DNA from: Streptacidiphilus jiangxiensis
GTDB lineage: Bacteria > Actinomycetota > Actinomycetes > Streptomycetales > Streptomycetaceae
Length of the DNA stretch: 64,000 bases
NCBI RefSeq assembly: GCF_900109465.1
Contig: NZ_FOAZ01000007.1
Coordinates: forward strand, 100,840 to 164,839
Direction: 5' to 3'
Below, piece by piece: positions 1-64,000 of the stretch. Every line of letters starts with the position of its first letter. The first letter of the stretch is position 1. Under the pieces are notes generated by a model that was not told where the DNA came from, ran no database searches, and saw nothing but the letters and a program-made list of their open reading frames with translations. A program made the position numbers and the translations under genes.

Positions 1-238
1 AGCGGAACTGGTAGCTGACGTCCGCACGACCGTCGCCGGTGTTGTCGATGTGGATCTCGTACAGGACGTCGTCGCCGAACTCGTAGAAGTTCGGGCCGCC
101 CGCCGGGTTCTGCAGCGGGATGTAGTTCGCGATCAGGGTGACGGTGTCGCGCTTGTCGGGGCTGACGAACGCGTACAGGTCGGTGCTGTCGGCGACCGGG
201 TCCTTGGAGATCTCGGGGGCTTCACGGTGGGAGGACAA
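1..238 (-). CDS. DUF4331 family protein, N-terminal part (cut by window edge)
   Basis: Only the first 79 codons are in the window; the rest lies beyond base 1. Read on the minus strand, the protein opens MSSHREAPEISKDPVADSTD and continues through DKRDTVTLIANYIPLQNPAG, which is the characteristic start of DUF4331 proteins. I chose the TTG at 238 because GAGG lies six bases upstream and the SSHREAP start is the family norm; an in-frame GTG at 250 is the alternative. DUF4331 has no settled biochemical role, though members are often near sigma-factor or TPR genes. The next gene upstream on the same strand encodes a small Tat-exported protein and may be cotranscribed. Confidence 0.85.
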   Translation of the reverse strand, partial: MSSHREAPEISKDPVADSTDLYAFVSPDKRDTVTLIANYIPLQNPAGGPNFYEFGDDVLYEIHIDNTGDGRADVSYQFR

Positions 239-349
239 GGCGAACCTCACAAGCGGGTGGGGAGTCTGACAGGGGGTGGAGGCGTCGGGCCGGCCGGGGA
301 CCGTTCACGGTGTGCCCCGGCCGGGTCGCAGGGGCGAGGGCCCCTGGGG

Positions 350-670
350 TCAGCGGGTCGCGCGCAGCAGCTCGGCCACGAGCTGGTGGTCGCGGACGCG
401 GTGGTGACGGTGGCCGTGGAAGATGTCGAGCTCGCCCGTGCGGGCGTCCACCACGCGAACCATGAACGGTTCGTCGGACCACTCCTGCGTGGTGTGCTCC
501 GGCCGGTCGGTGGTCTTGGCGGCCGCCGCGGCGGAACCCGCCAGAGCGGTGTTCACCGCGAGGCCGGCCGCGACGGTGGCGGCACCGGCCACGGTGGCGT
601 GCTTGATCAAGCCGCGCCGCGACATCGCCGAGGGCAGGTCAGGCCGGCTTTCATCGAGGGTTTCGGGCAT
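350..670 (-). CDS. Small Tat-exported protein of unknown function
   Basis: 106 aa. The N-terminus has a twin-arginine signal (SRRGLIK, residues 17-23) followed by an Ala/Gly-rich hydrophobic stretch ending near residue 50 (AGSAAAAA). This indicates export by the Tat pathway. The mature part is only about 55 residues, charged and His-rich, with an FHGHRHHRVRDHQ stretch that could bind a metal. ATG at 670 has GGAGGA about seven bases upstream. It lies about 110 bp upstream of the DUF4331 gene on the same strand, so the two may work together outside the cytoplasm. No named domain was recognised; Tat export with a tiny mature domain suggests a cofactor or metal-linked partner, which is inference. 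Confidence 0.75.
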   Translation of the reverse strand: MPETLDESRPDLPSAMSRRGLIKHATVAGAATVAAGLAVNTALAGSAAAAAKTTDRPEHTTQEWSDEPFMVRVVDARTGELDIFHGHRHHRVRDHQLVAELLRATR

Positions 671-1117
671 GCACGGTCCTCCTGGAGGTCAAGAGTGGGC
701 TGCCGCGATCGCCGGGTTCCGCGCCGACCCGCCGGGACAAGGACATCCGGCCCCGGCATCCCGGGGCAGGCGAGCGTTGAGGCGAGGAGGAGTACCGGGA
801 CGAGGCGGCGACGGTCGCACGCAGTCAAGCGTTGCTGGTGACGCTCCGTCAAGAACCTGTCACGTACAGCCATGGCGGAGCGGTGCCGGTCGGTGGGAGG
901 AAAGCCCAGCTCACAGGCTTGGGCGGCTGCCGATCGGGTGAAGTTGGTGACGCGCCGCCGCCCCGACCCGTCCGCCACGACCCCGGCTCCGAATCCATCG
1001 TGACGGTCACCCCACGGCCGGGTGCGCCGCCCCGGTCGGATGCCTCGGCGTGCCCTGACGGTATGCGGCTGGCGTGTTGCGTATGCGATTTCTGCTTCGG
1101 CTGACTAAGGTGTGGCC
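671..1117. other. Intergenic region between divergent genes
   Basis: About 450 bp between the Tat-exported protein (minus) and the HTH gene (plus). Open frames here lack a start with a ribosome site and third-position GC bias, so I see no gene. A TAAGGT hexamer at 1106-1111 lies six bases before the GTG at 1118 and could be the -10 of a leaderless promoter for the operon to the right. Confidence 0.4.
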
Positions 1118-1399
1118 GTGAATCTGGGAACCGAGGAGACGTTGCGGTTGACGGTGGCGGCGTTGTCGCATGTGCGCGGCGAGACGCAGGCCGACCTGGC
1201 GGCCGCCATCGGTTCGACGCAGACGCAGGTGAGCCGCCGTCAGGCCGGGCGAACGGCCTGGACACTGGCCGATTGCGACCGGCTTGCGAACCACTACGGG
1301 ATCCCGGTGCTGGTCCTGCTCGCGGGGCCGACCGCCGCCTGTGAGGCGGCCTTCGCCACGACCCCCGGCGTGGCGCCGCGACGCGAGGGTGGTGCCTGA
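1118..1399 (+). CDS. Small XRE-like helix-turn-helix protein
   Basis: 93 aa from the GTG at 1118. Residues about 8-55 look like a lambda-repressor-type HTH: an 'ETQADLAAAIGSTQTQVSRR' helix-turn-helix followed by a WTLADCDRLANHYGIPV segment, as in XRE proteins. GTG 1118 is favoured because AAGG lies seven bases upstream and TAAGGT six bases upstream; GTG 1112 is the other option. Its stop overlaps the next start as TGATG, so translation is probably coupled to the 726-aa protein. It is likely the regulator or DNA-binding accessory of the operon that continues to 6575. Confidence 0.75.
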   Translation: MNLGTEETLRLTVAALSHVRGETQADLAAAIGSTQTQVSRRQAGRTAWTLADCDRLANHYGIPVLVLLAGPTAACEAAFATTPGVAPRREGGA

Positions 1400-3579
1400 T
1401 GGACCGCACCGCGTTCAACGCCGGCCTTGCCGAACTGCGTCCGCTGCGCGACGAGATCGCCAAGCTGGAGAAGTCGCTTGCCAAGCTCGTGCGCGACCGC
1501 GACAACCGGGTGCGCAAGCTCGGCGCCTTCGCGGACGCGACCGCCGCTGCCGTCGCGAAGGCCGCCGGGGTGAGCATCGGCGAGGTCGTCGCCCTCGTGC
1601 CACGTCTGGACCCCACGCCCGAGCACGCCCGAGCCCGGCTCCGGACCAGCCCGGCGGCGCCCGTCCCCGCGTCGGACGCGGGTGGGCCGCCGGAGGGTGC
1701 CGTCGTGCCGACGTCGCCGGTGACCCCCGCCGCCCAGGACACCGCGGCCGCCCTGCCGACCGCCACGCCCGAGCCGGCGGAGCCGGTGGAAGAGGCGCCT
1801 GCACCGGCGAACGAGGAGCGCGAGGCCGCCGCCGTCGACGCCGGCCACGAGCCGACGCCGCCCACGGTGCGAGGTCCCGGTGAGCGGATCGAGCTGCCGT
1901 CCGTCCCGGACGGACCGGCGGGCGAGGCTTACACGGCCGTGACGGAGAACCTGTTCTCGCAGCGCCCCAACTTCACCCAGGGCTCCAGGGAGATGGTGTT
2001 CCTGGACGCCGCCACCGGCGTGATGGCCGGTCGCGGCGGCGAGGTCCGCCTGGACCTCGGCGCACGGACCGCCGAGGAGATCCTCGACGCCGTCCTGACG
2101 GTCGCGCCGGGGACCGAGCGCGTCTACATCACCGCCGGCGCGCCCTGGCACGCCGACGCCGAGCGCTACCCGACGCTCAAGCAGGCCGTCGCCGCCTGGC
2201 TCAACACCGAGTCGCAGCGCTGGACGGTCGACACCGGGCGCGGGCGGGACCGCATGGCCGGTCACTTCGTGCACGCGCGCCAGCCCGTCGGCCGCTACAC
2301 CCGCGTGGGCGCGGAGCGGAACGCCGAGCATGTGGAGATCCGCTCGGTGGGCGAGTGGTTCGACCCGGCCGGGGCCGATCCGCTGCTGGTCCGCGAGGCG
2401 TTCGTGTGCCTGTGGAAGGCGTTGAAGGTCAAGTGGCCCGACGTCGTCCTGATGGGTTCGCCGTCGCAGACCGGCAAGGACCTGTGGGCGCGGACCATCC
2501 CGCTCAAGGGGCAGTGGGCGGGCGGCTACCCGGTGCTGTCGCAGGAGCTGCGCGGGCTGTTCCACGCGACGGCGGGGCAGGGCCGCACCGAGCTGATCCT
2601 GCCGCCCGGGATCCCGGCCGAACTGCCGGGCCTGGTCGAGTACGACCGCACCTTCGCCTACGCCCGGCACACCTGGCGCAGCCCGGTCGGGGTGCCGCGG
2701 CGCGTCACCGGGGCCGCTTTCGCGAAGCTGACCGAAGCGGAGCAGAAGAAGCTGCTCATGTCCCCGGCCCACCTCCAGGTCCGGGTCACCGTGCCGGACG
2801 GGTGGGAGCACGTGGGTCTGCTGCCCGCGCCGATCAGCGGCGACCGCAACTGGGAGTACCCGTCGGCCCCGGGCGCCACCTTCACGACGTGGGCGGGCGG
2901 CGCGGAGGTCCACACGGCGCTGTCGAACCCGTTCGGGCCCTGGCGGATCGAGGTACTGGACGCGCTGGTCTTCGCCGAGGGCGACCCGATCGACAAGTGG
3001 TCCAAGTGGCTCAAGGAGGCCTGGGCCTCGCTGTCGGCGGGCGCACAGATCCACGCCGACGCCTGTCAGCGCCAGGCCCTGTACCTGGCCTCCCGCGCGG
3101 TCCGCAGCATCCTGCTGTTCGGGATCGGCGGCTTCGCGCAGCGCCCGCGTCTGGTCACCGGCACCACCTCCCTCGACGAACTGCACCTGGTCCCGGAGGG
3201 TGCGGAGATCCTCACCCACGACGAGCGCCAGGTGACCTGGCAGCGCGTCAGCGGCTTCTCGCGCGACCCGATGGCCCACCCCGAGTGGTCGGCGAGCGTG
3301 TGGTCCGGGGCGCGCGCCGCGCTGCTGTCGATGCGGATGCGCCCGGAGAACGTCCAGGTCGGTGCCCTGCACGTGCCGGCCGGGCAGGTGGTGGCGTTCC
3401 GCACCGACGCCGTCTACCTGACCGCCCGCCACGACTGGCCCTACCACGGTGAACCGGGCGACTACCTGCTCAAGGGCCACCTCGCCGGTCCCGTCCCCGC
3501 GCCCGCGAGCGAGGACGAGCTGCTGGCGCTGCGTGACAAGGGCCGCGCCGCCCTCGCCGCCGCCGGGGGTGAGCGATGA
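1399..3579 (+). CDS. Large protein with Tap-like (telomere-associated) features, unproven
   Basis: 726 aa. Residues 1-60 form a charged helical segment (LRPLRDEIAKLEKSLAKL) and an HTH-like stretch (AAAVAKAAGVSIGEVV). An Ala/Pro/Glu-rich linker follows to about 165, then a large folded domain. That domain contains VEYDRTFAYARHTW, VPDGWEHVGLLPAP, WEYPSAPGATFTTWAGGAE and AVRSILLFGIGGFAQRPR, a pattern I associate with actinomycete proteins in plasmid or telomere replication contexts. It overlaps the HTH gene (TGATG) and the next gene (ATGA). Size and order match the tap gene of the Streptomyces tap-tpg pair, which recruits the terminal protein to telomeres. The family assignment is from memory and needs a profile search; a plasmid or element replication protein is the main alternative. 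Confidence 0.45.
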   Translation: MDRTAFNAGLAELRPLRDEIAKLEKSLAKLVRDRDNRVRKLGAFADATAAAVAKAAGVSIGEVVALVPRLDPTPEHARARLRTSPAAPVPASDAGGPPEGAVVPTSPVTPAAQDTAAALPTATPEPAEPVEEAPAPANEEREAAAVDAGHEPTPPTVRGPGERIELPSVPDGPAGEAYTAVTENLFSQRPNFTQGSREMVFLDAATGVMAGRGGEVRLDLGARTAEEILDAVLTVAPGTERVYITAGAPWHADAERYPTLKQAVAAWLNTESQRWTVDTGRGRDRMAGHFVHARQPVGRYTRVGAERNAEHVEIRSVGEWFDPAGADPLLVREAFVCLWKALKVKWPDVVLMGSPSQTGKDLWARTIPLKGQWAGGYPVLSQELRGLFHATAGQGRTELILPPGIPAELPGLVEYDRTFAYARHTWRSPVGVPRRVTGAAFAKLTEAEQKKLLMSPAHLQVRVTVPDGWEHVGLLPAPISGDRNWEYPSAPGATFTTWAGGAEVHTALSNPFGPWRIEVLDALVFAEGDPIDKWSKWLKEAWASLSAGAQIHADACQRQALYLASRAVRSILLFGIGGFAQRPRLVTGTTSLDELHLVPEGAEILTHDERQVTWQRVSGFSRDPMAHPEWSASVWSGARAALLSMRMRPENVQVGALHVPAGQVVAFRTDAVYLTARHDWPYHGEPGDYLLKGHLAGPVPAPASEDELLALRDKGRAALAAAGGER

Positions 3580-4271
3580 CGACGCCGCCGCAGCCGGGCG
3601 AGGCCGCGCGCCTCGCGCAGCAGCTGGTCGACGCCGGGTTCAACCGCCGCCAGATCGCCGACATGCTCGAGCGCAACGCCTCCCTGGTCTCGCAGTTCTT
3701 CACCAAGGGCAAGGGGGCCGGGTTCGTGCCCGCGCTGCGCCAGCTCGTGCGGGCCGTCGAGGGCGGCGAGCGCGACCCGGAGGCGCTGAGGGCCATCGCC
3801 CAGCAGAACGTGACCCGCCGGTTGACCAGGGACCGGCGGGTGGCCCGCGTCCGCGGCCGCGACGTGCTGGAGACGCCGGGCGGGTCGATGGCCGGCCGCG
3901 CCGGACGGCAGGCCATCGCGCACGGCGCCGGGCACCTGGCCGCCGTCATCCACGACACCGCCCAACGCGGCGGCCGGATCGCCGTCACCGTGCGCATGCG
4001 CAAGCGCCACTTCGTGCTCTCGTCCGGGTCGAAGGACGACTCTCCGGGGCTGCGCCGCGGTGTGGTCCCGCGCGCGGACGGCACCGAGGAGCGCTCCTAC
4101 GGGTCGAAGGTGTCCGGCGGCTTCGACGCCCGCGAGTGGTCGGCGATGGTCGCGGCCGCCGGCGGCGACGTCACCGCAGCCGTCCTGACCTGGCTGATCG
4201 ACACCGGGCGCGCCACCGAGGACGCCGAGATCCTCTACATCGAGGTCCGCGGCTGGACCCCCCGTCGCTGA
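3576..4271 (+). CDS. HTH protein, candidate terminal-protein-like partner
   Basis: 231 aa, ATGA overlap with the preceding gene. The N-terminal HTH (NRRQIADMLERNASLVSQFF, residues 20-39) is followed by an Arg-rich middle (TRRLTRDRRVARVRGR). The C-terminal domain contains RIAVTVRMRKRHFVL and ends DAEILYIEVRGW. Streptomyces terminal proteins (Tpg, about 185 aa; Tpc of SCP1 is larger) share this general plan: small HTH, basic middle, beta-strand-rich C-terminus. No alignment was possible here. The coupled position directly after a Tap-sized protein is the main reason for the suggestion. Otherwise it is an unassigned DNA-binding protein of the operon. Confidence 0.5.
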   Translation: MTTPPQPGEAARLAQQLVDAGFNRRQIADMLERNASLVSQFFTKGKGAGFVPALRQLVRAVEGGERDPEALRAIAQQNVTRRLTRDRRVARVRGRDVLETPGGSMAGRAGRQAIAHGAGHLAAVIHDTAQRGGRIAVTVRMRKRHFVLSSGSKDDSPGLRRGVVPRADGTEERSYGSKVSGGFDAREWSAMVAAAGGDVTAAVLTWLIDTGRATEDAEILYIEVRGWTPRR

Positions 4272-4310
4272 GCGACCGTCACGCTCCGGAGAAACAAAGG
4301 GATCAGGCAC

Positions 4311-6575
4311 GTGGAGACCCAGGTCGTGGACACCGATGCCGCTGCCGCCCCCCGGCCCGTCGACGAGGCCGGGGACCGGGCGGCAGCGCGCCGGCGTGCC
4401 GTCGAGGCGGCCGGATCGTTCCTGATGCCGCTGCGCGAGCACCAGAAGCAGGCCGTCACCGCGGCCTGGCGGGCGGTGCGCGACGGCGGCCGCGCGATCG
4501 TCGAGTCCTGCTGCGGCTCCGGCAAGACCCTGATCGCCGCGGCCTGCGCACGCCGCGTCGCGCCGCACGGCGCCGTGCTGGCCACCATGCCCACCATCGA
4601 ACTGGTCTGGCAGACCGTCGGTGTGTGGCTGGCGCACGGAGGCCGCCGCGGACCGGTCGTCATCGTCTGCTCCTCCTCGGAGAACCGGGAACTCGAGGAG
4701 GCCGGGTTGAGAGTCGACGCGGTCATCACCACCAAGGCCCACAGGATCGCCGAGGTGGTCCGGGCGGCCGCCGGGGGCCCGGTCACGGTGTTCGCCACCT
4801 ACGCCAGCATCGACCGCGTCGTCGAGGCCCACGCACTGCACGGCATGCCGGGATTCGACCTCGCGGTCGTCGACGAGGCCCACCGCACCGCCGGATCGTC
4901 CGCGAAGCCCTGGGCCGCCGTCCACGACGACACGAGGATCCCCGCCCGGCGGCGCCTGTACTTCACCGCCACCCCGCGCATCGCCGAAGGCCTCTCCGCC
5001 GGGCCCGAGACCGGCGGAGAGAACGTCGTCTGCTCCATGGACGACCCGGAGGTGTTCGGCGAGACGGTCTTCCGCTACCCCGTCGCCCAGGGCATCGCCG
5101 ACGGCCTCATCGCCGACTACCAGGTCGTCGTCCCGGTGGTCACCGACCAGGACCTCCAGGAACTGCTGAACGAGCCCGGCATCTCCGACCTGCGTTCGCG
5201 CCGCACCAACGAGGAACTCCAGCGCCTGGCCCTGCAGATCGCGACCTGCCGCGCGATCGACACCTACGCGCTGGAGCGGGTCATCACCTACCACTCCCGC
5301 ATCCGCGGCGCGCGCGAGTTCGTCCGGACCCTCCACCACGCCGCCGCGCTCCTGCCGCGCAGTGACCGGTTGGGGCACCTCCATCTCGCCGCCGTCGCGG
5401 GCAGCGACCGGCTCAAGGACCGGCGTCACGCCTTCGACCAGTTCAGGTCCGAGAGCGCCAGGGGCGGCCACCGCTGCGCGCTGATCGCCAACAGCCGGCT
5501 CCTGGCCGAGGGCATCGACCTGCCGGCCGTCGACGCGGTGATCTTCGCCGATCCCAAGAACTCCATCGTCGACATCGTCCAGGGCGCGGGCCGGGCCTTC
5601 CGCGTCCCGCTCGGCGTCACCGGCAAGGTCGCCAGGATCATCATCCCCGTCTACCTCCCCGGCCCTGCCGACGAGAACGCGGAGCAGGACGACACCGAGA
5701 CCGAGCTCAACCGCAGCGCCTTCGCGGCCGTCTGGCAGGTCCTGCGCGCGCTGGCCGCGCACGACGAACGGGTCACCGCCCGCATCACCGAGCTGCGCAC
5801 CAACCGCTACGGCGCCGAGCAACTGCGCCCCCACACCGCCGAGCCGGGCCTGGAGCAGGACCAGGACGCCGAGGAGCAGGCGGACGGCGTCGCCGCAGGG
5901 GACGCCGACTGGCTGCGCGTGGAGACCACCGCGTACCAGGACCGGATCCTGCGCACCCTCAAGCTCCGCACGCTCAGCCCACGCACCGCCGAGTGGGAGA
6001 AGTGGTACGAGCAGGCGGAGGCGTTCCACCAGGAACACGGCCACCTCGACGTGCGCGAGGGCGACCTCGTCGACTGGCTGAACCGGCAGCGCGAGCAGCA
6101 CGCGGCCGGACGGCTGGACGCCGCCCGGATCAGCGAGCTCGACCGGATCGCCATGATCTGGAACAAGCACGCCCACGCCTGGGAACGCGGCTACGCCTAC
6201 GCCAGGGCCTGGCACCAGCTCCACGGCGACCTCGCCACCCCGGCGGGCGCGCGGATCGACGGCTACACCGTCGGCCGGTGGCTGCGCGTCCAGCGGCTCG
6301 GCGGCCATCTCGTCCCGGAGCAGCGGCAGTTGCTCGACACGCTGGACCCGCTGTGGCGGTGGGACCCGAAGTGGCAGCGCGGGCTGCGCCGCCTGACCGC
6401 GTACCTCGCGGCCGGCGGCGCCCTCACCGGCCCCCGCAACCGCCCCGGCCTCGGCGACGACCCGGGCTTCCGGCCCGGCGTGTGGCAGCACCAGCAGATC
6501 CAGCAGGCCGACGAGCTCCACCCGGACCAGATCGCCCTGCTCGATGGCTTGGGGCCGTGGCGCACGGTGCGGTGA
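4311..6575 (+). CDS. DEAH-box SF2 helicase with helicase-associated repeats
   Basis: 754 aa, GTG start with AAAGGGA upstream. Superfamily 2 motifs are complete: Walker A CCGSGKT (67-73), DEAH (188-191), FTATPR (218-223) and motif VI QGAGRAFR (424-431). After residue 560 come short Trp/Tyr-rich units (WEKWYEQAEAFHQEHGHLDV; WERGYAYARAWHQLHGDLAT) typical of helicase-associated (HA) domains. Such HA helicases are common on actinomycete linear plasmids and near chromosome ends (TtrA-like) and on integrative elements. It starts 39 bp after the 231-aa HTH protein in the same direction, so it is probably the last gene of the operon beginning at 1118. Confidence 0.9.
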   Translation: METQVVDTDAAAAPRPVDEAGDRAAARRRAVEAAGSFLMPLREHQKQAVTAAWRAVRDGGRAIVESCCGSGKTLIAAACARRVAPHGAVLATMPTIELVWQTVGVWLAHGGRRGPVVIVCSSSENRELEEAGLRVDAVITTKAHRIAEVVRAAAGGPVTVFATYASIDRVVEAHALHGMPGFDLAVVDEAHRTAGSSAKPWAAVHDDTRIPARRRLYFTATPRIAEGLSAGPETGGENVVCSMDDPEVFGETVFRYPVAQGIADGLIADYQVVVPVVTDQDLQELLNEPGISDLRSRRTNEELQRLALQIATCRAIDTYALERVITYHSRIRGAREFVRTLHHAAALLPRSDRLGHLHLAAVAGSDRLKDRRHAFDQFRSESARGGHRCALIANSRLLAEGIDLPAVDAVIFADPKNSIVDIVQGAGRAFRVPLGVTGKVARIIIPVYLPGPADENAEQDDTETELNRSAFAAVWQVLRALAAHDERVTARITELRTNRYGAEQLRPHTAEPGLEQDQDAEEQADGVAAGDADWLRVETTAYQDRILRTLKLRTLSPRTAEWEKWYEQAEAFHQEHGHLDVREGDLVDWLNRQREQHAAGRLDAARISELDRIAMIWNKHAHAWERGYAYARAWHQLHGDLATPAGARIDGYTVGRWLRVQRLGGHLVPEQRQLLDTLDPLWRWDPKWQRGLRRLTAYLAAGGALTGPRNRPGLGDDPGFRPGVWQHQQIQQADELHPDQIALLDGLGPWRTVR

Positions 6576-6591
6576 ATGCCGGGCGCTGGTG

Positions 6592-7440
6592 TCAGCCGAC
6601 CGCCTCGGCCGCGTCCATGATGAGATCGGCGACGACCCGGGGGTGGCTGAGCATCGCGACGTGGGACGAGTTCGGCGCCTCGACGATCTTGCGCGCGTTC
6701 GCGCGGGTGTACATCCAGCGCTCGCACGCCGGCGGGATCGCCTTGTCGCTGCCCGCGACCAGTCCCCACGACGGGATCGTCCGCCACGCCGCGGCCGTGG
6801 TCGGGTAGGTGAAGGACGCCGCGTCGAACGGCCGCTGGGTGGCCTGAAGCACCTGGAACTCGGTGACGGAGAGGTCCGCGGCGAACGCCGCCTGACCGTC
6901 CTTGCTCAGATACAGGTCGGTGCCCGTGGTGCCGTCGGCCTTGGTGTACGGGACCGGGACACTCACCGGCAGGACCTCGCTGCCGGGGAACTTGCCGATG
7001 AGGTCCCCTTGCGTCTCGCCGACGTCCGGCACGAACGCCGCGATGTAGACCAGCGCCTTGACGTTGTCCTTGCCTGCGGCGGCGTTCGTGATGACCGTCC
7101 CGCCCATGGAGTGCGCGACCAGCACGACCGGGCCGCCGATCGAGTCCAGCAGGCTGGCGATGTACGGGGCGTCCGTCGGGATTCCCCGCAGCGGGTTGGA
7201 CGCGCAGACCGTGCTGTAGCCCTCGCGCTGCAGTTCCCGGATGGTGGCGTTCCAGCAGGACGAGTCGGCGTAGCCTCCGTGGACGAGCACGATCGTCGGC
7301 TTGACCTGCGGCTGTCCGTCGCGGCTGCGGCTCGGTGCCGCAGCGGCCGCCGTGCCGGCCAGGCCGGTCGTCAGCGCCGCTGCCCCGGCCAACGCCGCTC
7401 CGGTGGCCAGTACCTGACGGCGGGACACTTCTGTGCTCAT
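6592..7440 (-). CDS. Tat-exported alpha/beta hydrolase
   Basis: 282 aa. The N-terminus has a Tat signal (SRRQVLATG, 6-14) and an Ala-rich h-region. The mature part is an alpha/beta hydrolase: oxyanion loop LVHGGYADSSCW (52-63), nucleophile elbow AHSMGG with Ser111, acid-region SWGLVAGSDKAIPP and a late catalytic His (SSHVAML). ATG 7440 has AGGAG upstream. It is a paralogue of the cytoplasmic hydrolase at 13595, sharing the HGG loop and the acid/His blocks. It is transcribed divergently from the first LAL regulator, and its promoter carries the shared palindrome. Substrate unknown; the family includes small esterases and salicylate-esterase-like enzymes. Confidence 0.9.
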   Translation of the reverse strand: MSTEVSRRQVLATGAALAGAAALTTGLAGTAAAAAPSRSRDGQPQVKPTIVLVHGGYADSSCWNATIRELQREGYSTVCASNPLRGIPTDAPYIASLLDSIGGPVVLVAHSMGGTVITNAAAGKDNVKALVYIAAFVPDVGETQGDLIGKFPGSEVLPVSVPVPYTKADGTTGTDLYLSKDGQAAFAADLSVTEFQVLQATQRPFDAASFTYPTTAAAWRTIPSWGLVAGSDKAIPPACERWMYTRANARKIVEAPNSSHVAMLSHPRVVADLIMDAAEAVG

Positions 7441-7487
7441 GGCGCTCCTGACTCGCTGGGACCGAAGAACGGTGGTACGTGCCATGG

Positions 7488-7530
7488 ACCCTAGGAACAG
7501 CGCGTCCGCGATGCCTTCCGTCATCTGACG
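7488..7530 (-). promoter_or_regulatory. LAL-type operator and promoter of the exported hydrolase
   Basis: On the minus strand, the perfect palindrome CGTCAGATGACG (7519-7530) is followed by 25 bases and then TAGGGT (7488-7493), a good -10. The same palindrome, the GAA after it, the 25-base spacing and a TAGNGT hexamer recur in front of the paralogous hydrolase (13512-13554). The spacing puts the site over the -35 position, as expected for an activator. Confidence 0.7.
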
Positions 7531-7584
7531 TAGATTCGCGAAGCCGCCGGTTCCCGTGTCCTGCCCGCTGCGCGCGCGGGTCAG

Positions 7585-7626
7585 GTCATGTGACAGAAGC
7601 GGCCGACGGGCCGCGCGACGGATCAT
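7585..7626 (+). promoter_or_regulatory. Third copy of the LAL-type operator, upstream of regulator A
   Basis: GTCATGTGAC (7585-7594) followed by AGAA matches the core of the two hydrolase operators (GTCANNTGAC then GAA). Exactly 25 bases after the position equivalent to the palindrome end is GATCAT (7621-7626), a weak -10 six bases before the ATG at 7633. This suggests autoregulation and possibly a leaderless mRNA. Confidence 0.5.
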
Positions 7627-7632
7627 GAGGGC

Positions 7633-10494
7633 ATGACCACGCCGCACACGCCGGACACGGAGCCCGCGCAGCAACCCCGGCCGGGCGGGCTGACCGGGCG
7701 GGCGGCCGATCTGCGGCGCGTCGACGCGTTCCTGGCGGGCCTCGCCACCGTGGGGAGCGCGCTGGTGGTCTGCGGCGAGGTGGGGGTGGGCAAGACCGCG
7801 CTGCTCACGGCCGCCACCGACCGGGCCGAGCGCGCCGGGGTGCGGACGCTCAGCGCCACCGGCACCCAGTTCCAGGCGCAGACGGGCTTCGGCGCGCTGC
7901 AGCAGTTGCTCCTCCCCGTGCACGCGGAGCTCGCGGCGCTCGCCCCTGACCACCGCGACGTCCTCACGGTCGTGCTCGGCGCGGGCAGTGGCCCGGTCCC
8001 TGAGGCGGGCGGCGGGCCCGCCCCCGACGCGGAGGCGGTGGCCCGGGCAGCCGTCGCGTTGCTGGGCCGACTCACGCGGGAGCGGCCTGTGCTGCTGGTA
8101 CTGGACGACCTGCCGTGGATCGACCCCAGCAGCGCGATGGTCCTCGGGCAGGTCGCGCGCCGCCTGCTCGGGACCAGGGCGGGGCTGCTCGCCGCCGAAC
8201 GCACCGACGCGGAGAGCTACTTCGACCGCACCGGCTGCGCCGTCCACGTGCTGGAGCCGCTCGACGACGCGGCCGCCGACCACCTGCTGGCCGAGCGCTT
8301 CCCGGCGCTCGCGCAGCGCGTCCGTCGCCGACTGCGCGCCGCGGCCCAGGGCAACCCGCTCGCGCTGCTCGAACTCCCCGTCGCGCTCGCCGGCACACCC
8401 GGCGCGGCGGCCGGGCGGGCGACACCCGTGTCCCTCCCACTGACCAGGCGGCTGCAGGACGCCTTCGCGGCGCGCGTCACCGCCCTTCCCGCGCCCACCC
8501 GCTACCTGCTGCTGCTCGCCGCCCTCGAAGGCACCGGCGACCTGCGCGTGCTCGCAGCCGCGGTGGCGGGCCGGTGCAGCGTCAAACATCTCGGGCCGGC
8601 CGAGCGCGCCCAGTTGATCCGGGTCGACGACCACGCCGGACGCCTGCACTTCCGGCATCCGCTGACCCGACTCGCCGTCGTCGAGCTGTCCACCAGCGAC
8701 CAGCGCCGCAGCGCCCACCGCGCCCTCGCCCGGCCGCTCGCCGACCGGCCCGATCAGTGCGCCTGGCACCTCGGGCAGGCCACGGTCGCCCCGGACGAGC
8801 AGGTCGCCGGGAAGTTGGAGCATGCCGCGGACAGCATGAGCCGCCGAGGGGACGGCGCCGGCGCCATCGCCGCGCTGTTGCGGGCCGCCGACCTCAGCCC
8901 CCAACCCGCCCACCGCGCCCGCCGCCTCGCGCGGGCGGCCTACCTGGGCGTCCACCTCACCGGAGACCTGCAGGAGGTGCCGCGACTACTGGACGACGCC
9001 CGACGCTCCGAGGGCCCGGACGGCCCGGACGGCCCGGACGGCCCGGACGCGCCCGGCGACGGGCCCCTTCTCGCGGCGGTCGCGGGCTCCGCCTACCTGC
9101 TCAACGGCTCCGGTGACATCGACACCGCGCACCGCCTGCTCGGCGAAGCCGTCGCCGCCCGCCCGCGCCCCTACGACCCGCAGGACCGGACGCTCGCGGA
9201 GGCCCTGCACACGCTGATGCTGGTCTGCTTCTTCGGCGGCCGCCCGCAGCTGTGGCAGCCGGTCGACGCCGCTCTCGAAGGCTTCGCCGGCGACGCGGGG
9301 ATGCTCACCGTCACCCGGGGCACCCTCGCCGACCCGGTCCGCTGCACACCTGGCCAACTCGACGCGCTGGACCGGGCCGTGGCGCAACTCGCGCACGAGT
9401 CCGACCCGGCCCGCATCGTCCGGACCGGCACCGCCGCCGCCTACGTCGACCGACTCGACCACTGCCGCGACGCGCTGCTCCGCGTCGCCGAGGCCCGGCA
9501 CAAGGGCGAGTCCGCGGCAGCCATCAACGCCCTCTTCCTGCTGGGCAACCGGGCCCTGCACACCGGCGACTGGGAGGAACTGGGCCAGGTGGCCCGGGAC
9601 GGGCTGACGCTCTGCGAGGACCACGGCTACCCCATGCTGGCCTGGGTCGGACGCTTCCTGCTGGCCGTCCGCGCCGCCAACCAGGGCGAACTCACCTCGG
9701 TGCGGGCGTTGACCGACGAGATGGAGCGCTGGGCCGGGCCGAGACGGGCATGGACGGTGCGGCGCTACGCCGCCCACGCCCGCACCCTGGCCGCGCTCGG
9801 GCAGGGCGACTTCGACGAGGCCTACCGTCAGGGCTGCCTGATCGCCCCGGCGGGAACGCTGCCACCGTTCGAGCCGCACGCGCTGTGGGTGGCGCTGGAC
9901 CTGGTCGAGTCCGCGGTCCGCAGCGGACGCGGGACGCAGGCCCGCGCCCACGTCCGGGTCCTGCGGCAGGCGGGCGTCGCGGCCGTCTCGCCCGCCCTGC
10001 GGATGCGGGTCCTGGCCGCCGAGGCGCTCACCGGCGAAGGGGAGACGGCCGAACGCCGGTACGAGCAGGCCCTGGCCGTGCCCGAGGCCGAGGGTCGGCC
10101 CTTCGAGCTCGCCCGGATCCACCTCTGCTACGGCGAACACCTGCGCCGCACCAAGGCCGCCGTCCGCGCCCGGCACCACCTGGCCACCGCCGCCGACGGG
10201 TTCCGCCGCCTCGGCGCGCACCCCTGGGTGGCCCGCGCCGAACAGGAGCTGCGCGCCACCGGCGCCCACCGCTCCGACCCGGCGTCCGTGCCGACGACAG
10301 CGCTGACCCCGCAGCAACGGGAGATCGCGCACCTCGCGGCGGCCGGGCTGACCAACAAGGAGATCGGCGAGCGGCTCTTCCTCTCCCCGCGCACCGTCTC
10401 CACCCACCTGTACCAGCTCTTTCCCAAGCTGGGCATCTCCTCCAGGGCCGCCCTGCGCGACGCCCTGGACCGGATTCCCGGACCGAAGACCTGA
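7633..10494 (+). CDS. LAL (large LuxR-type ATPase) regulator A
   Basis: 953 aa, the usual length for the LAL family. An N-terminal AAA-type ATPase has Walker A GEVGVGKT (48-55) and Walker [13 protein letters not shown] (153-164). A long TPR-like helical middle follows, and the C-terminus is a LuxR HTH ([20 protein letters not shown]... to the end). LAL proteins are ATP- and ligand-responsive activators. Its HTH is nearly identical to that of regulator B ([11 protein letters not shown] in both), which suggests overlapping operator specificity and fits the shared palindromes. A 9-bp DNA repeat around 9013-9048 encodes four GPD units in the middle region. Confidence 0.92.
9013..9048. repeat. Tandem 9-bp repeat (GGCCCGGAC x4)
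   Basis: Four exact copies of GGCCCGGAC inside LAL regulator A encode Gly-Pro-Asp repeats. The unit is a multiple of three, so slippage would change linker length without shifting the frame. Confidence 0.85.
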
Positions 10495-10557
10495 TCAACC
10501 ACGCCACCGGCGTTCTATCGTGGCCTGCGGGCCCAGCGATCGGACGCGGGAGGGGTA

Positions 10558-13491
10558 GTGACGTCAGCGCGACCGGGACTGATCGCCAGGGACGGCATGC
10601 TGGATGCCGTCGGCGCTCTCCTCGACCGGCTGCGCGCCGAGCCGACCGGGGCCGCGACCGGCCCGGAGACCGGCGCGGTGGAGCGCACGCTGCTGGTGCT
10701 CGGAGAGCCCGGCCTCGGCAAGACCTCCGTGCTGGAGGCGGCCGCCACCCTCGCCACGGAGCAGGGCGGACAGGTGCGTTGGGTCGTCGGTCGGCAGGCG
10801 GAGGCGGGCCTGGCCTACAGCGGCCTGCACGCGCTGCTGGACCCCTGGCAGCCCGGCCCGGCCGGCGCCGACGAGGACGACGCGTCCCTGCTGCACGCGG
10901 CGCTGCGCGGCGGAGCGGGGGAGGGTGCAGGCCAGGCGACGGGTGGCGGTGTGCCGGCGCCGGCGGGCGCGCTGGTCCGGCTGCTGTCCCGGTGGGCCCA
11001 GGAGGGGCCGCTGCTCGTGGTCGTGGACGACCTCCAGTGGCTGGACCGCTCCACGCAGGACCTGCTGACCCTGTGCGCGCGGCGGCTGGCGGGCGAGCCG
11101 ATCGGCTTCGTGGTCGCCTCGCGCCCGGCAGGCCTTGCCGACGCCTGGGTGAGGCAGAGCACCGTGCACCGGCTGGACCCCTTGGACGAGATCCACTCCG
11201 CCCGGCTGCTGGACTCGCTGCCGCGCGCGCCGGAGGGACGGGTCCGACGACAGGTGCTGCGGCTGGCGGGCGGCAACCCCCTGGCCCTGATCGAGCTCGC
11301 CCGCACCAGCACCGGGAAGTCCTTCGCCCAGGACCCGGCCGGGTCCGACCTCCCGCTCGGTGCACGGCTGGAACGCCTCTACGCGGCGGACCTGGACGCC
11401 TTGCCGGGCCACGTCCGGGCGCCGCTGCTGCTCGCCGCGGTCGCGGACCCGCCGGACCTGGCCGCGCTCGGCGAGCTGTTCGACAAGGCGGTCCTGGAAT
11501 GCGGCCAGGACGCGCCGACACTGCACCCGGCACGAACCCACGACGCGGCAAGAACCAGGGGCGAGGAAACCCCGGCCGCGGCAGACCCCCGGGACGTCGT
11601 CGGTCCGCGGGCCGAGACGGTCCGGCCCGCCGACGCCGTGTGGTCCGTCGCCGAGCGCGCGGGCCTGCTGGTGCTGCGCGCGGGGCAGCTCCGATTCCGG
11701 CACCCCCTGATCCGCTCCGCCGTACTGTCCGCGGCGACCTTCGAGCAACGGGCACGGGCCCACCTGCTCCTGGCCGCCAACCCCGACCTGGACGAGGACC
11801 GCCGTGCCTGGCATCGCGCCGCCGCCACGGTCACCGCCGACGAGTCGGTCGCCGCGGCGCTGGAGGCGACGGCCGACCGTGCCCGCCGCCGCGGCGGCCA
11901 CCCGGCCGCCGCCACCACCATGGAGCGCGCCGCCCAACTCAGCCCGCGCACCGAGGACCGGGTGCGCCGACTCGGCGCGGCAGCGGAGTTCGCCATGCTC
12001 GCCGGGCAACCGCTCTGGGTCGCCGAGCTGACCGCCGAGGTGGCCGCGCTCGCCGACACCCCCGAGGCACGCGCCCACGCCGACCTGCACGCCGGCTGGG
12101 CCCTGGCCCTGACCAGCCGTCACGCCGAGGCGATGGACCACCTGCTGGCCGCCTCCGACGCCTATGCCCGAACGCGTCCCGCACTGGCCGTGCCGCCGCT
12201 CGGCACCGCCACGATGGTGGCGTTCATCAGCGGGGAGCCGCGCTTCCGTGCCGCCGTCCTGGACCGCTACCGGGCGCTGCCCCCGCAGGAACCCGACTAC
12301 GCCTCCACCTGGATCCTGGCGGGTTGCGACCCCTTCGGCGCCCGCCGCGAAGCGCTGCGCCACCTGCGCGAGGCCGCCGCCCGTTCCGAACTGCCGCTGG
12401 GTGCCTGGTCGATGCTGGGTGCCGCGGCCTGGGCGCTGGACGAGACCGACCTGGCCGTCCAGTACTACGGCAGCCTGCTGGAGCGGTACCGGCAGTCGGC
12501 CACCTCCGGCGCCAACGCCACCGTCTCCTCCGCCCACGCCCTGGCCCTGTTCGAGTCGGGCCGCTGGGCCGCCGCGCTGGCGGGCGTCAGCGAGGCGGAG
12601 CAGGCGGCGGCCGCCGGGGGACTGGAGATCGCGACCCTCAGCACCCAGATACTGGCCGCCGTCCTGGCCGCCGTCCGCGGCGACGCCGACCGCGCCCGGC
12701 GGGTCCTCGCCGAGGCCACCCGCGACGTCGACCTGCGCGGCACCCGCAACCTGGACGCCCGGGTCCGCCAGGCCCACGCGCTGGCCGCGCTCGCCGGCGG
12801 CGACCACCAGGCAGCCTGGTTCCACCTCAGCCGGCTCTTCCACCCCGACAGCAGCCCGGTGCACTTCCACACCTCGCTGCTCGGCCTCGGTGATCTCGCC
12901 GCCGCCGCCGTTCGTGTCGACGGCACGGCGCGGGCACGCGAGATCCTGCACGCCGTGCACGCCGTGCACGCCGAGCTGCCGAGCGAGGTCTCGCCGCGGC
13001 TGCGGCTGATCCTGTGCCGGGCCCGGGGGCTGCTGGCGGCGGACGAGGCCACGGCGGAGGAGCAACTGCGCGAGGCCGCGTTCACTCCCGCAGGGGACCA
13101 GTGGCCCTTCGAGCGGGCGCGGGCGCTGGCCGACCTGGGGGAGTGGTTGCGGCGCCGCCAGCGGCCGGCCGACGCGCGGCTGCCGCTGGGCGAGGCGCGC
13201 GAGCTCTTCCAGGGTCTGGGCGCCATCCCGTGGGCCGCCCGCACCGCAGCCGAGCTGCGGGCGGCAGGGGTCGACACGGCCCCGGCGCGCAGCACCGACC
13301 TCACCATGGAACTGACACCGCAGCAGCTCGCCATCGTGCGGTTGGCGGCGCAGGGACTGTCCAACAAGGAGATCGGCGAGCGGCTCTTCCTCTCCTCCCG
13401 CACCGTCGGCTTCCACCTGAGCCGGGCCTTCCCCAAGCTCGGTGTCACCTCACGTTTCCAGCTGCGGGACGTCGTCGCGCAGGTCGGCTGA
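10558..13491 (+). CDS. LAL (large LuxR-type ATPase) regulator B
   Basis: 977 aa, GTG start with GGGAGGGG just upstream. Same architecture as regulator A: Walker A GEPGLGKT (49-56), Walker [13 protein letters not shown] (152-163), helical repeat middle and LuxR HTH at the end ([20 protein letters not shown]). It begins 63 bp after regulator A in the same direction. No copy of the CGTCA-N2-TGACG palindrome was seen in that gap, so it may be read from the regulator A promoter. The alpha/beta hydrolase 100 bp downstream is preceded by the palindrome and is a probable target. Confidence 0.92.
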
Positions 13492-13511
13492 GGCAACCGC
13501 AGGCCGATGTA

Positions 13512-13554
13512 CGTCATTTGACGGAATCAGCATGCACCGCGCGGCTCCTAGCGT
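13512..13554 (+). promoter_or_regulatory. LAL-type operator and promoter of the cytoplasmic hydrolase
   Basis: Perfect palindrome CGTCATTTGACG (13512-13523), then 25 bases, then TAGCGT (13549-13554) as -10. It matches the site in front of the paralogous hydrolase at 7440 in palindrome, trailing GAA, spacing and CTCCTAG/TTCCTAG context. Confidence 0.7.
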
Positions 13555-13594
13555 GGCCCTCGTGACCGAAGGTCCGACGCATCCAGGAGCGATG

Positions 13595-14287
13595 ATGAGC
13601 GAGAACACGCAGGTCAAGAATGTCGTGCTGGTCCACGGCGGCTTCGTCGACGGCTCCGGCTGGCAGGCGGTGCACGCACGGCTCACCGCCCAGGGCCACC
13701 GCGTGGCCGTGGTGCAGAACCCCACCCTCTCCCTCGACGGGGACGTGGCCGCGACCCACCAGGTGCTGGACGAGCTCGACGGCCCCGCCGTGCTGGTCGG
13801 CCACTCCTACGGCGGCGTCGTCGTCACCGAGGCCGGCAACCACCCCAAGGTGGCCGCCGTCGTCTACATCGCCGCCTTCGCCCCGGACAAGGGCGAGTCG
13901 GTCGCCACCCTGATCGCCGACCCTCCGCCCGGGGCGCCGGTCCCGCCGATCCTGCCGCCCCGTGACGGCTTCCTCTTCCTCGACCGGGAGAAGTTCGCCG
14001 CCTCCTTCGCCGCCGACGTCCCGGCGGAGCTGGCCGCTTTCATGGCCGACTCGCAGGTCCCGTGGGGCGTCGAGGCGCTGGCCGGAGCCGCGTCCAGCCC
14101 GGCCTGGCGGACCAAGCCGTCGTGGTACCTGGTGGCCGCCGACGACCGGATGATCCCGCCGCCCGCGCAGCGCGCGATGGCCGAGCGGGCCGGGGCCACC
14201 ACGGTCGAGGTGCCGGGCAGCCACTGCGTGTACGTGTCCCGGCCCGACGCGGTGGCCGACCTCATCCGGCAGGCGAGCGGCAGCTGA
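13595..14287 (+). CDS. Cytoplasmic alpha/beta hydrolase, paralogue of the exported one
   Basis: 230 aa. LVHGGFVDGSGW oxyanion loop (12-23), nucleophile elbow GHSYGG with Ser71, acid region SWYLVAADDRMIPP and catalytic His in GSHCVYV. There is no signal peptide, in contrast to the homologue at 6592-7440. Of two adjacent ATGs I prefer 13595, five bases after AGGAG; 13592 would leave two. The gene follows LAL regulator B and has its own palindromic operator. Together the pair suggests one regulated hydrolytic function in two compartments, which is inference; the substrate is unknown. Confidence 0.9.
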   Translation: MSENTQVKNVVLVHGGFVDGSGWQAVHARLTAQGHRVAVVQNPTLSLDGDVAATHQVLDELDGPAVLVGHSYGGVVVTEAGNHPKVAAVVYIAAFAPDKGESVATLIADPPPGAPVPPILPPRDGFLFLDREKFAASFAADVPAELAAFMADSQVPWGVEALAGAASSPAWRTKPSWYLVAADDRMIPPPAQRAMAERAGATTVEVPGSHCVYVSRPDAVADLIRQASGS

Positions 14288-14330
14288 CCGCAGGGCCGCA
14301 CGTCCCGGCCGGGAGATGACGGTCGGCGGG

Positions 14331-15662
14331 TCAGCGCGGCTCGTCCGGCAGCCAGGTGCCGTGGAAGCCGGCCGGGACGCGCTGCGGGAGCGGGACCGTG
14401 GCCACGCGGGTCAGGTCGGAGGCGTCGAGGACGGTGAACGCGGAGCCGCGGCCCGCGCGGTCGGACACGATGGTCAGCAACCAGCCGTCGTCCTCGGCTC
14501 CCGCGCCCGCGGCGGGAACGAAGACGGCCTCCCCGGGGGCCTGTCCGGGCCCCGCGTCGTAGCCGTTGCTCGCGCCGGTGCGCAGGTCGTACTTGACGAG
14601 CCCGTCCCCGGCGACGGCGTACCGGTAGCGGCTGGCCCGGCCGACCAGTGTCTCGTTGAGGGTTGGGAACTCCACCGAGCGGTCGTCCAGGGGCTGTTCG
14701 TTGACCCGACCGGTGCGCGGGTCCAACGTCCACTGGTGCAGGCGGGGTTGGTCACCGGCCTGGGCGCCGGGGCCGGAGCCTGCCGCGCCCGCGCCGCCAA
14801 TCCGTTCCCAGGAGCGCAGGAAGCCCTCGCGGCCGTAGCGCACCGCGTCCAGCACGATCCGGCCGGCCGCGTCCTCGCGGGCGTTGCCGACGTGGAAGAC
14901 GTAGCCGGGCTCGACCTCGAACCAACGGACCGGTGCCGCGCCGCCCTGCGCCATGACGCCGACGCGGGCGGCGTAGCCGTCGTCCCAGCGGTAGGGCATG
15001 CCGCGGCCGAGCCGGGCGGGGTCGAAGACGACCGGGAGGTCGAGCCAGACCACGTGGCGCTCGGTGATGGCGAAGTCGTGCATCATCGTCGGGCCGCCGA
15101 CCGGGATCTCCCGGCTCTCCAGCAGCGTCCCGTCGGCGCCCGCGCGGTGGTAGGTGAGGAACGGCGGCATCGCGCCGTAGCCGAAGAAGTGCAGCTCGCC
15201 GGTGGCCGGGTCCTCCTTGGGGTGGGCGGTCATCGCGGTGGTCAGCCGGCCTGCGAAGTCGTAGGGCCCGACGGTGTCGAGCCGGTCGGTGACCTCGTGG
15301 GGCAGGCCGTTCTCGACCAGGGCGAGGATCCGCCCGCAGTGCCGGACAACGTTGGTGTTGGCGGTGACGGCCCGCAGGTCCGGCCCCTCGGGGCCGAGGA
15401 ACGGCGCTCCGTCCAGGGCCGCCGTGCGCACCCAGCGGTTGCGGTACCACAGCGCGCGTCCGCCCTGCAGCCGCACGCCGTGCAGCATCCCGTGCCCGGT
15501 GAACCAGTGGCCGGGGTCCTCGCCGGGGCGGGGGTTGGGCCCGTTGCGGAGGTAGCGGCCGTTGAGCTCGGGAGGGAGGGCGCCCTCGACGGGGAGGTCG
15601 CGGCCCTCGGTCTCGTGGGTGACGGGCGCGAGGTGGCCGGTGAGGTACAGCGGTGCGGTCAT
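14331..15662 (-). CDS. Carotenoid oxygenase (RPE65/CCD family)
   Basis: 443 aa, within the family's usual length. The signature LNGRYLRNGPNPRP (33-46) near the N-terminus is typical of carotenoid cleavage dioxygenases, which use a non-haem iron held by four histidines to split carotenoid double bonds. Candidate His ligands are in HPKEDP, MMHDFA and near the C-terminus (GFHGTW). The ATG at 15662 lies 2 bp beyond the upstream gene's stop with GGAG in front, so the two genes are cotranscribed. The operon is divergent from a PadR regulator with matching operators, so substrate-linked derepression is likely. No carotenoid biosynthesis genes are in the window. Confidence 0.92.
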   Translation of the reverse strand: MTAPLYLTGHLAPVTHETEGRDLPVEGALPPELNGRYLRNGPNPRPGEDPGHWFTGHGMLHGVRLQGGRALWYRNRWVRTAALDGAPFLGPEGPDLRAVTANTNVVRHCGRILALVENGLPHEVTDRLDTVGPYDFAGRLTTAMTAHPKEDPATGELHFFGYGAMPPFLTYHRAGADGTLLESREIPVGGPTMMHDFAITERHVVWLDLPVVFDPARLGRGMPYRWDDGYAARVGVMAQGGAAPVRWFEVEPGYVFHVGNAREDAAGRIVLDAVRYGREGFLRSWERIGGAGAAGSGPGAQAGDQPRLHQWTLDPRTGRVNEQPLDDRSVEFPTLNETLVGRASRYRYAVAGDGLVKYDLRTGASNGYDAGPGQAPGEAVFVPAAGAGAEDDGWLLTIVSDRAGRGSAFTVLDASDLTRVATVPLPQRVPAGFHGTWLPDEPR

Positions 15663-15664
15663 GG

Positions 15665-16258
15665 TCAGCGCTCCGTGGTGAGGACGGCGTCCTGCTGTCG
15701 GGCCTGGGCGGCGGCCCGGCGGCGGGACTGCTGGTAGCGGACGGTGAAGACGGCCGGTACGACGAACCCGGTGAACTGGATCAGCGTCGTGACCAGGCCC
15801 GCGTGCGGGGTGGCCAGGTCGACGGCGCCGGCGGCCAGTGCGGTGACGGTGAAACTCGCCGCCCAGACCGCGGTGATCACGTTGTTGGCCCGTCGGAACT
15901 GCGGGGTGTCCCAGAAGTGCTCGGGCACGGAGCGACGGGCGATACCCATCGTGAACGGGCGGGCGATCGCCAGCGAGCCCCAGGCGGTCACGGCCAGCCA
16001 CGCCGAGGACAGGGCGCCGACGCCGTCGCGCAGCGGCGAGTGCGGTGCCGCCGCGGCCAGGGCCGCGATCACCACGAAGAACACCGCGGCGCTCAGCTCG
16101 ATGACGTTCTCGTCGAGGCCCCGGCCGGCCCGGCGGTCGCGCTGCAGCAGGACCAGGCTGAGCAGGACGGCGGTGATCGCGCCGGTCTCCCACCCGACGG
16201 TGCCGCTGAGGGCGGCGAAGGCGATCCAGGGGAGGAAACCCCGCACCGAGCCGGTCAT
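15665..16258 (-). CDS. Multipass membrane protein paired with carotenoid oxygenase
   Basis: 197 aa with several hydrophobic segments (about residues 8-35, 55-75, 85-100, 130-150 and 160-180) separated by basic loops, so an integral membrane protein of about five to six helices. No catalytic motif was recognised. It is directly upstream of the carotenoid oxygenase (2 bp gap) and under the PadR-type operator at 16273-16296. A role in uptake, sensing or membrane handling of the apolar substrate is possible but only inferred from the neighbour. Confidence 0.85.
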   Translation of the reverse strand: MTGSVRGFLPWIAFAALSGTVGWETGAITAVLLSLVLLQRDRRAGRGLDENVIELSAAVFFVVIAALAAAAPHSPLRDGVGALSSAWLAVTAWGSLAIARPFTMGIARRSVPEHFWDTPQFRRANNVITAVWAASFTVTALAAGAVDLATPHAGLVTTLIQFTGFVVPAVFTVRYQQSRRRAAAQARQQDAVLTTER

Positions 16259-16272
16259 GGTGACTCCTTCAT

Positions 16273-16296
16273 CGACATGTCAGTGCTGACATGTCG
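16273..16296. promoter_or_regulatory. PadR operator 1, perfect 24-bp palindrome
   Basis: CGACATGTCAG-TG-CTGACATGTCG has 11-base arms and contains the classical PadR core ATGT-N8-ACAT. It sits 15 bp upstream of the membrane protein start, where a repressor would block the minus-strand operon. Confidence 0.85.
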
Positions 16297-16314
16297 AAGC
16301 TAGAAGGTCATCGC

Positions 16315-16338
16315 CGACCTGTCAACACTGGAAGGTCG
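16315..16338. promoter_or_regulatory. PadR operator 2, degenerate copy at the regulator's own promoter
   Basis: A 24-bp imperfect palindrome aligning base for base with operator 1 (CGAC-TGTCA-CTG-GTCG positions kept). It overlaps the expected -35 (CTGTCA) of the promoter whose -10 is TAGGAT at 16342-16347, indicating autorepression. Confidence 0.7.
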
Positions 16339-16354
16339 GCGTAGGATGTCGCCC

Positions 16355-16912
16355 ATGAGCTTGAGACACGCTGCGCTGGGCCTGCTCGCACTCCGCGGAG
16401 AGGCGAGCGGCTACGACCTGCTGGGCATCTTCAACGAGTCGCTCGATCACGTGTGGCCTGCGACGCAGAGCCAGCTCTACACCGAGCTGGGCAAGCTCAC
16501 CGACGCCGAGCTCGTGCGGGTGGTCGCGGAGGGCGGCCGCGGCCGCAAGGCCTACGCCGTCACCGAGGCGGGCCGCAAGGAGTTCGAGCACTGGCTCCTG
16601 GAGGAACCGCCGACGACGAACCGCCGCAACGACACGCTGCTGCGGGTCTTCTTCCTCGGCCTGGTGCCGACGGAGCAGGGACGTGAGTTCCTGCTCGGGC
16701 GCGCGGCGGCCGCCGCCGAGATGCACGACCGGCTGCGGGACGTGGAGGGCTCCCTCACGGACGAGCAGGGCCCGCTGGCCGTCCACGGCCGGATCGCCCT
16801 GGAGTGGGGCCTGCGCTACAGCACGATGCAGAACGAGTGGGCCCGCTGGGCCGCGCAGCAGCTGGACGCAGCGGAGTCGTCCGACGTGCCTTCGGCACCG
16901 CCTGCGCCGTGA
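16355..16912 (+). CDS. PadR family transcriptional regulator
   Basis: 185 aa from ATG 16355 (an in-frame ATG lies at 16346). The N-terminal winged helix (LRHAALGLLALRGEASGYDL) and the Lys/Arg-rich wing (GGRGRKAYAVTEAGRKEF) are diagnostic for PadR; the C-terminal helical dimerisation domain follows. TAGGAT seven bases before 16355 is a good -10, so the mRNA is probably leaderless and the shorter start correct. It is divergent from the carotenoid oxygenase operon, and both promoters contain the same 24-bp operator. Confidence 0.93.
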   Translation: MSLRHAALGLLALRGEASGYDLLGIFNESLDHVWPATQSQLYTELGKLTDAELVRVVAEGGRGRKAYAVTEAGRKEFEHWLLEEPPTTNRRNDTLLRVFFLGLVPTEQGREFLLGRAAAAAEMHDRLRDVEGSLTDEQGPLAVHGRIALEWGLRYSTMQNEWARWAAQQLDAAESSDVPSAPPAP

Positions 16913-16944
16913 CCCACGTCGGGCGCGGACGCGACCGGTTGAAC

Positions 16945-17838
16945 TCACTGTTCGATCGACGTACTCGTGGCCAGAAGGGGCAGGTCCAGAAGACGGGAGG
17001 CGGCCTCGCAGAACGCGAAGGCCGACCAGGCGAAGGGGGCGTAGCCGAGGAACCCGGGCAGCGGCATTCGGAAGAGATGCGGGGCACCGTTCACTCCCGG
17101 CGTGTCGTAGACCCATCGCGCTGCGGTTCCGGAGTTCCACATCTCCCAGAAAAAGCCGCAGACGAGTCCTGCGAGGGACCAGATCGCAACCTCACCCCAG
17201 TGACCGCGGCGAATCTGGAGCAGCAGGCTCCGGCCTCCGGTCGCTGCGTTCAGCGGGTCGAGGACCAGGAACACGACGAACCACATCAGCATGTAGGCGT
17301 TGTGCGGCCAGACGAGGGCCGAGCCGATGCAGAGGACGCCGAGGACGCAGACGCCGACGAGGGCTGGTCCGGGCGGCCTGCGGTCTGCAACTGATTGAGG
17401 AAGGGCCGGGCGCAGGGTCCGGAGCAGGTCCCTGGTTTCCACCAGCGCCGGCAGGACCGTTGAGAAGCAAAGGGACTTTTCGATCCGGAAAAGGGTCCAG
17501 CCCGGTTGATCCGGGACGACGTAGGTCCAGTTGTGCGTGACGAGATTGAAGAACTCGTAGAGCCACCAGAACCCTGTCGACAGGACGAAGAGGGCTGCGA
17601 AGGCGACGGGGCCGCGGTCGAGGAGCGACTGCTCGTGGCGCACGTGTACGACACCGTCCACGAGAACGACGTAGCCGGTCCACAGGACGAAGAAGAGTGC
17701 GAGCAGGAACGGGCTGACAGTCCTCCAGTAGAGGGGCCACGCCACAGCGATCAAGACAAGGCCGACCGCGATCCGTACGCGTCCGGTCCTGGTGCGGGCG
17801 GTTGGTCGGATCGGGGCTTCTCCTCGGGTCAGGGACAT
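16945..17838 (-). CDS. Multipass membrane protein of unknown function
   Basis: 297 aa. Hydrophobic segments are visible near residues 22-40, 43-62, 80-100, 155-175, 180-200 and 220-240. The loops are rich in Trp and Tyr (FWWLYEFFNLVTHNWTYV, FFWEMWNSGTAARWVYD). Conserved-looking acidic residues within membrane segments suggest a transporter or membrane enzyme, but I do not recognise the family. It lies alone on the minus strand, 78 bp upstream of the GH15 gene's stop, which is transcribed the same way. Confidence 0.8.
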   Translation of the reverse strand: MSLTRGEAPIRPTARTRTGRVRIAVGLVLIAVAWPLYWRTVSPFLLALFFVLWTGYVVLVDGVVHVRHEQSLLDRGPVAFAALFVLSTGFWWLYEFFNLVTHNWTYVVPDQPGWTLFRIEKSLCFSTVLPALVETRDLLRTLRPALPQSVADRRPPGPALVGVCVLGVLCIGSALVWPHNAYMLMWFVVFLVLDPLNAATGGRSLLLQIRRGHWGEVAIWSLAGLVCGFFWEMWNSGTAARWVYDTPGVNGAPHLFRMPLPGFLGYAPFAWSAFAFCEAASRLLDLPLLATSTSIEQ

Positions 17839-17916
17839 CAGGGCACCTTCGGTTCCTCGGCACCCGGTGCGCGGCCGGGCGGCGCACTGCCGATCGGGCG
17901 CCCGCCGCCGCGGGCC

Positions 17917-19749
17917 TCAGCCCAGCGCGCGGTCGAGGTTGAACGCGGCGCTGATCAGGGACAGGTGTGTGAACGCCTGCGGGAAGTTGCCGCGCTGCTC
18001 GCCGGTGCGGCCGATCTCCTCGGCGTACAGGCCGAGATGGTTGGCGTAGGTCAGCATCTTCTCGAACGCGAGCCGGCCCTCCTCCACCCGTCCGGCCCGG
18101 GTCAGCGCCTCGACGTACCAGAAGGAGCAGATCGAGAAGGTGCCCTCCGGGCCCTGCAACCCGTCCGGGCTCGCCTGCGGGTCGTAGCGGTAGACCAGCG
18201 AGTCGGAGACCAGATCGGTGGTCAGCGCGTCCAGTGTCGAGAGCCACTTGGGGTCGGTGGGGGAGATGAACTTGGCCATCGGCATCATCAGCACGGAGGC
18301 GTCGAGCACGTCGTCGTCCAGGGACTGGACGAACGCCCCGCGCTCGGCCGACCAGCCCCGCTGCATGATCTGCCGGTAGATCGCGTCCCGGCTCTGCCGC
18401 CAGCGGGGGAGATCGGCGGGCAGGCCGCGCCGGTTGGCCATCCGGATGGCCCGCTCCAGCGCCACCCAGCACATCAGCCGCGAGTAGACGTAGTTCTTCC
18501 GGCCGCCCCGGGTCTCCCAGACGCCCTCGTCGGGCTGGTCCCAGTGGTCGCAGAGCCAGCCCACGACGGCGCCGACCTCGTCCCAGTGGTCGCTGCTGAT
18601 CGGCTGACCCCACTTGTCGTAGAGGTAGACCGAGTCGATCAGCGCTCCGTAGATGTCGAGTTGGAGCTGCTCGGTGGCGGCGTTGCCCACGCGGACCGGC
18701 GCGGAACCCAGATGACCCTCCAGGTGCGGCAGTTCGGACTCGGGCAGGTCGCTGCGTCCGTCGATGCCGTACATGATCTGCAGCGGACCGGTGGGTCCGC
18801 CGCCTCGCAGGATGCCCCGCTCGGACAGGAAACCCATGAAGGCCTCGGCCTCCGCGGTGAAGCCCAGGCGCAGCATCGCGTAGACGCAGAAGGCGGCGTC
18901 GCGCACCCAGACGTAGCGGTAGTCCCAGTTGCGCTCGCCGCCGACCTGCTCGGGCAGGCTGGTCGTCGGTGCGGCCACGATCGCGCCGGTCGGCGCGTAG
19001 GTGAGCAACTTCAGCGCCAGGGCGGAGCGGTGCACCATCTCCCGCCACCGGCCGCGGTAGCGCGACTGCGACAGCCAGCGGCACCAGAACCGGACCGTCG
19101 CCTCGAACTCCGCCTCCGCCTCGGCCGCCGGACAGGCACGGGGGCGGACCTCGTCACTGATCCGGTCCAGGGCGAACACCACGGACTCGCCCTCGAGCAG
19201 TTTGAAGTGCGACACCACGTCCACGCCGTCGCCCTCCAGCGGCGCGGTGGAGGTCAGCGCGAGGGAGAGCGACGGGGACTCGAAGACGGCCTCGTGTCCC
19301 CGTACGCGCACGGTGTGGCGGTCGGCCCCGTAGTTGAAGCGCGGAGCGACCCGCGCGGCGAAGGGCAGCGTGCCGCGCACGCAGACCACGCGCCGGATCA
19401 ACCGGTGCCGGGAGGCCTCGCGCGACTCGTCGACGACCGGCATGAAGTCCTGGATCTCCGCCACCCCGTCCGCGGCGTAGAAGCGGGTGATCAGCACGTT
19501 GGTGTCGGGGAAGTAGAACTGCCGGGTGCGCGCCGGCACGTCGGCGGCCAACTGGAAGGATCCGCCCCGGTCGGCGTCGAGGACGGCCCCGAACACGCTC
19601 GGCGCGTCGAACCGTGGACAGCAGTACCAGTCGATCGTGCCGTCGGTACCGACCAGCGCCGCGGTACGGAGATCACCGATCAGTCCGTGCTCGGAGATCG
19701 GCAGGTAGCGCGGGTCGTCGACCCAGCCGGACACGCTCCCGATGGCCAT
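17917..19749 (-). CDS. Glycoside hydrolase family 15 (glucoamylase/trehalase type)
   Basis: 610 aa, typical for cytoplasmic actinobacterial GH15 proteins. The N-terminus (YLPISEHGLIGDLRTAALVG, GTIDWYC) and RNWDYRYVWVRDA (273-285) are strong family signatures. GH15 enzymes are inverting (alpha/alpha)6-barrel hydrolases acting on alpha-glucosidic bonds; mycobacterial and streptomycete relatives of this length include trehalases. There is no signal peptide, so it acts inside the cell. It is a single gene with no sugar transporter next to it. Confidence 0.93.
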   Translation of the reverse strand: MAIGSVSGWVDDPRYLPISEHGLIGDLRTAALVGTDGTIDWYCCPRFDAPSVFGAVLDADRGGSFQLAADVPARTRQFYFPDTNVLITRFYAADGVAEIQDFMPVVDESREASRHRLIRRVVCVRGTLPFAARVAPRFNYGADRHTVRVRGHEAVFESPSLSLALTSTAPLEGDGVDVVSHFKLLEGESVVFALDRISDEVRPRACPAAEAEAEFEATVRFWCRWLSQSRYRGRWREMVHRSALALKLLTYAPTGAIVAAPTTSLPEQVGGERNWDYRYVWVRDAAFCVYAMLRLGFTAEAEAFMGFLSERGILRGGGPTGPLQIMYGIDGRSDLPESELPHLEGHLGSAPVRVGNAATEQLQLDIYGALIDSVYLYDKWGQPISSDHWDEVGAVVGWLCDHWDQPDEGVWETRGGRKNYVYSRLMCWVALERAIRMANRRGLPADLPRWRQSRDAIYRQIMQRGWSAERGAFVQSLDDDVLDASVLMMPMAKFISPTDPKWLSTLDALTTDLVSDSLVYRYDPQASPDGLQGPEGTFSICSFWYVEALTRAGRVEEGRLAFEKMLTYANHLGLYAEEIGRTGEQRGNFPQAFTHLSLISAAFNLDRALG

Positions 19750-19908
19750 ACGGCCTCCTCAAGAAGACCTCGTCATCCATCGTAGAACCGGTGGCCGGGT
19801 GGGACCGCCCGGGCGAATCAGCTGGATTCACCTGGATCCGGTGATGCCGACCGGCCTCCCGGGCGGCCATGCTGGCCGTGGCAGACCATCCGGACAGGAG
19901 TGGGGCAG

Positions 19909-20340
19909 ATGAGCGAGACGCAGGACTGGAACGCGAAGACCATCGCGGAGTTCCGCGCGAACGGGGGCAAGGTCGGCGGGCCGTTCGAGGGTGCCCCGCT
20001 GGTCCTGCTGCACCACCGCGGGCGCACGAGCGGCCGTGAGTACGTCACCCCGATGATGTACCTGGCGCACGAGACCGACCCGGACGCCGTCTACGTCTTC
20101 GCCTCCAAGTCCGGAGCGCCCACCCACCCGGACTGGTACCGCAACCTGACCGCCGCCGCGGGCGCCGCCACCGTCGAGATCGGAACCGAGACGTACCAGG
20201 TGACGGTCTCCGAACTGACCGGCGCCGAACGCGACCGCGTCTACGCCGAACAGGCGCGGCGCTACCCGGGCTTTGCCGGCTACGCCGAGCAGACGGCCGG
20301 CATCCGCACCATCCCGGTGCTCGAGCTGCGACGGGCGTAG
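19909..20340 (+). CDS. F420-dependent nitroreductase-like (Ddn family) protein
   Basis: 143 aa from ATG 19909, eight bases after AGGAG; the GTG at 19900 is less well placed. The GAPLVLLHHRGRTSGREYVTP segment, the ASKSGAPTHPDWYRNL block and a C-terminal half with YPGFAGYAEQT are the marks of the deazaflavin-dependent nitroreductase/quinone reductase family. These split-beta-barrel proteins use reduced F420 to reduce quinones or nitro compounds, or may simply bind F420. It converges on the amidohydrolase, separated by a strong hairpin. Confidence 0.93.
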   Translation: MSETQDWNAKTIAEFRANGGKVGGPFEGAPLVLLHHRGRTSGREYVTPMMYLAHETDPDAVYVFASKSGAPTHPDWYRNLTAAAGAATVEIGTETYQVTVSELTGAERDRVYAEQARRYPGFAGYAEQTAGIRTIPVLELRRA

Positions 20341-20345
20341 CCCGA

Positions 20346-20385
20346 AGCCGTGCTCCCGCCCGGCCGGCCGGGCGGGACCACGGCT
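20346..20385. terminator. Bidirectional hairpin terminator
   Basis: Between convergent genes: arms AGCCGTG and CACGGCT enclose the perfect palindrome CCCGCCCGGCC/GGCCGGGCGGG. No U-tract, as usual in actinomycetes. Confidence 0.75.
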
Positions 20386-20392
20386 CGCTCCG

Positions 20393-22012
20393 TCAGCGCG
20401 CGCCCTCACCCGCGACCAGGCGGCCTCCCACGAAGGTGTGGGTGGGTCGGAGGTCCCGCATGCCGTCGGCGGCGCACCGCGCCGGGTCACGGTCCCACAC
20501 GGTGAGGTCGGCGAGACGGCCGGGGGTGAGCATGCCGCGCAGGTGCTGCTCACCGAGCAGACGGGCGGCGTTCGTGGTGTGCAGGGTCAGGGCCTCGTCG
20601 TAGGTGATGGCGTGCTCGGGGCCCTTGACGCCGATGACGGTCTGCCGCGTGGTCATGCCCCAGACCGAGCGCATGGCGCCGAACTGGCCGACGGGGAAGT
20701 CGGAGCCGGCGCTGACCTGGGCTCCCAGGTCGATCCAGCCCCGGGCGGGGAAGAGGCGGGCCACCCGTTCGGGGCCCCAGAACCCCTCCTCGACCTCGGC
20801 GGTGTCGTGCAGCAGCGGCTGCTGGATGGTGACCGGGATGCCGAGCGCGACGGCGCGGGCGCGCTGCTCGGGACCGGCCAGACCGCCGTGCTCCATGACC
20901 AGGGTTCCGGCCGGCAGTCCGGGGTTGCGCTCCAGAACACGCTCGTAGACGTCCAGCAGGGTGCGGACCGCGCGGTCGCCGTAGGCGTGCGTGCCCACGC
21001 GCCAGCCGCGCCGCACCACCGCCTCGACGGCCTCCACCAGCGCGGCAGGCTCCCAGATCAGCATGCCGGAGTAGGAGTGGTCGCAGGCGTACGGCTCCTC
21101 GGTGGCCCCGGCCTCCAGGCCGCCGTCGAGGCCGAACTTCACGCCCCACACCGACAGCCACGGATCGGAGCCGTCACGCCACTCCTCCATCACGTCGAGC
21201 AGGTCCTCCACCTGGGCCGCGCGGGTGAAGCCCAGGGCGGAGACCAGCGCCCGCACGCGCGTGTGCAGTGCCCCCGCCGCGCGGGCGGCCAGCAGCACCG
21301 CGTAGTCCTCGGGGGTGACCGCGCAGTCCCGGACGGTGCCGATGCCCGTGGCCGCGTAGTCGCGGCTGGCCAGGCGCAGCCCCTCGATGCGCTGGGTCCG
21401 ATCCGCGGCCGGGACGAGGTGCTCCACCAGGTGCAGGGCGTTGTCGATCAGCCGCCCGTTGAGCCTGCCGTCGCTCCCGCGGCCGATGGTGCCGCCCGGC
21501 GGCACCGGGGTCGCCTCGGTGATGCCGGCCAGGCGCAGCGCGTAGCTGTTGACGACGTCGTTGTGACCGCCGCGCTTGACCAGGACCGGGTGCCGGTCGG
21601 TGGCCTGGTCGAGCTCGGCGGCGGTGGGCATCCGGCGCTCGGCCAGGTTGAGTTCCTGCCAGTTGGTGGTGGTGCGGATCCACTCGCCGGCCGGGGTGAC
21701 GGCGGCGCGCTGCCGGATCAGCTCGAGGAACTCCGGGATGGTGCGGGCCAGGTGGACCGGGACGTCCTGCGCGCCGAGCGCCGCGAAGATCAGATGGGTG
21801 TGGGTGTCGTCGAAGGCGGGCAGCACGGTGGCGCCGGGCAGGTCGTGCACCTGGGTTCCCGCACTCACCAGGTGGTCCAGGCCCCTGGGGTCGGCGGACA
21901 CGGCGGCGATGCGACCGCCGCGCACGGCCACGGCCCGCTGCGGGGCCTGACCGGGCACCAGGGTGTGCACCGCCGCCGCGCGGATCAGCAGGCCGGCTCC
22001 GTCATCGGTCAT
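20393..22012 (-). CDS. Amidohydrolase family 3 (YtcJ-like) metal-dependent hydrolase
   Basis: 539 aa from ATG 22012 (GGGAG upstream). The composite beta-sandwich/TIM-barrel plan of amidohydrolase_3 is visible. There is an N-terminal strand-rich segment, the metal site DTHTH (69-73), the VGTHAYGDRAVRTLLD block, SAGSDFPVGQFG, and the C-terminal GRLADLTVWDRDP. These enzymes hydrolyse amide or ester bonds in small molecules using one or two divalent metals. The gene is divergent from an AsnC/Lrp-type regulator 128 bp away, which probably controls it in response to a substrate such as an N-acyl amino compound. The substrate itself is not predictable. Confidence 0.92.
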   Translation of the reverse strand: MTDDGAGLLIRAAAVHTLVPGQAPQRAVAVRGGRIAAVSADPRGLDHLVSAGTQVHDLPGATVLPAFDDTHTHLIFAALGAQDVPVHLARTIPEFLELIRQRAAVTPAGEWIRTTTNWQELNLAERRMPTAAELDQATDRHPVLVKRGGHNDVVNSYALRLAGITEATPVPPGGTIGRGSDGRLNGRLIDNALHLVEHLVPAADRTQRIEGLRLASRDYAATGIGTVRDCAVTPEDYAVLLAARAAGALHTRVRALVSALGFTRAAQVEDLLDVMEEWRDGSDPWLSVWGVKFGLDGGLEAGATEEPYACDHSYSGMLIWEPAALVEAVEAVVRRGWRVGTHAYGDRAVRTLLDVYERVLERNPGLPAGTLVMEHGGLAGPEQRARAVALGIPVTIQQPLLHDTAEVEEGFWGPERVARLFPARGWIDLGAQVSAGSDFPVGQFGAMRSVWGMTTRQTVIGVKGPEHAITYDEALTLHTTNAARLLGEQHLRGMLTPGRLADLTVWDRDPARCAADGMRDLRPTHTFVGGRLVAGEGAR

Positions 22013-22140
22013 CGTCTTCTCCCTCGTCCCGAACGTGTCCTTGATGACGTCACCGTTGTAGACGCGGAGTGGAGAATCACCGCCAGGCCGAGGATGCCGG
22101 CGCAGGAAGCACGCCACGGCACGCGCCTAGGATGCAGATC

Positions 22141-23103
22141 ATGAGACAGGTGCTGGACGAGACGGATCGACGGATCGCGGCCGCGCTCGTCGCCTCGCCG
22201 CGCGCCTCCTGGCGTGAGCTGGCCCGCTGCCTGGGGTTGTCCGAGCGCACCGTCGTGCGCCGAGTCGCCCTGCTCTACGCCGACGGCACCCTGCGCGCGA
22301 CCGTCGTCCGCAACCCGGCGCGCTTCCCGCAGCTGGTTCCTCTGGTCCTGCGCGTCCGCTGCCGACCCAGCCGGATCCGTCAGGTCGCCCAGGCACTGGC
22401 CCGGCGCGGCGACACCGTCTGGGTGGACATCCTCGGCGGCGGTGACGAGATCTCCGTGGTCTTCTTCCTGGAGGGCACCGAGGCGCGGAACAACCTGCTG
22501 CTGCGCGACCTGCCCGCCACCGACGCCGTGGGCTCCTGGACCTCCCACACCCTGCTGCGCGTCTTCCCGACGGCCTTCCGCTGGACCGCCGGACTCCTCT
22601 CGCCCGAGGAACTGGCCGAACTGGCCCCCGACATGACACCGCGGACCACGCCACCGCCGCCGCTGCTCGACATCGACACTGCGCTCATCACCGCCCTCAC
22701 CGAGGACGGTCGGGCCACGTACACGGACCTGGCCCGGCGGGCCGGCACCACGGCGCTCACCGCCCGCCGACGCGTCGAGTCCCTGATGGCGGGGCAGGCG
22801 TTCCGTCCCGCCACCGAGATCGACCTCGCCCTGCTCGGCGCGCAGACCGAGGCGCTGCTGTGGATCGCCGTCCGTCCGGGCGCGCTCCAGGAGACCGCCC
22901 AGGCCCTGAGCTCCCACCCGCACGTCCGGTTCTGCGCGGCGACCACCGGCCCGGCCAATCTCGTCGTCGCTGTCGCCGCCGCGAACCTCGACGCCCTCTA
23001 CGCCTTCCTCACCGACTCCGTCGGCCCGTCGGAGGCGGTCACCGCCATCGACGTCACCCCGCTGCTCGCCACCGTGAAACGCACGGGCCTGATCCGCCAC
23101 TGA
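22141..23103 (+). CDS. Lrp/AsnC family transcriptional regulator (double-domain)
   Basis: 320 aa, about twice the usual 150 aa. Two HTH units are seen: DETDRRIAAALVASPRASWR with LGLSERTVVRRV near the start, and DIDTALITALTEDGRATYTD with TTALTARRRVESL after residue 175. Each is followed by a RAM-like ligand segment, so this is the fused two-module type found in actinomycetes. ATG 22141 is seven bases after TAGGAT (22128-22133), so the transcript may be leaderless. It is divergent from the amidohydrolase, its most likely target. AsnC-type regulators usually bind an amino acid. Confidence 0.88.
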   Translation: MRQVLDETDRRIAAALVASPRASWRELARCLGLSERTVVRRVALLYADGTLRATVVRNPARFPQLVPLVLRVRCRPSRIRQVAQALARRGDTVWVDILGGGDEISVVFFLEGTEARNNLLLRDLPATDAVGSWTSHTLLRVFPTAFRWTAGLLSPEELAELAPDMTPRTTPPPPLLDIDTALITALTEDGRATYTDLARRAGTTALTARRRVESLMAGQAFRPATEIDLALLGAQTEALLWIAVRPGALQETAQALSSHPHVRFCAATTGPANLVVAVAAANLDALYAFLTDSVGPSEAVTAIDVTPLLATVKRTGLIRH

Positions 23104-23278
23104 GGACGGGCCGCCCGGGTTCGCCTTGGCCGGCGACGGGTCAACTCGACGAATTTCGTCCACTCGGACGGCGCGTGGTCCTTCGCGGAGCGACGACCGA
23201 TGGTGGACTGGAGCCAGCACCGCCCCTGCACGCCCCGAGGCCGGGCCACGCTGCAGATACCGAGGGGACCTCAGCCGC

Positions 23279-24523
23279 ATGTCCGACCCCGGCGCCTCCG
23301 CCGACCAGTCGCTGCTGCGGCGTCTGCGACGTCAGCTGTGGCAGCCGCCCCGGCCGCACGGGGAGCAGCCGCGCGAGCGGGTCGTGGGTCCGCTGGAGCT
23401 GTTCTACGACCTCGTCGTGGTCGTGCTGGTCGCCCAGGCGGCGCACCACCTCGCGGGGCAGTTGACCTGGCGTGGCATCGGCGAGTACGGCGCGGTGTTC
23501 GGGCTGGTGTGGATCGCCTGGGTCAACGGCAGTCTCCACCACGAGCTGCACGGCCACGAGGACGCCCGGGCCCGGATCACCTTCCTGCTGCAGATCCTGG
23601 TCCTGGTGCCGCTCGGGGCGTTCATTCCGCAGGCCGGAGGCGCCAGGGGAGCGGCCTTCGCCGTGGCGGCGGGGGTGCTGTTCGCGGTGCTGGCGCTGCT
23701 GTGGGGGCTGGCCTCGCGCGGGGACGAGCCCGAGTACCGGCGCTCCAGCCGCCTCTACGTCACCGGCACCGCCGTCTGCGCCGTCGTCCTGGTGGTCAGC
23801 TCCCTGCTGCCGCCCGGGGCGAGGGTGTGGACGTGGGGCGCGCTGGACCTCGCCTACCTGGCCGGCTTCGCCGCCGTGATCCTGTGCGCCACACCGGTGC
23901 GGGCCGTGACCCTCAGCGTCACCGACGCGCTCATCGAGCGCTTCGGGCTGCTCATCATCATCGTGCTGGGGGAGACCGTGACCGGGGTCGTCACCGGGCT
24001 CGCGGCGGAGCCGGTCGACGCGCTCACGACGGCGGTCGGCCTGGTCGCGGTCGTGGCGGGCTTCGGCGCCTGGTGGACGTACTTCGACTTCGGTGGGCAC
24101 CGCGAGCCGCGGCCGTCGCCCGCCGCCACTGTCCAGTGGATGCTGGCCCACCTGCCGCTGACCGCGGCGGTCGCCGCGATGGGCGCCGCCATGGTCGACC
24201 TGGTCGAGCACGCCCACGCGGCCCGCACCGGCGCCGCGACCGCGTGGGTGCTGTGCGGCGGCGCCGCGCTGGTCCTGGCGAGCACCATGCTGGTGGCCGG
24301 CAGCCTCGCGGTGTGGCGCAGCAAGCGCGCCCTGTACCGCCCGCTGGCGCGGACCTGCGCCGCGACGGCCCTCGCCTGCCTCGCCCTCGGCGCGGTGCGC
24401 CCGGCCCCGCTGGTGCTCGGCGTGATCCTGGTGCTGCTCCTGGGCGTCCCGTGGAGCGTCGCCGTCGCCCACCGTCTGCGCCACGCGGAACCGTCCACGG
24501 AGGACCAGGCCGTCACCGAGTGA
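23279..24523 (+). CDS. Low-temperature-requirement A (LtrA) family membrane protein
   Basis: 414 aa from ATG 23279. The N-terminus (RVVGPLELFYDLVVVVLVAQ) and IERFGLLIIIVLGETVTGVV in the middle are the family signatures. About ten to twelve hydrophobic helices fill the chain. LtrA was named for a Listeria low-temperature phenotype; its molecular function is unknown. It is unlinked in direction to the neighbours except that the AsnC gene precedes it by 175 bp. A longer frame from 23126 exists, but the start within MSDPGASADQ matches the family better. Confidence 0.9.
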   Translation: MSDPGASADQSLLRRLRRQLWQPPRPHGEQPRERVVGPLELFYDLVVVVLVAQAAHHLAGQLTWRGIGEYGAVFGLVWIAWVNGSLHHELHGHEDARARITFLLQILVLVPLGAFIPQAGGARGAAFAVAAGVLFAVLALLWGLASRGDEPEYRRSSRLYVTGTAVCAVVLVVSSLLPPGARVWTWGALDLAYLAGFAAVILCATPVRAVTLSVTDALIERFGLLIIIVLGETVTGVVTGLAAEPVDALTTAVGLVAVVAGFGAWWTYFDFGGHREPRPSPAATVQWMLAHLPLTAAVAAMGAAMVDLVEHAHAARTGAATAWVLCGGAALVLASTMLVAGSLAVWRSKRALYRPLARTCAATALACLALGAVRPAPLVLGVILVLLLGVPWSVAVAHRLRHAEPSTEDQAVTE

Positions 24524-24539
24524 CGCAGGCGCGCGGCGT

Positions 24540-24899
24540 TCAGTTGGCGCGGACGAGTGTGTACAGCTCGACGATGACGCCGTCGTGGCAGTGGGCGATG
24601 TCCATGCCGGAGACGACGGGCGGCTGCCCGGCGGGACCGTAGCGGAAGCCGAGGTGGCCGAGGTCGTCCGTGACGGAGACCGAGCCGTCCGGCTCGAAGA
24701 CCCAGTCCGGGCTCTTCGCGCGCAGCTCTTCGGCCCGCCGCGCGAGCGAGTCGCGGCCGCGCACGACCCGGTCGGGCTCGTGCCAGACGACGCCCTCGGC
24801 GTACGTCTCGGCGATGGTCCGGGCGCGGCGTTCGGCGTCCGGCTCGTTGAAGACGCCGAGCAGGTTGCGGCGCATCAGGTCGGCGACCGTGGCGGTCAT
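24540..24899 (-). CDS. NTF2-like (SnoaL-type) small protein
   Basis: 119 aa. The alpha+beta cone fold is suggested by helix 1 (LMRRNLLGVFNEPDAERRA), TYAEGVVWHEPDRVVRGRDSL and the C-terminal strands (FRYGPAGQPPVVSGMDIAHC). SnoaL-like proteins are polyketide cyclases, dehydratases, isomerases or pure ligand-binding proteins. It is the last gene of a four-gene minus-strand cluster (YceI, FMN reductase, aldo/keto reductase, this gene) under MarR boxes. ATG 24899 has AAGGAG upstream. The gap to the aldo/keto reductase holds a short repeated GGGGTACGGCGTCA. Confidence 0.85.
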   Translation of the reverse strand: MTATVADLMRRNLLGVFNEPDAERRARTIAETYAEGVVWHEPDRVVRGRDSLARRAEELRAKSPDWVFEPDGSVSVTDDLGHLGFRYGPAGQPPVVSGMDIAHCHDGVIVELYTLVRAN

Positions 24900-24959
24900 G
24901 GGTGGTGCTCCTTCCGGGAGTTCGGGAGGCGTCAGGGGTACGGCGTCAGGGGTACGGCG

Positions 24960-25898
24960 TCAGGCTTCGGTCGGCGGCGGGAAGTGCCGGGCCAGCTCGG
25001 CGCGGGCGGCGGCGTCGAGGCGCACGGTCGAGGTGGCGAGGTTCTCCGCCAGGTGGGCGCGGGTGCGGGTGCCCGGGATGAGCAGGATGTTCGGGGCGAG
25101 GTCCAGCAGCCAGGCGAGGGCGACCTGAGCGGGTGTGGCCTGCAGCCTTGCGGCGACGCCGGCCACCGCCGGGCTGCTCATGATCCGGTTCTGCACGCCG
25201 CGCGGCCAGCCGAGCGGGCAGAACGGGACGAATGCGATCCCGCGTCCGGTGCACTCGCGCAGCACGTCCAGGGAGCTCTGGTCGGCGAGGTTGAAGAGGT
25301 TCTGGACGCAGGCGACGTCCGTCTGTTCGAGCGCGCGCAGCAGGTGGGCGCGGGTGATGTTGCTGAGGCCGACGCCCTCGATCAGCCCCTCCTCGCGGGC
25401 CCGGACGAGCTCCGCCACCTGGGCGTCGAAGCGCGGGCCGGGCGGCGCGGTGCGGTCGACCAGGCGCAGGTTGACCGCGGCCAGGCGGTCCGTGCCGAGG
25501 GAGGTCAGGTTCTCCTCGATGCCCTGACGCAGCTGGTGCGGTTCGTCGAACGGCAGGACCGCACCGTGCTCGTCGCGACGGGCGGCGACCTTGCTGACGA
25601 TCGCCAGGCCCGCCGGGTAGGGGTGGAGGGCCTCACGGATCAGTTCGTTGACGACGCCGGGCCCGTAGTACTGGGCGGTGTCGAGGTGGTCGACGCCGGC
25701 GCCGACCGCCGCCCGCAGTACGCGCAGGGCCTCGTCGCGGTCGCGGGGTGGGCCGAAGACGTTGTCGCCGGCGAGCTGCATCGCGCCGTAGCCGATCCGG
25801 TGCACCCGGCCCCGGCCCAGCGGGTAGCTGTCCGCGGCGGGGACGGGGGCGGGGACGGAGGCGGGGGCAGGGACAGGGGCAGGCGTCTGTTCGGGCAT
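24960..25898 (-). CDS. Aldo/keto reductase
   Basis: 312 aa from ATG 25898 with GGAG upstream. After a Pro/Ala/Val-rich lead of about 22 residues, the TIM-barrel AKR core shows GYGAMQLAG, the active-site DHLDTAQYYG (Asp and Tyr of the tetrad), IVSKVAAR (Lys) and VGLSNI. C-terminal NADPH-binding elements (LLIPGTRTRAHLAEN) are present. It reduces aldehydes or ketones using NADPH. It is 14 bp downstream of the FMN reductase, so cotranscribed, and part of the MarR-controlled redox cluster. Confidence 0.93.
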   Translation of the reverse strand: MPEQTPAPVPAPASVPAPVPAADSYPLGRGRVHRIGYGAMQLAGDNVFGPPRDRDEALRVLRAAVGAGVDHLDTAQYYGPGVVNELIREALHPYPAGLAIVSKVAARRDEHGAVLPFDEPHQLRQGIEENLTSLGTDRLAAVNLRLVDRTAPPGPRFDAQVAELVRAREEGLIEGVGLSNITRAHLLRALEQTDVACVQNLFNLADQSSLDVLRECTGRGIAFVPFCPLGWPRGVQNRIMSSPAVAGVAARLQATPAQVALAWLLDLAPNILLIPGTRTRAHLAENLATSTVRLDAAARAELARHFPPPTEA

Positions 25899-25912
25899 GG
25901 TGTCTCCGAGGG

Positions 25913-26494
25913 TCAGGCGCGCAGGGCCTTCATGGCGGTCGACCAGGCCTCGAGCTCCTCGAACAGTTTCGTCGCCGGGGCGTCGTGGTGCGCGCCGGGC
26001 TTGAAGAGCGAGAGGTTCTCGAAGTCGGTGAAGAGCGAGAAGGCCAGCTGCTGGTGGACGTGGGCGAGCTGGACGGCGCTGGCGATGCTGCGCAGGTGCT
26101 CGGCGGCACGGATGCCTCCGACGGTGCCGTAGGAGACGAAGGCGGCGGCCTTGTTGTTCCATTCGGCGTAGACGGTGTCGATGGCGTTCTTCAGCACGGC
26201 CGGGACGGAGTGGTTGTACTCGGGGGTGACGAAGACGAAGCCGTCGAACTCCGCGATCCTGGCCGCCCACGCCTTGGTGAGCGCGCCCTGGTACTGGCCC
26301 ATGGACGGTGGGACGGGCTCGTCCATGAAGGGCAGCGGCCAGTCGGCGAGGTCGACGAGTTCGTACTCGGCGTGGGTGCGGGCGCCGGCGCGGTCGACGA
26401 TCCAGTCGGCGACGGCCTTGCCGTTGCGGCCGGGGCGGGTGCTGCCCAGGATGACGGCGATCTTGAGGGTGGTCCCGGTGCTCGTGTCGCTCAT
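25913..26494 (-). CDS. NADPH-dependent FMN reductase
   Basis: 193 aa. The phosphate-binding loop ILGSTRPGRNGKAVADW near the N-terminus and VFVTPEYNHSVPAVLKNAID are diagnostic for the NADPH-dependent FMN reductase (flavodoxin-fold) family. It produces reduced FMN or reduces quinones and azo compounds. ATG 26494 is preferred since AAAGGAG lies eight bases upstream; GTG 26503 abuts the ribosome site. It is 34 bp downstream of the YceI gene and 14 bp upstream of the aldo/keto reductase. Confidence 0.93.
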   Translation of the reverse strand: MSDTSTGTTLKIAVILGSTRPGRNGKAVADWIVDRAGARTHAEYELVDLADWPLPFMDEPVPPSMGQYQGALTKAWAARIAEFDGFVFVTPEYNHSVPAVLKNAIDTVYAEWNNKAAAFVSYGTVGGIRAAEHLRSIASAVQLAHVHQQLAFSLFTDFENLSLFKPGAHHDAPATKLFEELEAWSTAMKALRA

Positions 26495-26528
26495 GTCGTT
26501 CACTCCTTTCGCGCTGCCGGCCCGGTCA

Positions 26529-27062
26529 TCAGGCCTGGCTGCCGTCGGTGCGGCGGGCCCGGACGGAGGCGGTGAGCTGGAGGTGCCGGGCGGCCATGCC
26601 CTTGAGCTTGGTGACGCCGTGGGCGTAGCGGTCGACGGTCGCGGTGGCCTCCACGGCGATCTCGTCGCCGACGACCTCGGCCTTGGTCACGGTGAAGGTG
26701 ACCGGGGCGTCGACACCGTGCGCGGTCAGCCGGCCCTGCAGGGCCCAGGCTCCGGCCTGGTCGAGTTCGGCGCCGGCGGCGCTGAAGACGATGTCGGGGT
26801 AGTTCTCGGTGTCCAGCAGTGCCTTGGACAGGACCTGGCGGTCGCGGTTCTTGTTGCCGGTGTCGAAGCTGCCCGCGTCGGCGACGGCGTCGACACGGGT
26901 CGCGGTGAGCGGCTGGGCCAGGGAGACGTTGCCGCCGCGCAGCTGGAAGCTGCCGCGGACGGTGCCCAGGCCGAACAGGTGCTTGGTGGTGAAGGTGATC
27001 TCCGAGCGGGGGACGTCGATGGCGTAGTGGCCGGGGGTCGGCGTCGGCGTTGCGGTGGTCAT
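26529..27062 (-). CDS. YceI family protein
   Basis: 177 aa from ATG 27062 with GAGGAGG upstream. YceI signatures: HYAIDVPRSEITFTTKHLFG at the start, VRGSFQLRGGNV, then KALLDTENYPDIVFS and TAHGVDAPVTFTV. YceI proteins form an eight-stranded lipocalin-like barrel that binds polyisoprenoid lipids such as quinones. There is no signal peptide. It heads the minus-strand cluster, with two MarR boxes (27080-27127) in its promoter region. Confidence 0.94.
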   Translation of the reverse strand: MTTATPTPTPGHYAIDVPRSEITFTTKHLFGLGTVRGSFQLRGGNVSLAQPLTATRVDAVADAGSFDTGNKNRDRQVLSKALLDTENYPDIVFSAAGAELDQAGAWALQGRLTAHGVDAPVTFTVTKAEVVGDEIAVEATATVDRYAHGVTKLKGMAARHLQLTASVRARRTDGSQA

Positions 27063-27079
27063 GATGTCCTCCTCGATCG

Positions 27080-27093
27080 CTTGAACCTTCAAG
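27080..27093. promoter_or_regulatory. MarR box 1 (CTTGAA-N2-TTCAAG)
   Basis: Perfect 14-bp inverted repeat CTTGAACCTTCAAG, 18 bp upstream of the YceI start; identical arms recur in the pirin promoter. Confidence 0.85.
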
Positions 27094-27113
27094 TGAAACC
27101 CTAGCTCTCTCAA

Positions 27114-27127
27114 CTTGAGGCTTCAAG
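27114..27127. promoter_or_regulatory. MarR box 2, one mismatch
   Basis: CTTGAGGCTTCAAG, 34 bp upstream of box 1 in the YceI promoter region; one arm differs from the perfect repeat by a single base. Confidence 0.75.
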
Positions 27128-27176
27128 TGACAGCGCCGGAGGTGCGGCATTCATTCCCTCGAGCGGGAAGCCGTGC

Positions 27177-27671
27177 TCAGCGAGCGGGGGAGTCGATGCG
27201 CCCGAGGATGCGCTCCGCGTCCTGGCCCAGGCGGCGCAGCCGCTCGCCGGAGAGGTTGTCCACCACCAGGCGGCGAACGAAGGCGACGTGCGCGGGGGCG
27301 GCGGACTCCAGCTTGGCCATGCCGGCGGGCAGCAGGATGGCGTTGGTGAAGCGCCCGTCGGCCGGGTCGGGCTCGCGGCGGACGTAGCCGCGGCTCTCCA
27401 ACCGCTTGACCATGTGGGAGAGGCGCGACAGCGACGTGCTGGTGTTCTCGGCGAGCGTGCTCATCCGCAGGGTCCGCCCGGCTGCCTCGGACAGCATCGC
27501 GAGAGCCATGTACTCGACCATGCTCAGGTCGGCGTCGCGCTGGAGCTGGGCGTCGATGGCCCACGGCAGCCGGGTCATCAGCCGGACCACTGACAGCCAC
27601 GAGTCCAGTTCGCCGGAGGTCAGCCAAGGGCCCCCGTGTTCGTCCGCGGGCGCGTCGTTCTCGGTGGTCAT
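27177..27671 (-). CDS. MarR family transcriptional regulator
   Basis: 164 aa. The winged HTH is visible in ADLSMVEYMALAMLSEAAGR and MSTLAENTSTSLSRLSHMVK, with the wing LESRGYVRREPDPADGRFTN; this Asp-Gly-Arg wing is diagnostic. ATG 27671 lacks a ribosome site but TACCCT six bases upstream could be a -10, giving a leaderless mRNA; ATG 27707 is the alternative. It lies between the YceI cluster and the pirin gene. Both flanking promoters contain CTTGAA-N2-TTCAAG repeats, which are of the type MarR dimers bind, so it probably represses both. Confidence 0.92.
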   Translation of the reverse strand: MTTENDAPADEHGGPWLTSGELDSWLSVVRLMTRLPWAIDAQLQRDADLSMVEYMALAMLSEAAGRTLRMSTLAENTSTSLSRLSHMVKRLESRGYVRREPDPADGRFTNAILLPAGMAKLESAAPAHVAFVRRLVVDNLSGERLRRLGQDAERILGRIDSPAR

Positions 27672-27742
27672 ACCGGGAGGGTAGCAGTCGCCCCTTGCGG
27701 AGGACATGCACCTGAGAACCACTGGCGAGCCAGGCGCTCGGA

Positions 27743-27756
27743 CTTGAACATTCAAG
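27743..27756. promoter_or_regulatory. MarR box 3 (pirin promoter)
   Basis: CTTGAACATTCAAG, a perfect 14-bp inverted repeat with the same arms as box 1, 57 bp upstream of the pirin start. Confidence 0.85.
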
Positions 27757-27777
27757 TGATGCGGGCCTATTCTCAAG

Positions 27778-27791
27778 GTTGAAGATTCAAC
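27778..27791. promoter_or_regulatory. MarR box 4 (pirin promoter)
   Basis: GTTGAAGATTCAAC, perfect inverted repeat with one-base-altered arms, 35 bp downstream of box 3; the start-to-start spacing (35 bp) nearly equals that of boxes 1 and 2 (34 bp). Confidence 0.8.
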
Positions 27792-27813
27792 ATATGACCC
27801 GGAGGAGGCCACC

Positions 27814-28584
27814 ATGCCCGGACTGCTCACACCCACCGTCGAGATCCGGCGCTCCGACGAGCGCCAGGCCACCCGCCTGCCCTGGCTCGACTCCAGGCAC
27901 TCCTTCTCGCTCGGCACCGCCCATCCGGACCCCGCCAACACCCACCACGGCCTGCTGCTGGTCCACAACGAGGACCTGGTCCAGCCCGGCACCGGCTTCG
28001 AGACGCATCCGCACCAGGACATGGAGATCGTCACGTGGGTGCTTCAAGGCTCGCTCGTCCACCAGGACTCGACGGGCCACGCCGGTGTGATCTACCCGGG
28101 GCTCGCCCAGCGCATGAGCGCCGGAACCGGCATCCTGCACTCGGAGAAGAACGACACCCACCGCGCCACCGGTGCCACCACCGCCACGCCGCCCGTGCAC
28201 TTCGTGCAGATGTGGGTGCTGCCCGACGAGGCCGGCGTGACACCCGGCTACGAGCAGCTGGAGATCGGCGACGAGCTCCTGCGCGGCTCCCTGGTCACCG
28301 TCGCCTCCGGCATGGACGCCCACCGGGACACGACGGCCATCCGGATCCGCAACCGGTTCGCCGCCCTGCACGCAGCCCGCCTGGACACCGGCCGCCACGT
28401 GGTCCTGCCCGACGCGCCGTTCCTGCACCTGTTCGTCGCCCGCGGCACGGTCGACCTCGAAGGCGCCGGCGTGCTCGCCGAGGGCGACGCGGCCCGCCTC
28501 ACCGCCACCGGCGGCCGGCAGGTCACCGCCCTCGGGCCGGCCGAGATCCTGGTCTGGCAGATGCATGCCGCGGCGCGGATCTGA
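27814..28584 (+). CDS. Pirin family protein (bicupin)
   Basis: 256 aa, ATG after GGAGGAGG. The N-terminal cupin has the pirin signature HPHQDMEIVTWVLQGSLVHQ with DSTGHAGVIYPG and QRMSAGTGILHSE, giving the three His and one Glu that bind Fe(II). Bacterial pirins include quercetin 2,3-dioxygenases and redox sensors. Two MarR boxes lie just upstream, so it belongs to the same regulon as the divergent YceI cluster. Together with FMN reductase and aldo/keto reductase this looks like a quinone or electrophile stress response, which is inference. Confidence 0.95.
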   Translation: MPGLLTPTVEIRRSDERQATRLPWLDSRHSFSLGTAHPDPANTHHGLLLVHNEDLVQPGTGFETHPHQDMEIVTWVLQGSLVHQDSTGHAGVIYPGLAQRMSAGTGILHSEKNDTHRATGATTATPPVHFVQMWVLPDEAGVTPGYEQLEIGDELLRGSLVTVASGMDAHRDTTAIRIRNRFAALHAARLDTGRHVVLPDAPFLHLFVARGTVDLEGAGVLAEGDAARLTATGGRQVTALGPAEILVWQMHAAARI

Positions 28585-28649
28585 CCCGTGGAAGAACTGT
28601 CGGCCCACGAGGCGGTCGCGTCCCTGCCGGAGCGGTCACGACCTGGGCA

Positions 28650-29171
28650 CTACTCCTGAACGATGACGCGCTCGCCCTCGCCGACCGGTTCCTCGAAGGC
28701 CGCGAAGTAGCGCTCCAGAACCTCGTCGGAGACGGTGACGCTGTTCGCGCCGGTCTGCTCGTTGCGGACGGCCAGCCGGCGACGCAGGGTATCCAGGTCG
28801 GCCCTGAGGCGGATCAGTTCCCATCGGCACCCGTGGCTCTCGACCGCGGCCTTGTAGCGCTCGCGGGTGGCGCGGTTCCAGAAGCTGTAGTCGATCACGA
28901 CAGGGAGCTTCGCCTCCATCAACTCCAGCAGTTCGTTCCACAGTTCCTGCTCGACGGCGGCCTTGAGCCGTTCGTAATCCGCCGGGTCGAGGTCGGCTGC
29001 GTCATGACCGATGCGCGCCCACACCACCTCGTCGATCGACAGCCGGGTGTAACCGCGGCTCTCGAGGGCCCGCGCGTAGGTGCTCTTGCCCGAGCCGGGC
29101 AGGCCGCACATCATCACGACGAGCCCGCGCTCCGTCCCGTCCAGGTGCGGCAGCAGGTCCACTTCGTCCAT
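28650..29171 (-). CDS. P-loop kinase/ATPase (AAA_33-like)
   Basis: 173 aa from ATG 29171. Walker A GLPGSGKST (23-31) follows LVVMMC; SIDEVVW lies after it and VVIDYSFWNRATRERYK holds a Walker-B-like Asp. An Arg-rich lid (RADLDTLRRRLAVRNEQ) precedes the C-terminus. This is the pattern of small AAA_33/zeta-toxin-like kinases that phosphorylate small molecules or RNA; the substrate is unknown. No ribosome site is obvious at 29171. The frame stays open upstream into a fragment of an IS256-type transposase, so this gene may have acquired its promoter region from that element. Confidence 0.85.
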   Translation of the reverse strand: MDEVDLLPHLDGTERGLVVMMCGLPGSGKSTYARALESRGYTRLSIDEVVWARIGHDAADLDPADYERLKAAVEQELWNELLELMEAKLPVVIDYSFWNRATRERYKAAVESHGCRWELIRLRADLDTLRRRLAVRNEQTGANSVTVSDEVLERYFAAFEEPVGEGERVIVQE

Positions 29172-29214
29172 GCGGGTGAAGCTATCGGACGGACCGCCGC
29201 CGTCGGCCCCTTGG

Positions 29215-29391
29215 CCGCCACCGGAGAAGCGGGTGCCGGCTCGGACGAGGGCGACGAGGTGCGGTGCGGTGACCGCTCGCCAGCGGGCCTGGGCGGACTC
29301 AACGAGTTTGAAGACCATCGCGAGGGCGGCTGCCGGGCTGCCGGCGCCGCGGGTGACCTTGGCCCGAAGCTTCGGGAGAGGTGCGGATTCC
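29215..29391 (-). pseudogene. C-terminal remnant of an IS256/Mutator-type transposase
   Basis: The frame reads RGAGSPAAALAMVFKLVESA then QARWRAVTAPHLVALVRAG, which matches the familiar C-terminus of actinomycete IS256-family transposases. It has no start and runs in frame into the P-loop kinase. The matching N-terminal piece is at 30117-30290 on the same strand; about 725 bp of unrelated DNA with a direct repeat lies between. Confidence 0.75.
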
Positions 29392-29423
29392 AGACGGTAT
29401 GGAGGTGCCGGTTTGGGGCGGGC
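29392..29423. repeat. 32-bp direct repeat, left copy
   Basis: Begins AGACGGTATGGAGGTGCC and ends GGGGCGGGC; recurs at 30031-30062 with one mismatch. It starts exactly where the transposase C-terminal remnant ends and brackets the secreted-protein gene. Confidence 0.85.
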
Positions 29424-29451
29424 ACGACGGATACGACGGGGCTGTGGCTGT

Positions 29452-29486
29452 CCGGGCTCATCCGGGTTCATCCGGGCTCGTCCGGG
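29452..29486. repeat. Short tandem repeat (TCCGGGCTCA-like, about 3.5 units)
   Basis: Three and a half copies of a degenerate 10-bp unit (CCGGGCTCAT, CCGGGTTCAT, CCGGGCTCGT) inside the segment bracketed by the 32-bp direct repeats. It is followed by GGGAAACTAGAC (29484-29495), which recurs at 30023-30034. Confidence 0.7.
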
Positions 29487-29627
29487 AAACTAGACTCCAC
29501 GCATCCCCCTGAGGCACCGTGAGACCGCTGCTCCACGGTCAGCCCGCGCCCGATCACCGCGTCGGGTCAGCAGACGGCGGAGCAGGCGTTCGCGTACTCG
29601 GAAGGCTTGCACCATGGAGGGGGACCC

Positions 29628-30032
29628 ATGCAGATCTTCAAGGGCCGACTCGCGGCCAAGGCCGTCGGCCTCGTCGCCGCCGTCACCGGTCTCGCGGCGC
29701 TCACGACCGCACCCGCCCACGCGGAGACTATCGTCTGGCTGAGCAGCCCGAGCCACTGCGCCGGGGTCTACAAGTCGTGGCAGGTCGACATGGGAAAGAC
29801 CGGCGTGCCCGACCTGTGCCCCGGCCCCCACGACCACCAAGACGCCATCCTCGCGTACTGCTGGGTCAGGGGCGACGACATCGATAACGGCGGAAACGTC
29901 TGGTACTACACCGAGCGGGTGTACTACAGCTGGGAAGGTTGGCAGTACCACAGCGGATACCTCTACGGCGACTACGTCGACTCCAACAAGGAATTCCACG
30001 CCGGGCTCCAGCACTGTGGCTGGGGAAACTAG
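29628..30032 (+). CDS. Small secreted protein with four cysteines
   Basis: 134 aa, ATG after GGAGGGGG. A Sec signal peptide (basic MQIFKGRLAAK, hydrophobic AVGLVAAVTGLAALTT, cleavage at AHA-E near residue 32) is followed by a mature part of about 100 residues. This part is rich in Trp and Tyr, with Cys in SHCAG, DLCPG, AYCWV and QHCGW, enough for two disulfides. No family was recognised. The gene is the only one between two 32-bp direct repeats inserted in a broken transposase, and its stop codon TAG is formed at the edge of the right repeat. A transferred cargo gene is therefore plausible. Confidence 0.8.
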   Translation: MQIFKGRLAAKAVGLVAAVTGLAALTTAPAHAETIVWLSSPSHCAGVYKSWQVDMGKTGVPDLCPGPHDHQDAILAYCWVRGDDIDNGGNVWYYTERVYYSWEGWQYHSGYLYGDYVDSNKEFHAGLQHCGWGN

Positions 30033-30062
30033 ACGGTATGGAGGTGCCGGTTTGGGCCGGGC
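30031..30062. repeat. 32-bp direct repeat, right copy
   Basis: Same as 29392-29423 with one G-to-C change; overlaps the last two bases of the secreted-protein stop codon. Confidence 0.85.
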
Positions 30063-30116
30063 CTCGCTCACACGTTGTCGTGGGTTGCCGGCCTGGCGCA
30101 CCCTCGCCAGTAGTGC

Positions 30117-30290
30117 CTACATGTGCGGGAGGCCGGGCGCCGTCCGCGCTCGTCCGTCTCGGCCGCCAACTCGGCTATGTACTGGTTGACTTCCGCCTCC
30201 AAGGCTGCGGCCGGCATCCGGCGGGCGCCCTCGCGGACGGTCTCGTCGATCAGGGCGCCAGACGGGTGGAGTCGTCAACGGTGACTGCGC
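30117..30290 (-). pseudogene. N-terminal remnant of an IS256/Mutator-type transposase
   Basis: Minus-strand translation gives VTVDDSTRLA, a two-base shift, then LIDETVREGARRMPAAALEA followed by EVNQYIAELAAETDERGRR. This is the well-known N-terminus of actinomycete IS256-family transposases. It is frameshifted and stops shortly after (SRTCR), so it is dead. The C-terminal piece is at 29215-29391. The rest of 30063-30438 holds no other gene I can support. Confidence 0.75.
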
Positions 30291-30438
30291 TGAGGACGGC
30301 GTGCCTTCCCTCCCGCGCTGGGAGCGCGGGCCTACTCGGAGACCTTCCAAAGGATCATCCGGAAGGTACGCCTTCGGCGTCGGGCCCGAGAGTGGCCCAC
30401 AGGTTCCGAGCATTGCTCCCGCCGCCGGGCGGGAACGC

Positions 30439-30798
30439 TCAACGCGGCAGGAACCTGGGGTCGGCCTCCTGGATCAACTCGCCGAGGAGCGCGCGATGGT
30501 GGAACGCGGAATGCAACAGGCCCGCCAGGCGGGTCAGCGCGTTGAGGTCCGCGCTCGTGACCACGAAAGTGCCCGCCTCCGAACCGAACTGGAGAGCGTC
30601 GACAAATTCGGGCATACGGGAACGGACCAGCGACACGGCCAGGCCCTGCCAGCCGTGACCATGGCTCTCGGCGTTGTGTTCCTCGAAGACGTCGGCGACC
30701 CGTTCCATGTCCCCGTCGAAGAGATAGAGGCAGTGCCAGGGGTCACCTTCGCCGCCTTCATCCAGATGGAACGGGGCCAGGGCTGATGCGTCGTTCAT
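30439..30798 (-). CDS. Imm51-like immunity protein
   Basis: 119 aa. RVADVFEEHNAESHGHGWQG, then VRSRMPEFVDALQFGSEAGT and FVVTSADLNALTRLAGLLHS fit the Imm51 pattern (FEE.G..GNGY.W, acidic strand, C-terminal helices). Imm51 proteins neutralise polymorphic toxins delivered by contact-dependent or type VI-like routes. No toxin gene is beside it, so it would be an orphan immunity gene guarding against neighbours' toxins. TACCAT six bases before ATG 30798 suggests a leaderless transcript. It borders the STAND/effector locus and the IS remnants, consistent with a defence-gene neighbourhood. Confidence 0.65.
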   Translation of the reverse strand: MNDASALAPFHLDEGGEGDPWHCLYLFDGDMERVADVFEEHNAESHGHGWQGLAVSLVRSRMPEFVDALQFGSEAGTFVVTSADLNALTRLAGLLHSAFHHRALLGELIQEADPRFLPR

Positions 30799-31245
30799 GC
30801 GCAGATGGTAGGGGACCTGTCTGACACCGTCCGTCTGCTTCGCGCCCGGTGGCAGCCGACCCGGACGTGCCACGGAACGAGAGAAAGTCCCGCCGTACGT
30901 TCCCGGGTCCCCACCCGGTGCCCGATTCGTCCACCGGTGACCGTCGCCCCGGCAAGGCCCGGCGATCCGGATGGCGCCGTCGGGCCGGTGGCGAGGTGTG
31001 CTCGACTGTGGCCTTCGGCGCCGCCATCGCGGCCCTGACGATCGGGGGCGGGACGCGTCACATACCGGGGTGGGTATGCTGGTGGCGGTGGCGAGCCTCG
31101 ACGTGGCCGGCCCCAGCTCCGCCGGGCCAGCCAACTTGGACCACGGCCGCACCTCAACCCGAGATCAGCGGAAACCCCTGTGCGAGACCGCAGCTGGCGC
31201 TACGGTCGCCTTGCAGTCAAGAGCAAGCGAACGGCAGGGGGCACG
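30799..31245. other. Intergenic region upstream of the effector/STAND locus
   Basis: About 450 bp without a supported gene. It contains an interrupted inverted repeat CATACC-N6-GGTATG (31061-31078) overlapping TATGCT (31075-31080), a possible -10 for the locus to the right, and the TACCAT -10 of the Imm51-like gene on the other strand. Confidence 0.4.
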
Positions 31246-31683
31246 ATGCTGGCGGAGGCGTTGACAGCGTTGGCGGCCGCAGGTGGAACCGCGGTCGCGA
31301 AAGCGGCAGGGACCGACCTGTGGAAGGGACTGCGCGACCAGGTCGCACGCTGGTTCGGCCGAGGCGACGCGCAACGGGAACAACGTGAGCTCGAGCGCCT
31401 GGACCGCAGCGCGGCAGAGCTCGAGGCAGCCGCCCCCATCGAGCTGGAGCGGGTCAGGGCCCGGCAGGAGATCGCCTGGCAGACCCGCATCGAGACCCTG
31501 CTCGAGGAGCTCGACGACGAGCAGCGGGAGCAGGCCGCTGCCGAACTGCGAGCCCTGCTCGAGCAGGCCGCGCCGCAGCCCGGCGGCACCAACGTGCTCT
31601 CCGGCAACACCTTCCACGGCCAAACCGCCGTCCAGATCGGAGACCACAACCGCCAGGACGTCCGCTTCGGCCCACAGCCATGA
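31246..31683 (+). CDS. Bell-like helical effector with C-terminal amyloid-type motif
   Basis: 145 aa from ATG 31246 (AGGGGG upstream; GTG 31180 would add 22 residues). Residues 1-22 are a hydrophobic Ala/Gly-rich helix (MLAEALTALAAAGGTAVAKA). They are followed by LWKGLRDQVARWFGRG and a long charged coiled-coil (about 41-108). The C-terminus after a PQPGG linker is TNVLSGNTFHGQTAVQIG (115-132). The same motif stands at the N-terminus of the overlapping STAND protein (ATGA overlap). Small all-helical 'Bell' domains with a C-terminal BASS motif are known partners of bacterial NLRs; by analogy with fungal HeLo proteins they would perforate membranes when the motif polymerises. Function is inferred from architecture. 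Confidence 0.75.
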   Translation: MLAEALTALAAAGGTAVAKAAGTDLWKGLRDQVARWFGRGDAQREQRELERLDRSAAELEAAAPIELERVRARQEIAWQTRIETLLEELDDEQREQAAAELRALLEQAAPQPGGTNVLSGNTFHGQTAVQIGDHNRQDVRFGPQP

Positions 31684-34600
31684 CCCGCCCCCACCCCGGT
31701 GCCGAAACCGACCAGGGTGGCGTGAACGGCAGCACCTTCCACGGTCCCACCGCGATCCAGACCGGCCCGGGCGGCGTGCAGAACGTCCAGTTCGTCTACC
31801 GGTGGAAGCCCGCGTACCGGATCGAGGACTTCCCGGCCGTGTCCGCGCCAGTACCTGCCCGGGCGCTGGAGCGGCAACCTTCGCGGCTGCTGCGGGCCGG
31901 GCATCGGGTGGTGCCGTTCACCGGCCGCGCCCACGATCTCGACAACCTGGCGCGCTGGCGTGACGACCCGACAGAGAGACTTGCGGTCCGACTGATCCAC
32001 GGCCCTGGCGGCCAGGGCAAGACCCGTCTGGCTGCGCGCTTCGCCGAACTGAGTCGTCAGGCTGGGTGGACGGTGTGGCAGGCGGTTGTGAACGAGGCGG
32101 ACACTGACCGAGTGGCGACCGGTGAAGCCCCCGAGGCCGCGGCCGGCGTCGTGCTCGTGGTCGACTACGCAGAACGCTGGCCAACTGCTGAGCTGCGCCA
32201 GCTGCTGCGCGAGCCCCTGCTGCACCACGGCCAGGTTCCGGTACGGGTCCTGCTCCTGGCCCGCCCGGCCGGACTCTGGTGGGACAGCCTGAACACCTGG
32301 ATCGGCGACCACCTCGACGCCGCATCTGAAGCCCACCCGCTCCTATCGCTGGCCACCCACGCCGCGGCCCGGGCCGAGCTGTACGAGCAGGCCCGCAACA
32401 GCTTCGCGGACCAACTCGGCCTGCCCGACGAGCAACACAGCCGCATCGGACCGCCAGCGGACCTGGACCACGACGAGGATTACGCGCAGATCCTGACCAT
32501 CCACATCGCTGCCCTGGCCGCCGTCGACGCCGCCCTGCACAACGATCCCGCTCCGAGCGATCCGGCTCGCGCCAGCGCCTACCTCCTCAAGCGCGAACGC
32601 GCCCACTGGAGCCAATTGCACCGTCGCGCGCATGAGCCGTTGGCCACCACCCCGCAGGCCATGGGGCGGGCAGTGCTGATCGCGACCTTCACCCGCGCAT
32701 TGGCTCGCGACCCGCACGGCTGGAGTGTGCTGCAGCGCACAGGGCTTGCCGACACCAAAGCCGCCGCCAACACCGTCCTGGACGACCACCTGTACTGCTA
32801 TCCCGCCATCCGGCCCGACACGGTTCTCGAGCCGCTCTACCCCGACCGCCTCGGCGAGGACTTCATCGGCCTGACCACCCCACCGGACCACAGCACAGCC
32901 CATCCGGTTTCGGGGGCAGTAACCGACGACTGGGCCGGCAAAGTGGTCTCACGCCTCCTCCTCAGCGGCCGCACTTCTGCCGGCCCTTCTGCGCCTTGGA
33001 CCCGGGACGCGCTGACAGTCCTGATCGAAACCGCCCGCCGCTGGCCCCATGTCGCCACCGGCCAGCTCTATCCCCTCCTCAAGGAGCATCCCGAACTCGC
33101 ACTGCAGGCAGGCGGCGCCGCCCTCGCTGCCCTAGCCAGCCTCGACCACATCGACATCACCGTTCTGGAAGCCATCGAACCTCTGCTACCCGAAGGCCGG
33201 CACACCGACCTCGACCTCGGTATCGCCGCCATCGCCAGCACCCTGGCCGGCCACCGCCTGGCCGCCACCCAAGACCTGCTTACCCGGGCCCGCATCAACG
33301 ACCACCTTGCGGTGCGAGCGCACTACGCTGGCCTGCGCGACGCCGCCCTCACCGCCGCGCAAGACGCCCTGAACACCTGGCGACACCTTGCCCGCACCAA
33401 TCCTGCCGTCTACGAGCCCGACCTCGCCGCCGCACTGAACAACCTCGGGGTGTGGCTGTCGGAGATGGGTCGGCGGGGGGAGGCGTTGGAAGTGGCCGCT
33501 GAGGCGGTGGCGATTCGCCGCCGGTTGGCGGACCCGGTCACGGGCGACCCTGAGGTCTTTGAGCCTGATCTCGCCAGCTCGCTTAACAACCTCGGTGTCC
33601 GGCTGTCGGGGGTGGGTCGGCGGGGGGAGGCGTTGGAGGTCACGACGGAGGCGGTGGCGGTCTACCGGCGGTTGGCCGACCCGGTTACGGGCAACCCCGC
33701 CGCCCACGAGCCCGACCTCGCGGGGGCCCTGAACAACCTCGGTGCCGATCTATCGGAGGCGGGTCGGCGGGGGGAGGCGTTGGAGGTCACGACGGAGGCG
33801 GTGGCGGTCTACCGGCGGTTGGCCGACCCGGCCACTGGCAACCCCGCCGCCCACGAGCCCAACCTCGCCGCCGCACTGAACAACTTCGGCGCTCGGTTGT
33901 CGGGGGTGGGTCGGTGGGCGGAGGCGTTGGAGGTCACCGCTGAGGCGGTGGCGGTCTATCGGCGGTTGGCGGACCCGTTCACGGGCAACCCCGCTGCCCA
34001 TGAGCCCGACCTCGCCGGGTCACTCTCCAACCTTGGAATCTGGTTGTCGGAGGTGGGTCGCCAGGCGGAGGCGTTGGAGGTCACGACGGAGGCGGTGGCG
34101 GTCTATCGGCGGTTGGCGGACCCGGCCACTGGCAACCCCGCCGCATACGAGTGGCATCTCGCCGCAGCGCTGAACAACCTCGGTGCCGGGCTGTCGGGGA
34201 TGGGTCGGCGGGGGAAGGCGTTGAAGGCCACGACTGAGGCGGTGGCGATTCGGCGCCGGTTGGCGGACCCGGTCACGGGCGACCCTGCCACCTACGAGCC
34301 TGACCTCGCCGCTTCGCTGTCTAATCTCGGCAGTCGGTTGTCGGGGGTGGGGCGGTGGGGGGAGGCGTTGGAGGCGTCCGCTGAGGCGGTGGCGGTCTAT
34401 CGGCGGTTGGCGGACCCGGTTACGGGCAACCCTGCTGCCCATGAGCCTGATCTCGCCCGCTCGCTGAACAACCTCGGCACTCGGCTGTCGGGGGTGGGGC
34501 GGTCGGCGGAGGCGCTGGAGGCTACGACTGAGGCGGTGGCGATTCGGCGTCGGTTGGCGGACCCGGTTACGGGCAGCCCCGCCGCCCATGAGCCCGACCT

Positions 34601-35450
34601 GGCCAGCTCGCTGAACAACCTCGGTATCTGGCTGTCGGAGCTCGGTCGGCGGGCGGAGGCGTTGGAGGCCACGACAGCGGCGGTGGCGCTCTACCGGCGG
34701 TTGGCGGACCCGGTTACGGGCAACCCCGCCGCCCACGAGCCCGACCTCGCGGGGGCCCTGAACAACCTCGGTGCCGATCTGTCGGGGGTGGGTCGCCAGG
34801 CGGAGGCGTTGGAGGCCACGACAGCGGCGGTGGCGGTCTACCGGCGGTTGGCGGACCCGGTTACGGGCAACCCCGCCGCCCACGAGCCGGACCTCGCCGC
34901 GGCGCTGAGCAACCTCGGCGCCCGGCTAGCGCAGGTGGGTCGGCGGGCGGAGGCGTTGGAGGCCACGACTGCGGCGGTGGCGGTCTATCGGCGGTTGGCG
35001 GACCCGGTTACGGGCAACCCCGCCGCCCACGAGCCGGACCTCGCCGCGGCGCTGAGCAACCTCGGCGCCCGGCTAGCGCAGGTGGGTCGGCGGGCGGAGG
35101 CGTTGGAGGCCACGACTGCGGCGGTGGCGGTCTATCGGCGGTTGGCGGACCCGGTTACGGGCAACCCTGCCGCCCATGAGCCCGACCTCGCCACCTCGCT
35201 AACTTTCATGGGCATGCTCAGCAGGGCAGCAGGAGGCGATCTTGCCGGAGTGCTTCATTCGACGGGGGAAGCGATCGAGATCTACCGGCGGCACATTGCC
35301 GCAGCACCCGTGCTGCATCCCCCACTCCACGTCGCGCTGAATCTGCAGGCAATGGTGCTTGTAGATCTCGGGCGGGTGGACGACGCGGCAGCGGTCCAGA
35401 GCTGGCTGGACGAGAACCCGCTACCGCCAAGCCTCGGACCTCAGGTATGA
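31680..35450 (+). CDS. STAND (NLR-like) NTPase with N-terminal amyloid-type motif and TPR repeats
   Basis: 1256 aa. Residues 13-29 carry GGVNGSTFHGPTAIQTG, matching the partner's C-terminus. Next comes a short linker with YRIEDFP, then a P-loop domain with Walker A GPGGQGKT (108-115) and Walker B VVLVVDYAERW (157-167). A helical region of about 370 residues follows. The C-terminal half has twelve near-identical 49-residue TPR-like units (NNLG.RLS..GR.EALE, then AVAVYRRLADPVTGNPAAHE) plus a degenerate thirteenth. This is motif, switch and sensor in the order of an NLR immune receptor. Ligand binding by the repeats would trigger oligomerisation and seed the effector's motif. It is cytoplasmic. 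The gene overlaps the effector gene. Confidence 0.85.
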   Translation: MTRPHPGAETDQGGVNGSTFHGPTAIQTGPGGVQNVQFVYRWKPAYRIEDFPAVSAPVPARALERQPSRLLRAGHRVVPFTGRAHDLDNLARWRDDPTERLAVRLIHGPGGQGKTRLAARFAELSRQAGWTVWQAVVNEADTDRVATGEAPEAAAGVVLVVDYAERWPTAELRQLLREPLLHHGQVPVRVLLLARPAGLWWDSLNTWIGDHLDAASEAHPLLSLATHAAARAELYEQARNSFADQLGLPDEQHSRIGPPADLDHDEDYAQILTIHIAALAAVDAALHNDPAPSDPARASAYLLKRERAHWSQLHRRAHEPLATTPQAMGRAVLIATFTRALARDPHGWSVLQRTGLADTKAAANTVLDDHLYCYPAIRPDTVLEPLYPDRLGEDFIGLTTPPDHSTAHPVSGAVTDDWAGKVVSRLLLSGRTSAGPSAPWTRDALTVLIETARRWPHVATGQLYPLLKEHPELALQAGGAALAALASLDHIDITVLEAIEPLLPEGRHTDLDLGIAAIASTLAGHRLAATQDLLTRARINDHLAVRAHYAGLRDAALTAAQDALNTWRHLARTNPAVYEPDLAAALNNLGVWLSEMGRRGEALEVAAEAVAIRRRLADPVTGDPEVFEPDLASSLNNLGVRLSGVGRRGEALEVTTEAVAVYRRLADPVTGNPAAHEPDLAGALNNLGADLSEAGRRGEALEVTTEAVAVYRRLADPATGNPAAHEPNLAAALNNFGARLSGVGRWAEALEVTAEAVAVYRRLADPFTGNPAAHEPDLAGSLSNLGIWLSEVGRQAEALEVTTEAVAVYRRLADPATGNPAAYEWHLAAALNNLGAGLSGMGRRGKALKATTEAVAIRRRLADPVTGDPATYEPDLAASLSNLGSRLSGVGRWGEALEASAEAVAVYRRLADPVTGNPAAHEPDLARSLNNLGTRLSGVGRSAEALEATTEAVAIRRRLADPVTGSPAAHEPDLASSLNNLGIWLSELGRRAEALEATTAAVALYRRLADPVTGNPAAHEPDLAGALNNLGADLSGVGRQAEALEATTAAVAVYRRLADPVTGNPAAHEPDLAAALSNLGARLAQVGRRAEALEATTAAVAVYRRLADPVTGNPAAHEPDLAAALSNLGARLAQVGRRAEALEATTAAVAVYRRLADPVTGNPAAHEPDLATSLTFMGMLSRAAGGDLAGVLHSTGEAIEIYRRHIAAAPVLHPPLHVALNLQAMVLVDLGRVDDAAAVQSWLDENPLPPSLGPQV
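33430..35240 (+). repeat. Tandem 147-bp coding repeats (TPR array)
   Basis: About twelve 147-bp units inside the STAND gene. By eye, 34841-35020 is identical to 34988-35167 (180 bp at an offset of 147), so the last full units duplicated recently. Unit length is a multiple of three, so gain or loss keeps the frame. Confidence 0.9.
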
Positions 35451-35641
35451 GCGTCTCCGGGCACGACCAGGATGGCGTGAGCGGCAGTCACTTCTACGGC
35501 CCCACCGCGATTCAGACTCGGCAGGGTTGGTGGTGCTGGAGGACACCATCGAACCGCGGACCGCGCAGGCGTAGTGGCCGGCCAGCCACACGGGTATCGG
35601 CGGGGTCCTGGCGACGACCCGCTTGCATGACGCACGCCTGA
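35447..35641 (+). pseudogene. Truncated ORF starting with the same amyloid-type motif
   Basis: The ATG overlaps the STAND stop (ATGA). Residues 8-26 read QDGVSGSHFYGPTAIQTRQ, a clear third copy of the motif in the STAND N-terminus. After that the frame loses coding character (WWCWRTPSNRGPRRRSGR) and ends after 64 codons. It is probably the stump of a further motif-bearing gene (a second receptor or effector) whose body was deleted or frameshifted. The 300 bp after it (to 35949) hold no gene I can support. Confidence 0.6.
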
Positions 35642-35949
35642 CCGGCGGAGGTCGCCGCCGCTCCGGACCCCGCATCGCTACGCCCTGCTGACCATTGATC
35701 CGTTGGCAGGGTCACGGACCGTCCGGATCTATGCCCTGACCGCCCGCGCCGGCACGCCACCGCCTGTGCCGACACGCTTGCCGAAGTCTGGCCGCAGCAC
35801 CAGACCCAGCCCGCCCGCCACCACGCTGCGCGCCAACGCGGGACGCACCGTAGGGTGCTGCTCACGGGGGAGAGCCGGACGCCCGCACGGCCGGGCACCG
35901 TCTCCTCCGCCCGTTGCAGCAGGCCATCACCGAACCGTGAGGAAGCACG

Positions 35950-36408
35950 ATGCTCGTCAAGCTCGTCCCCGTCGCGGAAGTGCTGGATCTGCGCTGGCAC
36001 GTCCTGCGGCCCGGCCGACCCCGTGACACGGCGCTCACCGACGTCGACCTGCTCCCGGACACCTTCCACGTCGCGGTCTACACCGACAGCGGCGACCTGG
36101 GCGCCTGCGCCACCTTCAGTACCGAACCTCCGCCCGACGACGTCTCGGGCGGCACCTTCACCGCCGTGGAGGTCCGGCGGCTGCGGAAGATGGCCAGCGC
36201 CCCGGACCTTCGGGGCCAGGGCTTCGGCAGCGCGGCCCTGCGCGCAGGCATGGACGAGAGCGCGGCACGCGGCGCCCGTCTGCTGTGGTGCAGCGGCCGA
36301 CTCGCCGCAGCGGGCTTCTACCGGCACCACGGCTTCACCGCCGTCGGCGCACAGTTCACCGTCCCGGCCATCGGCGAGCACTACCACTTCGTCCGGGAAC
36401 TCGGCTGA
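35950..36408 (+). CDS. GNAT family N-acetyltransferase
   Basis: 152 aa, GAGGAAG before the ATG. GNAT motif A is seen as VRRLRKMASAPDLRGQGFGS with the acetyl-CoA pyrophosphate loop RGQGFGS, and motif B as GFYRHHGFTAVG. Beta4 (EVRRLRKMA) and the N-terminal strand (LVKLVPVAEVLDLRW) are normal. It acetylates an amine on an unknown acceptor. It stands alone downstream of the STAND locus. Confidence 0.92.
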   Translation: MLVKLVPVAEVLDLRWHVLRPGRPRDTALTDVDLLPDTFHVAVYTDSGDLGACATFSTEPPPDDVSGGTFTAVEVRRLRKMASAPDLRGQGFGSAALRAGMDESAARGARLLWCSGRLAAAGFYRHHGFTAVGAQFTVPAIGEHYHFVRELG

Positions 36409-36476
36409 CGCACGCCCGTTGTCGCAGCGTCAACCCTCCCGATCAGGAACGGTCCTGCGGCTGTACCCTGCGGGCC

Positions 36477-36848
36477 ATGGTATCCGGGGTGGGGGCGCGA
36501 ACGGTGGGAGCGATCGGGACGGAGCACGGCTTCTTCGCGCGGAAGTACCTCGTCGAGGTGGGCGTGGATCCGGACGACCTGCGGCTGGACGACCCCCGGC
36601 ACGGCGACCGCGCGGTCGCGCCGGCGCTCGCGGCGTTGGCACCGCTGAAGTCCGGTCTCGCGGACGAACCCTGCCGCGCGGCGGTCCGCCACGTCGCCGA
36701 AGTCGGCACCCCGGCCGCTGCCGCATCCCCGCTGCTCCGAGCGACGCTGGAATCCGACCGCTGCTTCCCGGCGGACATCTACCCTGCGGCGCGCGCAGCG
36801 CTCACAGCCTTCGCCGACGGACGCGGTTCCTCGCGCGCGAGGACCTGA
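36477..36848 (+). CDS. Hypothetical protein, possibly frameshifted
   Basis: 123 aa. Codon third positions are strongly G/C, so it is probably coding, but I do not recognise a family. It contains YLVEVGVDPDDLRLDDPRHG, two Cys in separate helices (EPCRAA, DRCFPA) and a C-terminus ending DGRGSSRART. Just before the stop the next frame continues as TRFLAREDLIVGLDVRND to about 36922 without a stop, so a one-base frameshift could have split a longer gene. No clear ribosome site is present. Confidence 0.45.
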   Translation: MVSGVGARTVGAIGTEHGFFARKYLVEVGVDPDDLRLDDPRHGDRAVAPALAALAPLKSGLADEPCRAAVRHVAEVGTPAAAASPLLRATLESDRCFPADIYPAARAALTAFADGRGSSRART

Positions 36849-36918
36849 TCGTCGGCTTGGACGTGCGCAACGATCGTCACGGGTGCACCCAGCCCGGTGA
36901 CCTGCGGCGACCGCCCGG

Positions 36919-37353
36919 GTGAACCTCGGAGTCGAACCAACACTCGCACGTCCGCGCCGCGTTGAACCGGCCGTGAACAGCTCTGACGGAAGTCCGATAC
37001 TGACCACTGCCACCAGCGCGGCCTCGACCGTGGCCGGGACCCCCGGCCGAGAGGCCGACCAGGCGCCGCCTGTCATAGAACTGCGGGTGACCGGCGCCGA
37101 AGGCGTCACGCTGCACCTGGCCCTCGCCGGGGAGGCGGACCACTTCAGTACCGCCCCGCTGCGCGCGATACTCGCCCGGGCCGTCGAGGACGGCTACCAG
37201 GCCCTGGTCCTGGACACCACCGCCCTCACCTTCGCCGACTCCGGGTTCCTCTCGGCCCTCACCGCCTGGCAGCGCTCCGGCCGGCCCCTGCACCACCACC
37301 CCTCACCCGCCGTCACCAGGCTCCTCCACCACCTCCGCGCCGCCGACCGTTGA
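36919..37353 (+). CDS. STAS domain protein (anti-sigma factor antagonist-like)
   Basis: 144 aa from GTG 36919; GTG 36973 is also possible and there is no ribosome site to decide. After a low-complexity lead of about 50 residues, the STAS domain shows LHLALAGEADHFSTAPLRAI, then QALVLDTTALTFADSGFLSA. The FADSG segment is where anti-sigma kinases phosphorylate SpoIIAA-type proteins. STAS proteins release sigma factors by binding RsbW-type kinases; no sigma or kinase gene is adjacent. The SpoIIE phosphatase at 61725 could be a distant partner of such a switch, which is speculation. Confidence 0.8.
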   Translation: MNLGVEPTLARPRRVEPAVNSSDGSPILTTATSAASTVAGTPGREADQAPPVIELRVTGAEGVTLHLALAGEADHFSTAPLRAILARAVEDGYQALVLDTTALTFADSGFLSALTAWQRSGRPLHHHPSPAVTRLLHHLRAADR

Positions 37354-37393
37354 TCGCGGACGGTGTGGCAGGAGTCCGGACGAACGATCGGCT

Positions 37394-37933
37394 TCAGTGC
37401 TCCAGGCAGTCAGCCCAGGCGGCGGCGAGTTGACGGGGGATCTGGGAGACGGCAGCGCAGCCCCGGGGGTTGCGGGGGGCTCCGTCGGACGCGTCGTAGC
37501 CCCAGCCCTGGCCGGGGGCCTTGCTGAAGTACTTCGTTGCCGCCCCTTCGTCCTGCGATGCGACCAGTTCCTGCTGCGTCGCGCCGCTGGTCGGGATGAA
37601 GCGAGTGGCCGCGAAGGCGGTGCCGTCGCACACGCCGTAGTAGAAAACCCCCTTGGGCGTGATGTGGGTCGGATGCGGTCGGCTGGCCCGCTCGTAGGCG
37701 TCGAGGACGGCTGTCCGGACGGCGCTCGACGCCGGGAGGGACCGGCAGCCCGCCACCACCCCGCTCGGCGACGACGGCGCTGCGGTGGCCGATGCGGCGG
37801 TGGCCGACGCGGTGGCGGTCGGCGTGGAGGTGTGCGGCGTGGGGGTGTGCGGCGTGCATCCGGTCAGAACAGCGGTGGTGGCGGCCGTGCAGGTGGCGAT
37901 GCTCAACAGCAGCAGGCGTCCGTGGCGTGTCAT
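37394..37933 (-). CDS. Putative lipoprotein
   Basis: 179 aa from ATG 37933. A lipoprotein signal (RHGRLLLLSIATCTAATTAVLTGC) ends in the lipobox LTGC. A Thr/Pro/Ser/Ala-rich spacer of about 35 residues follows, then a globular part with four Cys (CRSLP, VCDGT, GCAAV, DCLEH) and FYYGVCDGTAFAATRF. It should be anchored to the outer face of the membrane. The family is not recognised. It is divergent from the glutaredoxin-like gene. Confidence 0.8.
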   Translation of the reverse strand: MTRHGRLLLLSIATCTAATTAVLTGCTPHTPTPHTSTPTATASATAASATAAPSSPSGVVAGCRSLPASSAVRTAVLDAYERASRPHPTHITPKGVFYYGVCDGTAFAATRFIPTSGATQQELVASQDEGAATKYFSKAPGQGWGYDASDGAPRNPRGCAAVSQIPRQLAAAWADCLEH

Positions 37934-38079
37934 CTCTGGCCGATCTCGTGTGACGTTGGTGCTGGATATACGCGCCACCCCCGACCCCGGTTGCATCGAC
38001 AGCGGCGACCGGGTCCGGCTCCGAGCGTTCTCCGGGCGCGTCTGGCTGCTCCATCCGGCGGTTGCTAGTGTTCGCGTCC

Positions 38080-38517
38080 ATGATCCGTGCATGGATGCCG
38101 CCGACGCTGATCGCGCTCTGCGGCTCGATCGTTGCCGCGTGGCTGCTCGTGTCGGGCCGAGTGGTCTTCGGTGCGGTTCTCCTGGTGGTCTACCTGGCCC
38201 TCGCCGTCGCGGTCTCGCCGCTGATCTTCCCGCGGTCCGTCGACAGCGCGGAGGCCCGACGCCGGGCCGAGGAGGACGGCCGACCCGTCGTCTACTGGCG
38301 GCCGGGCTGCGCCTACTGCATGCGGCTGCGCGTCAGCCTGGGGCGCCGCGCGCGCCGTGCGCACTGGGTGAACATCTGGCGCGACCCGGACGCGGCGGCG
38401 ATCGTGCGGGAGGTGAACGACGGCAACGAAACAGTGCCGACGGTCGTCCTGGCTGGTCGTCCGCATACCAATCCCGACCCGGCGTGGTTGCGCGAACAGC
38501 TTCGCTCGCTCGTGTGA
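38080..38517 (+). CDS. Membrane-anchored glutaredoxin/mycoredoxin-like protein
   Basis: 145 aa. Two N-terminal hydrophobic segments (about 8-28 and 30-50) precede a thioredoxin-fold domain with active site WRPGCAYCMRLR (CxxC at 77-80) and the cis-Pro loop NETVPTVVL. Mycoredoxin-type proteins reduce mycothiol mixed disulfides in actinomycetes; the membrane anchor suggests action on membrane or secreted substrates at the inner face. TAGTGT eight bases before ATG 38080 suggests a leaderless transcript, so I prefer this start over the in-frame codon at 38062. Confidence 0.88.
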   Translation: MIRAWMPPTLIALCGSIVAAWLLVSGRVVFGAVLLVVYLALAVAVSPLIFPRSVDSAEARRRAEEDGRPVVYWRPGCAYCMRLRVSLGRRARRAHWVNIWRDPDAAAIVREVNDGNETVPTVVLAGRPHTNPDPAWLREQLRSLV

Positions 38518-38784
38518 GACCCGAGACCCGGCACGACCCCGCACGCACGTGCCCGGCGCGGCCGGCAGGCGCGCTTCTGTGCCGACTGCGCGGTCCCCGG
38601 CCTGGCGGATATGCCTGCAGGTCACGGAAGTTGGACCGTGTGGCCGCGCCGGGGCGGGGTAGGCGCCCCTCGGTGACGCGCCGGTCCCCGCGCAGCGCCA
38701 CCTGGTCCGCGCGGTGCGTGGCGCTACCGCGCGGCCCCGCCTGCCGGTCCGCCCAGTCCGTTGCTCTCGAGGGGAGAGTGCGAC

Positions 38785-39369
38785 ATGCCCGTCCCGTGGG
38801 TCGTGATTCTGGTGGTCCTGCTCGTCGCGGCGTTCGCCGCCGCGGTCGCTGATGCATCCGCGCGCAGGACCCGTCGTCTCAAGGAGCGTTTCGGGTCGGA
38901 GTACGGCGCTGCCGTGACTGCCCATCAGGGCCGCACCAGGCGCGCGCAGAGTGCCCTGTTGAAGCGGGAACGGCGGCTCGACGCTCTGCCGGTCCGGCGT
39001 CCGGACCCTGCCCGCGCGGAGCAGGTGCGGGTGCGGTGGCGCGACCTGCAGCGGCAGTTCGTCGACGAGCCCGCTGCGGTTCTCGCGCGTGCGGTCCGAG
39101 CGCTGGAGGAGCTGTTGGACGACATGGGACTGCCGGCCGAGCGTGAGGACCGGGAGGCGCTGCTGCGTTTCCGTGGTGCGCAGGTCCTGCAGTCCTACCG
39201 GCGGGCACGGGGGGTGACCGAGCGGTCGACCGACGGCACGGTCTCCACGGAGGAGCTGCGTGAGGGCTTCGTCAGTGCCAGGAGCGTGTGCGAGGCCCTG
39301 CTCGGCGCGGAGGACCTTCCGAGCACCGAAGGTGAGGATGCGCGACTGGTGGGTGGGAGGGTCCGATGA
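38785..39369 (+). CDS. Membrane-anchored hypothetical protein, paralogue of the next gene
   Basis: 194 aa, GGGGAGAG upstream. One N-terminal transmembrane helix (VPWVVILVVLLVAAFAAAVA) is followed by a basic segment and a helical domain: VRVRWRDLQRQFVDEPAAVL and, near the end, VSTEELREGFVSARSVCEAL. The downstream gene has the same two blocks (RDDWQQVQFDFVDDPRQAV; TSTEHLRVVLQQYRDLLNR). The domain is common in streptomycetes but I know no function. The two genes overlap by ATGA and so are made together. Confidence 0.8.
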   Translation: MPVPWVVILVVLLVAAFAAAVADASARRTRRLKERFGSEYGAAVTAHQGRTRRAQSALLKRERRLDALPVRRPDPARAEQVRVRWRDLQRQFVDEPAAVLARAVRALEELLDDMGLPAEREDREALLRFRGAQVLQSYRRARGVTERSTDGTVSTEELREGFVSARSVCEALLGAEDLPSTEGEDARLVGGRVR

Positions 39370-39941
39370 CCGAACCGGAGACCGTGGCGGAGCAGCGGTC
39401 CGCGGCGGCGGTTCGCGCCGGAGAGGCAGTGGAACCGGAGCCTGCCGAGCCGAACGCGGCGGCAGGGTACGCGGTTCAGCACGACGGCGCGTTCGCGCGC
39501 TCACCCCGTCCCGCGCGCGCGGACACGGACGCCGACGTCCACCACGACTCGGCACCGGCATCAGCGCCGGCGCAGGCGCCGGCACCGGCCGCTGGGACGG
39601 CGCGGGGCGGCCCGTCACCGCAGGTGCAGGGGACAGTGGGGCCCCGCCGCAGCCTCGTCCTCGATCCGCAGGTCGCCCTGCGCCTGCGTGACGACTGGCA
39701 GCAGGTCCAGTTCGACTTCGTCGACGATCCCCGCCAGGCCGTGGAGCAGGCGGACGCGGTCGTCGGACGCGCCGGCCAACGCATCGCCGAGGCGCTGTCG
39801 GCGTGCAGCGCCGCAGTGCGCCGGAGCTGGCAGGCCGAGGGACCGGGCAGCGCCGCCCACGACACGGGCACCTCGACCGAGCATCTCCGCGTCGTGCTGC
39901 AGCAGTACCGGGACCTGCTGAACCGCATGCTCGAGCTCTGA
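39366..39941 (+). CDS. Soluble hypothetical protein, paralogue of the previous gene
   Basis: 191 aa. A disordered N-terminal half (Glu/Ala/Pro/Asp-rich, to about residue 90) precedes the helical block LRLRDDWQQVQFDFVDDPRQ and the C-terminal TEHLRVVLQQYRDLLNRMLE. The same domain occurs in the upstream membrane protein, so the pair may form a membrane-recruited heterodimer. This is inferred from coupling and homology only. Confidence 0.8.
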   Translation: MTEPETVAEQRSAAAVRAGEAVEPEPAEPNAAAGYAVQHDGAFARSPRPARADTDADVHHDSAPASAPAQAPAPAAGTARGGPSPQVQGTVGPRRSLVLDPQVALRLRDDWQQVQFDFVDDPRQAVEQADAVVGRAGQRIAEALSACSAAVRRSWQAEGPGSAAHDTGTSTEHLRVVLQQYRDLLNRMLEL

Positions 39942-39996
39942 TCGCCGAACCGCGGTCGCGTCACCGCCGTCCGGCGCGCGGCCCGCGGCGCGTCGT

Positions 39997-40533
39997 TCAG
40001 TCCTGGCGTGCGGGGAGCCGGTCCAGGCCGGTGTCCCGCAGGATCCGGCTGACGGTGGCGTGCAGGGAGCTGTGGGCGGGGACCACGGTTTCGGCCGATC
40101 CGGCGAGCAGGTCCAACGGTCGGTACCAGCCGCGCATCTCCGCTTCGCCGTACTCGACCGCCTGCGGCTTCGTGGCGTGCCGGCGCAGCGTCTCCTCGAA
40201 CGGCACGTCGAGGTAGTAGCACCGGGTGACCCCTCGGTGGTCGGCACGCAGCGCGGTGAGCATGGGCTCGTAGTGCGCGGTGTGCAGGATGCCTTCGAGG
40301 ACGACGTGGAAGCCCGCGTCCAGACAGTGGCGCGTCACCGTGTCGATCAGCCCGATGTTCGCCGCGCCGGGCCGGTCCTGCTCTCCCAGCACCGTCCGGC
40401 GGAGATTGTCCTGGCCCACCAGGGCCACGCCACGCCCGAATCGCTCCCGGATCGTGAGCGCGATGCTGCTCTTGCCCGATGCCGAGTTCCCGCGCAGCAC
40501 CACGAGCCGTGTGGAAGGCGAGCCGGTCCTCAT
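39997..40533 (-). CDS. P-loop kinase (zeta-toxin/AAA_33-like)
   Basis: 178 aa, GGGAGC before the ATG. Walker A is GNSASGKSS (15-23); VALVGQDNLRRTVLGE, HVVLEGILHTAHYEPML (Walker-B region) and YYLDVPFEETLRRHATKP (lid) follow. This layout is shared by small-molecule kinases and zeta toxins. There is no epsilon-like antitoxin beside it, so a metabolic or RNA-related kinase is equally likely. Confidence 0.88.
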   Translation of the reverse strand: MRTGSPSTRLVVLRGNSASGKSSIALTIRERFGRGVALVGQDNLRRTVLGEQDRPGAANIGLIDTVTRHCLDAGFHVVLEGILHTAHYEPMLTALRADHRGVTRCYYLDVPFEETLRRHATKPQAVEYGEAEMRGWYRPLDLLAGSAETVVPAHSSLHATVSRILRDTGLDRLPARQD

Positions 40534-40663
40534 GCTCCCTGACCGTAGCTCGTGGTGCGATGGCGGGCACCCACTCGCGCACGGACGATTGCCGCTCCCG
40601 TGGCTCCTCCTCGGCTCCGGCGGCGTCGGCTGAGGCCCAGCCGCCGGGCGGCGCGAGTGGTAG

Positions 40664-41536
40664 TCAGCCGATCGACGCGAGCTGCGGTACCACCTGCTGC
40701 CCCACCCGCTGCGCGAACTCCACCGGGTCGCGGTCCGGCATCACCTGCAGTTCCGTCACGCCGAGGCGGGCGAACTGCTCCGCCTGGCCAAGGAACGCCT
40801 TCGGGTCGGCCAGCGGTGGCAGCATCGCGAGCACCGTCTTCGTGATCGCGGCGTAGTCGCGGCCGACGTCGGCGCAGTGCGCGCGCAGGACGTCGAGCTT
40901 GTTCGCCACGTCCTCGGGGCTGGAGCCGAACAGGTTGCACGCGTCCGCGTAACGCGCCACGAGCAGCAGCGTCTTCTTCTCGCCGCCTCCGCCGATCATG
41001 ATCGGCGGGTGGGGCCGGGTCAGCGGCGCCGGCACGCACAGCGTCTCCGCAAGCTGGTAGTGCCTGCCGTCGTACGGCCCGTTGTCCTCGCTCCACATCT
41101 GCCTGCAGATCTGCAGGGTCTCCTCGAGCCGCTCGAAGCGCTCGGTCACCGACACCACGGGGACGCCGAGCCCGTGCTGCTCACGCTCGTACCACGAGGC
41201 GCCGAGGCCGAGACGGGCGCGGCCGCCGGAGAGCACGTCGAGAGTGGTGACGATCTTCGCCAGCAGGCCGGGTTGCCGGTACATCACGCCCGTGACCAGC
41301 AGGCCGAGCTTCATGCGCTCGGTCAGCGCCGCGACATAGCCGAGGGTCGTGTAGCCCTCGAGCATCGGCTCGTCTGCCTCGGAGGTCGGCGTCTGCATCT
41401 GGAAGTAGTGGTCCATGGCGGTGAACGAGTCGAACCCCGCCTGCTCCGCCACCCGCGCCGTCTCGGCCAGGGTCGGTGCGATCCGCGCCGGATCGGCAGG
41501 CGTCGAGTAGTTCCAGTAGTGCAGCCCCAACCTCAA
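40664..41536 (-). CDS. LLM class F420-dependent oxidoreductase
   Basis: 290 aa from the TTG at 41536, six bases after GGAGGTG; the protein then begins MRLGLHYWNYSTPADPARIA as in relatives. Luciferase-like TIM-barrel signatures: AEQAGFDSFTAMDHYFQM, GRARLGLGASWYEREQHGLG and PPIMIGGGGEKKTLLLVARY. The enzyme uses reduced F420 or FMN on an unknown substrate; the GRARLGLGASW block favours the F420 group. It is a single gene. Confidence 0.93.
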   Translation of the reverse strand: MRLGLHYWNYSTPADPARIAPTLAETARVAEQAGFDSFTAMDHYFQMQTPTSEADEPMLEGYTTLGYVAALTERMKLGLLVTGVMYRQPGLLAKIVTTLDVLSGGRARLGLGASWYEREQHGLGVPVVSVTERFERLEETLQICRQMWSEDNGPYDGRHYQLAETLCVPAPLTRPHPPIMIGGGGEKKTLLLVARYADACNLFGSSPEDVANKLDVLRAHCADVGRDYAAITKTVLAMLPPLADPKAFLGQAEQFARLGVTELQVMPDRDPVEFAQRVGQQVVPQLASIG

Positions 41537-41697
41537 CGGACACCTCCGCAGACGCGACTGACGGGCGGGCGGCATTGCCGCCCCACGTCGCCCAGCCTAT
41601 CCGCGCGTGCGGCAGAACCGGATCAGGCGATGCCGGCCGCGTGGCGCGCCGTCGCCCCGGCCCTGGCCGAACGTCGTCGGGGGTCGGTTCACCGGAG

Positions 41698-41727
41698 CCG
41701 AGGGGCCGCCCCGGGGCGGCCCCTCGG
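41698..41727. terminator. Palindromic terminator downstream of the GT87 gene
   Basis: Perfect 30-bp palindrome with arms CCGAGGGGCCGCCCC and its complement, 10 bp downstream of the GT87 stop on the minus strand. Confidence 0.8.
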
Positions 41728-41736
41728 CCCGCCGCT

Positions 41737-42933
41737 TCAACGCGACGTCATCTCCAGTCGCTCGGGGAGGCGGTGAAGGTCGCCGACGACCAGGGCCGGG
41801 TCCGTGATCGCGGCGGGCGTGGCACCGGGGAGTGAACGGCCCGCACACCGGTCGCGCGGGACGAGCATCGCGCCGGCCGCCAGCAGCAGGACGGTCCACA
41901 GGCGCAGGTCGCCCAGCAGCGACGGGTCCCCGACGACCCCGGGGGCCAGGTGCAGGCCGGCGAACGCGGTCAGCGACCACAACGGGACGGGGCGCCGCAG
42001 GCCGAGCAGCTCCCAGCACAGCGTGCCGACCAACAGTCCCGCCGTGTAGTAGGCGTAGACGCCCGGATCCAGCGCGATCCGCGCGCCGACGCCCAGCAGC
42101 AGCACCGCCTGCCAGCGGCCCCGCAGCACGGCCCACAGGCCCAGGCCGCAGCCGGTCACGAGCTGGGCGAGCCGGTCCCACGAGGGCGTGCCGGCACTGC
42201 CGACCCCCAGGGCGCGCAGCGCCGAGGAGGGCTCGTTGACGATGGCGTACTGCGTCGCCGTCAGCGTCCCTGGATCGGCGAGCACGAACGGCAGCCAGGC
42301 CAGCACCACGGTGGCCGCCGCGTAGACGGCGACGTGGCGCCGCCGGATCCGGGGCGCGGCCAGCACCAGTGGGAGGAAGGCCAGTGCCCAGGGTTTGGCG
42401 TCCACGGCCAGGCCGAGACAGAGCCCCGCCACAGCCGGGGCGTCCGCCAGCAGTGCCCGCACCGCGAGCACCGCGCACAGCAGCGCCAGCGCGTCGTCGA
42501 GATGCCCGTAGTGGACGGCCAGCGACTCCCACACCACCAGGAACACGCCGCCGCCCAGCACGAGGGTCCGACGCAGGGCGGCCGGGCGTTGCTCCAGGTC
42601 CGGGCGGGTCGTCGCCACGCAACGTTCCAGGGTGTGCAGCACGAGCAACCCGGCCGCCGTCATCACCAGCTGACCGGCCACGACACCGTTGTCCGGGCCC
42701 ACCGACCGCAGTACCTGCGCGCACACGAACGCGAACGGGCCGATCTGCAGGCTCGGGTAGTTCGCGTAGAGGTGCAGCCCCCCGGGCGGATTCGCCCCCG
42801 CCCCGTCGAAGAGCAGGGCGCTCCCGTGGGAGAAGTAGTGCCACGAGTAGGCCCCGCCCGGCATCTCCGCGACCATCCACACCAGCGCCCACAGCGTCAG
42901 CGCCCACCGGTGCCAGCTCGCCCGCAGCGACAT
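41737..42933 (-). CDS. GT87-type membrane mannosyltransferase
   Basis: 398 aa with about ten hydrophobic helices. Features of the GT87/GT-C fold are an acidic loop after the first helix, HYGHLDDALALLCAVLAVRA, GLAVDAKPWALAFLPLVLA and ALDPGVYAYYTAGLLVGTL. Actinobacterial GT87 enzymes transfer mannose from polyprenyl phosphate to lipoglycans on the outer face. The start is ATG 42933. An acyltransferase-3 gene lies about 100 bp upstream on the same strand, so the two may decorate the same envelope glycan. Confidence 0.85.
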   Translation of the reverse strand: MSLRASWHRWALTLWALVWMVAEMPGGAYSWHYFSHGSALLFDGAGANPPGGLHLYANYPSLQIGPFAFVCAQVLRSVGPDNGVVAGQLVMTAAGLLVLHTLERCVATTRPDLEQRPAALRRTLVLGGGVFLVVWESLAVHYGHLDDALALLCAVLAVRALLADAPAVAGLCLGLAVDAKPWALAFLPLVLAAPRIRRRHVAVYAAATVVLAWLPFVLADPGTLTATQYAIVNEPSSALRALGVGSAGTPSWDRLAQLVTGCGLGLWAVLRGRWQAVLLLGVGARIALDPGVYAYYTAGLLVGTLCWELLGLRRPVPLWSLTAFAGLHLAPGVVGDPSLLGDLRLWTVLLLAAGAMLVPRDRCAGRSLPGATPAAITDPALVVGDLHRLPERLEMTSR

Positions 42934-43032
42934 GTCCCCACACCTCCTCGCACGGTTCGCCCCCGAAGTGAGTGACGCCGCCCCGCCCGCGCCGGGTTCC
43001 CGGCACGCGCCCCGGAACGGGGCGTGGCGGGG

Positions 43033-44304
43033 TCATGGGGTCGGCGCGGGACGGACGAGTCGGCGTCCAAGGTTTTGAGCGGGGATCTCGATCAGGCGGT
43101 GCAGCAGGTGACTGGCGGCGGCCAGGACCGCCAGGAACGCGCCGGACCACAGCAGTTCCTGCCAGGGTGTCACGGGCTTGGTGTGGATCTCGGCGAACAT
43201 CCACTCGAAGCCGCTCAGCAGCGGTACGTGGAGCAGGTACATCGCGTAGCTGACCGCGCCGACCCAGGTGAGGGCCCGTGGAATCGGACGGTTGCGCAGC
43301 AGCCAGCCCATCAGGAACAGCAGCCAGGCGGCGGCGAAGCCGGCGCACCAGCTGTCGGCGGAGGCAGTCCACAGCAGGCCGAGGTAGTGGCCTCCCTGCC
43401 GTTCGCCCGCCACCACGGTGCCGACGAAGACCACACCGCAGCAGACCAGCCCCTGCGTCCGGCTGATCTGCCCGCGCTCCGCACGGTAGATCGCCGTGCC
43501 CGCGAACATCGTGGCCAAGATGGCCATGGTCTCGAAGCCGGCGGTGCGACCGTTGAGGAGGACCAGGGTCAGTGCGAGCCCCCCGAGCAGTGCCGCGCCG
43601 ATGCGTCGCGCCGTCGGGTGCGCGCTGAAGATGCAGACCAGGGCGAGCACCACGACGGCGGCGGAGACGGCCACCAGCCCGTGTACGGAACGGCCGGCGT
43701 GCGACAGCAGACCCAGCGGCAGCGCGCTCCCCGCGAACACACCGACCACGGTGAGACCCACGGCGATCGGACCGCTGACCCGGTGGAGCCCCCAGGCGAA
43801 CAGGGCCGTGACCAGGAAGTAGAAGACCATCTCGTAGGTCAGCGTCCAGGCCACCCGCAACGCGCCCGGCATCCCCAGAAGATCGGGCAGCATCAGCGCG
43901 CTCCCCACCCCGGCCGGCCACTGCTGCCACACCCGGGGGTCCACCGCCGCGAACGCCCGCGGAAGCAGGGCGCCGACCGCCACGACGACCAGGAAGGGAG
44001 GGTGGAGCCGGAACACCCGGCCGACCCAGAAGGCCCGCAGGTCGCCGCGGCGCTCCAGCGACGCGGGCACGATATAGCCGCTGATCAGGAAGAACAGGAA
44101 GACGCCCAGCATCCCGGTGTCCAGCCGCGGATGTTCGATCCGGTACGGCTGCCACAGCAGCGAGGGGGCCGCATGCTGGAAGACCACGGCCAAGGCGGCG
44201 ATCCCGCGCAGGGCGTCCAACCACCCCAGTCGCGGCGACGCGGGCGAAGCGGCCTCGGCGGAGCGTCGCTGTCCGGCATGCACTGCTGCCACTGCGTCGC
44301 TCAT
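43033..44304 (-). CDS. Acyltransferase family 3 membrane protein
   Basis: 423 aa, about ten to eleven membrane helices. LGWLDALRGIAALAVVFQHA is the family signature (Arg and His needed for acyl transfer), followed by LGVFLFFLISGYIVPASLER and YEMVFYFLVTALFAWG. These enzymes O-acylate extracellular sugars or lipids. It is upstream of the GT87 gene on the same strand, consistent with modification of a cell-surface glycoconjugate. Confidence 0.93.
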   Translation of the reverse strand: MSDAVAAVHAGQRRSAEAASPASPRLGWLDALRGIAALAVVFQHAAPSLLWQPYRIEHPRLDTGMLGVFLFFLISGYIVPASLERRGDLRAFWVGRVFRLHPPFLVVVAVGALLPRAFAAVDPRVWQQWPAGVGSALMLPDLLGMPGALRVAWTLTYEMVFYFLVTALFAWGLHRVSGPIAVGLTVVGVFAGSALPLGLLSHAGRSVHGLVAVSAAVVVLALVCIFSAHPTARRIGAALLGGLALTLVLLNGRTAGFETMAILATMFAGTAIYRAERGQISRTQGLVCCGVVFVGTVVAGERQGGHYLGLLWTASADSWCAGFAAAWLLFLMGWLLRNRPIPRALTWVGAVSYAMYLLHVPLLSGFEWMFAEIHTKPVTPWQELLWSGAFLAVLAAASHLLHRLIEIPAQNLGRRLVRPAPTP

Positions 44305-44397
44305 GCGAAGAAGCTACTGAGTGTGCGTGCCTGACGGCGGGTAGTGCCACGCCGGGTTCGGCGGTTCGAGTGAAAGCGGCGGGGGCCGCCGAAGGGT

Positions 44398-44772
44398 TCA
44401 GTGGTCGACGTAGCCGAAGTCCCCGGCCGTCCATGCGCTGACGTCCTTGATGGCGATGCGGTACATACCGCCTGTCTCCGGAATGCCCATCTGACCCTGG
44501 AGAATCCGCGCCCGGTGGAAATGCAGGTGGGAGGGCGTCCGGTCGCTGTCGGCCCGGGCGTCGCCGGTCGGTCCCGTGAAGATGCCGGCGAAGGGACCCA
44601 GGAGCTCGGAGTCCCGCAGCAGTCCGGCGACGTGCTGCCGCCACACGCCCTCCGGAACCAGCCTGCCGGTGATGACGGCGCCGTGGACCAGCACGGTGAG
44701 CGGCATCTGATTGGTCTGTTCGGCTTCCACGGTGGCGGCGATCTCGATGAGCAGCGCATCCGGCATCGACAT
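44398..44772 (-). CDS. Small protein, possibly GvpU-like
   Basis: 124 aa from ATG 44772; TAGCAT seven bases upstream suggests a leaderless mRNA. The strand-rich segment TNQMPLTVLVHGAVITGRLV and a C-terminal AIKDVSAWTAGDFGYVDH are reminiscent of GvpU-type gas-vesicle accessory proteins, but no gas vesicle genes are near and the resemblance is weak. It is acidic and soluble, without a signal peptide. Treat as hypothetical. Confidence 0.65.
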   Translation of the reverse strand: MSMPDALLIEIAATVEAEQTNQMPLTVLVHGAVITGRLVPEGVWRQHVAGLLRDSELLGPFAGIFTGPTGDARADSDRTPSHLHFHRARILQGQMGIPETGGMYRIAIKDVSAWTAGDFGYVDH

Positions 44773-44948
44773 GTGGGCGATGCTACAGCCGAGGCGCAGC
44801 TGCCGCGGTGCGGGCACCTTTGTCCGGTGCTCGCGGCCGCCTCCTCGGTCGCTGACGCGGATCGGGGCGGGCCCGCTCGTCATCGCATGTACGCGCGGAC
44901 GACGCGGCGGTGGGCGCAGCCCTGGATGCGGTGCTATACGTGGAAACC

Positions 44949-45650
44949 GTGGCAGAGGCGGCAAGGGACCAAGGCGCGCGCGGGGAGTTCGTGAGCCGAC
45001 TGGCCGGGGCGATCTCGTCCGTCACGGCCACGCACCCACTGCGGGTCGCCGTCGACGGGCCGCCCGCCTCCGGCAAGACCACGCTGGCCGACGAGCTCGC
45101 CGTCGTCCTGCGTGCGCACGGCCGCGACGTGATCCGCGCGACCATCGACGACTTCCTCGTCCCCCGCGCACAGCGCTACCGGCGCGGACGGTACTCGGCC
45201 GAAGGCTGCTACTTCGACGCTCACGACCGCGCTGCGCTGTGCCGGGTCCTGCTCGACCCGCTGGGCCCAGGCGGAGACCGCAGGTTCCGGCACGCGGTCT
45301 TCGACGGGGCCACCGACACCCCGTTGTCCCCGCCGGCCAGCACCGCAGCCGCCGACGCCGTACTGCTCTTCGACGGCGTCTTCCTGCTGCGCCCAGAACT
45401 CTTCGACCGGTGGGACCTGCGCATCTTCGTGTCCGTCCCGTTCGAGCAGACGGTGGATCGCGCCCGGGACCGAAGCACTGCGGTGACCGGATCCACCGCC
45501 GACACCGCCGACATCGAACGGTCGTGGCGCGAGCGCTACATCCCCGCCCAAGAGCTGTACTTCGCCGCGGCCCGCCCGACCGACCGCGCCGACATCATCG
45601 TGCACAACGATCAACTCGACCGGCCGACCTGGGAAGTCCGACCACACTGA
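44949..45650 (+). CDS. Uridine kinase-like P-loop kinase
   Basis: 233 aa from GTG 44949; GTG codons at 44931 and 44910 are alternatives. Walker A is VDGPPASGKTTLADELA. TIDDFLVPRAQRYRRGRYSA and DAHDRAALCRVLLDPLGPGG, with a VLLFDGVFLLRPELFDRWD Walker-B block, are typical of actinobacterial uridine kinase-like proteins. It may phosphorylate uridine or another nucleoside or small molecule. No pyrimidine genes are nearby. Confidence 0.9.
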   Translation: MAEAARDQGARGEFVSRLAGAISSVTATHPLRVAVDGPPASGKTTLADELAVVLRAHGRDVIRATIDDFLVPRAQRYRRGRYSAEGCYFDAHDRAALCRVLLDPLGPGGDRRFRHAVFDGATDTPLSPPASTAAADAVLLFDGVFLLRPELFDRWDLRIFVSVPFEQTVDRARDRSTAVTGSTADTADIERSWRERYIPAQELYFAAARPTDRADIIVHNDQLDRPTWEVRPH

Positions 45651-45701
45651 TCGGCACACGGGATTCGACGCCTGCTCGTTCGCCGCGGGGCCGGATGGCG
45701 T

Positions 45702-45947
45702 TCAGTAGTCCTGTGGCGGGTCGGTCACCTCGGCCACGAAGGCGTCCAGGTGCCCGCAGGCACGGCATCGGTGGACCGTTGCTGTTCCGGAGCGCCGCCG
45801 CCAGGCGTCTGTGAGCACGCCCATCCACTTCGTGGTCGTCGGCGGCCCGGAGTACCACTTGTCCAGTTGCCATCCGGCCCGCCCGTGCGGTTCCTCGGCG
45901 ATGACTCCCGCTTCCAGGTCCTCGCCCCCGCAATGCGTGCAGTGCAC
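45702..45947 (-). CDS. Small zinc-ribbon protein
   Basis: 81 aa from GTG 45947 (GAGGGGG four to five bases upstream). Two CxxC pairs, CTHCGGEDL at the start and CRACGHLDA near the end, should form one zinc ribbon with a WYSGPPTTTKWMGVLTDAWR insert. Similar short proteins are common in streptomycetes with unknown roles. Longer in-frame starts upstream give unlikely Pro/Arg-rich leads. Confidence 0.7.
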   Translation of the reverse strand: MHCTHCGGEDLEAGVIAEEPHGRAGWQLDKWYSGPPTTTKWMGVLTDAWRRRSGTATVHRCRACGHLDAFVAEVTDPPQDY

Positions 45948-46320
45948 CCTGCCCCCTCGTTCCGATCGTCCAGCGGAGCCGAGAGTACCGGGAGACGCAG
46001 CGCCTGCTGCCGGGCAGCGGGAACCGCGTTGCGGCGGGGGCCAAGCTGGCACGCATCCCCTACACGCCCACCCGAAGCCACTCCTTCGGGGAGGAACGGC
46101 ACGAGTTCCGTCTTGGCCCCCGCCTCACCCCGGCTCCCGGCGCATCCGGTTCGGTGGCAGCTCGCTTGCTCGGCCTGGCCGCGTCAGGGAAAGAGTCAGC
46201 ACCCGATCTCGTGGACACGGGCAGCCCGACCTGGTCCCACCTGGTGGTTCGCCCCTGCGGAAGGGCCGCGCGGCCGGCACCGGGACCGTGGCCGCGGTGC
46301 GTCCCTCGCGTGTCTCCGCT
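45948..46320. other. Gap without a supported gene
   Basis: About 370 bp between the zinc-ribbon gene and the SRPBCC gene. Plus-strand frames are open but have no start with a ribosome site, and I recognise nothing in them. Confidence 0.4.
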
Positions 46321-46767
46321 TCAGGCGCCGTGTTCGAGCAGTTCCTTCAGCCGCTGCTCGTTGCGCGGCAACTCCTTGCGTGCGCCGGGCCTGACCACCA
46401 GCGGGGTGAGGACCTTGCCCATGCCGTGGGTCTCGAAGTCGAGCGACAGGGTGACCCGCGAGCGCTCGCCGTTGTCGAGCGGCTCGATCAGGGCCGCGAA
46501 GTGTGGACGCACGGGGCCGTCCAGGCCGTGCGAGGTGATGCTGCGGGGTGGGTCCATCGCGTCGACCTGCGTGGTCATGGTGATCTCGCGTCGGTTGACG
46601 CGTCGCGTCACCACCGTCCGGGAGCCGACGTGCGGCGGCAGGTCGTCGGTCGGCCGCACGGAGACGACGCTCTCCTGCCACTCGCCCATGTGGGCCGGAT
46701 CCACCAGGTAGGCGTAGACGTCCTCGGGACGACGCGCAATCTCGACACTTTCCTTGATCGTGGACAT
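46321..46767 (-). CDS. SRPBCC (polyketide cyclase/START-like) protein
   Basis: 148 aa from ATG 46767 with AAGGGGG upstream. The fold is indicated by MSTIKESVEIARRPEDVYAY, DPAHMGEWQESVVSVRPTDD, repeated strands, and the C-terminal helix (VVRPGARKELPRNEQRLKEL). SRPBCC proteins bind hydrophobic ligands; this group is usually annotated polyketide cyclase/dehydrase without evidence of that reaction. It is divergent from the methyltransferase gene. Confidence 0.88.
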   Translation of the reverse strand: MSTIKESVEIARRPEDVYAYLVDPAHMGEWQESVVSVRPTDDLPPHVGSRTVVTRRVNRREITMTTQVDAMDPPRSITSHGLDGPVRPHFAALIEPLDNGERSRVTLSLDFETHGMGKVLTPLVVRPGARKELPRNEQRLKELLEHGA

Positions 46768-46931
46768 TGCTGCCCCCTTGCTTCGGATCTTCGAGATCGG
46801 GGACATTGTCCCACGACGGGGCGCGCGCGTCGCGGCCGTCGCGTGTCGTGCTGCGGCCTTCGTGCCCGGCTGGTTCATTGGAATGCACACACCGCCTGCC
46901 CGGATCGTCAGGATCGTGGAGGAGAGCGTCC

Positions 46932-47726
46932 ATGGACGAGAACCCGTCGGTTGACTACGCGCGGCCGAGCATCGCCCGGGTCTACGACTTCTTCCTCGGT
47001 GGGGACCTCAACTCCGAGGCCGACCGGCAGGTCGCGGAGAAGATCCTGGAAGCGATGCCGGATCTGCCGGACATCCTGCGGGCGAACCGCGCTTTCGCCG
47101 TCCGGGCGGTCCGCTACCTCGTCGAGGCCGGGATCCGTCAGTTCCTCGACCTCGGCTCGGGCCTTGCCACCACGGGTGCCGCCCACGAGGTCGTCCGTGA
47201 CGCGGGCGCGGACGCGCGCGTGCTGTACGTCGACAACGACCCGGTCGTGGCCGCCCACAACCGCCTGCTGGCCCCCGGGAGCAACTGCGCCGTCCTGCGT
47301 GCGGACCTGCGCGACACCGCCGAGGTGCTGGGCTCGCCGCAGGCCGCGGACCTGTTCGACTTCGACCAGCCCATCGGAGTCCTGATGATCGCGGTGCTGC
47401 ACTTCGTCCCGCACGCGGACCGGCCCGGTGACATCGTCGCCCGCTACCGGGACGCCCTCGCGCCCGGCAGTTGCCTGGCGCTCACCCACGCCGAGAACGC
47501 CGAGCGGCGTCCCAGCACCTTCCAGGCGGCGCGCGTGTACTCCAAGGACGTCGCCGAGATCCACCTGCGCACCCGCACCGAGATCGCGGCGTTCCTGGAC
47601 GGCTGGGACCTCGAGGCTCCCGGACTCGTGCCGGCCCCCGACTGGCATCCGGATCCGGCCACCCTGGTCCGGCCCACGGTCCGCCAGCACGGTGTAGCGG
47701 CCGTCGCCCGCAAACCACTCCCGTAG
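46932..47726 (+). CDS. SAM-dependent methyltransferase (DUF574 type)
   Basis: 264 aa, GGAGAGCG before the ATG. The N-terminus VDYARPSIARVYDFFLGGDL and the block FLDLGSGLATTGAAHEVVRD (SAM-binding loop), with VLYVDNDPVVAAHNRLL, are diagnostic for the DUF574/Methyltransf_19 family that is expanded in streptomycetes. The substrate is unknown. In many genomes such genes sit near XRE or Tat-regulatory genes; here none is adjacent. Confidence 0.93.
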   Translation: MDENPSVDYARPSIARVYDFFLGGDLNSEADRQVAEKILEAMPDLPDILRANRAFAVRAVRYLVEAGIRQFLDLGSGLATTGAAHEVVRDAGADARVLYVDNDPVVAAHNRLLAPGSNCAVLRADLRDTAEVLGSPQAADLFDFDQPIGVLMIAVLHFVPHADRPGDIVARYRDALAPGSCLALTHAENAERRPSTFQAARVYSKDVAEIHLRTRTEIAAFLDGWDLEAPGLVPAPDWHPDPATLVRPTVRQHGVAAVARKPLP

Positions 47727-47839
47727 CCGCTGCGGTCGCGCTGCACAGGTGGCCGCAGGCCATGGGCGGCACCGGGCCGTGCCCGGCGCCCCGGGCAACG
47801 CCAACGACGCCACCACGTTCCGCCAGGTTTCCCGCACGA

Positions 47840-48310
47840 TCAGCCGGGGCGACCCAGCAGCACGTCGAGAGCGACGCGCACCTCCCGCGCCTTGTCCTCG
47901 TCGCTCAGTCCGTCCCATCGAACGCTGGTCACCGCCCGGCCCGGATCGGGCCAGTCCCCGTCACGCGAACCCGCCGGGTGCACCTCGCCCGGCGGATCGC
48001 AGTACGGACAGAAACAGTGGCCCGCGAAGGCGAAGGCCGCACCGCGGCTGTCCGGGTCGAGACACCGGCTCGCGACTCCCCGAATCAAATCGCCCAAGGA
48101 ATAGTCCGAGATGCCGCCGGCGCGAGGGTCGGCCTCCACCAGAGCACTGAACTCGTCCCAGAGCGGTGTCTCGCACGAGTCCCAGATCGCGATCTCCAAA
48201 TTCGAGGAGTAGGCCACGAAGGTTCCGTAGAAGAAGGAACTGTCGAAGCCGGGCCCGTCGAACTCGGCGCCACAGCTCTCGCACCGGTACCGCCAAACGT
48301 CGAAGCGCAC
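47840..48310 (-). CDS. Hypothetical protein with a zinc-ribbon-like start
   Basis: 156 aa. RYRCESCGAEFDGPGFDSSF near the N-terminus provides one CxxC, and HCFCPYCDPPGEVH provides a second Cys pair, so one zinc site is likely. The rest is acidic, with WDSCETPLWDEFSALVEADP. It resembles small streptomycete proteins of unknown function. It stands alone. Confidence 0.7.
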   Translation of the reverse strand: MRFDVWRYRCESCGAEFDGPGFDSSFFYGTFVAYSSNLEIAIWDSCETPLWDEFSALVEADPRAGGISDYSLGDLIRGVASRCLDPDSRGAAFAFAGHCFCPYCDPPGEVHPAGSRDGDWPDPGRAVTSVRWDGLSDEDKAREVRVALDVLLGRPG

Positions 48311-48478
48311 GGGCCGATGATGCCCACCTCCGTGTGAATGAGGAAGGGCGGGGCTCGTTCCCGGCGATGGCCGCGATCAAGTTGTGAGGGTGCAGGGGGC
48401 GAGGGCGCCGTTGGCCGGGGAGTGGCCCGCTGGACCTTCAGGCAGCGGACCGCGTGGTTCCGCGAGCCAGCCAGATGA

Positions 48479-48715
48479 TCATTTGTCAGACCCGGCCCAG
48501 AGCCGGCGGCGCCCGCCGGGGGAGTGGGCTGCCGAGCTGAGCACCTGATGCGCCACCATGCGTCCGACGATCAGCAGCCAGGGGGCCATGCCCACGGGGA
48601 CGACCCATCCCGTGTGCCAGCCGAACAGCCCGCCCAGCAACCGGACCGCGAGCCACACCAGGGCGCACGCGGCCACCATGAACGCGACCGCGACGGCCCA
48701 CTTCCGCATCGTCAC
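48479..48715 (-). CDS. Small membrane protein
   Basis: 78 aa from GTG 48715, four bases after GAGGAGG; ATG 48709 is also possible. Two hydrophobic segments (WAVAVAFMVAACALVWLAV and VVPVGMAPWLLIVGRMVA) make it an integral membrane protein with a short basic tail. Function unknown. It is 44 bp downstream of nothing co-oriented except the NB-ARC gene ending region at 48760, which runs the same way and could be read through into it. Confidence 0.6.
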   Translation of the reverse strand: MTMRKWAVAVAFMVAACALVWLAVRLLGGLFGWHTGWVVPVGMAPWLLIVGRMVAHQVLSSAAHSPGGRRRLWAGSDK

Positions 48716-48759
48716 AACCCCTCCTCGGCGACGTTCGTCGATCTTCGCGCATCACCCGC

Positions 48760-51111
48760 TCAGTGCGTGCGCGAGTCTGCCGGATGGTCCTCGTCCGCGG
48801 CGCGGATCAGTTCCCGCACCTGGCCGGCCCGCGGGCTGCCGATCTCGGCGAGCACGGCGTAGGCCGCCTCCCAGGACGAGCGGGCCTCGTCGAGGCGGCC
48901 CATGGCCCGCAGCGCGGTGCCGAGGCCGGCGAGGCCGCGTCCGTACTGGTCGCGGTCGCCGACCTGCTGGGCGACCTGCTGCTGCTCGGCGTAGAGGGCG
49001 TGTGCGCGATCCGCCCGGTCGAGTTCCAGGTTCAGGTCGCCCAGATTGCTCAGCAGGATGCACTCCGCGCGCTGGTCGCCGCACTCCCGCGCAGCGTCCA
49101 ACGCCCGCTCGGTGTGGTCGTAGGCCGCCTTGACGTCGCCGAGCTCGTAGTAGGTCACGCCGATGTTGACCTGGCAGGCCATCACGTGCCGACGGTCGTC
49201 GGCGTTGAGCGTGATGCTGCGTTCGAGGGGTTCGATCGCGTCCGCGGCCCGCTGACGGGTGTTGTTGAGCCGACCGAGCTCCAGCAGGGCCCAACTCTGG
49301 CCGCGTGGGTCATCGGCCTCCTGGTAGAGCTGCAGCGACTCGGTGATCAGCGCGTCCTGCTCCTCGTAGCGGCCCATGGCCGTCATCGCGGTGGCGGCCC
49401 CGAGCAGGTTCCATGCGGCCACGGTCTTGTCGTCGCGCGCTCGGGCGGCTTCCGCCCCGAGGAGGTGTGCCTCGATGCTGTCGACCCGGTGGAACCGCAG
49501 ATTCCGGTAGTGGGCGAGGACGACCGGAAGCTGCCAGGTCGGTTCGTAGAGCTTCGCGTCCGCTGCCGCGCGGTGCACGGCGTCGAGGTTCTCGTGCTCC
49601 GCGTCGAGCCAGCTCAGCGCCGCCGCGTGGGAGTCGAAGGCCAGCGGTGCGACGTCGCCCGCGTCCGCGCGCTCGGGCAGGACCTTGGCCTTCATGGCCC
49701 TGGCCGCGTTGGACGCGGAGCAGAGGAACCATCGCGCCAGCCGCTCCAGCGCGGCCGGGCCCTCAGCGTCCGAATCCTCCGCCGCCGTCTCCAGGGCGTA
49801 GGCGCGCAGCAGGTCGTGGAGTTCGAAGCGGCCGGGCTTGCTCTGGCGGACCAGGTTCTCGTCCAGCAGCTGTTCGAGGGCGTCCTCGGCGGCGGTGACG
49901 GGGATGTTCGCGAGGGCGGCCACCACCTCCGGGGTGAAGTCGGGGCCGGGGTGCCGGCCGAGGAGCCGGAAGACGCGCTGCAGCGGTTCGGTGAGGTCCC
50001 GGTAGGAGAGGTCGAAGACCGGCCGGATCGCGCGCCCGCCGGCGCGGAGCGTCTCCAGGCGGCTGGTCTGCAGCCGGTCGGCCAGCTGGGCCAGGGTCCA
50101 GGCGGGGCGGGAGCGCAGCCGCGCCGCGGTCAGCGCCACGGCGAGCGGGAGGCGGTCGCAGTAGTCGACGATGCGTGCGGCGGCCTCGGGTTCGGCGGCG
50201 ACGCGGTCGGGCCCGGTGATCCGGGCGAGCAGCTCGAGTGCCTCGGCGTCGGAGAAGGTGTCCAGCAGGTGCGGGGTGACGCCGTCCAGCCCGGCGAGAC
50301 TGCGGCGGCTGGTGATCAGCACCAGGCAGGTGGGACCGGCAGGGATGAGATCGCGGACCTGGTCCTCGTCGGCGGCGTTGTCCAGCAGGACCAGCGCCTG
50401 ACGGTTCCGCATCCGGTCCCGGTACATCACCGCCCGCTCGTCCATGCCGGCCGGGATCTGCTGGGCGGGCACGGCGAGTTGGCGCAGGAACGCCTCCAGG
50501 ACCGCGGAGGGGTCCGCGGGCGGCAGGTCGGGGTCGAATCCGCGCAGGTTCACGTGCAGTTGGACGTCGGCGAAGTGCCCGGCGCGGACCAGCTCGTGGG
50601 CCGCGTGCACGGCGAGTTGGGTCTTGCCGACCCCGGCCATGCCCTCGATCGCCGAGATCACCACCGTCCTGGCCGCGTCGCCGTCACCCGGGTCCGTCGC
50701 GGCGGACACCAGACGGGCCAGCTCCTCGTGCCGTCCGGTGAAGGTCGCCAGATCCGTCGGCAGTTGGCCGAAGACGCCGACCGCGCCCGAGCCGCCGGTC
50801 TTGGCCTGGGCGTGAACGCGCACGCATGCGGTGTGCCACTGGCCGACCGTCGCCTCGTCCAGGCCGAGTGCGCGCACCACACCGACGACGAGATCCAGGT
50901 TCAGGCGGCGCCGGCCGGGCTGGAACATGTCGGCGATCGTGGACTTCGAGACCTGCTGCGCCGGTCGCAGCAGCGGCCCGACCCGCTTGGCCAGGTCCCG
51001 GAAGGACGGATCGCCGCCCCACACCCGCAGCCGGTCCAGCAGCCCGATGTAGTCCGCGAGGTCCGCGGCCCCCTGCGGGTCCGGCAGGCCGTCGGGCAGT
51101 CCCGCAGCCAT
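48760..51111 (-). CDS. HTH / NB-ARC / TPR regulator
   Basis: 783 aa, GGGGAGG before the ATG. An N-terminal HTH (about 35-85: FRDLAKRVGPLLRPAQQVSK, STIADMFQPGRRRLNLDLV) leads to an NB-ARC NTPase with FTGRHEEL, Walker A GMAGVGKT (157-164), ALVLLDNAADEDQV (Walker B), LVLITSRRSL and YCDRLPLAVAL. The last 250 residues are TPR repeats (ALLELGRLNNTRQRAADAIE; NIGVTYYELGDVKAAYDHTE). This AfsR-relative without a BTAD domain is frequent in streptomycetes as a signal-responsive regulator. Tandem GTCCGGAC elements lie about 55-75 bp upstream. The next genes are unrelated. Confidence 0.9.
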   Translation of the reverse strand: MAAGLPDGLPDPQGAADLADYIGLLDRLRVWGGDPSFRDLAKRVGPLLRPAQQVSKSTIADMFQPGRRRLNLDLVVGVVRALGLDEATVGQWHTACVRVHAQAKTGGSGAVGVFGQLPTDLATFTGRHEELARLVSAATDPGDGDAARTVVISAIEGMAGVGKTQLAVHAAHELVRAGHFADVQLHVNLRGFDPDLPPADPSAVLEAFLRQLAVPAQQIPAGMDERAVMYRDRMRNRQALVLLDNAADEDQVRDLIPAGPTCLVLITSRRSLAGLDGVTPHLLDTFSDAEALELLARITGPDRVAAEPEAAARIVDYCDRLPLAVALTAARLRSRPAWTLAQLADRLQTSRLETLRAGGRAIRPVFDLSYRDLTEPLQRVFRLLGRHPGPDFTPEVVAALANIPVTAAEDALEQLLDENLVRQSKPGRFELHDLLRAYALETAAEDSDAEGPAALERLARWFLCSASNAARAMKAKVLPERADAGDVAPLAFDSHAAALSWLDAEHENLDAVHRAAADAKLYEPTWQLPVVLAHYRNLRFHRVDSIEAHLLGAEAARARDDKTVAAWNLLGAATAMTAMGRYEEQDALITESLQLYQEADDPRGQSWALLELGRLNNTRQRAADAIEPLERSITLNADDRRHVMACQVNIGVTYYELGDVKAAYDHTERALDAARECGDQRAECILLSNLGDLNLELDRADRAHALYAEQQQVAQQVGDRDQYGRGLAGLGTALRAMGRLDEARSSWEAAYAVLAEIGSPRAGQVRELIRAADEDHPADSRTH

Positions 51112-51164
51112 GTCGCCTCCCCTGTTCCTCGTCGTCGTCAGGCCCTGGTGGGCCGCGCAAGTCT

Positions 51165-51188
51165 ACTGTCCGGACAAGTCCGGGAAAG
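51165..51188. promoter_or_regulatory. Tandem GTCCGGAC elements upstream of the NB-ARC regulator
   Basis: The perfect palindrome TGTCCGGACA (51167-51176) is followed by a second partial copy AGTCCGG (51177-51183), i.e. two half-overlapping sites 10 bp apart. Read on the minus strand, TAGACT immediately downstream (51165-51160) could be a -10, so the site overlaps the -35 zone. Likely operator, possibly autoregulatory. Confidence 0.5.
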
Positions 51189-51767
51189 TGGCCGTCAGGG
51201 GGGTGGAGGCGACACCGTTGGCCATGGCCCGGGGGCGCGTCAGCCCGGGCGGCCCCGGCGTCAGGTGGGGCCGTTTCGCGGGCTCGTGAGCGTGTCGGGC
51301 CCGGAAGGGAGATGCCTGGTGAGGATGAGCAGCATCAGTGGCCGGGCCGGGGATCGGACCTGCGGCGGCGGGCGCCGGCTCCGGCGCGGCGGGCTGCGCA
51401 CACTCGCCGGATGGCAGGGCGGAGCCCTGGTCGGGTGACGGCGGCCGCATGTTCGCGACCGCCTCAGTCGGCCAGGGCCCGTGCCGAGCCACTGCCGTGG
51501 TCGTACCGGTCCCACGGCCGCCGGTCTTCGCCGCGAGCAGCCGCCCCAGCGCCCGAGGAACCGCTCCGGGGGACCGGTGGCCGGCCCGGTGTCTCATGGG
51601 GCTGAGAACCCACAGGCCACAGGCGTGAGACGTCTCCGGGTCGTTCATGAGGCGACAGTTGATCCCTCCGGGTCCTCGCCCTCTGCCAACGTTGCCGATC
51701 GACACGAGCCTTCCCTCCGGGCAGCCGCCGGGAGAGCGCAGGCGAGAATCGGTCCTCTTGGAGAGTC
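51189..51767. other. Long gap without a supported gene
   Basis: About 580 bp between the NB-ARC regulator promoter and the secreted protein. A minus-strand frame (51163-51705) is open but Pro/Ala/His-rich with no ribosome site or family resemblance, so I leave it out. Confidence 0.4.
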
Positions 51768-52400
51768 ATGAACATTCGCAAGATCGCCACCCTCGCGGGG
51801 GCAACCGTGCTCGCCCTCACCGCCGGCGTCGGCCTCGCCGGCACCGCCCACGCCGGCACCAGGGGCCAGCAGATCCTGCTTCTCAACAACACCGGCTACA
51901 CCAGCAGCTTCTGGGTGTCCGGACGCGATCAGAACGGCAACTTCGCGGGCGGCTGCTTCGCCACCACCGGCTACCAGACCTGGGTCTCGGGCTGGTGGTG
52001 GACGGGGAACGTCACCGCCGCCGCCTACCACGGCACGACGAACTGCTCCGGCTCCGCGTACACGCAGACCGACGCCTACATCCCCACCTCCTCCAGCAAC
52101 GACTGGCAGGCCGTCGCGGACGTGGTGCGCAGCATCAACGGCAACAACCAGATGATCGAGTTCTTCGACAACGAGCACATCGCCAACTCGGTGAAGGTGT
52201 CCGGCTACAACCAGGGCGGCATGCTGGTCAGCAACTGCTGGTCCACGCCCGGATGGGACACCCAGCTCAACGGCTGGTGGTGGAACGGCTCCGTCGGCAT
52301 CGAGACGTACAGCAGCAGCAACTGCGGCGGCACCAGGAACGGCTACTTCACCTACCAGCTCGGTGGCGTCGACGGCTCCTGGTTCGGCGCCGCAGACTGA
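51768..52400 (+). CDS. Secreted Trp/Tyr-rich protein with a duplicated domain
   Basis: 210 aa, GGAGAG before the ATG. The Sec signal (MNIRKIATLAGATVLALTAG, cleavage near AHA at 29) is followed by two repeats of about 80 residues. Repeat 1 has VSGRDQNGNFAGGCFATTGY, SGWWWTGNV and TTNCSGS; repeat 2 has VSGYNQGGMLVSNCWSTPGW, NGWWWNGSV and SSNCGGT. Each has two Cys about 35 residues apart and a WWW(T/N)G core, suggesting a disulfide-linked beta domain that duplicated. Asn, Ser, Gly and aromatic content recalls a carbohydrate-binding or lectin-like surface, but I know no family. It is a single gene. Confidence 0.85.
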   Translation: MNIRKIATLAGATVLALTAGVGLAGTAHAGTRGQQILLLNNTGYTSSFWVSGRDQNGNFAGGCFATTGYQTWVSGWWWTGNVTAAAYHGTTNCSGSAYTQTDAYIPTSSSNDWQAVADVVRSINGNNQMIEFFDNEHIANSVKVSGYNQGGMLVSNCWSTPGWDTQLNGWWWNGSVGIETYSSSNCGGTRNGYFTYQLGGVDGSWFGAAD

Positions 52401-52555
52401 CACGATGCGGAGCGGTATCCGCCCGGGTCGTGCGCTGGTCCTCCTCGCCGGCGGCGAGGAGGACTCGTCCGTCTCTCCGAACCGTTACCGGGCGAGCGGG
52501 ATCCGACTTTTCCGGGGCCACAGGGGCACCGTGCAGCTCTTGACTTCGTGCTTCC

Positions 52556-52588
52556 GTTAGCGGAAACTAACCGTTAGTGGATGCTAAC
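52556..52588. promoter_or_regulatory. Two identical GTTAG-N6-CTAAC operators at the ArsR promoter
   Basis: Sites at 52556-52571 and 52573-52588 are 17 bp apart and share the arms GTTAG and CTAAC. The first overlaps the -10 zone downstream of TTGACT (52540-52545); the second covers the start codon at 52577. Strong candidate for ArsR autorepression. Confidence 0.8.
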
Positions 52589-52900
52589 CAATCAGGAGAC
52601 GGCTGGAGCGCCCTCGCGGACGGCACGCGGCGCGCCATCGTCAGCCGCCTTGCCGAGGGGCCGCAGGCCGTGGGGCAGATCGCCGCACAGCTGCCGGTCA
52701 CCAGATCCGCGGTCTCCCAACACCTGAAGATCCTCAAGGACGCCGGCCTCGTCAGCGAGCAGGCGGTCGGCACGCGACGGATCTACCGGCTCAACCCCAC
52801 GGCGGTGGCCGCGTTGCGAGACCAGCTCGACACCTTCTGGCAGCGGGCGCTCGCCGCCTACGCGGAGGTCGCCGAGCAGGCACCGGAGGAGAACCGATGA
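52577..52900 (+). CDS. ArsR family transcriptional regulator
   Basis: 107 aa from GTG 52577. The winged HTH is SALADGTRRAIVSRLAEGPQ, QIAAQLPVTRSAVSQHLKIL, DAGLVSEQAVGTRRIYRLNP. No Cys is present, so it is the metal-independent type often paired with SRPBCC proteins. TTGACT and GAAACT upstream place the transcription start at the GTG, so the mRNA is probably leaderless. It overlaps the SRPBCC gene (ATGA) and has two operators on its promoter. Confidence 0.93.
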   Translation: MDANQSGDGWSALADGTRRAIVSRLAEGPQAVGQIAAQLPVTRSAVSQHLKILKDAGLVSEQAVGTRRIYRLNPTAVAALRDQLDTFWQRALAAYAEVAEQAPEENR

Positions 52901-53385
52901 CCAGCACCGAGACCACCGTGGTCAGCAGGCACGTCGTGGTCGACGCGGAGATCACCCAGGCCTTCAAGGCGTTCACGGAACGCTTCGGGGACTTCAAGCC
53001 CCCGGAGCACAACCTGCTCGGCGCGCCGATCGTCGAGACGGTCTTCGAGCCCAGCGTGGGCGGGCACATCTACGACCGGGCAGCGGACGGGAGCGAGTGC
53101 CGCTGGGCGCGCGTCCTGGTCTACGAGCCGCCGCACCGCGTCGTGTTCAGCTGGGACATCGGCCCGCAGTGGCAGATCGAGACCGACCCCGCACACACCA
53201 GCGAGGTGGAAGTCCGGTTCGTCGCGGACGGCGCGCACCGCACCCGGGTCGAACTGGAACACCGCCACCTGGACCGCCACGGCCCCGGTTGGCAGGCGGT
53301 CGGCGAGGGTGTCGGAGGAGACCAGGGCTGGCCCCTGTACCTGGCTCGCTATGCGGCCCTTTTCAGTGCCCGGACGCCAGCTTGA
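52897..53385 (+). CDS. SRPBCC (AHSA1-like) protein
   Basis: 162 aa, coupled to the ArsR gene by ATGA. VVSRHVVVDAEITQAFKAFT, VFEPSVGGHIYDRAADGSEC and WARVLVYEPPHRVVFSWDI are typical of the AHSA1/START-type proteins that accompany ArsR regulators. The usual hypothesis is binding of a hydrophobic effector sensed by the operon. Its 3' end overlaps the convergent membrane-protein gene by 23 bp. Confidence 0.93.
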   Translation: MTSTETTVVSRHVVVDAEITQAFKAFTERFGDFKPPEHNLLGAPIVETVFEPSVGGHIYDRAADGSECRWARVLVYEPPHRVVFSWDIGPQWQIETDPAHTSEVEVRFVADGAHRTRVELEHRHLDRHGPGWQAVGEGVGGDQGWPLYLARYAALFSARTPA

Positions 53386-53902
53386 TCACCACGACCACCG
53401 CTCCCACACCGAGATCCAGCAGGCCCGCGACGACCGCCGCGACCCGGCTCGCGCCCATGCGCAGGCCGGCCCGGCAGCCCCAGGTGAACAGCGCGGCGGC
53501 GCCGAGCCAGGTCGAGGTGTAGAGCGCGTCGACGAGCGGCAGTACCCCGAGAGCGGAGAGCCCGATGAGCAGGAGCGGCGCCAGGGCGCAACCGAGCAGC
53601 GGGCCGCTGACGTAGAGCAGTCGCCGCAGGTCCGCGCCGCGCGCCACCTCCCCGTACACGACACGGTGCGCCTGCTGGTCGGCGATGACCGTCGCGAGCC
53701 AGAGCCCCAGTGCGGTGGCGGTCACGGCGAGCGCGGCCATGGCGGGCGTCAGGTGCTCGGCCCGGGTGAGGCCGAGGGTGACGGCCATGACCGTCAGGGT
53801 CGCGTAGAGCTGCTCCTTCAGATTCTCGGCGACCACCGCCGGGGATCTCCCCGCAGGCGTCGCCCCCTTCGCCGGCCGGGGCTGCCGAGCGTCATCGGTC
53901 AT
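53363..53902 (-). CDS. Four-helix membrane protein
   Basis: 179 aa. After a hydrophilic N-terminus (to about 25) come four hydrophobic segments (around 33-50, 55-70, 95-120 and 128-150) and a fifth near the end (VAAVVAGLLDLGVGAVVVVI). QLYATLTVMAVTLGL and LATVIADQQAHRVVYGEVAR are recurrent in streptomycete membrane proteins of unknown function. It converges with the SRPBCC gene, with a 23-bp overlap of the coding ends. Confidence 0.8.
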   Translation of the reverse strand: MTDDARQPRPAKGATPAGRSPAVVAENLKEQLYATLTVMAVTLGLTRAEHLTPAMAALAVTATALGLWLATVIADQQAHRVVYGEVARGADLRRLLYVSGPLLGCALAPLLLIGLSALGVLPLVDALYTSTWLGAAALFTWGCRAGLRMGASRVAAVVAGLLDLGVGAVVVVIKLASGH

Positions 53903-53959
53903 GGACTCACGTTAGGGGCCGTTCTGACGGATCGACCGGTGACACGGCGGCCCGCTGCG

Positions 53960-53991
<32 letters not shown>

Positions 53992-54131
53992 TGTCGGCCG
54001 TCGCCACAGCCGCGCCGAGCCGACCAGTGCCGACCGGCCCGTTCTTCTGCCCGGAGACAGGGAGCAGCCCCGGCCGCCTCCACGGCGCCCAGCGGTGAGC
54101 GCCCAGCGGTGAGCGGCCGGGGACGGGCGGC

Positions 54132-55316
54132 TCAGATTCCTTCCAGCACAGTCGCGTTGGCCAGGCCACCGGCCTCGCACATCGTCTGCAGGGCGTAGCG
54201 GGCGCCGCGTTCGCGCATGGCGTGCACGAGCGTGGTCATCAGCCGGGCGCCGCTCGCGCCGAGGGGGTGGCCGAGGGCGATCGCGCCGCCGTGGACGTTG
54301 AGGCGGGCGGGGTCCGCGCCGGTCTCGGCGAGCCAGGCGAGCGGGACGCTGGCGAAGGCCTCGTTGACCTCGAAGAGGTCGATGTCGTCGAGGCCCAGAC
54401 CGGCGCGGTGCAGCACCTTCTGCGTGGCCGGGATGACCCCGGTCAGCATCATGATCGGGTCGGAGCCGGTGACGGCGAAGCTGTGCAGGCGAGCCAGGGG
54501 TCGCAGGCCCAGCCGCGCCGCGGTCTCGCTGCTGGTGATCAGCAGTGCGGAGGCGCCGTCGTTCGTCGGGCTGCTGTTGCCCGCGGTGACGGACCAGTCG
54601 ATCTGCGGGAAGCGCCGGGCAAAGCCCTCGTCGGCGAAGGCGGGCCGCAGCGAGGCCAGGATCTCCGGGGTGGTGCTCGGGCGGACGCTCTCGTCCCGGG
54701 TGACGAGCCTGCCCTCGGGCGTGGTCAGCGGTGCGGTCTCGGCGTCGAAGAGGCCCGCGTCCCAGGCGCGGGCCGCCTTGGCATGGGAGTCGACGGAGAA
54801 GGCGTCCATCGCCACGCGGTCCAGCTTCCAGTGCGCGGCGATCAGTTCGGCGCTGATTCCCTGCGGGACGAGGCCCTCGGGGTAGCGGGCGGCGATGCCC
54901 GGGCCGAAGGGATCGGCGCCCGCCGGCACGTTGGACCACATCGGGACCCGGCTCATCGACTCGACACCGCAGGCGACGACGATGTCGTAGGTGCCGGCGA
55001 TGACGCCCTGCGCGGCGAAGTGCACGGCCTGCTGCGAGGAGCCGCACTGCCGGTCCACCGTGGTCGCCGGGACGGTCTCGGGCAGGCCGGCCGAGAGCCA
55101 GGCGTAGCGGGTGGTGTTCATGGCCTGCTCGCCGACCTGGTCGACGGTGCCGCCCACCACGTCGTCGACCAGGACGGGGTCGATCCCGCTGCGCTCGACC
55201 AGGGTGCGCAGGGTGTGCGCGAGCAGCTCGACGGGGTGCACGGTGGACAGTGCGCCGCCCGGCTTGCCCTTGCCGATCGGCGTGCGAACGGCCTCGACGA
55301 TCACTGCGTCCCTCAT
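54132..55316 (-). CDS. Acetyl-CoA acetyltransferase (thiolase)
   Basis: 394 aa, normal for thiolase. The acylated Cys is in TTVDRQCGSSQQAVHFAAQG (Cys91). The second site has GGAIALGHPLGASGARLMTT (His) and LQTMCEAGGLANATV (Cys). It condenses or cleaves beta-ketoacyl-CoA in fatty acid or polyketide precursor metabolism. The gene is divergent from an HxlR-type regulator 104 bp away, and the shared gap contains two inverted repeats, so regulation by that protein is likely. Confidence 0.95.
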   Translation of the reverse strand: MRDAVIVEAVRTPIGKGKPGGALSTVHPVELLAHTLRTLVERSGIDPVLVDDVVGGTVDQVGEQAMNTTRYAWLSAGLPETVPATTVDRQCGSSQQAVHFAAQGVIAGTYDIVVACGVESMSRVPMWSNVPAGADPFGPGIAARYPEGLVPQGISAELIAAHWKLDRVAMDAFSVDSHAKAARAWDAGLFDAETAPLTTPEGRLVTRDESVRPSTTPEILASLRPAFADEGFARRFPQIDWSVTAGNSSPTNDGASALLITSSETAARLGLRPLARLHSFAVTGSDPIMMLTGVIPATQKVLHRAGLGLDDIDLFEVNEAFASVPLAWLAETGADPARLNVHGGAIALGHPLGASGARLMTTLVHAMRERGARYALQTMCEAGGLANATVLEGI

Positions 55317-55340
55317 GACGGCCTCCCCTTGGCCTCAGGT

Positions 55341-55356
55341 CCTACTAGTGAGTAGG
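55341..55356. promoter_or_regulatory. Inverted repeat at the thiolase promoter
   Basis: CCTACT-AGTG-AGTAGG, a perfect 6-bp-arm repeat 25 bp upstream of the thiolase start; candidate HxlR operator. Confidence 0.6.
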
Positions 55357-55382
55357 AAAACTGGATCCACTATAAGCGCGCT

Positions 55383-55403
55383 AGTGGGAAAAGCAAACCC
55401 ACT
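55383..55403. promoter_or_regulatory. Inverted repeat at the HxlR promoter
   Basis: AGTGGG-N9-CCCACT, overlapping the region upstream of TAGACT (55409-55414), the likely -10 of the HxlR gene. Candidate autoregulatory operator. Confidence 0.6.
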
Positions 55404-55420
55404 CCGCGTAGACTCCTCCC

Positions 55421-55906
55421 ATGACGCCCACCCGCCCGAGTGCCGCCAAGCCGCAGCCGCGTCCCTGCTCGATCGCCGACGCGCTGGGCGTCGTCGGCGA
55501 CAAGTACGCGCTCCTCGTGCTGCGCGAGGCGCTGTTCGGGGTCTGGCGCTTCGACGCGATCGCGCGCAACACCGGTGCCCCGCGCGACATCCTGACGGCG
55601 CGACTGCGCAAGCTCGTCGAGGCCGGCGTGCTGGAGAAGGTCCCCTATCAGGACCGTCCGGTGCGCTACGAGTACCGGCCGACGCCGGCGGGGCGTGAGC
55701 TCCAGCCGGTACTGCTGCTGCTGAAGGAGTGGGGCGACCGCCACCTCGCCGAGACGCCACCCCTGGTCTGGGAGCACGACTGCGGCGCGGACGTCCATCC
55801 CCAGGTCTGCTGCCGCGCCTGCGGCGAGGAACTGCGCCGCGGCTCGGTCACCCCGCACTACCTGGCCCCCGGCTGGTCCCTCACCGGCCCGGTCGACGAG
55901 GGATAG
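55421..55906 (+). CDS. HxlR family transcriptional regulator with C-terminal Cys motif
   Basis: 161 aa. CSIADALGVVGDKYALLVLR, the HTH FDAIARNTGAPRDILTARLR and wing VPYQDRPVRYEYRPTPAGRE are the HxlR signature. The extra C-terminus has EHDCGADVHPQVCCRACGEE, a CxxC arrangement that may bind zinc or sense redox state, found in the longer streptomycete HxlR proteins. TAGACT six bases before the ATG suggests a leaderless mRNA. It is divergent from the thiolase gene. Confidence 0.93.
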   Translation: MTPTRPSAAKPQPRPCSIADALGVVGDKYALLVLREALFGVWRFDAIARNTGAPRDILTARLRKLVEAGVLEKVPYQDRPVRYEYRPTPAGRELQPVLLLLKEWGDRHLAETPPLVWEHDCGADVHPQVCCRACGEELRRGSVTPHYLAPGWSLTGPVDEG

Positions 55907-56065
55907 CTCCAGGCTGCCTCTCGGGCGTGGCGGGCGAAGGGACGGGCACGGAGCATTTCCGGCCATTGTCGGCACGGATGCCGTTGCGTACTACACCTAC
56001 GCGAGGCGGTGGACTACGTTGGCGACGTAGTTAGGTGTCCATGCCATCCAGTGGGGAGAGCCGCA

Positions 56066-56263
56066 TTGCGTGTCAGCGTCGACCCAGGCCGTTGCTGCAG
56101 TTCCGGACAGTGCGTCACGGCCGTCCCCGAGGTGTTCGACCAGTCCGAGGACGACGGGGTCGTTCTGCTGATCCAGCCCGAGCCCCCGGCGGACCTGCGG
56201 TCCGCCGTCCGCACTGCGGCGGCCATCTGCCCGGGCCGGGCCATCACCGTGCACGAGCCCTGA
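56066..56263 (+). CDS. [3Fe-4S]-type ferredoxin
   Basis: 65 aa from TTG 56066, seven bases after GGGGAG. The sequence VDPGRCCSSGQCVTAVPEVF and CPGRAITVHEP near the end is the small ferredoxin that donates electrons to actinomycete P450s; the three ligand Cys are in GRC, GQC and CPG. A long GTG-less lead in frame upstream is unlikely. It lies 70 bp upstream of the P450 gene and is almost certainly its redox partner. Confidence 0.92.
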   Translation: MRVSVDPGRCCSSGQCVTAVPEVFDQSEDDGVVLLIQPEPPADLRSAVRTAAAICPGRAITVHEP

Positions 56264-56333
56264 GCGGCCCTGCAGGGCCCGCCCGCCGGGCCGCCGGGCC
56301 GTGGAACCGTGGAACCGTGGAGGAGAACCACCC

Positions 56334-57533
56334 GTGACCGCTGTGGATCCGATCGACGCCCTCACCTACCCGGCCGCCCGCGGGGGCTGCCCGTTCGCCC
56401 CACCGCCCGCCTACCAGGAGGCCCTGGAGCAGCGGCCGGTCACCCGCATCTCGCTGTGGGACGGCTCCCGGGCCTGGCTCGTCACCCGGCACGAGGACGT
56501 CCGCGCCGTCATGGGCGACCGGAGGTTCAGCGCCGACGCGCGCAAGCCCGGCTTTCCGTTCCTCAGCGACGGACGCCGGGAACTGGCGGCGCAGAACCCG
56601 TCCTTCATCCGGATGGACGATCCCGAACACGCCAGGTTCCGCCGCATGCTGACGGGCGACTTCATCATCAAGCGGGTGGAGGCGCTGCGTCCCGCGATCC
56701 AGCGGATCGTCGACGGCTTCCTCGACGAGATGACCTCTCACCACCCTCCGGCCGATCTGGTCGCGGAGTTCGCGCTGCCGGTGCCGTCGCTGGTCATCTG
56801 CATGCTGCTGGGCGTGCCGTACCAGGACCACGCCTACTTCCAGGAGCGCAGCCGGATCCTGCTGCGCAACCACAGCACCGCGGCGCAGGTGCGCCGAGCG
56901 CGCGACGAACTCTCCGACTATCTGCAGGAGTTGGCGAAGCGCAAGGAGCTTGAGCCGGACGAGCACATCATCAGCAAACTGATCGCCCGCGGGGACCTCA
57001 CCCGTGAGGAGGTGGCCGGCATGAGCCTGCTGCTGCTCGTCGCGGGCCACGAGACCACCGCCAACATGACCGCGCTGTCCACGCTGGCCCTGCTGCGCGA
57101 CCCGGCCCAGCTGGCCCGACTCCGCGAGGATCCGACCCTGATCAAGGGTGCGGTGGAGGAACTGCTGCGTTTCCTCAGCATCGTCCAGGGCGGCACCCTC
57201 CGGGTGGCCGTGGAGAGTGCGGAGATCGGCGGCACCACCATCGAGGCGGGGGAGGGCGTGATCTGCATGCTCTCCACCGCCAACCGGGACAGCTCGGTCT
57301 TCGCCACACCCGAAGCCCTCGACGTCGGACGCGACGCCCGGCGCCACGTCGCCTTCGGGTTCGGGGTGCACCAGTGCCTCGGACAGCCACTGGCCAGGTT
57401 GGAGCTGCAGATCGCCCTGGAGACCCTCATCCGGCGCCTGCCGGACCTGCGGCTCGCGGTGCCTTTCGAGGACGTGCGGTTCCGGACGGACACCGCCGTC
57501 CACGGCTTGGAGGAACTCCCCGTCACCTGGTGA
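56334..57533 (+). CDS. Cytochrome P450 (CYP105-like)
   Basis: 399 aa from GTG 56334 (GGAGG upstream). Signature blocks: I-helix LLLLVAGHETTANMTALSTL, EELLRF (ExxR), and the haem loop VAFGFGVHQCLGQPLARLEL with the Cys thiolate. The overall pattern (GGCPFAPPPAY start, short C-terminus) resembles CYP105/107-type oxygenases that hydroxylate xenobiotics or secondary metabolites. The ferredoxin is directly upstream, while a ferredoxin reductase is not in the window. A GGCCCTGCAGGGCC palindrome lies between the two genes. Confidence 0.95.
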   Translation: MTAVDPIDALTYPAARGGCPFAPPPAYQEALEQRPVTRISLWDGSRAWLVTRHEDVRAVMGDRRFSADARKPGFPFLSDGRRELAAQNPSFIRMDDPEHARFRRMLTGDFIIKRVEALRPAIQRIVDGFLDEMTSHHPPADLVAEFALPVPSLVICMLLGVPYQDHAYFQERSRILLRNHSTAAQVRRARDELSDYLQELAKRKELEPDEHIISKLIARGDLTREEVAGMSLLLLVAGHETTANMTALSTLALLRDPAQLARLREDPTLIKGAVEELLRFLSIVQGGTLRVAVESAEIGGTTIEAGEGVICMLSTANRDSSVFATPEALDVGRDARRHVAFGFGVHQCLGQPLARLELQIALETLIRRLPDLRLAVPFEDVRFRTDTAVHGLEELPVTW

Positions 57534-57605
57534 GCCGCGCCGCCGATTCGAGGCACCGGCCGCGCCGCGGGTCCGCAGGCACCGGCCGCGCTGTCGCCCG
57601 GGGGG

Positions 57606-57872
57606 TCAGTTGCTGCCGGCCCTGCGCAAGGGCTGGTCCGCGACCCACCGGTCGACATCGTCGGCTTCCCGGCGCTCGGCGCTCGCCACGGCGGCAGCCT
57701 CCGCGGCGTTACGACACGCGTGCCGCAGAAGCCCCTCGTGCTCGAGCGCGGCGAGGACACGGACGGCGTGCCCCGCGATCGAGCGCAGCACGTTCCACGG
57801 ACCGTCGAGCGCGAACATGCTGTCGTCCTCCAACGTGGCCATCAACCCGCACGCCCGGGCCCATGTGGCCAC
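57606..57872 (-). CDS. Small hypothetical protein
   Basis: 88 aa from GTG 57872; ATG 57842 (MATLEDDSMF) is an alternative start. Helical, with DDSMFALDGPWNVLRSIAGH, VLAALEHEGLLRHACRNAA and VASAERREADDVDRWVADQ. Similar short proteins occur in streptomycetes without known function. Third positions are G/C rich, supporting coding. It is convergent to the P450 gene. Confidence 0.6.
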   Translation of the reverse strand: MATWARACGLMATLEDDSMFALDGPWNVLRSIAGHAVRVLAALEHEGLLRHACRNAAEAAAVASAERREADDVDRWVADQPLRRAGSN

Positions 57873-58263
57873 CGGCGGCCTGGCCGACGCTACTCGCCTG
57901 AACGGCGCGCGCCCTGTGACGCGCCCCGCGACTGGCCCGAACGGGGGTCGCGGCGGCCGGAACGGTCACTGTCGGTGGCCGCCGGCGGCTGACCCACCTG
58001 CATCGGGCAGTCGCCGCCGTGGGCTTGAGCGGTCGCAACCCTGCCGCCGCCGCTCGGACTGCCGGCCCGGCATGGATGAGATCGCGCGGCCCGTGGTCGG
58101 GGGCACGGGACGCTGCCCCGGACCGTCGGCGACCGCGGATGCGATCAAGCGGGCCTCGTCGCAGCCTTGAGCGGGGCCCGGTCAGTGCGAGTGGCACCCG
58201 CCCACCGGACCGGCCCGGCCTCTCGTGCACGGGCCCACCGGCCACGAAGAGCAGGTGACACGC
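57873..58263. other. Gap without a supported gene
   Basis: About 390 bp between the small hypothetical protein and the coiled-coil protein. No frame has both a ribosome site and coding bias; a TAGCGT hexamer is found near 57885-57890 on the minus strand. Confidence 0.35.
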
Positions 58264-59190
58264 ATGGCCGACGCGTTCGACGAGGCCACCGACGCGCTCT
58301 ACGCGCTGCCGCCGAGCGAGTTCACCGCCGCCCGCAACGAGGCCGCTGACCGGGCCAAGCAGGCCGGCGACCGTGCGCTCGCGCAGCGCATCGCCGCGCT
58401 GCGCCGTCCGACCGCCGCCGCGCACGCGCTCAACCGTCTGGCGCGGGCGCATCCGGACCAGGTCGAGCAGTTGCGCGCGCTCGGCAGGGGCCTGCGCGAC
58501 GCGCAGGCGCGGCTGCAGGGGCCCCGTCTGCGTGAACTCGCCGCCCAGCGCACCGCCCTCGTCCAGGCCGTCGCCACCCAGGCCCGGCAGGAAGCCGCCC
58601 AGGCCGGACAGCCGGTCGGCGGCCAGGCCGCGGACGAGCTCGACCAGACCCTGCGCGCCGTCCTCGCCGACGAGGCCGCAGCCGAGGTGTTCGCCGCGGG
58701 CCGCCTGGCGCACGCTCTCGCGCCCGCCAGTACCCTCCCGGATCTGCCGGCCGACGCCCCTGCCCGAGCGTCGGCCCGCCCGGCCGGCCGGGCCCGCACG
58801 GCCGACCCCGACAAACCCTCGGGACACCGCGCTTCCGACCAGGCCGCACGGGACCGCGCCGCCGAGGCGAAGCAGCAGCTCGCCGACGCCCAACAGGAGC
58901 TGCACCGCCTGAAGGCGGGCCAACGCGCGGCACAAGCCGCCTCGAAGCGCGCCCGTACCCGCGCCGAGCAACTCACCGACCAGGCCGGGGCGGCCCGGGA
59001 CCGGCTCCGGCGCGCAGAGCAGAGCCTCGCCGAGGCCCGCGAAGCGCTCGACGGGGCCGAGCAGCAGGCCTCCACCGCGCAGGCCGAGGCGACCGTGGCC
59101 GCCCGGCAGGCCGAGGAGGTCCGCGCCAGGCTCGACGAACAGCAGCGCGCAGTCGAGTGCGCGCGTCGCGAGGCGGACACGAGCGGGTGA
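58264..59190 (+). CDS. Coiled-coil protein of unknown function
   Basis: 308 aa from ATG 58264 (GTG 58255 in frame is possible). It is almost entirely helical, Ala/Arg/Glu/Gln-rich, with heptad-like stretches from about 35-100 and 200-300 (AAEAKQQLADAQQELHRLKA). FDEATDALYALPPSEFTAAR at the start is a short ordered segment. Streptomyces has many such proteins near cell-envelope or cytoskeletal functions. It is a single gene. Confidence 0.8.
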   Translation: MADAFDEATDALYALPPSEFTAARNEAADRAKQAGDRALAQRIAALRRPTAAAHALNRLARAHPDQVEQLRALGRGLRDAQARLQGPRLRELAAQRTALVQAVATQARQEAAQAGQPVGGQAADELDQTLRAVLADEAAAEVFAAGRLAHALAPASTLPDLPADAPARASARPAGRARTADPDKPSGHRASDQAARDRAAEAKQQLADAQQELHRLKAGQRAAQAASKRARTRAEQLTDQAGAARDRLRRAEQSLAEAREALDGAEQQASTAQAEATVAARQAEEVRARLDEQQRAVECARREADTSG

Positions 59191-59331
59191 ACGCACTGTC
59201 TGCGTGCCGACGACCTGGCAGGGCGGTCGAGGCGAAAGCCGTCAGGCGCCGGGCGCAGCGCCACCGGTACGTGGCGTCGGTGATCGGTTCGCTCCAGCCC
59301 CGAGGGAACCCGAGGCTCGGCGGACGAAGCA

Positions 59332-59799
59332 TCACGCGCGGTTCGGCCTGCGCCGCCGCCCCCATCCGGGCGAGTCGGGATCCATTCGGAAGAGTCGCCG
59401 TGTCTGCCACAGGAGGAGGATGCCGACAACCCCGGCCGACGCTGCCGCCCAGGGTTCGCGGTGGACGGCACCGGGTTCCTGCACGCCGCTGGGATCGGAG
59501 GCTTGGTAGACCACGGTGATGCGGTCGCCGACGCTGATGCCGTCCGGCAGGCCGTAGGACCACTCCACGATCGACCTGTGGTCGGGGGTGTCGAAGGCGA
59601 TCCGGTACGCGGAGCCGTGACCCAGACGGGCCTTCTCCAGCACTCGGGCGGTGGTACGCACGCCGCGGGCGTTCAAGGAGTCCGCTTCGAGCCACATCCC
59701 CGCGGCGGCGACGAACATGCCGAGGGCGAGCACGAGCGTGAGGCAGACCATCGCCCACTGCGCCCCTCCCCGCCCGCTGCGCTCCCTCGGGTCGTCCAC
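59332..59799 (-). CDS. Membrane protein (DUF3592-like)
   Basis: 155 aa from GTG 59799, with no clear ribosome site. One N-terminal transmembrane segment (WAMVCLTLVLALGMFVAAAG) is followed by a beta-rich domain (RTTARVLEKARLGHGSAYRI, GISVGDRITVVYQASDPSGV) and a second hydrophobic segment (ASAGVVGILLLWQ). This plan with a strand-rich extracytoplasmic part fits DUF3592-type proteins. Function unknown. Confidence 0.75.
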   Translation of the reverse strand: MDDPRERSGRGGAQWAMVCLTLVLALGMFVAAAGMWLEADSLNARGVRTTARVLEKARLGHGSAYRIAFDTPDHRSIVEWSYGLPDGISVGDRITVVYQASDPSGVQEPGAVHREPWAAASAGVVGILLLWQTRRLFRMDPDSPGWGRRRRPNRA

Positions 59800-59979
59800 A
59801 GGCGAAGCATGGCGGTGGCCCCTTGAACTTTCCAGATGACCGTCATGGGTGGTCGGGGATCCTGCGATCCCGTCCGAACGGGTGGACTCGCAGGGGCCGG
59901 GAGTGGACGCTCGTCGCGGCGCGGTGCGCGGGTGGTGATCTGGTCGTCGGATCCCGTGACCTTGGAAGAGGAACCCGCA

Positions 59980-61179
59980 ATGCGATGCACCCCCCGCCGC
60001 AGGCTCTTCGCCCTGACACTTGCCCTGGCGGCAGTGCTGGCCCCCATCGCGGTGGGCCCGGCGACGCCCGTCCAGGCCGCGACCGCCACCGGCGACCACA
60101 CGAACCCCTGCCCGCCCGACCGGCTCGGCCCCGAGGTGGCCGCCCGGCTGGACCGAGCGATCGAGGACGTCCGACGGCAGGCGAAGATCCCGGGCGTCGT
60201 GGTCGGGCTGTGGATGCCGGGCCGGGGCAGCTACGTCCGCGCGACCGGCGTCGCCGACACCTCCACCGGTGCGCGCATGCGTGAGGACTCGTTCTTCCGG
60301 ATCGGCAGCGAGACCAAGACCTTCACCGTGACCGCGCTGCTGGAACTCGTGGACGACGGTCTGGTCCGACTGGACGACCCCATCTCCGCATACGTCCGTG
60401 GCGTGCCGCGCGGCACCGAAATCAGCCTGCGTCAGCTCGCGGAGATGCGTAGCGGACTGTTCCCCTACTCCTTGGACAAGGGCTTCGCGCACGACCTGCT
60501 CAGCGATCCGACACGCAGCTTCACCCCGCAGCAGGTGCTCGCCTACGGGTACCGGCACCGGAACACCTTCGACCCCGGCGCCCGGTTCCAGTACTCCAAC
60601 TCCAATCTGGTACTGCTGGGCCTGGTGGTCGAGAAGGTCAGCCACATGCGCCTGGCCGACTTCCTACGCGAGCGGGTACTGCGCCCGGCCCACCTGCACG
60701 ACACGCTGCTCCCGCACGGGGCCGAGTTCCCGGCACCGCACCCGCACGGCTACACCGACCAGACCCTGAGCGGCGCGACCGAGGACGCCACGCACTGGAA
60801 CCCCAGTTGGGGCTGGGCGGCGGGTGCGATGATCTCGAACCTGCGGGACCTGCGCAGCTGGGCGGTGACCGTCGCCACCGGGCGCCTGCTGAGCCCGCAG
60901 ACCCAGGCCCAGCGGCTGACCACGCTGCCGACCGGCTTCCCGGGCACCAGCTACGGTCTCGGCATCTTCGACTCCAACGGGTGGATCGGACACAACGGCT
61001 CCATCCCCGGCTACGAGTCGGTGACCGTCTACCTGCCCGCGGAGCGAGCCACGCTCGTCATCCTGATCAACACTGACTCCAGCAGCCAGGGCCAGGAGCC
61101 CTCCACCCTGCTCGCCCGTGCGATCACCGGCATCGTCACCCCGGACCACGTCTACGACGGCTCGTCCACCACCAACTGA
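59980..61179 (+). CDS. Secreted serine hydrolase (beta-lactamase/DD-peptidase, S12 family)
   Basis: 399 aa, GGAAGAGG before the ATG. A Sec signal peptide (CTPRRRLFALTLALAAVLAP, cleavage near VQAA) precedes a catalytic domain with SETK (110-113), Tyr205-Ser-Asn207 (YxN) and IGHNGSIPGYES (HxG). These are the three motifs of class C beta-lactamases and D-alanyl-D-alanine carboxypeptidases; streptomycete members include the R61-type. It acts on cell-wall peptides or beta-lactams outside the membrane. A hairpin terminator follows. Confidence 0.95.
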   Translation: MRCTPRRRLFALTLALAAVLAPIAVGPATPVQAATATGDHTNPCPPDRLGPEVAARLDRAIEDVRRQAKIPGVVVGLWMPGRGSYVRATGVADTSTGARMREDSFFRIGSETKTFTVTALLELVDDGLVRLDDPISAYVRGVPRGTEISLRQLAEMRSGLFPYSLDKGFAHDLLSDPTRSFTPQQVLAYGYRHRNTFDPGARFQYSNSNLVLLGLVVEKVSHMRLADFLRERVLRPAHLHDTLLPHGAEFPAPHPHGYTDQTLSGATEDATHWNPSWGWAAGAMISNLRDLRSWAVTVATGRLLSPQTQAQRLTTLPTGFPGTSYGLGIFDSNGWIGHNGSIPGYESVTVYLPAERATLVILINTDSSSQGQEPSTLLARAITGIVTPDHVYDGSSTTN

Positions 61180-61218
61180 GCACGGGGGCAGTTCGCCGAA
61201 TGCTCAAGCCGGTGGCCG

Positions 61219-61254
61219 CACGCGACCTCCGCGAGGTCTCGCGGAGGTCGCGTG
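61219..61254. terminator. Bidirectional hairpin terminator
   Basis: Sixteen-bp perfect stem (CACGCGACCTCCGCGA and its complement) with a GGTC loop, between the convergent serine hydrolase and ABM-like genes. Confidence 0.9.
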
Positions 61255-61258
61255 AGGC

Positions 61259-61561
61259 TCAGCCCTCGAAGGTCCGTTCGTTGATCAGGTCGAGGTTGCG
61301 GAACGCGGGGGGACCGTCGCAGAGCGCGGCGAGCTGCGCTGCGAACTCTGCCGTCTCGGGACGGTTGGAGTTGTCCATGGCCTGCTCGTAGGAGGGAAAC
61401 TCCACGATGTTCAGGTACACGTTGTCCTGGTCGCGGTCGCGGACCTGCACAGCGCGGGTCACCAGTCGATGGCCTTCGTTCTTCTCGACCCAGGCGTCCA
61501 GGAGGGCGTTGAAGTCGTCGATGCGACTGGTCTTGAACTCAATGATCTGTACGAATTTCAT
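61259..61561 (-). CDS. Dimeric alpha-beta barrel (ABM-like) protein
   Basis: 100 aa. MKFVQIIEFKTSRIDDFNAL, VTRAVQVRDRDQDNVYLNIV, EFPSYEQAMDNS and the C-terminal FRNLDLINER form the ferredoxin-like alpha+beta pattern of the antibiotic biosynthesis monooxygenase (ABM) and related families. Proteins of this size are typically ligand-binding or monooxygenase dimers. The region upstream (61562-61610) is a TCGGCTCGGATCGG low-complexity repeat, so the promoter may be displaced. Confidence 0.8.
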   Translation of the reverse strand: MKFVQIIEFKTSRIDDFNALLDAWVEKNEGHRLVTRAVQVRDRDQDNVYLNIVEFPSYEQAMDNSNRPETAEFAAQLAALCDGPPAFRNLDLINERTFEG

Positions 61562-61610
61562 GGCTCGGCTTTCTCGGCTCGGATCGGCTCGGCTCGGATC
61601 GGTTCGGCGG
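61562..61610. repeat. Low-complexity CTCGGATCGG repeats
   Basis: Two tandem copies of TCGGCTCGGATCGG-type units and partial copies directly upstream of the ABM-like gene. Confidence 0.75.
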
Positions 61611-61724
61611 GAGGGCGAGTGAGCTGCCCCCTCCAGAGTCCGCCGGTATGGCCCGGTGCGCGCGTCGCCTCACCCTTTTTGGGCCCACGTGGAACGGATG
61701 ACCTTGGGAGCGCATGGTTGACGT

Positions 61725-62843
61725 GTGGGAGAACCGAAGGAAAGCGGCGCTCTGTGGTCGTCATGGCGCAGTCGTCCTGTGCTGGCCTTGATTCCTTTCG
61801 GGTTCGTCGTTGCGGTCACGGTCTTCGACCTGGTGACCCCCGACGACGTTCACTACGGTGTGCTGCTCATCCTGGCGCCCATGATCGCGGCGATGGTCGG
61901 AGGGCCGTGGCTCACCGCAGGGGTAGGACTCCTCGCCGTCTGTGTCCAGGCCTACATTGCCGCCCATCTGAACGTGCTGGCCGTGCACCGCGACGAGGCC
62001 CTTCAGATCATCGCCACGACGGCGCTCTCCACGCTGGTCGTGGCCCTGTCCCGGATCCGTGAGCGCCGCCTGCGGCAGATGGAGCAGATCCGGTCCGTGT
62101 CGGAAGCCGCTCAGCGCGCCCTCATGCGGCCCTTGCCCAACCGTCTTGGCCCGCTGCGGGTCGCTTCGTTCTACCTGGCCGCCGCCGACCAGGCCGAGAT
62201 CGGCGGGGACCTGTACACCGCCACCCTCATCCCGGGCGCCGCCCGCATGATCATCGGCGATGTGCGCGGCAAGGGCCTGACCGCCGTCGGCGAGTCCGCG
62301 CTGCTGATCGGCGCGTTCCGCCAGGCTGCCGACAGCCACGCCTCCTTGGGGGAACTGGCGGCAGCGCTCGACCTCAGCGTCAGCCGTTACCTTGCCGATT
62401 TCGTCGACGACTACGCACATGCCGCTGAGCACTTCATTACGGCGCTGCTCCTGCACATCCCCGGTAACGCGGCGACCGTGGAGATCACCAACTGCGGACA
62501 CCCGCCGCCCCTACTGATCCACAACGGCGAGGTTCGGTTCCTCGACAGCTCCAACCCCGTCCCGCCGCTGGGCATGCACGTGCTGTCCGTGACCGGCTAC
62601 ACGGCCGACACGTTCGCCTTCGAGGCCGGCGACACCCTCCTGCTGTACACCGACGGGGTCATCGAGGCCCGGAACCGGGACGGAGAGTTCTACCCGCTGC
62701 CGGAACGGGTCGAGCAGTGGGCCGGGGGTACACCGGAGGTCCTGGTGGAACGCCTCAAGCACGACCTGCTCGGCCACTGCGGCGGGCGACTCGGTGACGA
62801 CGCGGCTGCCATAGCGATCAGGAGACCCGAGGCCGGAGACTGA
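61725..62843 (+). CDS. SpoIIE/PP2C-type phosphatase with membrane domain
   Basis: 372 aa from GTG 61725 (no strong ribosome site; the start is uncertain). Three to four hydrophobic helices occupy residues 15-105, then a linker (RLRQMEQIRSVSEAAQRALM) leads to the phosphatase domain with FYLAAADQAEIGGDLYTATL, IIGDVRGKGLTAVGESALL and TLLLYTDGVIEARNRDGEF. The conserved Asp residues (GGDLY, GDVRGKG, TDGV, GDDAAA) bind the metals. These enzymes dephosphorylate STAS-type antagonists to switch sigma factors; the STAS protein at 36919 is a possible but unlinked partner. Confidence 0.93.
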   Translation: MGEPKESGALWSSWRSRPVLALIPFGFVVAVTVFDLVTPDDVHYGVLLILAPMIAAMVGGPWLTAGVGLLAVCVQAYIAAHLNVLAVHRDEALQIIATTALSTLVVALSRIRERRLRQMEQIRSVSEAAQRALMRPLPNRLGPLRVASFYLAAADQAEIGGDLYTATLIPGAARMIIGDVRGKGLTAVGESALLIGAFRQAADSHASLGELAAALDLSVSRYLADFVDDYAHAAEHFITALLLHIPGNAATVEITNCGHPPPLLIHNGEVRFLDSSNPVPPLGMHVLSVTGYTADTFAFEAGDTLLLYTDGVIEARNRDGEFYPLPERVEQWAGGTPEVLVERLKHDLLGHCGGRLGDDAAAIAIRRPEAGD

Positions 62844-62972
62844 GGGCCGGGCCCCAGCCCCGAGTCCGACCTCGCGCACATCCTGGGAGCTGTCCGGCCG
62901 AGTGCAGGGCGCTGTTCGTCTCATGCGAACGCGTGGCTGTCTCATCGAACTCGGTCGAGAAGAGCGCATCGC

Positions 62973-63428
62973 ATGCACGAAGATCTACGGATGGATCACC
63001 TGCTGGTAGGCCACTGGAGCAGCCTTCCCTTCTCCTACGGCGTCATGGAAGCCTCTGAGCTCGCGTTCCTCGGTGACGGAAGGGGTTGGAGCACCTGGTT
63101 CAACGTGGAAGGACTGTGCGTCACACGCTTCACCTGGCGGTGCCCGGAATCGGGAGTCCTGGAGCTGAGTGCGCTGTGGATGGTTCAGGGAACCCTCAGC
63201 CAGGAGCCCGGACCGCCGGCCTTCTCCTCGATGGAACCGGCCGAGCGACTCGACGAGGTCACGCGGCATCGCTACGTCGTCGGCCCTGCCGTCCCGATGC
63301 CCGATGCCGAGCCGTTGATCGCGGTGAGCTTCGAGGATCCAGTGGAGTTCTGCCACCAGTACGCCAGGGGCTCGGCGCTGATCCGGCCCGAGGAAGACCC
63401 CACCCACCTCGTCTTGCCCTATCAGTAG
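62973..63428 (+). CDS. Hypothetical protein
   Basis: 151 aa from ATG 62973, with GAAGAG upstream; ATG 62991 would remove six residues. LLVGHWSSLPFSYGVMEASE, GWSTWFNVEGLCVTRFTWRC and SFEDPVEFCHQYARGSALI suggest a beta-rich protein related to streptomycete hypothetical proteins, but no domain name can be given. Its last 7 bp overlap the stop of the convergent gene. Confidence 0.75.
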   Translation: MHEDLRMDHLLVGHWSSLPFSYGVMEASELAFLGDGRGWSTWFNVEGLCVTRFTWRCPESGVLELSALWMVQGTLSQEPGPPAFSSMEPAERLDEVTRHRYVVGPAVPMPDAEPLIAVSFEDPVEFCHQYARGSALIRPEEDPTHLVLPYQ

Positions 63429-63991
63429 CCGGTCAGAGCCTCGTGGTTGCCGTTCACTCGGACGGCGACCGGGGCGAGGTCGGGCCAGGGACGTCCCGCA
63501 GTGTCGGACGCAGCCGACCGGAGGACGTCAAGGAGCGCGAACCCCGGATAGTCCCGACTCGCGTAGTCGTGGGCGTAGTAGAGGCTGTAGTAGCTCACGA
63601 CTCGCCGTTGAGTGCGTGCAAAGAAGGCGGGGTTGTCCACGATGAACCGCCCGAAAGCCAGGTGGCCGTCGGTGCCGGGTGCGGCGAGTTCGCGGAGTTC
63701 GTCCAGGATGACCGCAAGGATCTCCACGACGTACTCGCCGACCAGCTGCAGGACGAAGGGCACAACCCACGAGTCCGTGCAGCCGACCACCTTCTCGAGA
63801 TGGCGCTGCCTGACCTTCCCGTCGTGGTGCCGCGAGTACAGGCAGTGCAGGAGCTGCCGTTGGCGCGGTGAGAGCGATGCCACCGCCTCAGGCGGGGGCT
63901 CATCGTTGTAGAGGCGCCCGGGGATCGAAACCTGCCGGCCCTCGACAACGACCGGGAACGGGGCATGCGGCCGGAACCGAGAAGCAGGCAT
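63422..63991 (-). CDS. Hypothetical protein (start near or beyond window edge)
   Basis: 189 aa if the ATG at 63991 is the start; the frame stays open to the last base, so it could begin outside the window. Residues about 39-70 (ASLSPRQRQLLHCLYSRHHD, GKVRQRHLEKVVGC) may be a helical DNA- or partner-binding segment, followed by AFGRFIVDNPAFFARTQRRV and YYAHDYASRDYPGFALLDV. No family was recognised. Confidence 0.7.
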   Translation of the reverse strand: MPASRFRPHAPFPVVVEGRQVSIPGRLYNDEPPPEAVASLSPRQRQLLHCLYSRHHDGKVRQRHLEKVVGCTDSWVVPFVLQLVGEYVVEILAVILDELRELAAPGTDGHLAFGRFIVDNPAFFARTQRRVVSYYSLYYAHDYASRDYPGFALLDVLRSAASDTAGRPWPDLAPVAVRVNGNHEALTGY

Positions 63992-64000
63992 CACGGCCCG

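Follow-up and report, generated by a model that had tools for sequence, protein, structure and literature searches.

Gene organization of the locus

Within the 64,000-nt stretch of DNA analyzed here (the window; positions 100840 to 164839 of a 360,714-bp draft contig), four genes follow one another on the forward strand, all with open reading frames. The first (positions 1112 to 1399 of the window, GTG start) encodes a small XRE-type helix-turn-helix (HTH) protein of 95 amino acids (HTH_3; E = 4e-5). The second (1399 to 3579, ATG start) encodes P0002, a 726-amino-acid protein predicted to be a Tac-like telomere-associated protein (TAP) with a phi29-fold family B polymerase and a degenerate exonuclease. 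The third (3576 to 4271, ATG start) encodes P0003, a Tpc-like candidate terminal protein (TP) of 231 amino acids. The last (4311 to 6575, GTG start) encodes a DEAH-type superfamily 2 helicase of 754 amino acids, in which Pfam searches identified ResIII, DEAD, and Helicase_C domains and three HA repeats (HA; E = 5e-30). By sequence, the putative TAP gene lies directly 5' of the putative TP gene in an operon arrangement.

An earlier note on this DNA had described a four-gene operon at this place, packed with TGATG and ATGA overlaps. The operon is there, with every frame open and its central pair conserved wherever we found it (see below). The overlaps hold for the first three genes: the HTH/P0002 junction is TGATG, with a 1-base overlap, and the P0002/P0003 junction is ATGA, with a 4-base overlap at positions 3576 to 3579. 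They do not extend to the helicase, which starts nearby, 39 nt past the end of P0003. Elsewhere in the window are two large LuxR-type regulators in tandem (953 and 977 amino acids; positions 7633 to 13491), which have AAA_16 domains, a 1,256-amino-acid TPR protein (31680 to 35447), and an NB-ARC/TPR protein (48760 to 51108).

Conservation and mobility of the P0002-P0003 pair

When one genome of each species was scanned for relatives of P0002, 80 loci emerged, all of them in Streptomycetaceae, and the closest relatives (70 to 84%) were from Streptacidiphilus. Because a P0003 homologue was found directly downstream of P0002 in all 80 loci, we regard the pair as a genuine unit. The neighboring genes were much less constant. 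Helicase homologues were located 3' of the pair in only ∼35 of the 80 loci, and the helicase appears from its distribution to be an accessory gene of the Streptacidiphilus/Kitasatospora branch. Homologues of the XRE-type HTH gene were present in few loci, with other loci carrying a different, HTH_17-type gene upstream. The proposal that the four genes form one module is therefore sound for the P0002-P0003 pair and fails for its two neighbors, the HTH gene upstream and the helicase, which fall outside the conserved core.

DNA similarity to three Streptacidiphilus relatives was restricted to window positions ∼1396 to 6550, with unrelated flanks, and similarity to a fourth relative had the same borders. 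P0002 was present in 5 of 14 Streptacidiphilus genomes; the locus is thus patchy within the genus and not the conserved central locus that the earlier note had listed as evidence against its reading. Since the pair is constant, the helicase and HTH genes vary, and DNA similarity ends at the module borders, the functional core is most simply P0002-P0003, moving between contexts. The 64-kb window contained no tRNA gene that would suggest tRNA-associated integration. We found no relatives in viral contigs and phage records, and a phage origin is therefore without direct support.

Predicted fold and polymerase motifs of P0002

Searches of P0002 against Pfam, NCBIfam, and PHROGs returned nothing useful, and P0002 itself had no match to the Pfam family DNA_pol_B_2. 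Two plasmid homologues did match this family (pSCO2, 4e-4; pKRAD01, 1.5e-3), both under the gathering score, and the aligned N terminus of the pSCO2 homologue matched phrog_686, an HTH DNA-binding protein (E = 1.2e-5). In the alignment, residues 1 to 160 of P0002 (positions 1399 to 1878) comprise an N-terminal coiled-coil/HTH-like region and an Ala/Pro-rich linker.

We built an AF2 model of residues 161 to 726 on a 66-sequence alignment (pLDDT, 86; pTM, 0.86). The best model stood clearly above the other four (mean pLDDT, 86 versus 72 to 81). It matched five entries of phi29 DNA polymerase, including the complex with the terminal protein, with VIA Z scores of 17.5 to 19.3 over 419 to 431 residues; the top match was 2pyj_A (Z, 19.3; 430 residues aligned; 5.5 Å). 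The remaining top structural matches were all family B polymerases (Z up to 12.3), and Foldseek gave an E value of 2e-8 to phi29 polymerase and nothing else below 1e-3. The model thus predicts a phi29-type polymerase fold for P0002, and the match is to a protein-primed polymerase, not to the unrelated families that the earlier note had set against its own reading.

Independently of the model, a mixed profile of 80 sequences has just two aspartates that never vary, D416 and D670. Motif A (D416RTFAY421; positions 2644 to 2661) aligned with phi29 DVNSLYP (D249..Y254), and its D416 and Y421 were invariant (80/80). Motif B (R569SILLFGIGGFAQRP583; positions 3103 to 3147) corresponds to phi29 KLMLNSLYGKFASNP; position 569 was R or K and position 577 was G in all 80 sequences, and A580 was kept in 79. 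Motif C (T669D670AVYLT675; positions 3403 to 3423), the counterpart of phi29 TD458SIHLT, lies on a beta-hairpin in the model and retained D670 in 80 of 80 sequences. A weak profile alignment to phi29-like polymerases (E = 0.095) likewise placed D416 on D249, GxFAxxP on YGKFASNP, and D670 on D458 (phi29 numbering). By profile alone, the comparison of P0002 with phi29 polymerase was marginal (score, 23.3); because this does not exceed the highest score of 60 shuffles (23.6), the phi29-polymerase claim rests on the fold. The Asp position of ExoI is D203, kept in 78 of 79 sequences, and the Glu position, 205, is mostly nonacidic, with the register set only by the first residues of the alignment. 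Since the Glu two residues after D203 is mostly absent, proofreading by P0002 has probably been lost.

Relationship of P0002 to canonical Tap

Pairwise BLAST of P0002 and P0003 against Tap and Tpg found nothing convincing. We constructed a Tap profile from the C-terminal halves of 14 canonical Tap proteins, taken from genes adjoining tpg, and the P0002 family aligned with it over 242 columns (hhalign; E = 1.5e-6). The E value was 4e-8 with the more diverse profile and 4e-5 when only the Micrococcus/Kineococcus/Clavibacter/Cutibacterium forms were used. P0002-Tap scores ranged from 58 to 69, whereas 60 column shuffles averaged 18 and reached at most 27.9. The Tap segments LDVNMAFA, KATVKGGIGKLRERP, and LSDCAVYLS were in register with motifs A, B, and C, and the two motif aspartates of Tap (motifs A and C) were invariant in the 14-sequence set. 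On this profile evidence, P0002 is a remote homologue of canonical Tap.

Both Tap with Tpg and Tac with Tpc carry out protein-primed synthesis in vitro without another polymerase (PMC4513846). In that study, Yang et al. (2015) described two TAP classes without homology to each other or to any protein, and considered TAPs a new polymerase class that lacks a polymerase motif, in systems that had arisen convergently (PMC4513846). The P0002-Tap homology and motifs A to C contradict that report on shared homology and on the polymerase motif; the putative motifs of Tap and P0002 do fit its finding of polymerization on the terminal protein. We consider it fairly probable that the actinobacterial TAPs (Tap, the Tac-like proteins, and the forms on Micrococcus, Kineococcus, Clavibacter, Curtobacterium, and Cutibacterium plasmids) constitute one diverged lineage of phi29-like, protein-primed family B DNA polymerases. 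If this is true, protein-primed telomere synthesis in Streptomyces shares its ancestry with phi29-type replication and is not convergent. A phi29-type fold in P0002 would explain how TAPs synthesize DNA despite their reported lack of resemblance to polymerases. In the open-access literature that our search covered, we found no statement that TAPs are family B polymerases.

P0003 as a candidate terminal protein

P0003 (pI 11.2) has an HTH at its N terminus, a basic stretch (TRRLTRDRRVARVRGRD) in the middle, and an alpha/beta domain at its C terminus. It had no informative match in Pfam or NCBIfam. In the AF2 model (pLDDT, 85), the HTH gave structural matches with Z scores of 5 to 7. The Tpc of SCP1, encoded downstream of tac, is a protein of 259 amino acids that has an HTH at its N terminus and a nuclear-localization signal in its center (PMC3572947).

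We rejected P0003 as a homologue of Tpg (∼185 amino acids): BLASTP gave an E value of 8.6, and profile likeness was confined to the HTH, with an E value of 0.33 for the C-terminal part. The earlier note had already remarked that the 231-amino-acid protein is no obvious Tpg. Residues 100 to 231 (positions 3873 to 4268) weakly matched the little-finger domains of Y-family polymerases (Dbh, DinB/Pol IV, and eta; Z, 4.2 to 4.8; 89 to 92 residues), below the level that excludes chance; the two may possibly have a DNA-binding fold in common. Candidates for the priming residue are S156, T170, and Y175. S156 follows an invariant Asp, as in the phi29 TP, and T170 precedes two Glu residues, similar to T114-D115 of Tpg.

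Carrier plasmids and their ends

In a plasmid collection, 58 records matched P0002 and 27 matched P0003. P0002 homologues with an adjoining P0003-type gene were found on pSCO2 (E = 1e-51; ∼32% identity) and pFRL3 (51% identity). On pSCO2, the two relatives are proteins of 645 and 199 amino acids encoded at 1.3 to 3.8 kb, and the 645-amino-acid P0002 relative is the sole protein of more than 400 amino acids on the plasmid. SCP1-type telomeres have been reported for both plasmids, and pSCO2 has been reported to carry tac and tpc and to lack tap, tpg, and ttrA (PMC8743542). By sequence similarity, the present pair is thus homologous to a pair carried by replicons with SCP1-type telomeres. More distant P0002 relatives, followed by an HTH protein of 250 to 290 amino acids, were found on pLMV7, pKRAD01, pCSL1, and Cutibacterium plasmids. 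Both pLMV7 and pKRAD01 are annotated as linear, and the ends of pLMV7 are identical G-runs. A P0002 relative is also present on pLMA7, for which terminal proteins at the ends have been reported (PMC5823993).

Most carrier-plasmid ends that could be reached are packed with hairpins; some records stop before the end and show nothing. Short-loop hairpins numbered 4 to 8 per 300 nt at the ends of eight Streptomycetaceae carrier plasmids (pSCO2 and pFRL3, at one end each, and the plasmids of S. anulatus, S. goshikiensis, S. canus, NBC_00513, NBC_00374, and NBC_01300), compared with mostly about 0 to 0.6 in shuffles. One pSCO2 end and the incomplete left end of pFRL3 had 1 hairpin per 300 nt each. 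The G-rich end of pLMV7 had 5 per 300 nt versus 1.7 to 2.3 in shuffles. A G-run (GGGGGG) begins the sequence of pSCO2, of pFRL3 (at one end), and, after CTA, of pLMV7. The motif GTGG[CT]TTATGTC, a candidate marker of the telomere class, is common to the plasmid ends of pFRL3, S. anulatus, and S. goshikiensis, where it is telomere proximal and lies between hairpins, and the variant GTGGTTTGCGTC is found at the NBC_00513 plasmid end. On the S. canus plasmid (NZ_CP108710.1, end read over positions 1 to 600), an HA-domain helicase gene starts 557 bp from the hairpin-rich end, a placement similar to that reported for ttrA.

Public records label pSCO2, pCSL1, and one Cutibacterium acnes plasmid as circular. 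The ends of pSCO2 are matching GGGGGGCAGAGG, G-run inverted repeats. Because a plasmid labeled circular has such ends, the topology given in the records of these carriers is unreliable.

Chromosomal copies and the source genome

In all four chromosome assemblies larger than 8 Mb that have a copy (GQFP, CB01881, S. stelliscabiei, and K. cheerisanensis), the module is situated 1.6 to 12.5 kb from the nearest contig end. No true telomere was recognizable in the chromosome assembly ends that we read. The 11.3-Mb chromosome of Streptomyces sp. CB01881 has two further copies of the pair, 150 and 254 kb from the end, so that three copies in all lie in the terminal 254 kb at one end.

The source genome (9.54 Mb in 93 contigs; 99.99% complete) has a single P0002. 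The earlier note had named a separate canonical tap-tpg elsewhere as evidence against its reading; neither gene was detectable in this assembly, with SLP2 Tpg (sequence from the database record) and the C-terminal half of Tap as queries. As a positive control, the SLP2 Tpg query finds Tpg at 5e-40 in a plasmid of Streptomyces sp. BB1-1-1. Among 50 other carrier genomes, 35 had at least one Tpg-like match and 15 had none, and because of those 35, the pair may in such carriers act for a plasmid alone. Among 102 sampled contig ends of the source genome, none was hairpin rich in a telomeric manner, and both the archetypal CCCGCGGAGCGGG end and GTGG[CT]TTATGTC were absent.

Proposed role of the operon and alternative explanations

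Our preferred reading, to which we assign a probability of roughly 85%, is that the operon patches telomere ends as a module of the Tac-Tpc class, with P0003 as the terminal protein and P0002 as its phi29-like polymerase. The earlier note had offered tac-tpc as an alternative to tap-tpg, and this suggestion is supported by homologues of the pair on linear plasmids with reported SCP1-type telomeres and near chromosome ends, and by P0002 as a remote homologue of Tap. The putative class assignment runs via the pairs on pSCO2 and pFRL3.

The steps of the mechanism are drawn from Tap/Tac biochemistry and phi29, and for this operon we infer them; what the sequences themselves show is the set of parts, how they are linked and distributed, and the fold predicted for P0002. 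Replication from an internal origin would leave 3' overhangs, which would fold into hairpins. P0002 and P0003 would bind the folded overhang, with P0002 recognizing it, and P0002 would attach the initial nucleotides to a side chain of P0003 whose hydroxyl serves as the primer. A host polymerase would then fill the remaining gap, and P0003 would stay on the 5' end as a cap. The predicted parts of P0002 are a degenerate exonuclease domain, a palm with D416 and D670, and an extra N-terminal DNA-binding region. The small XRE-type HTH protein is a probable regulator of these genes, and a likely role of the HA helicase is to help unfold telomeric DNA or to assist transfer.

Three other explanations were weighed. 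A plasmid Rep or origin module, in which P0002 is an initiator or primase-polymerase at an internal origin, P0003 is its DNA-binding partner, and the linearity of the carriers is coincidental, would suit the interior position of the pair in many plasmids (for instance, at 98 kb in 122 kb), the few other replication-gene candidates on the small pSCO2, and the circular labels on some carrier records. We nevertheless consider it improbable. The pair is also found near chromosome ends, far from oriC; P0002 is homologous to Tap, which acts at telomeres; and tac and tpc have been assigned to pSCO2 in the literature (PMC8743542). Moreover, the carrier ends are rich in hairpins, and the circular labels are unreliable. 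Slightly less credible still is an inactive remnant or a defense or transfer element, whose genes would persist in a mobile island without maintaining ends in the source strain. The intact reading frames, the retained catalytic residues, and the failure to find an alternative Tap or Tpg in the genome all speak against it, even though the conserved DNA does not extend beyond the module and only some genomes of the genus have the locus.

The alternative that deserves more weight than these, while still unlikely, concerns the name of the system: the pair could be GtpB-GtpA of Streptomyces griseus rather than Tac-Tpc, or one family could go under both names, and the mechanism would be the same. 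GtpB-GtpA is the third reported TAP/TP pair, chromosomal and found in strains without tpg (PMC7205883). The present pair is chromosomal too, and a Tpg match is missing from 15 of 50 carrier genomes, but the link to pSCO2 and pFRL3 favors Tac-Tpc.

Under the Tac-Tpc reading, the pair is a candidate end-patching system for Streptacidiphilus, a genus with no characterized telomere (PMC8743542). It also provides a handle with which to search for telomere systems in strains without Tap or Tpg, and D416 and D670 can be named as residues for mutation.

Comparison with known systems

A close counterpart is Tac-Tpc, the pair of SCP1 and pSCO2, in which the TAP and TP genes have the same order in one operon (PMC8743542, PMC3572947) and the TP, as in P0003, is larger than Tpg, with an N-terminal HTH and a basic middle. 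The present operon differs in the ∼32% identity of P0002 to the pSCO2 TAP, in the longer N-terminal extension of P0002, and in the attached helicase. Compared with Tap-Tpg, P0002 is remotely homologous to Tap across motifs A to C and both TPs begin with an HTH, whereas the C-terminal domain of P0003 has no detectable similarity to Tpg and pairwise BLAST is unconvincing. GtpB-GtpA of S. griseus, compared by description only, is like the present pair a TAP and TP on the chromosome, reported from strains that lack Tap-Tpg. With phi29 polymerase and its TP, the operon shares a predicted fold over 430 residues, the positions of motifs A, B, and C, and an adjoining gene for the primer protein. In contrast to phi29 polymerase, P0002 (12% identical) lacks the first Asp of the DTD motif and appears to have lost the ExoI Glu, and the activity expected here is the filling of the ends of a replicated linear molecule, not replication of a whole genome from its end.
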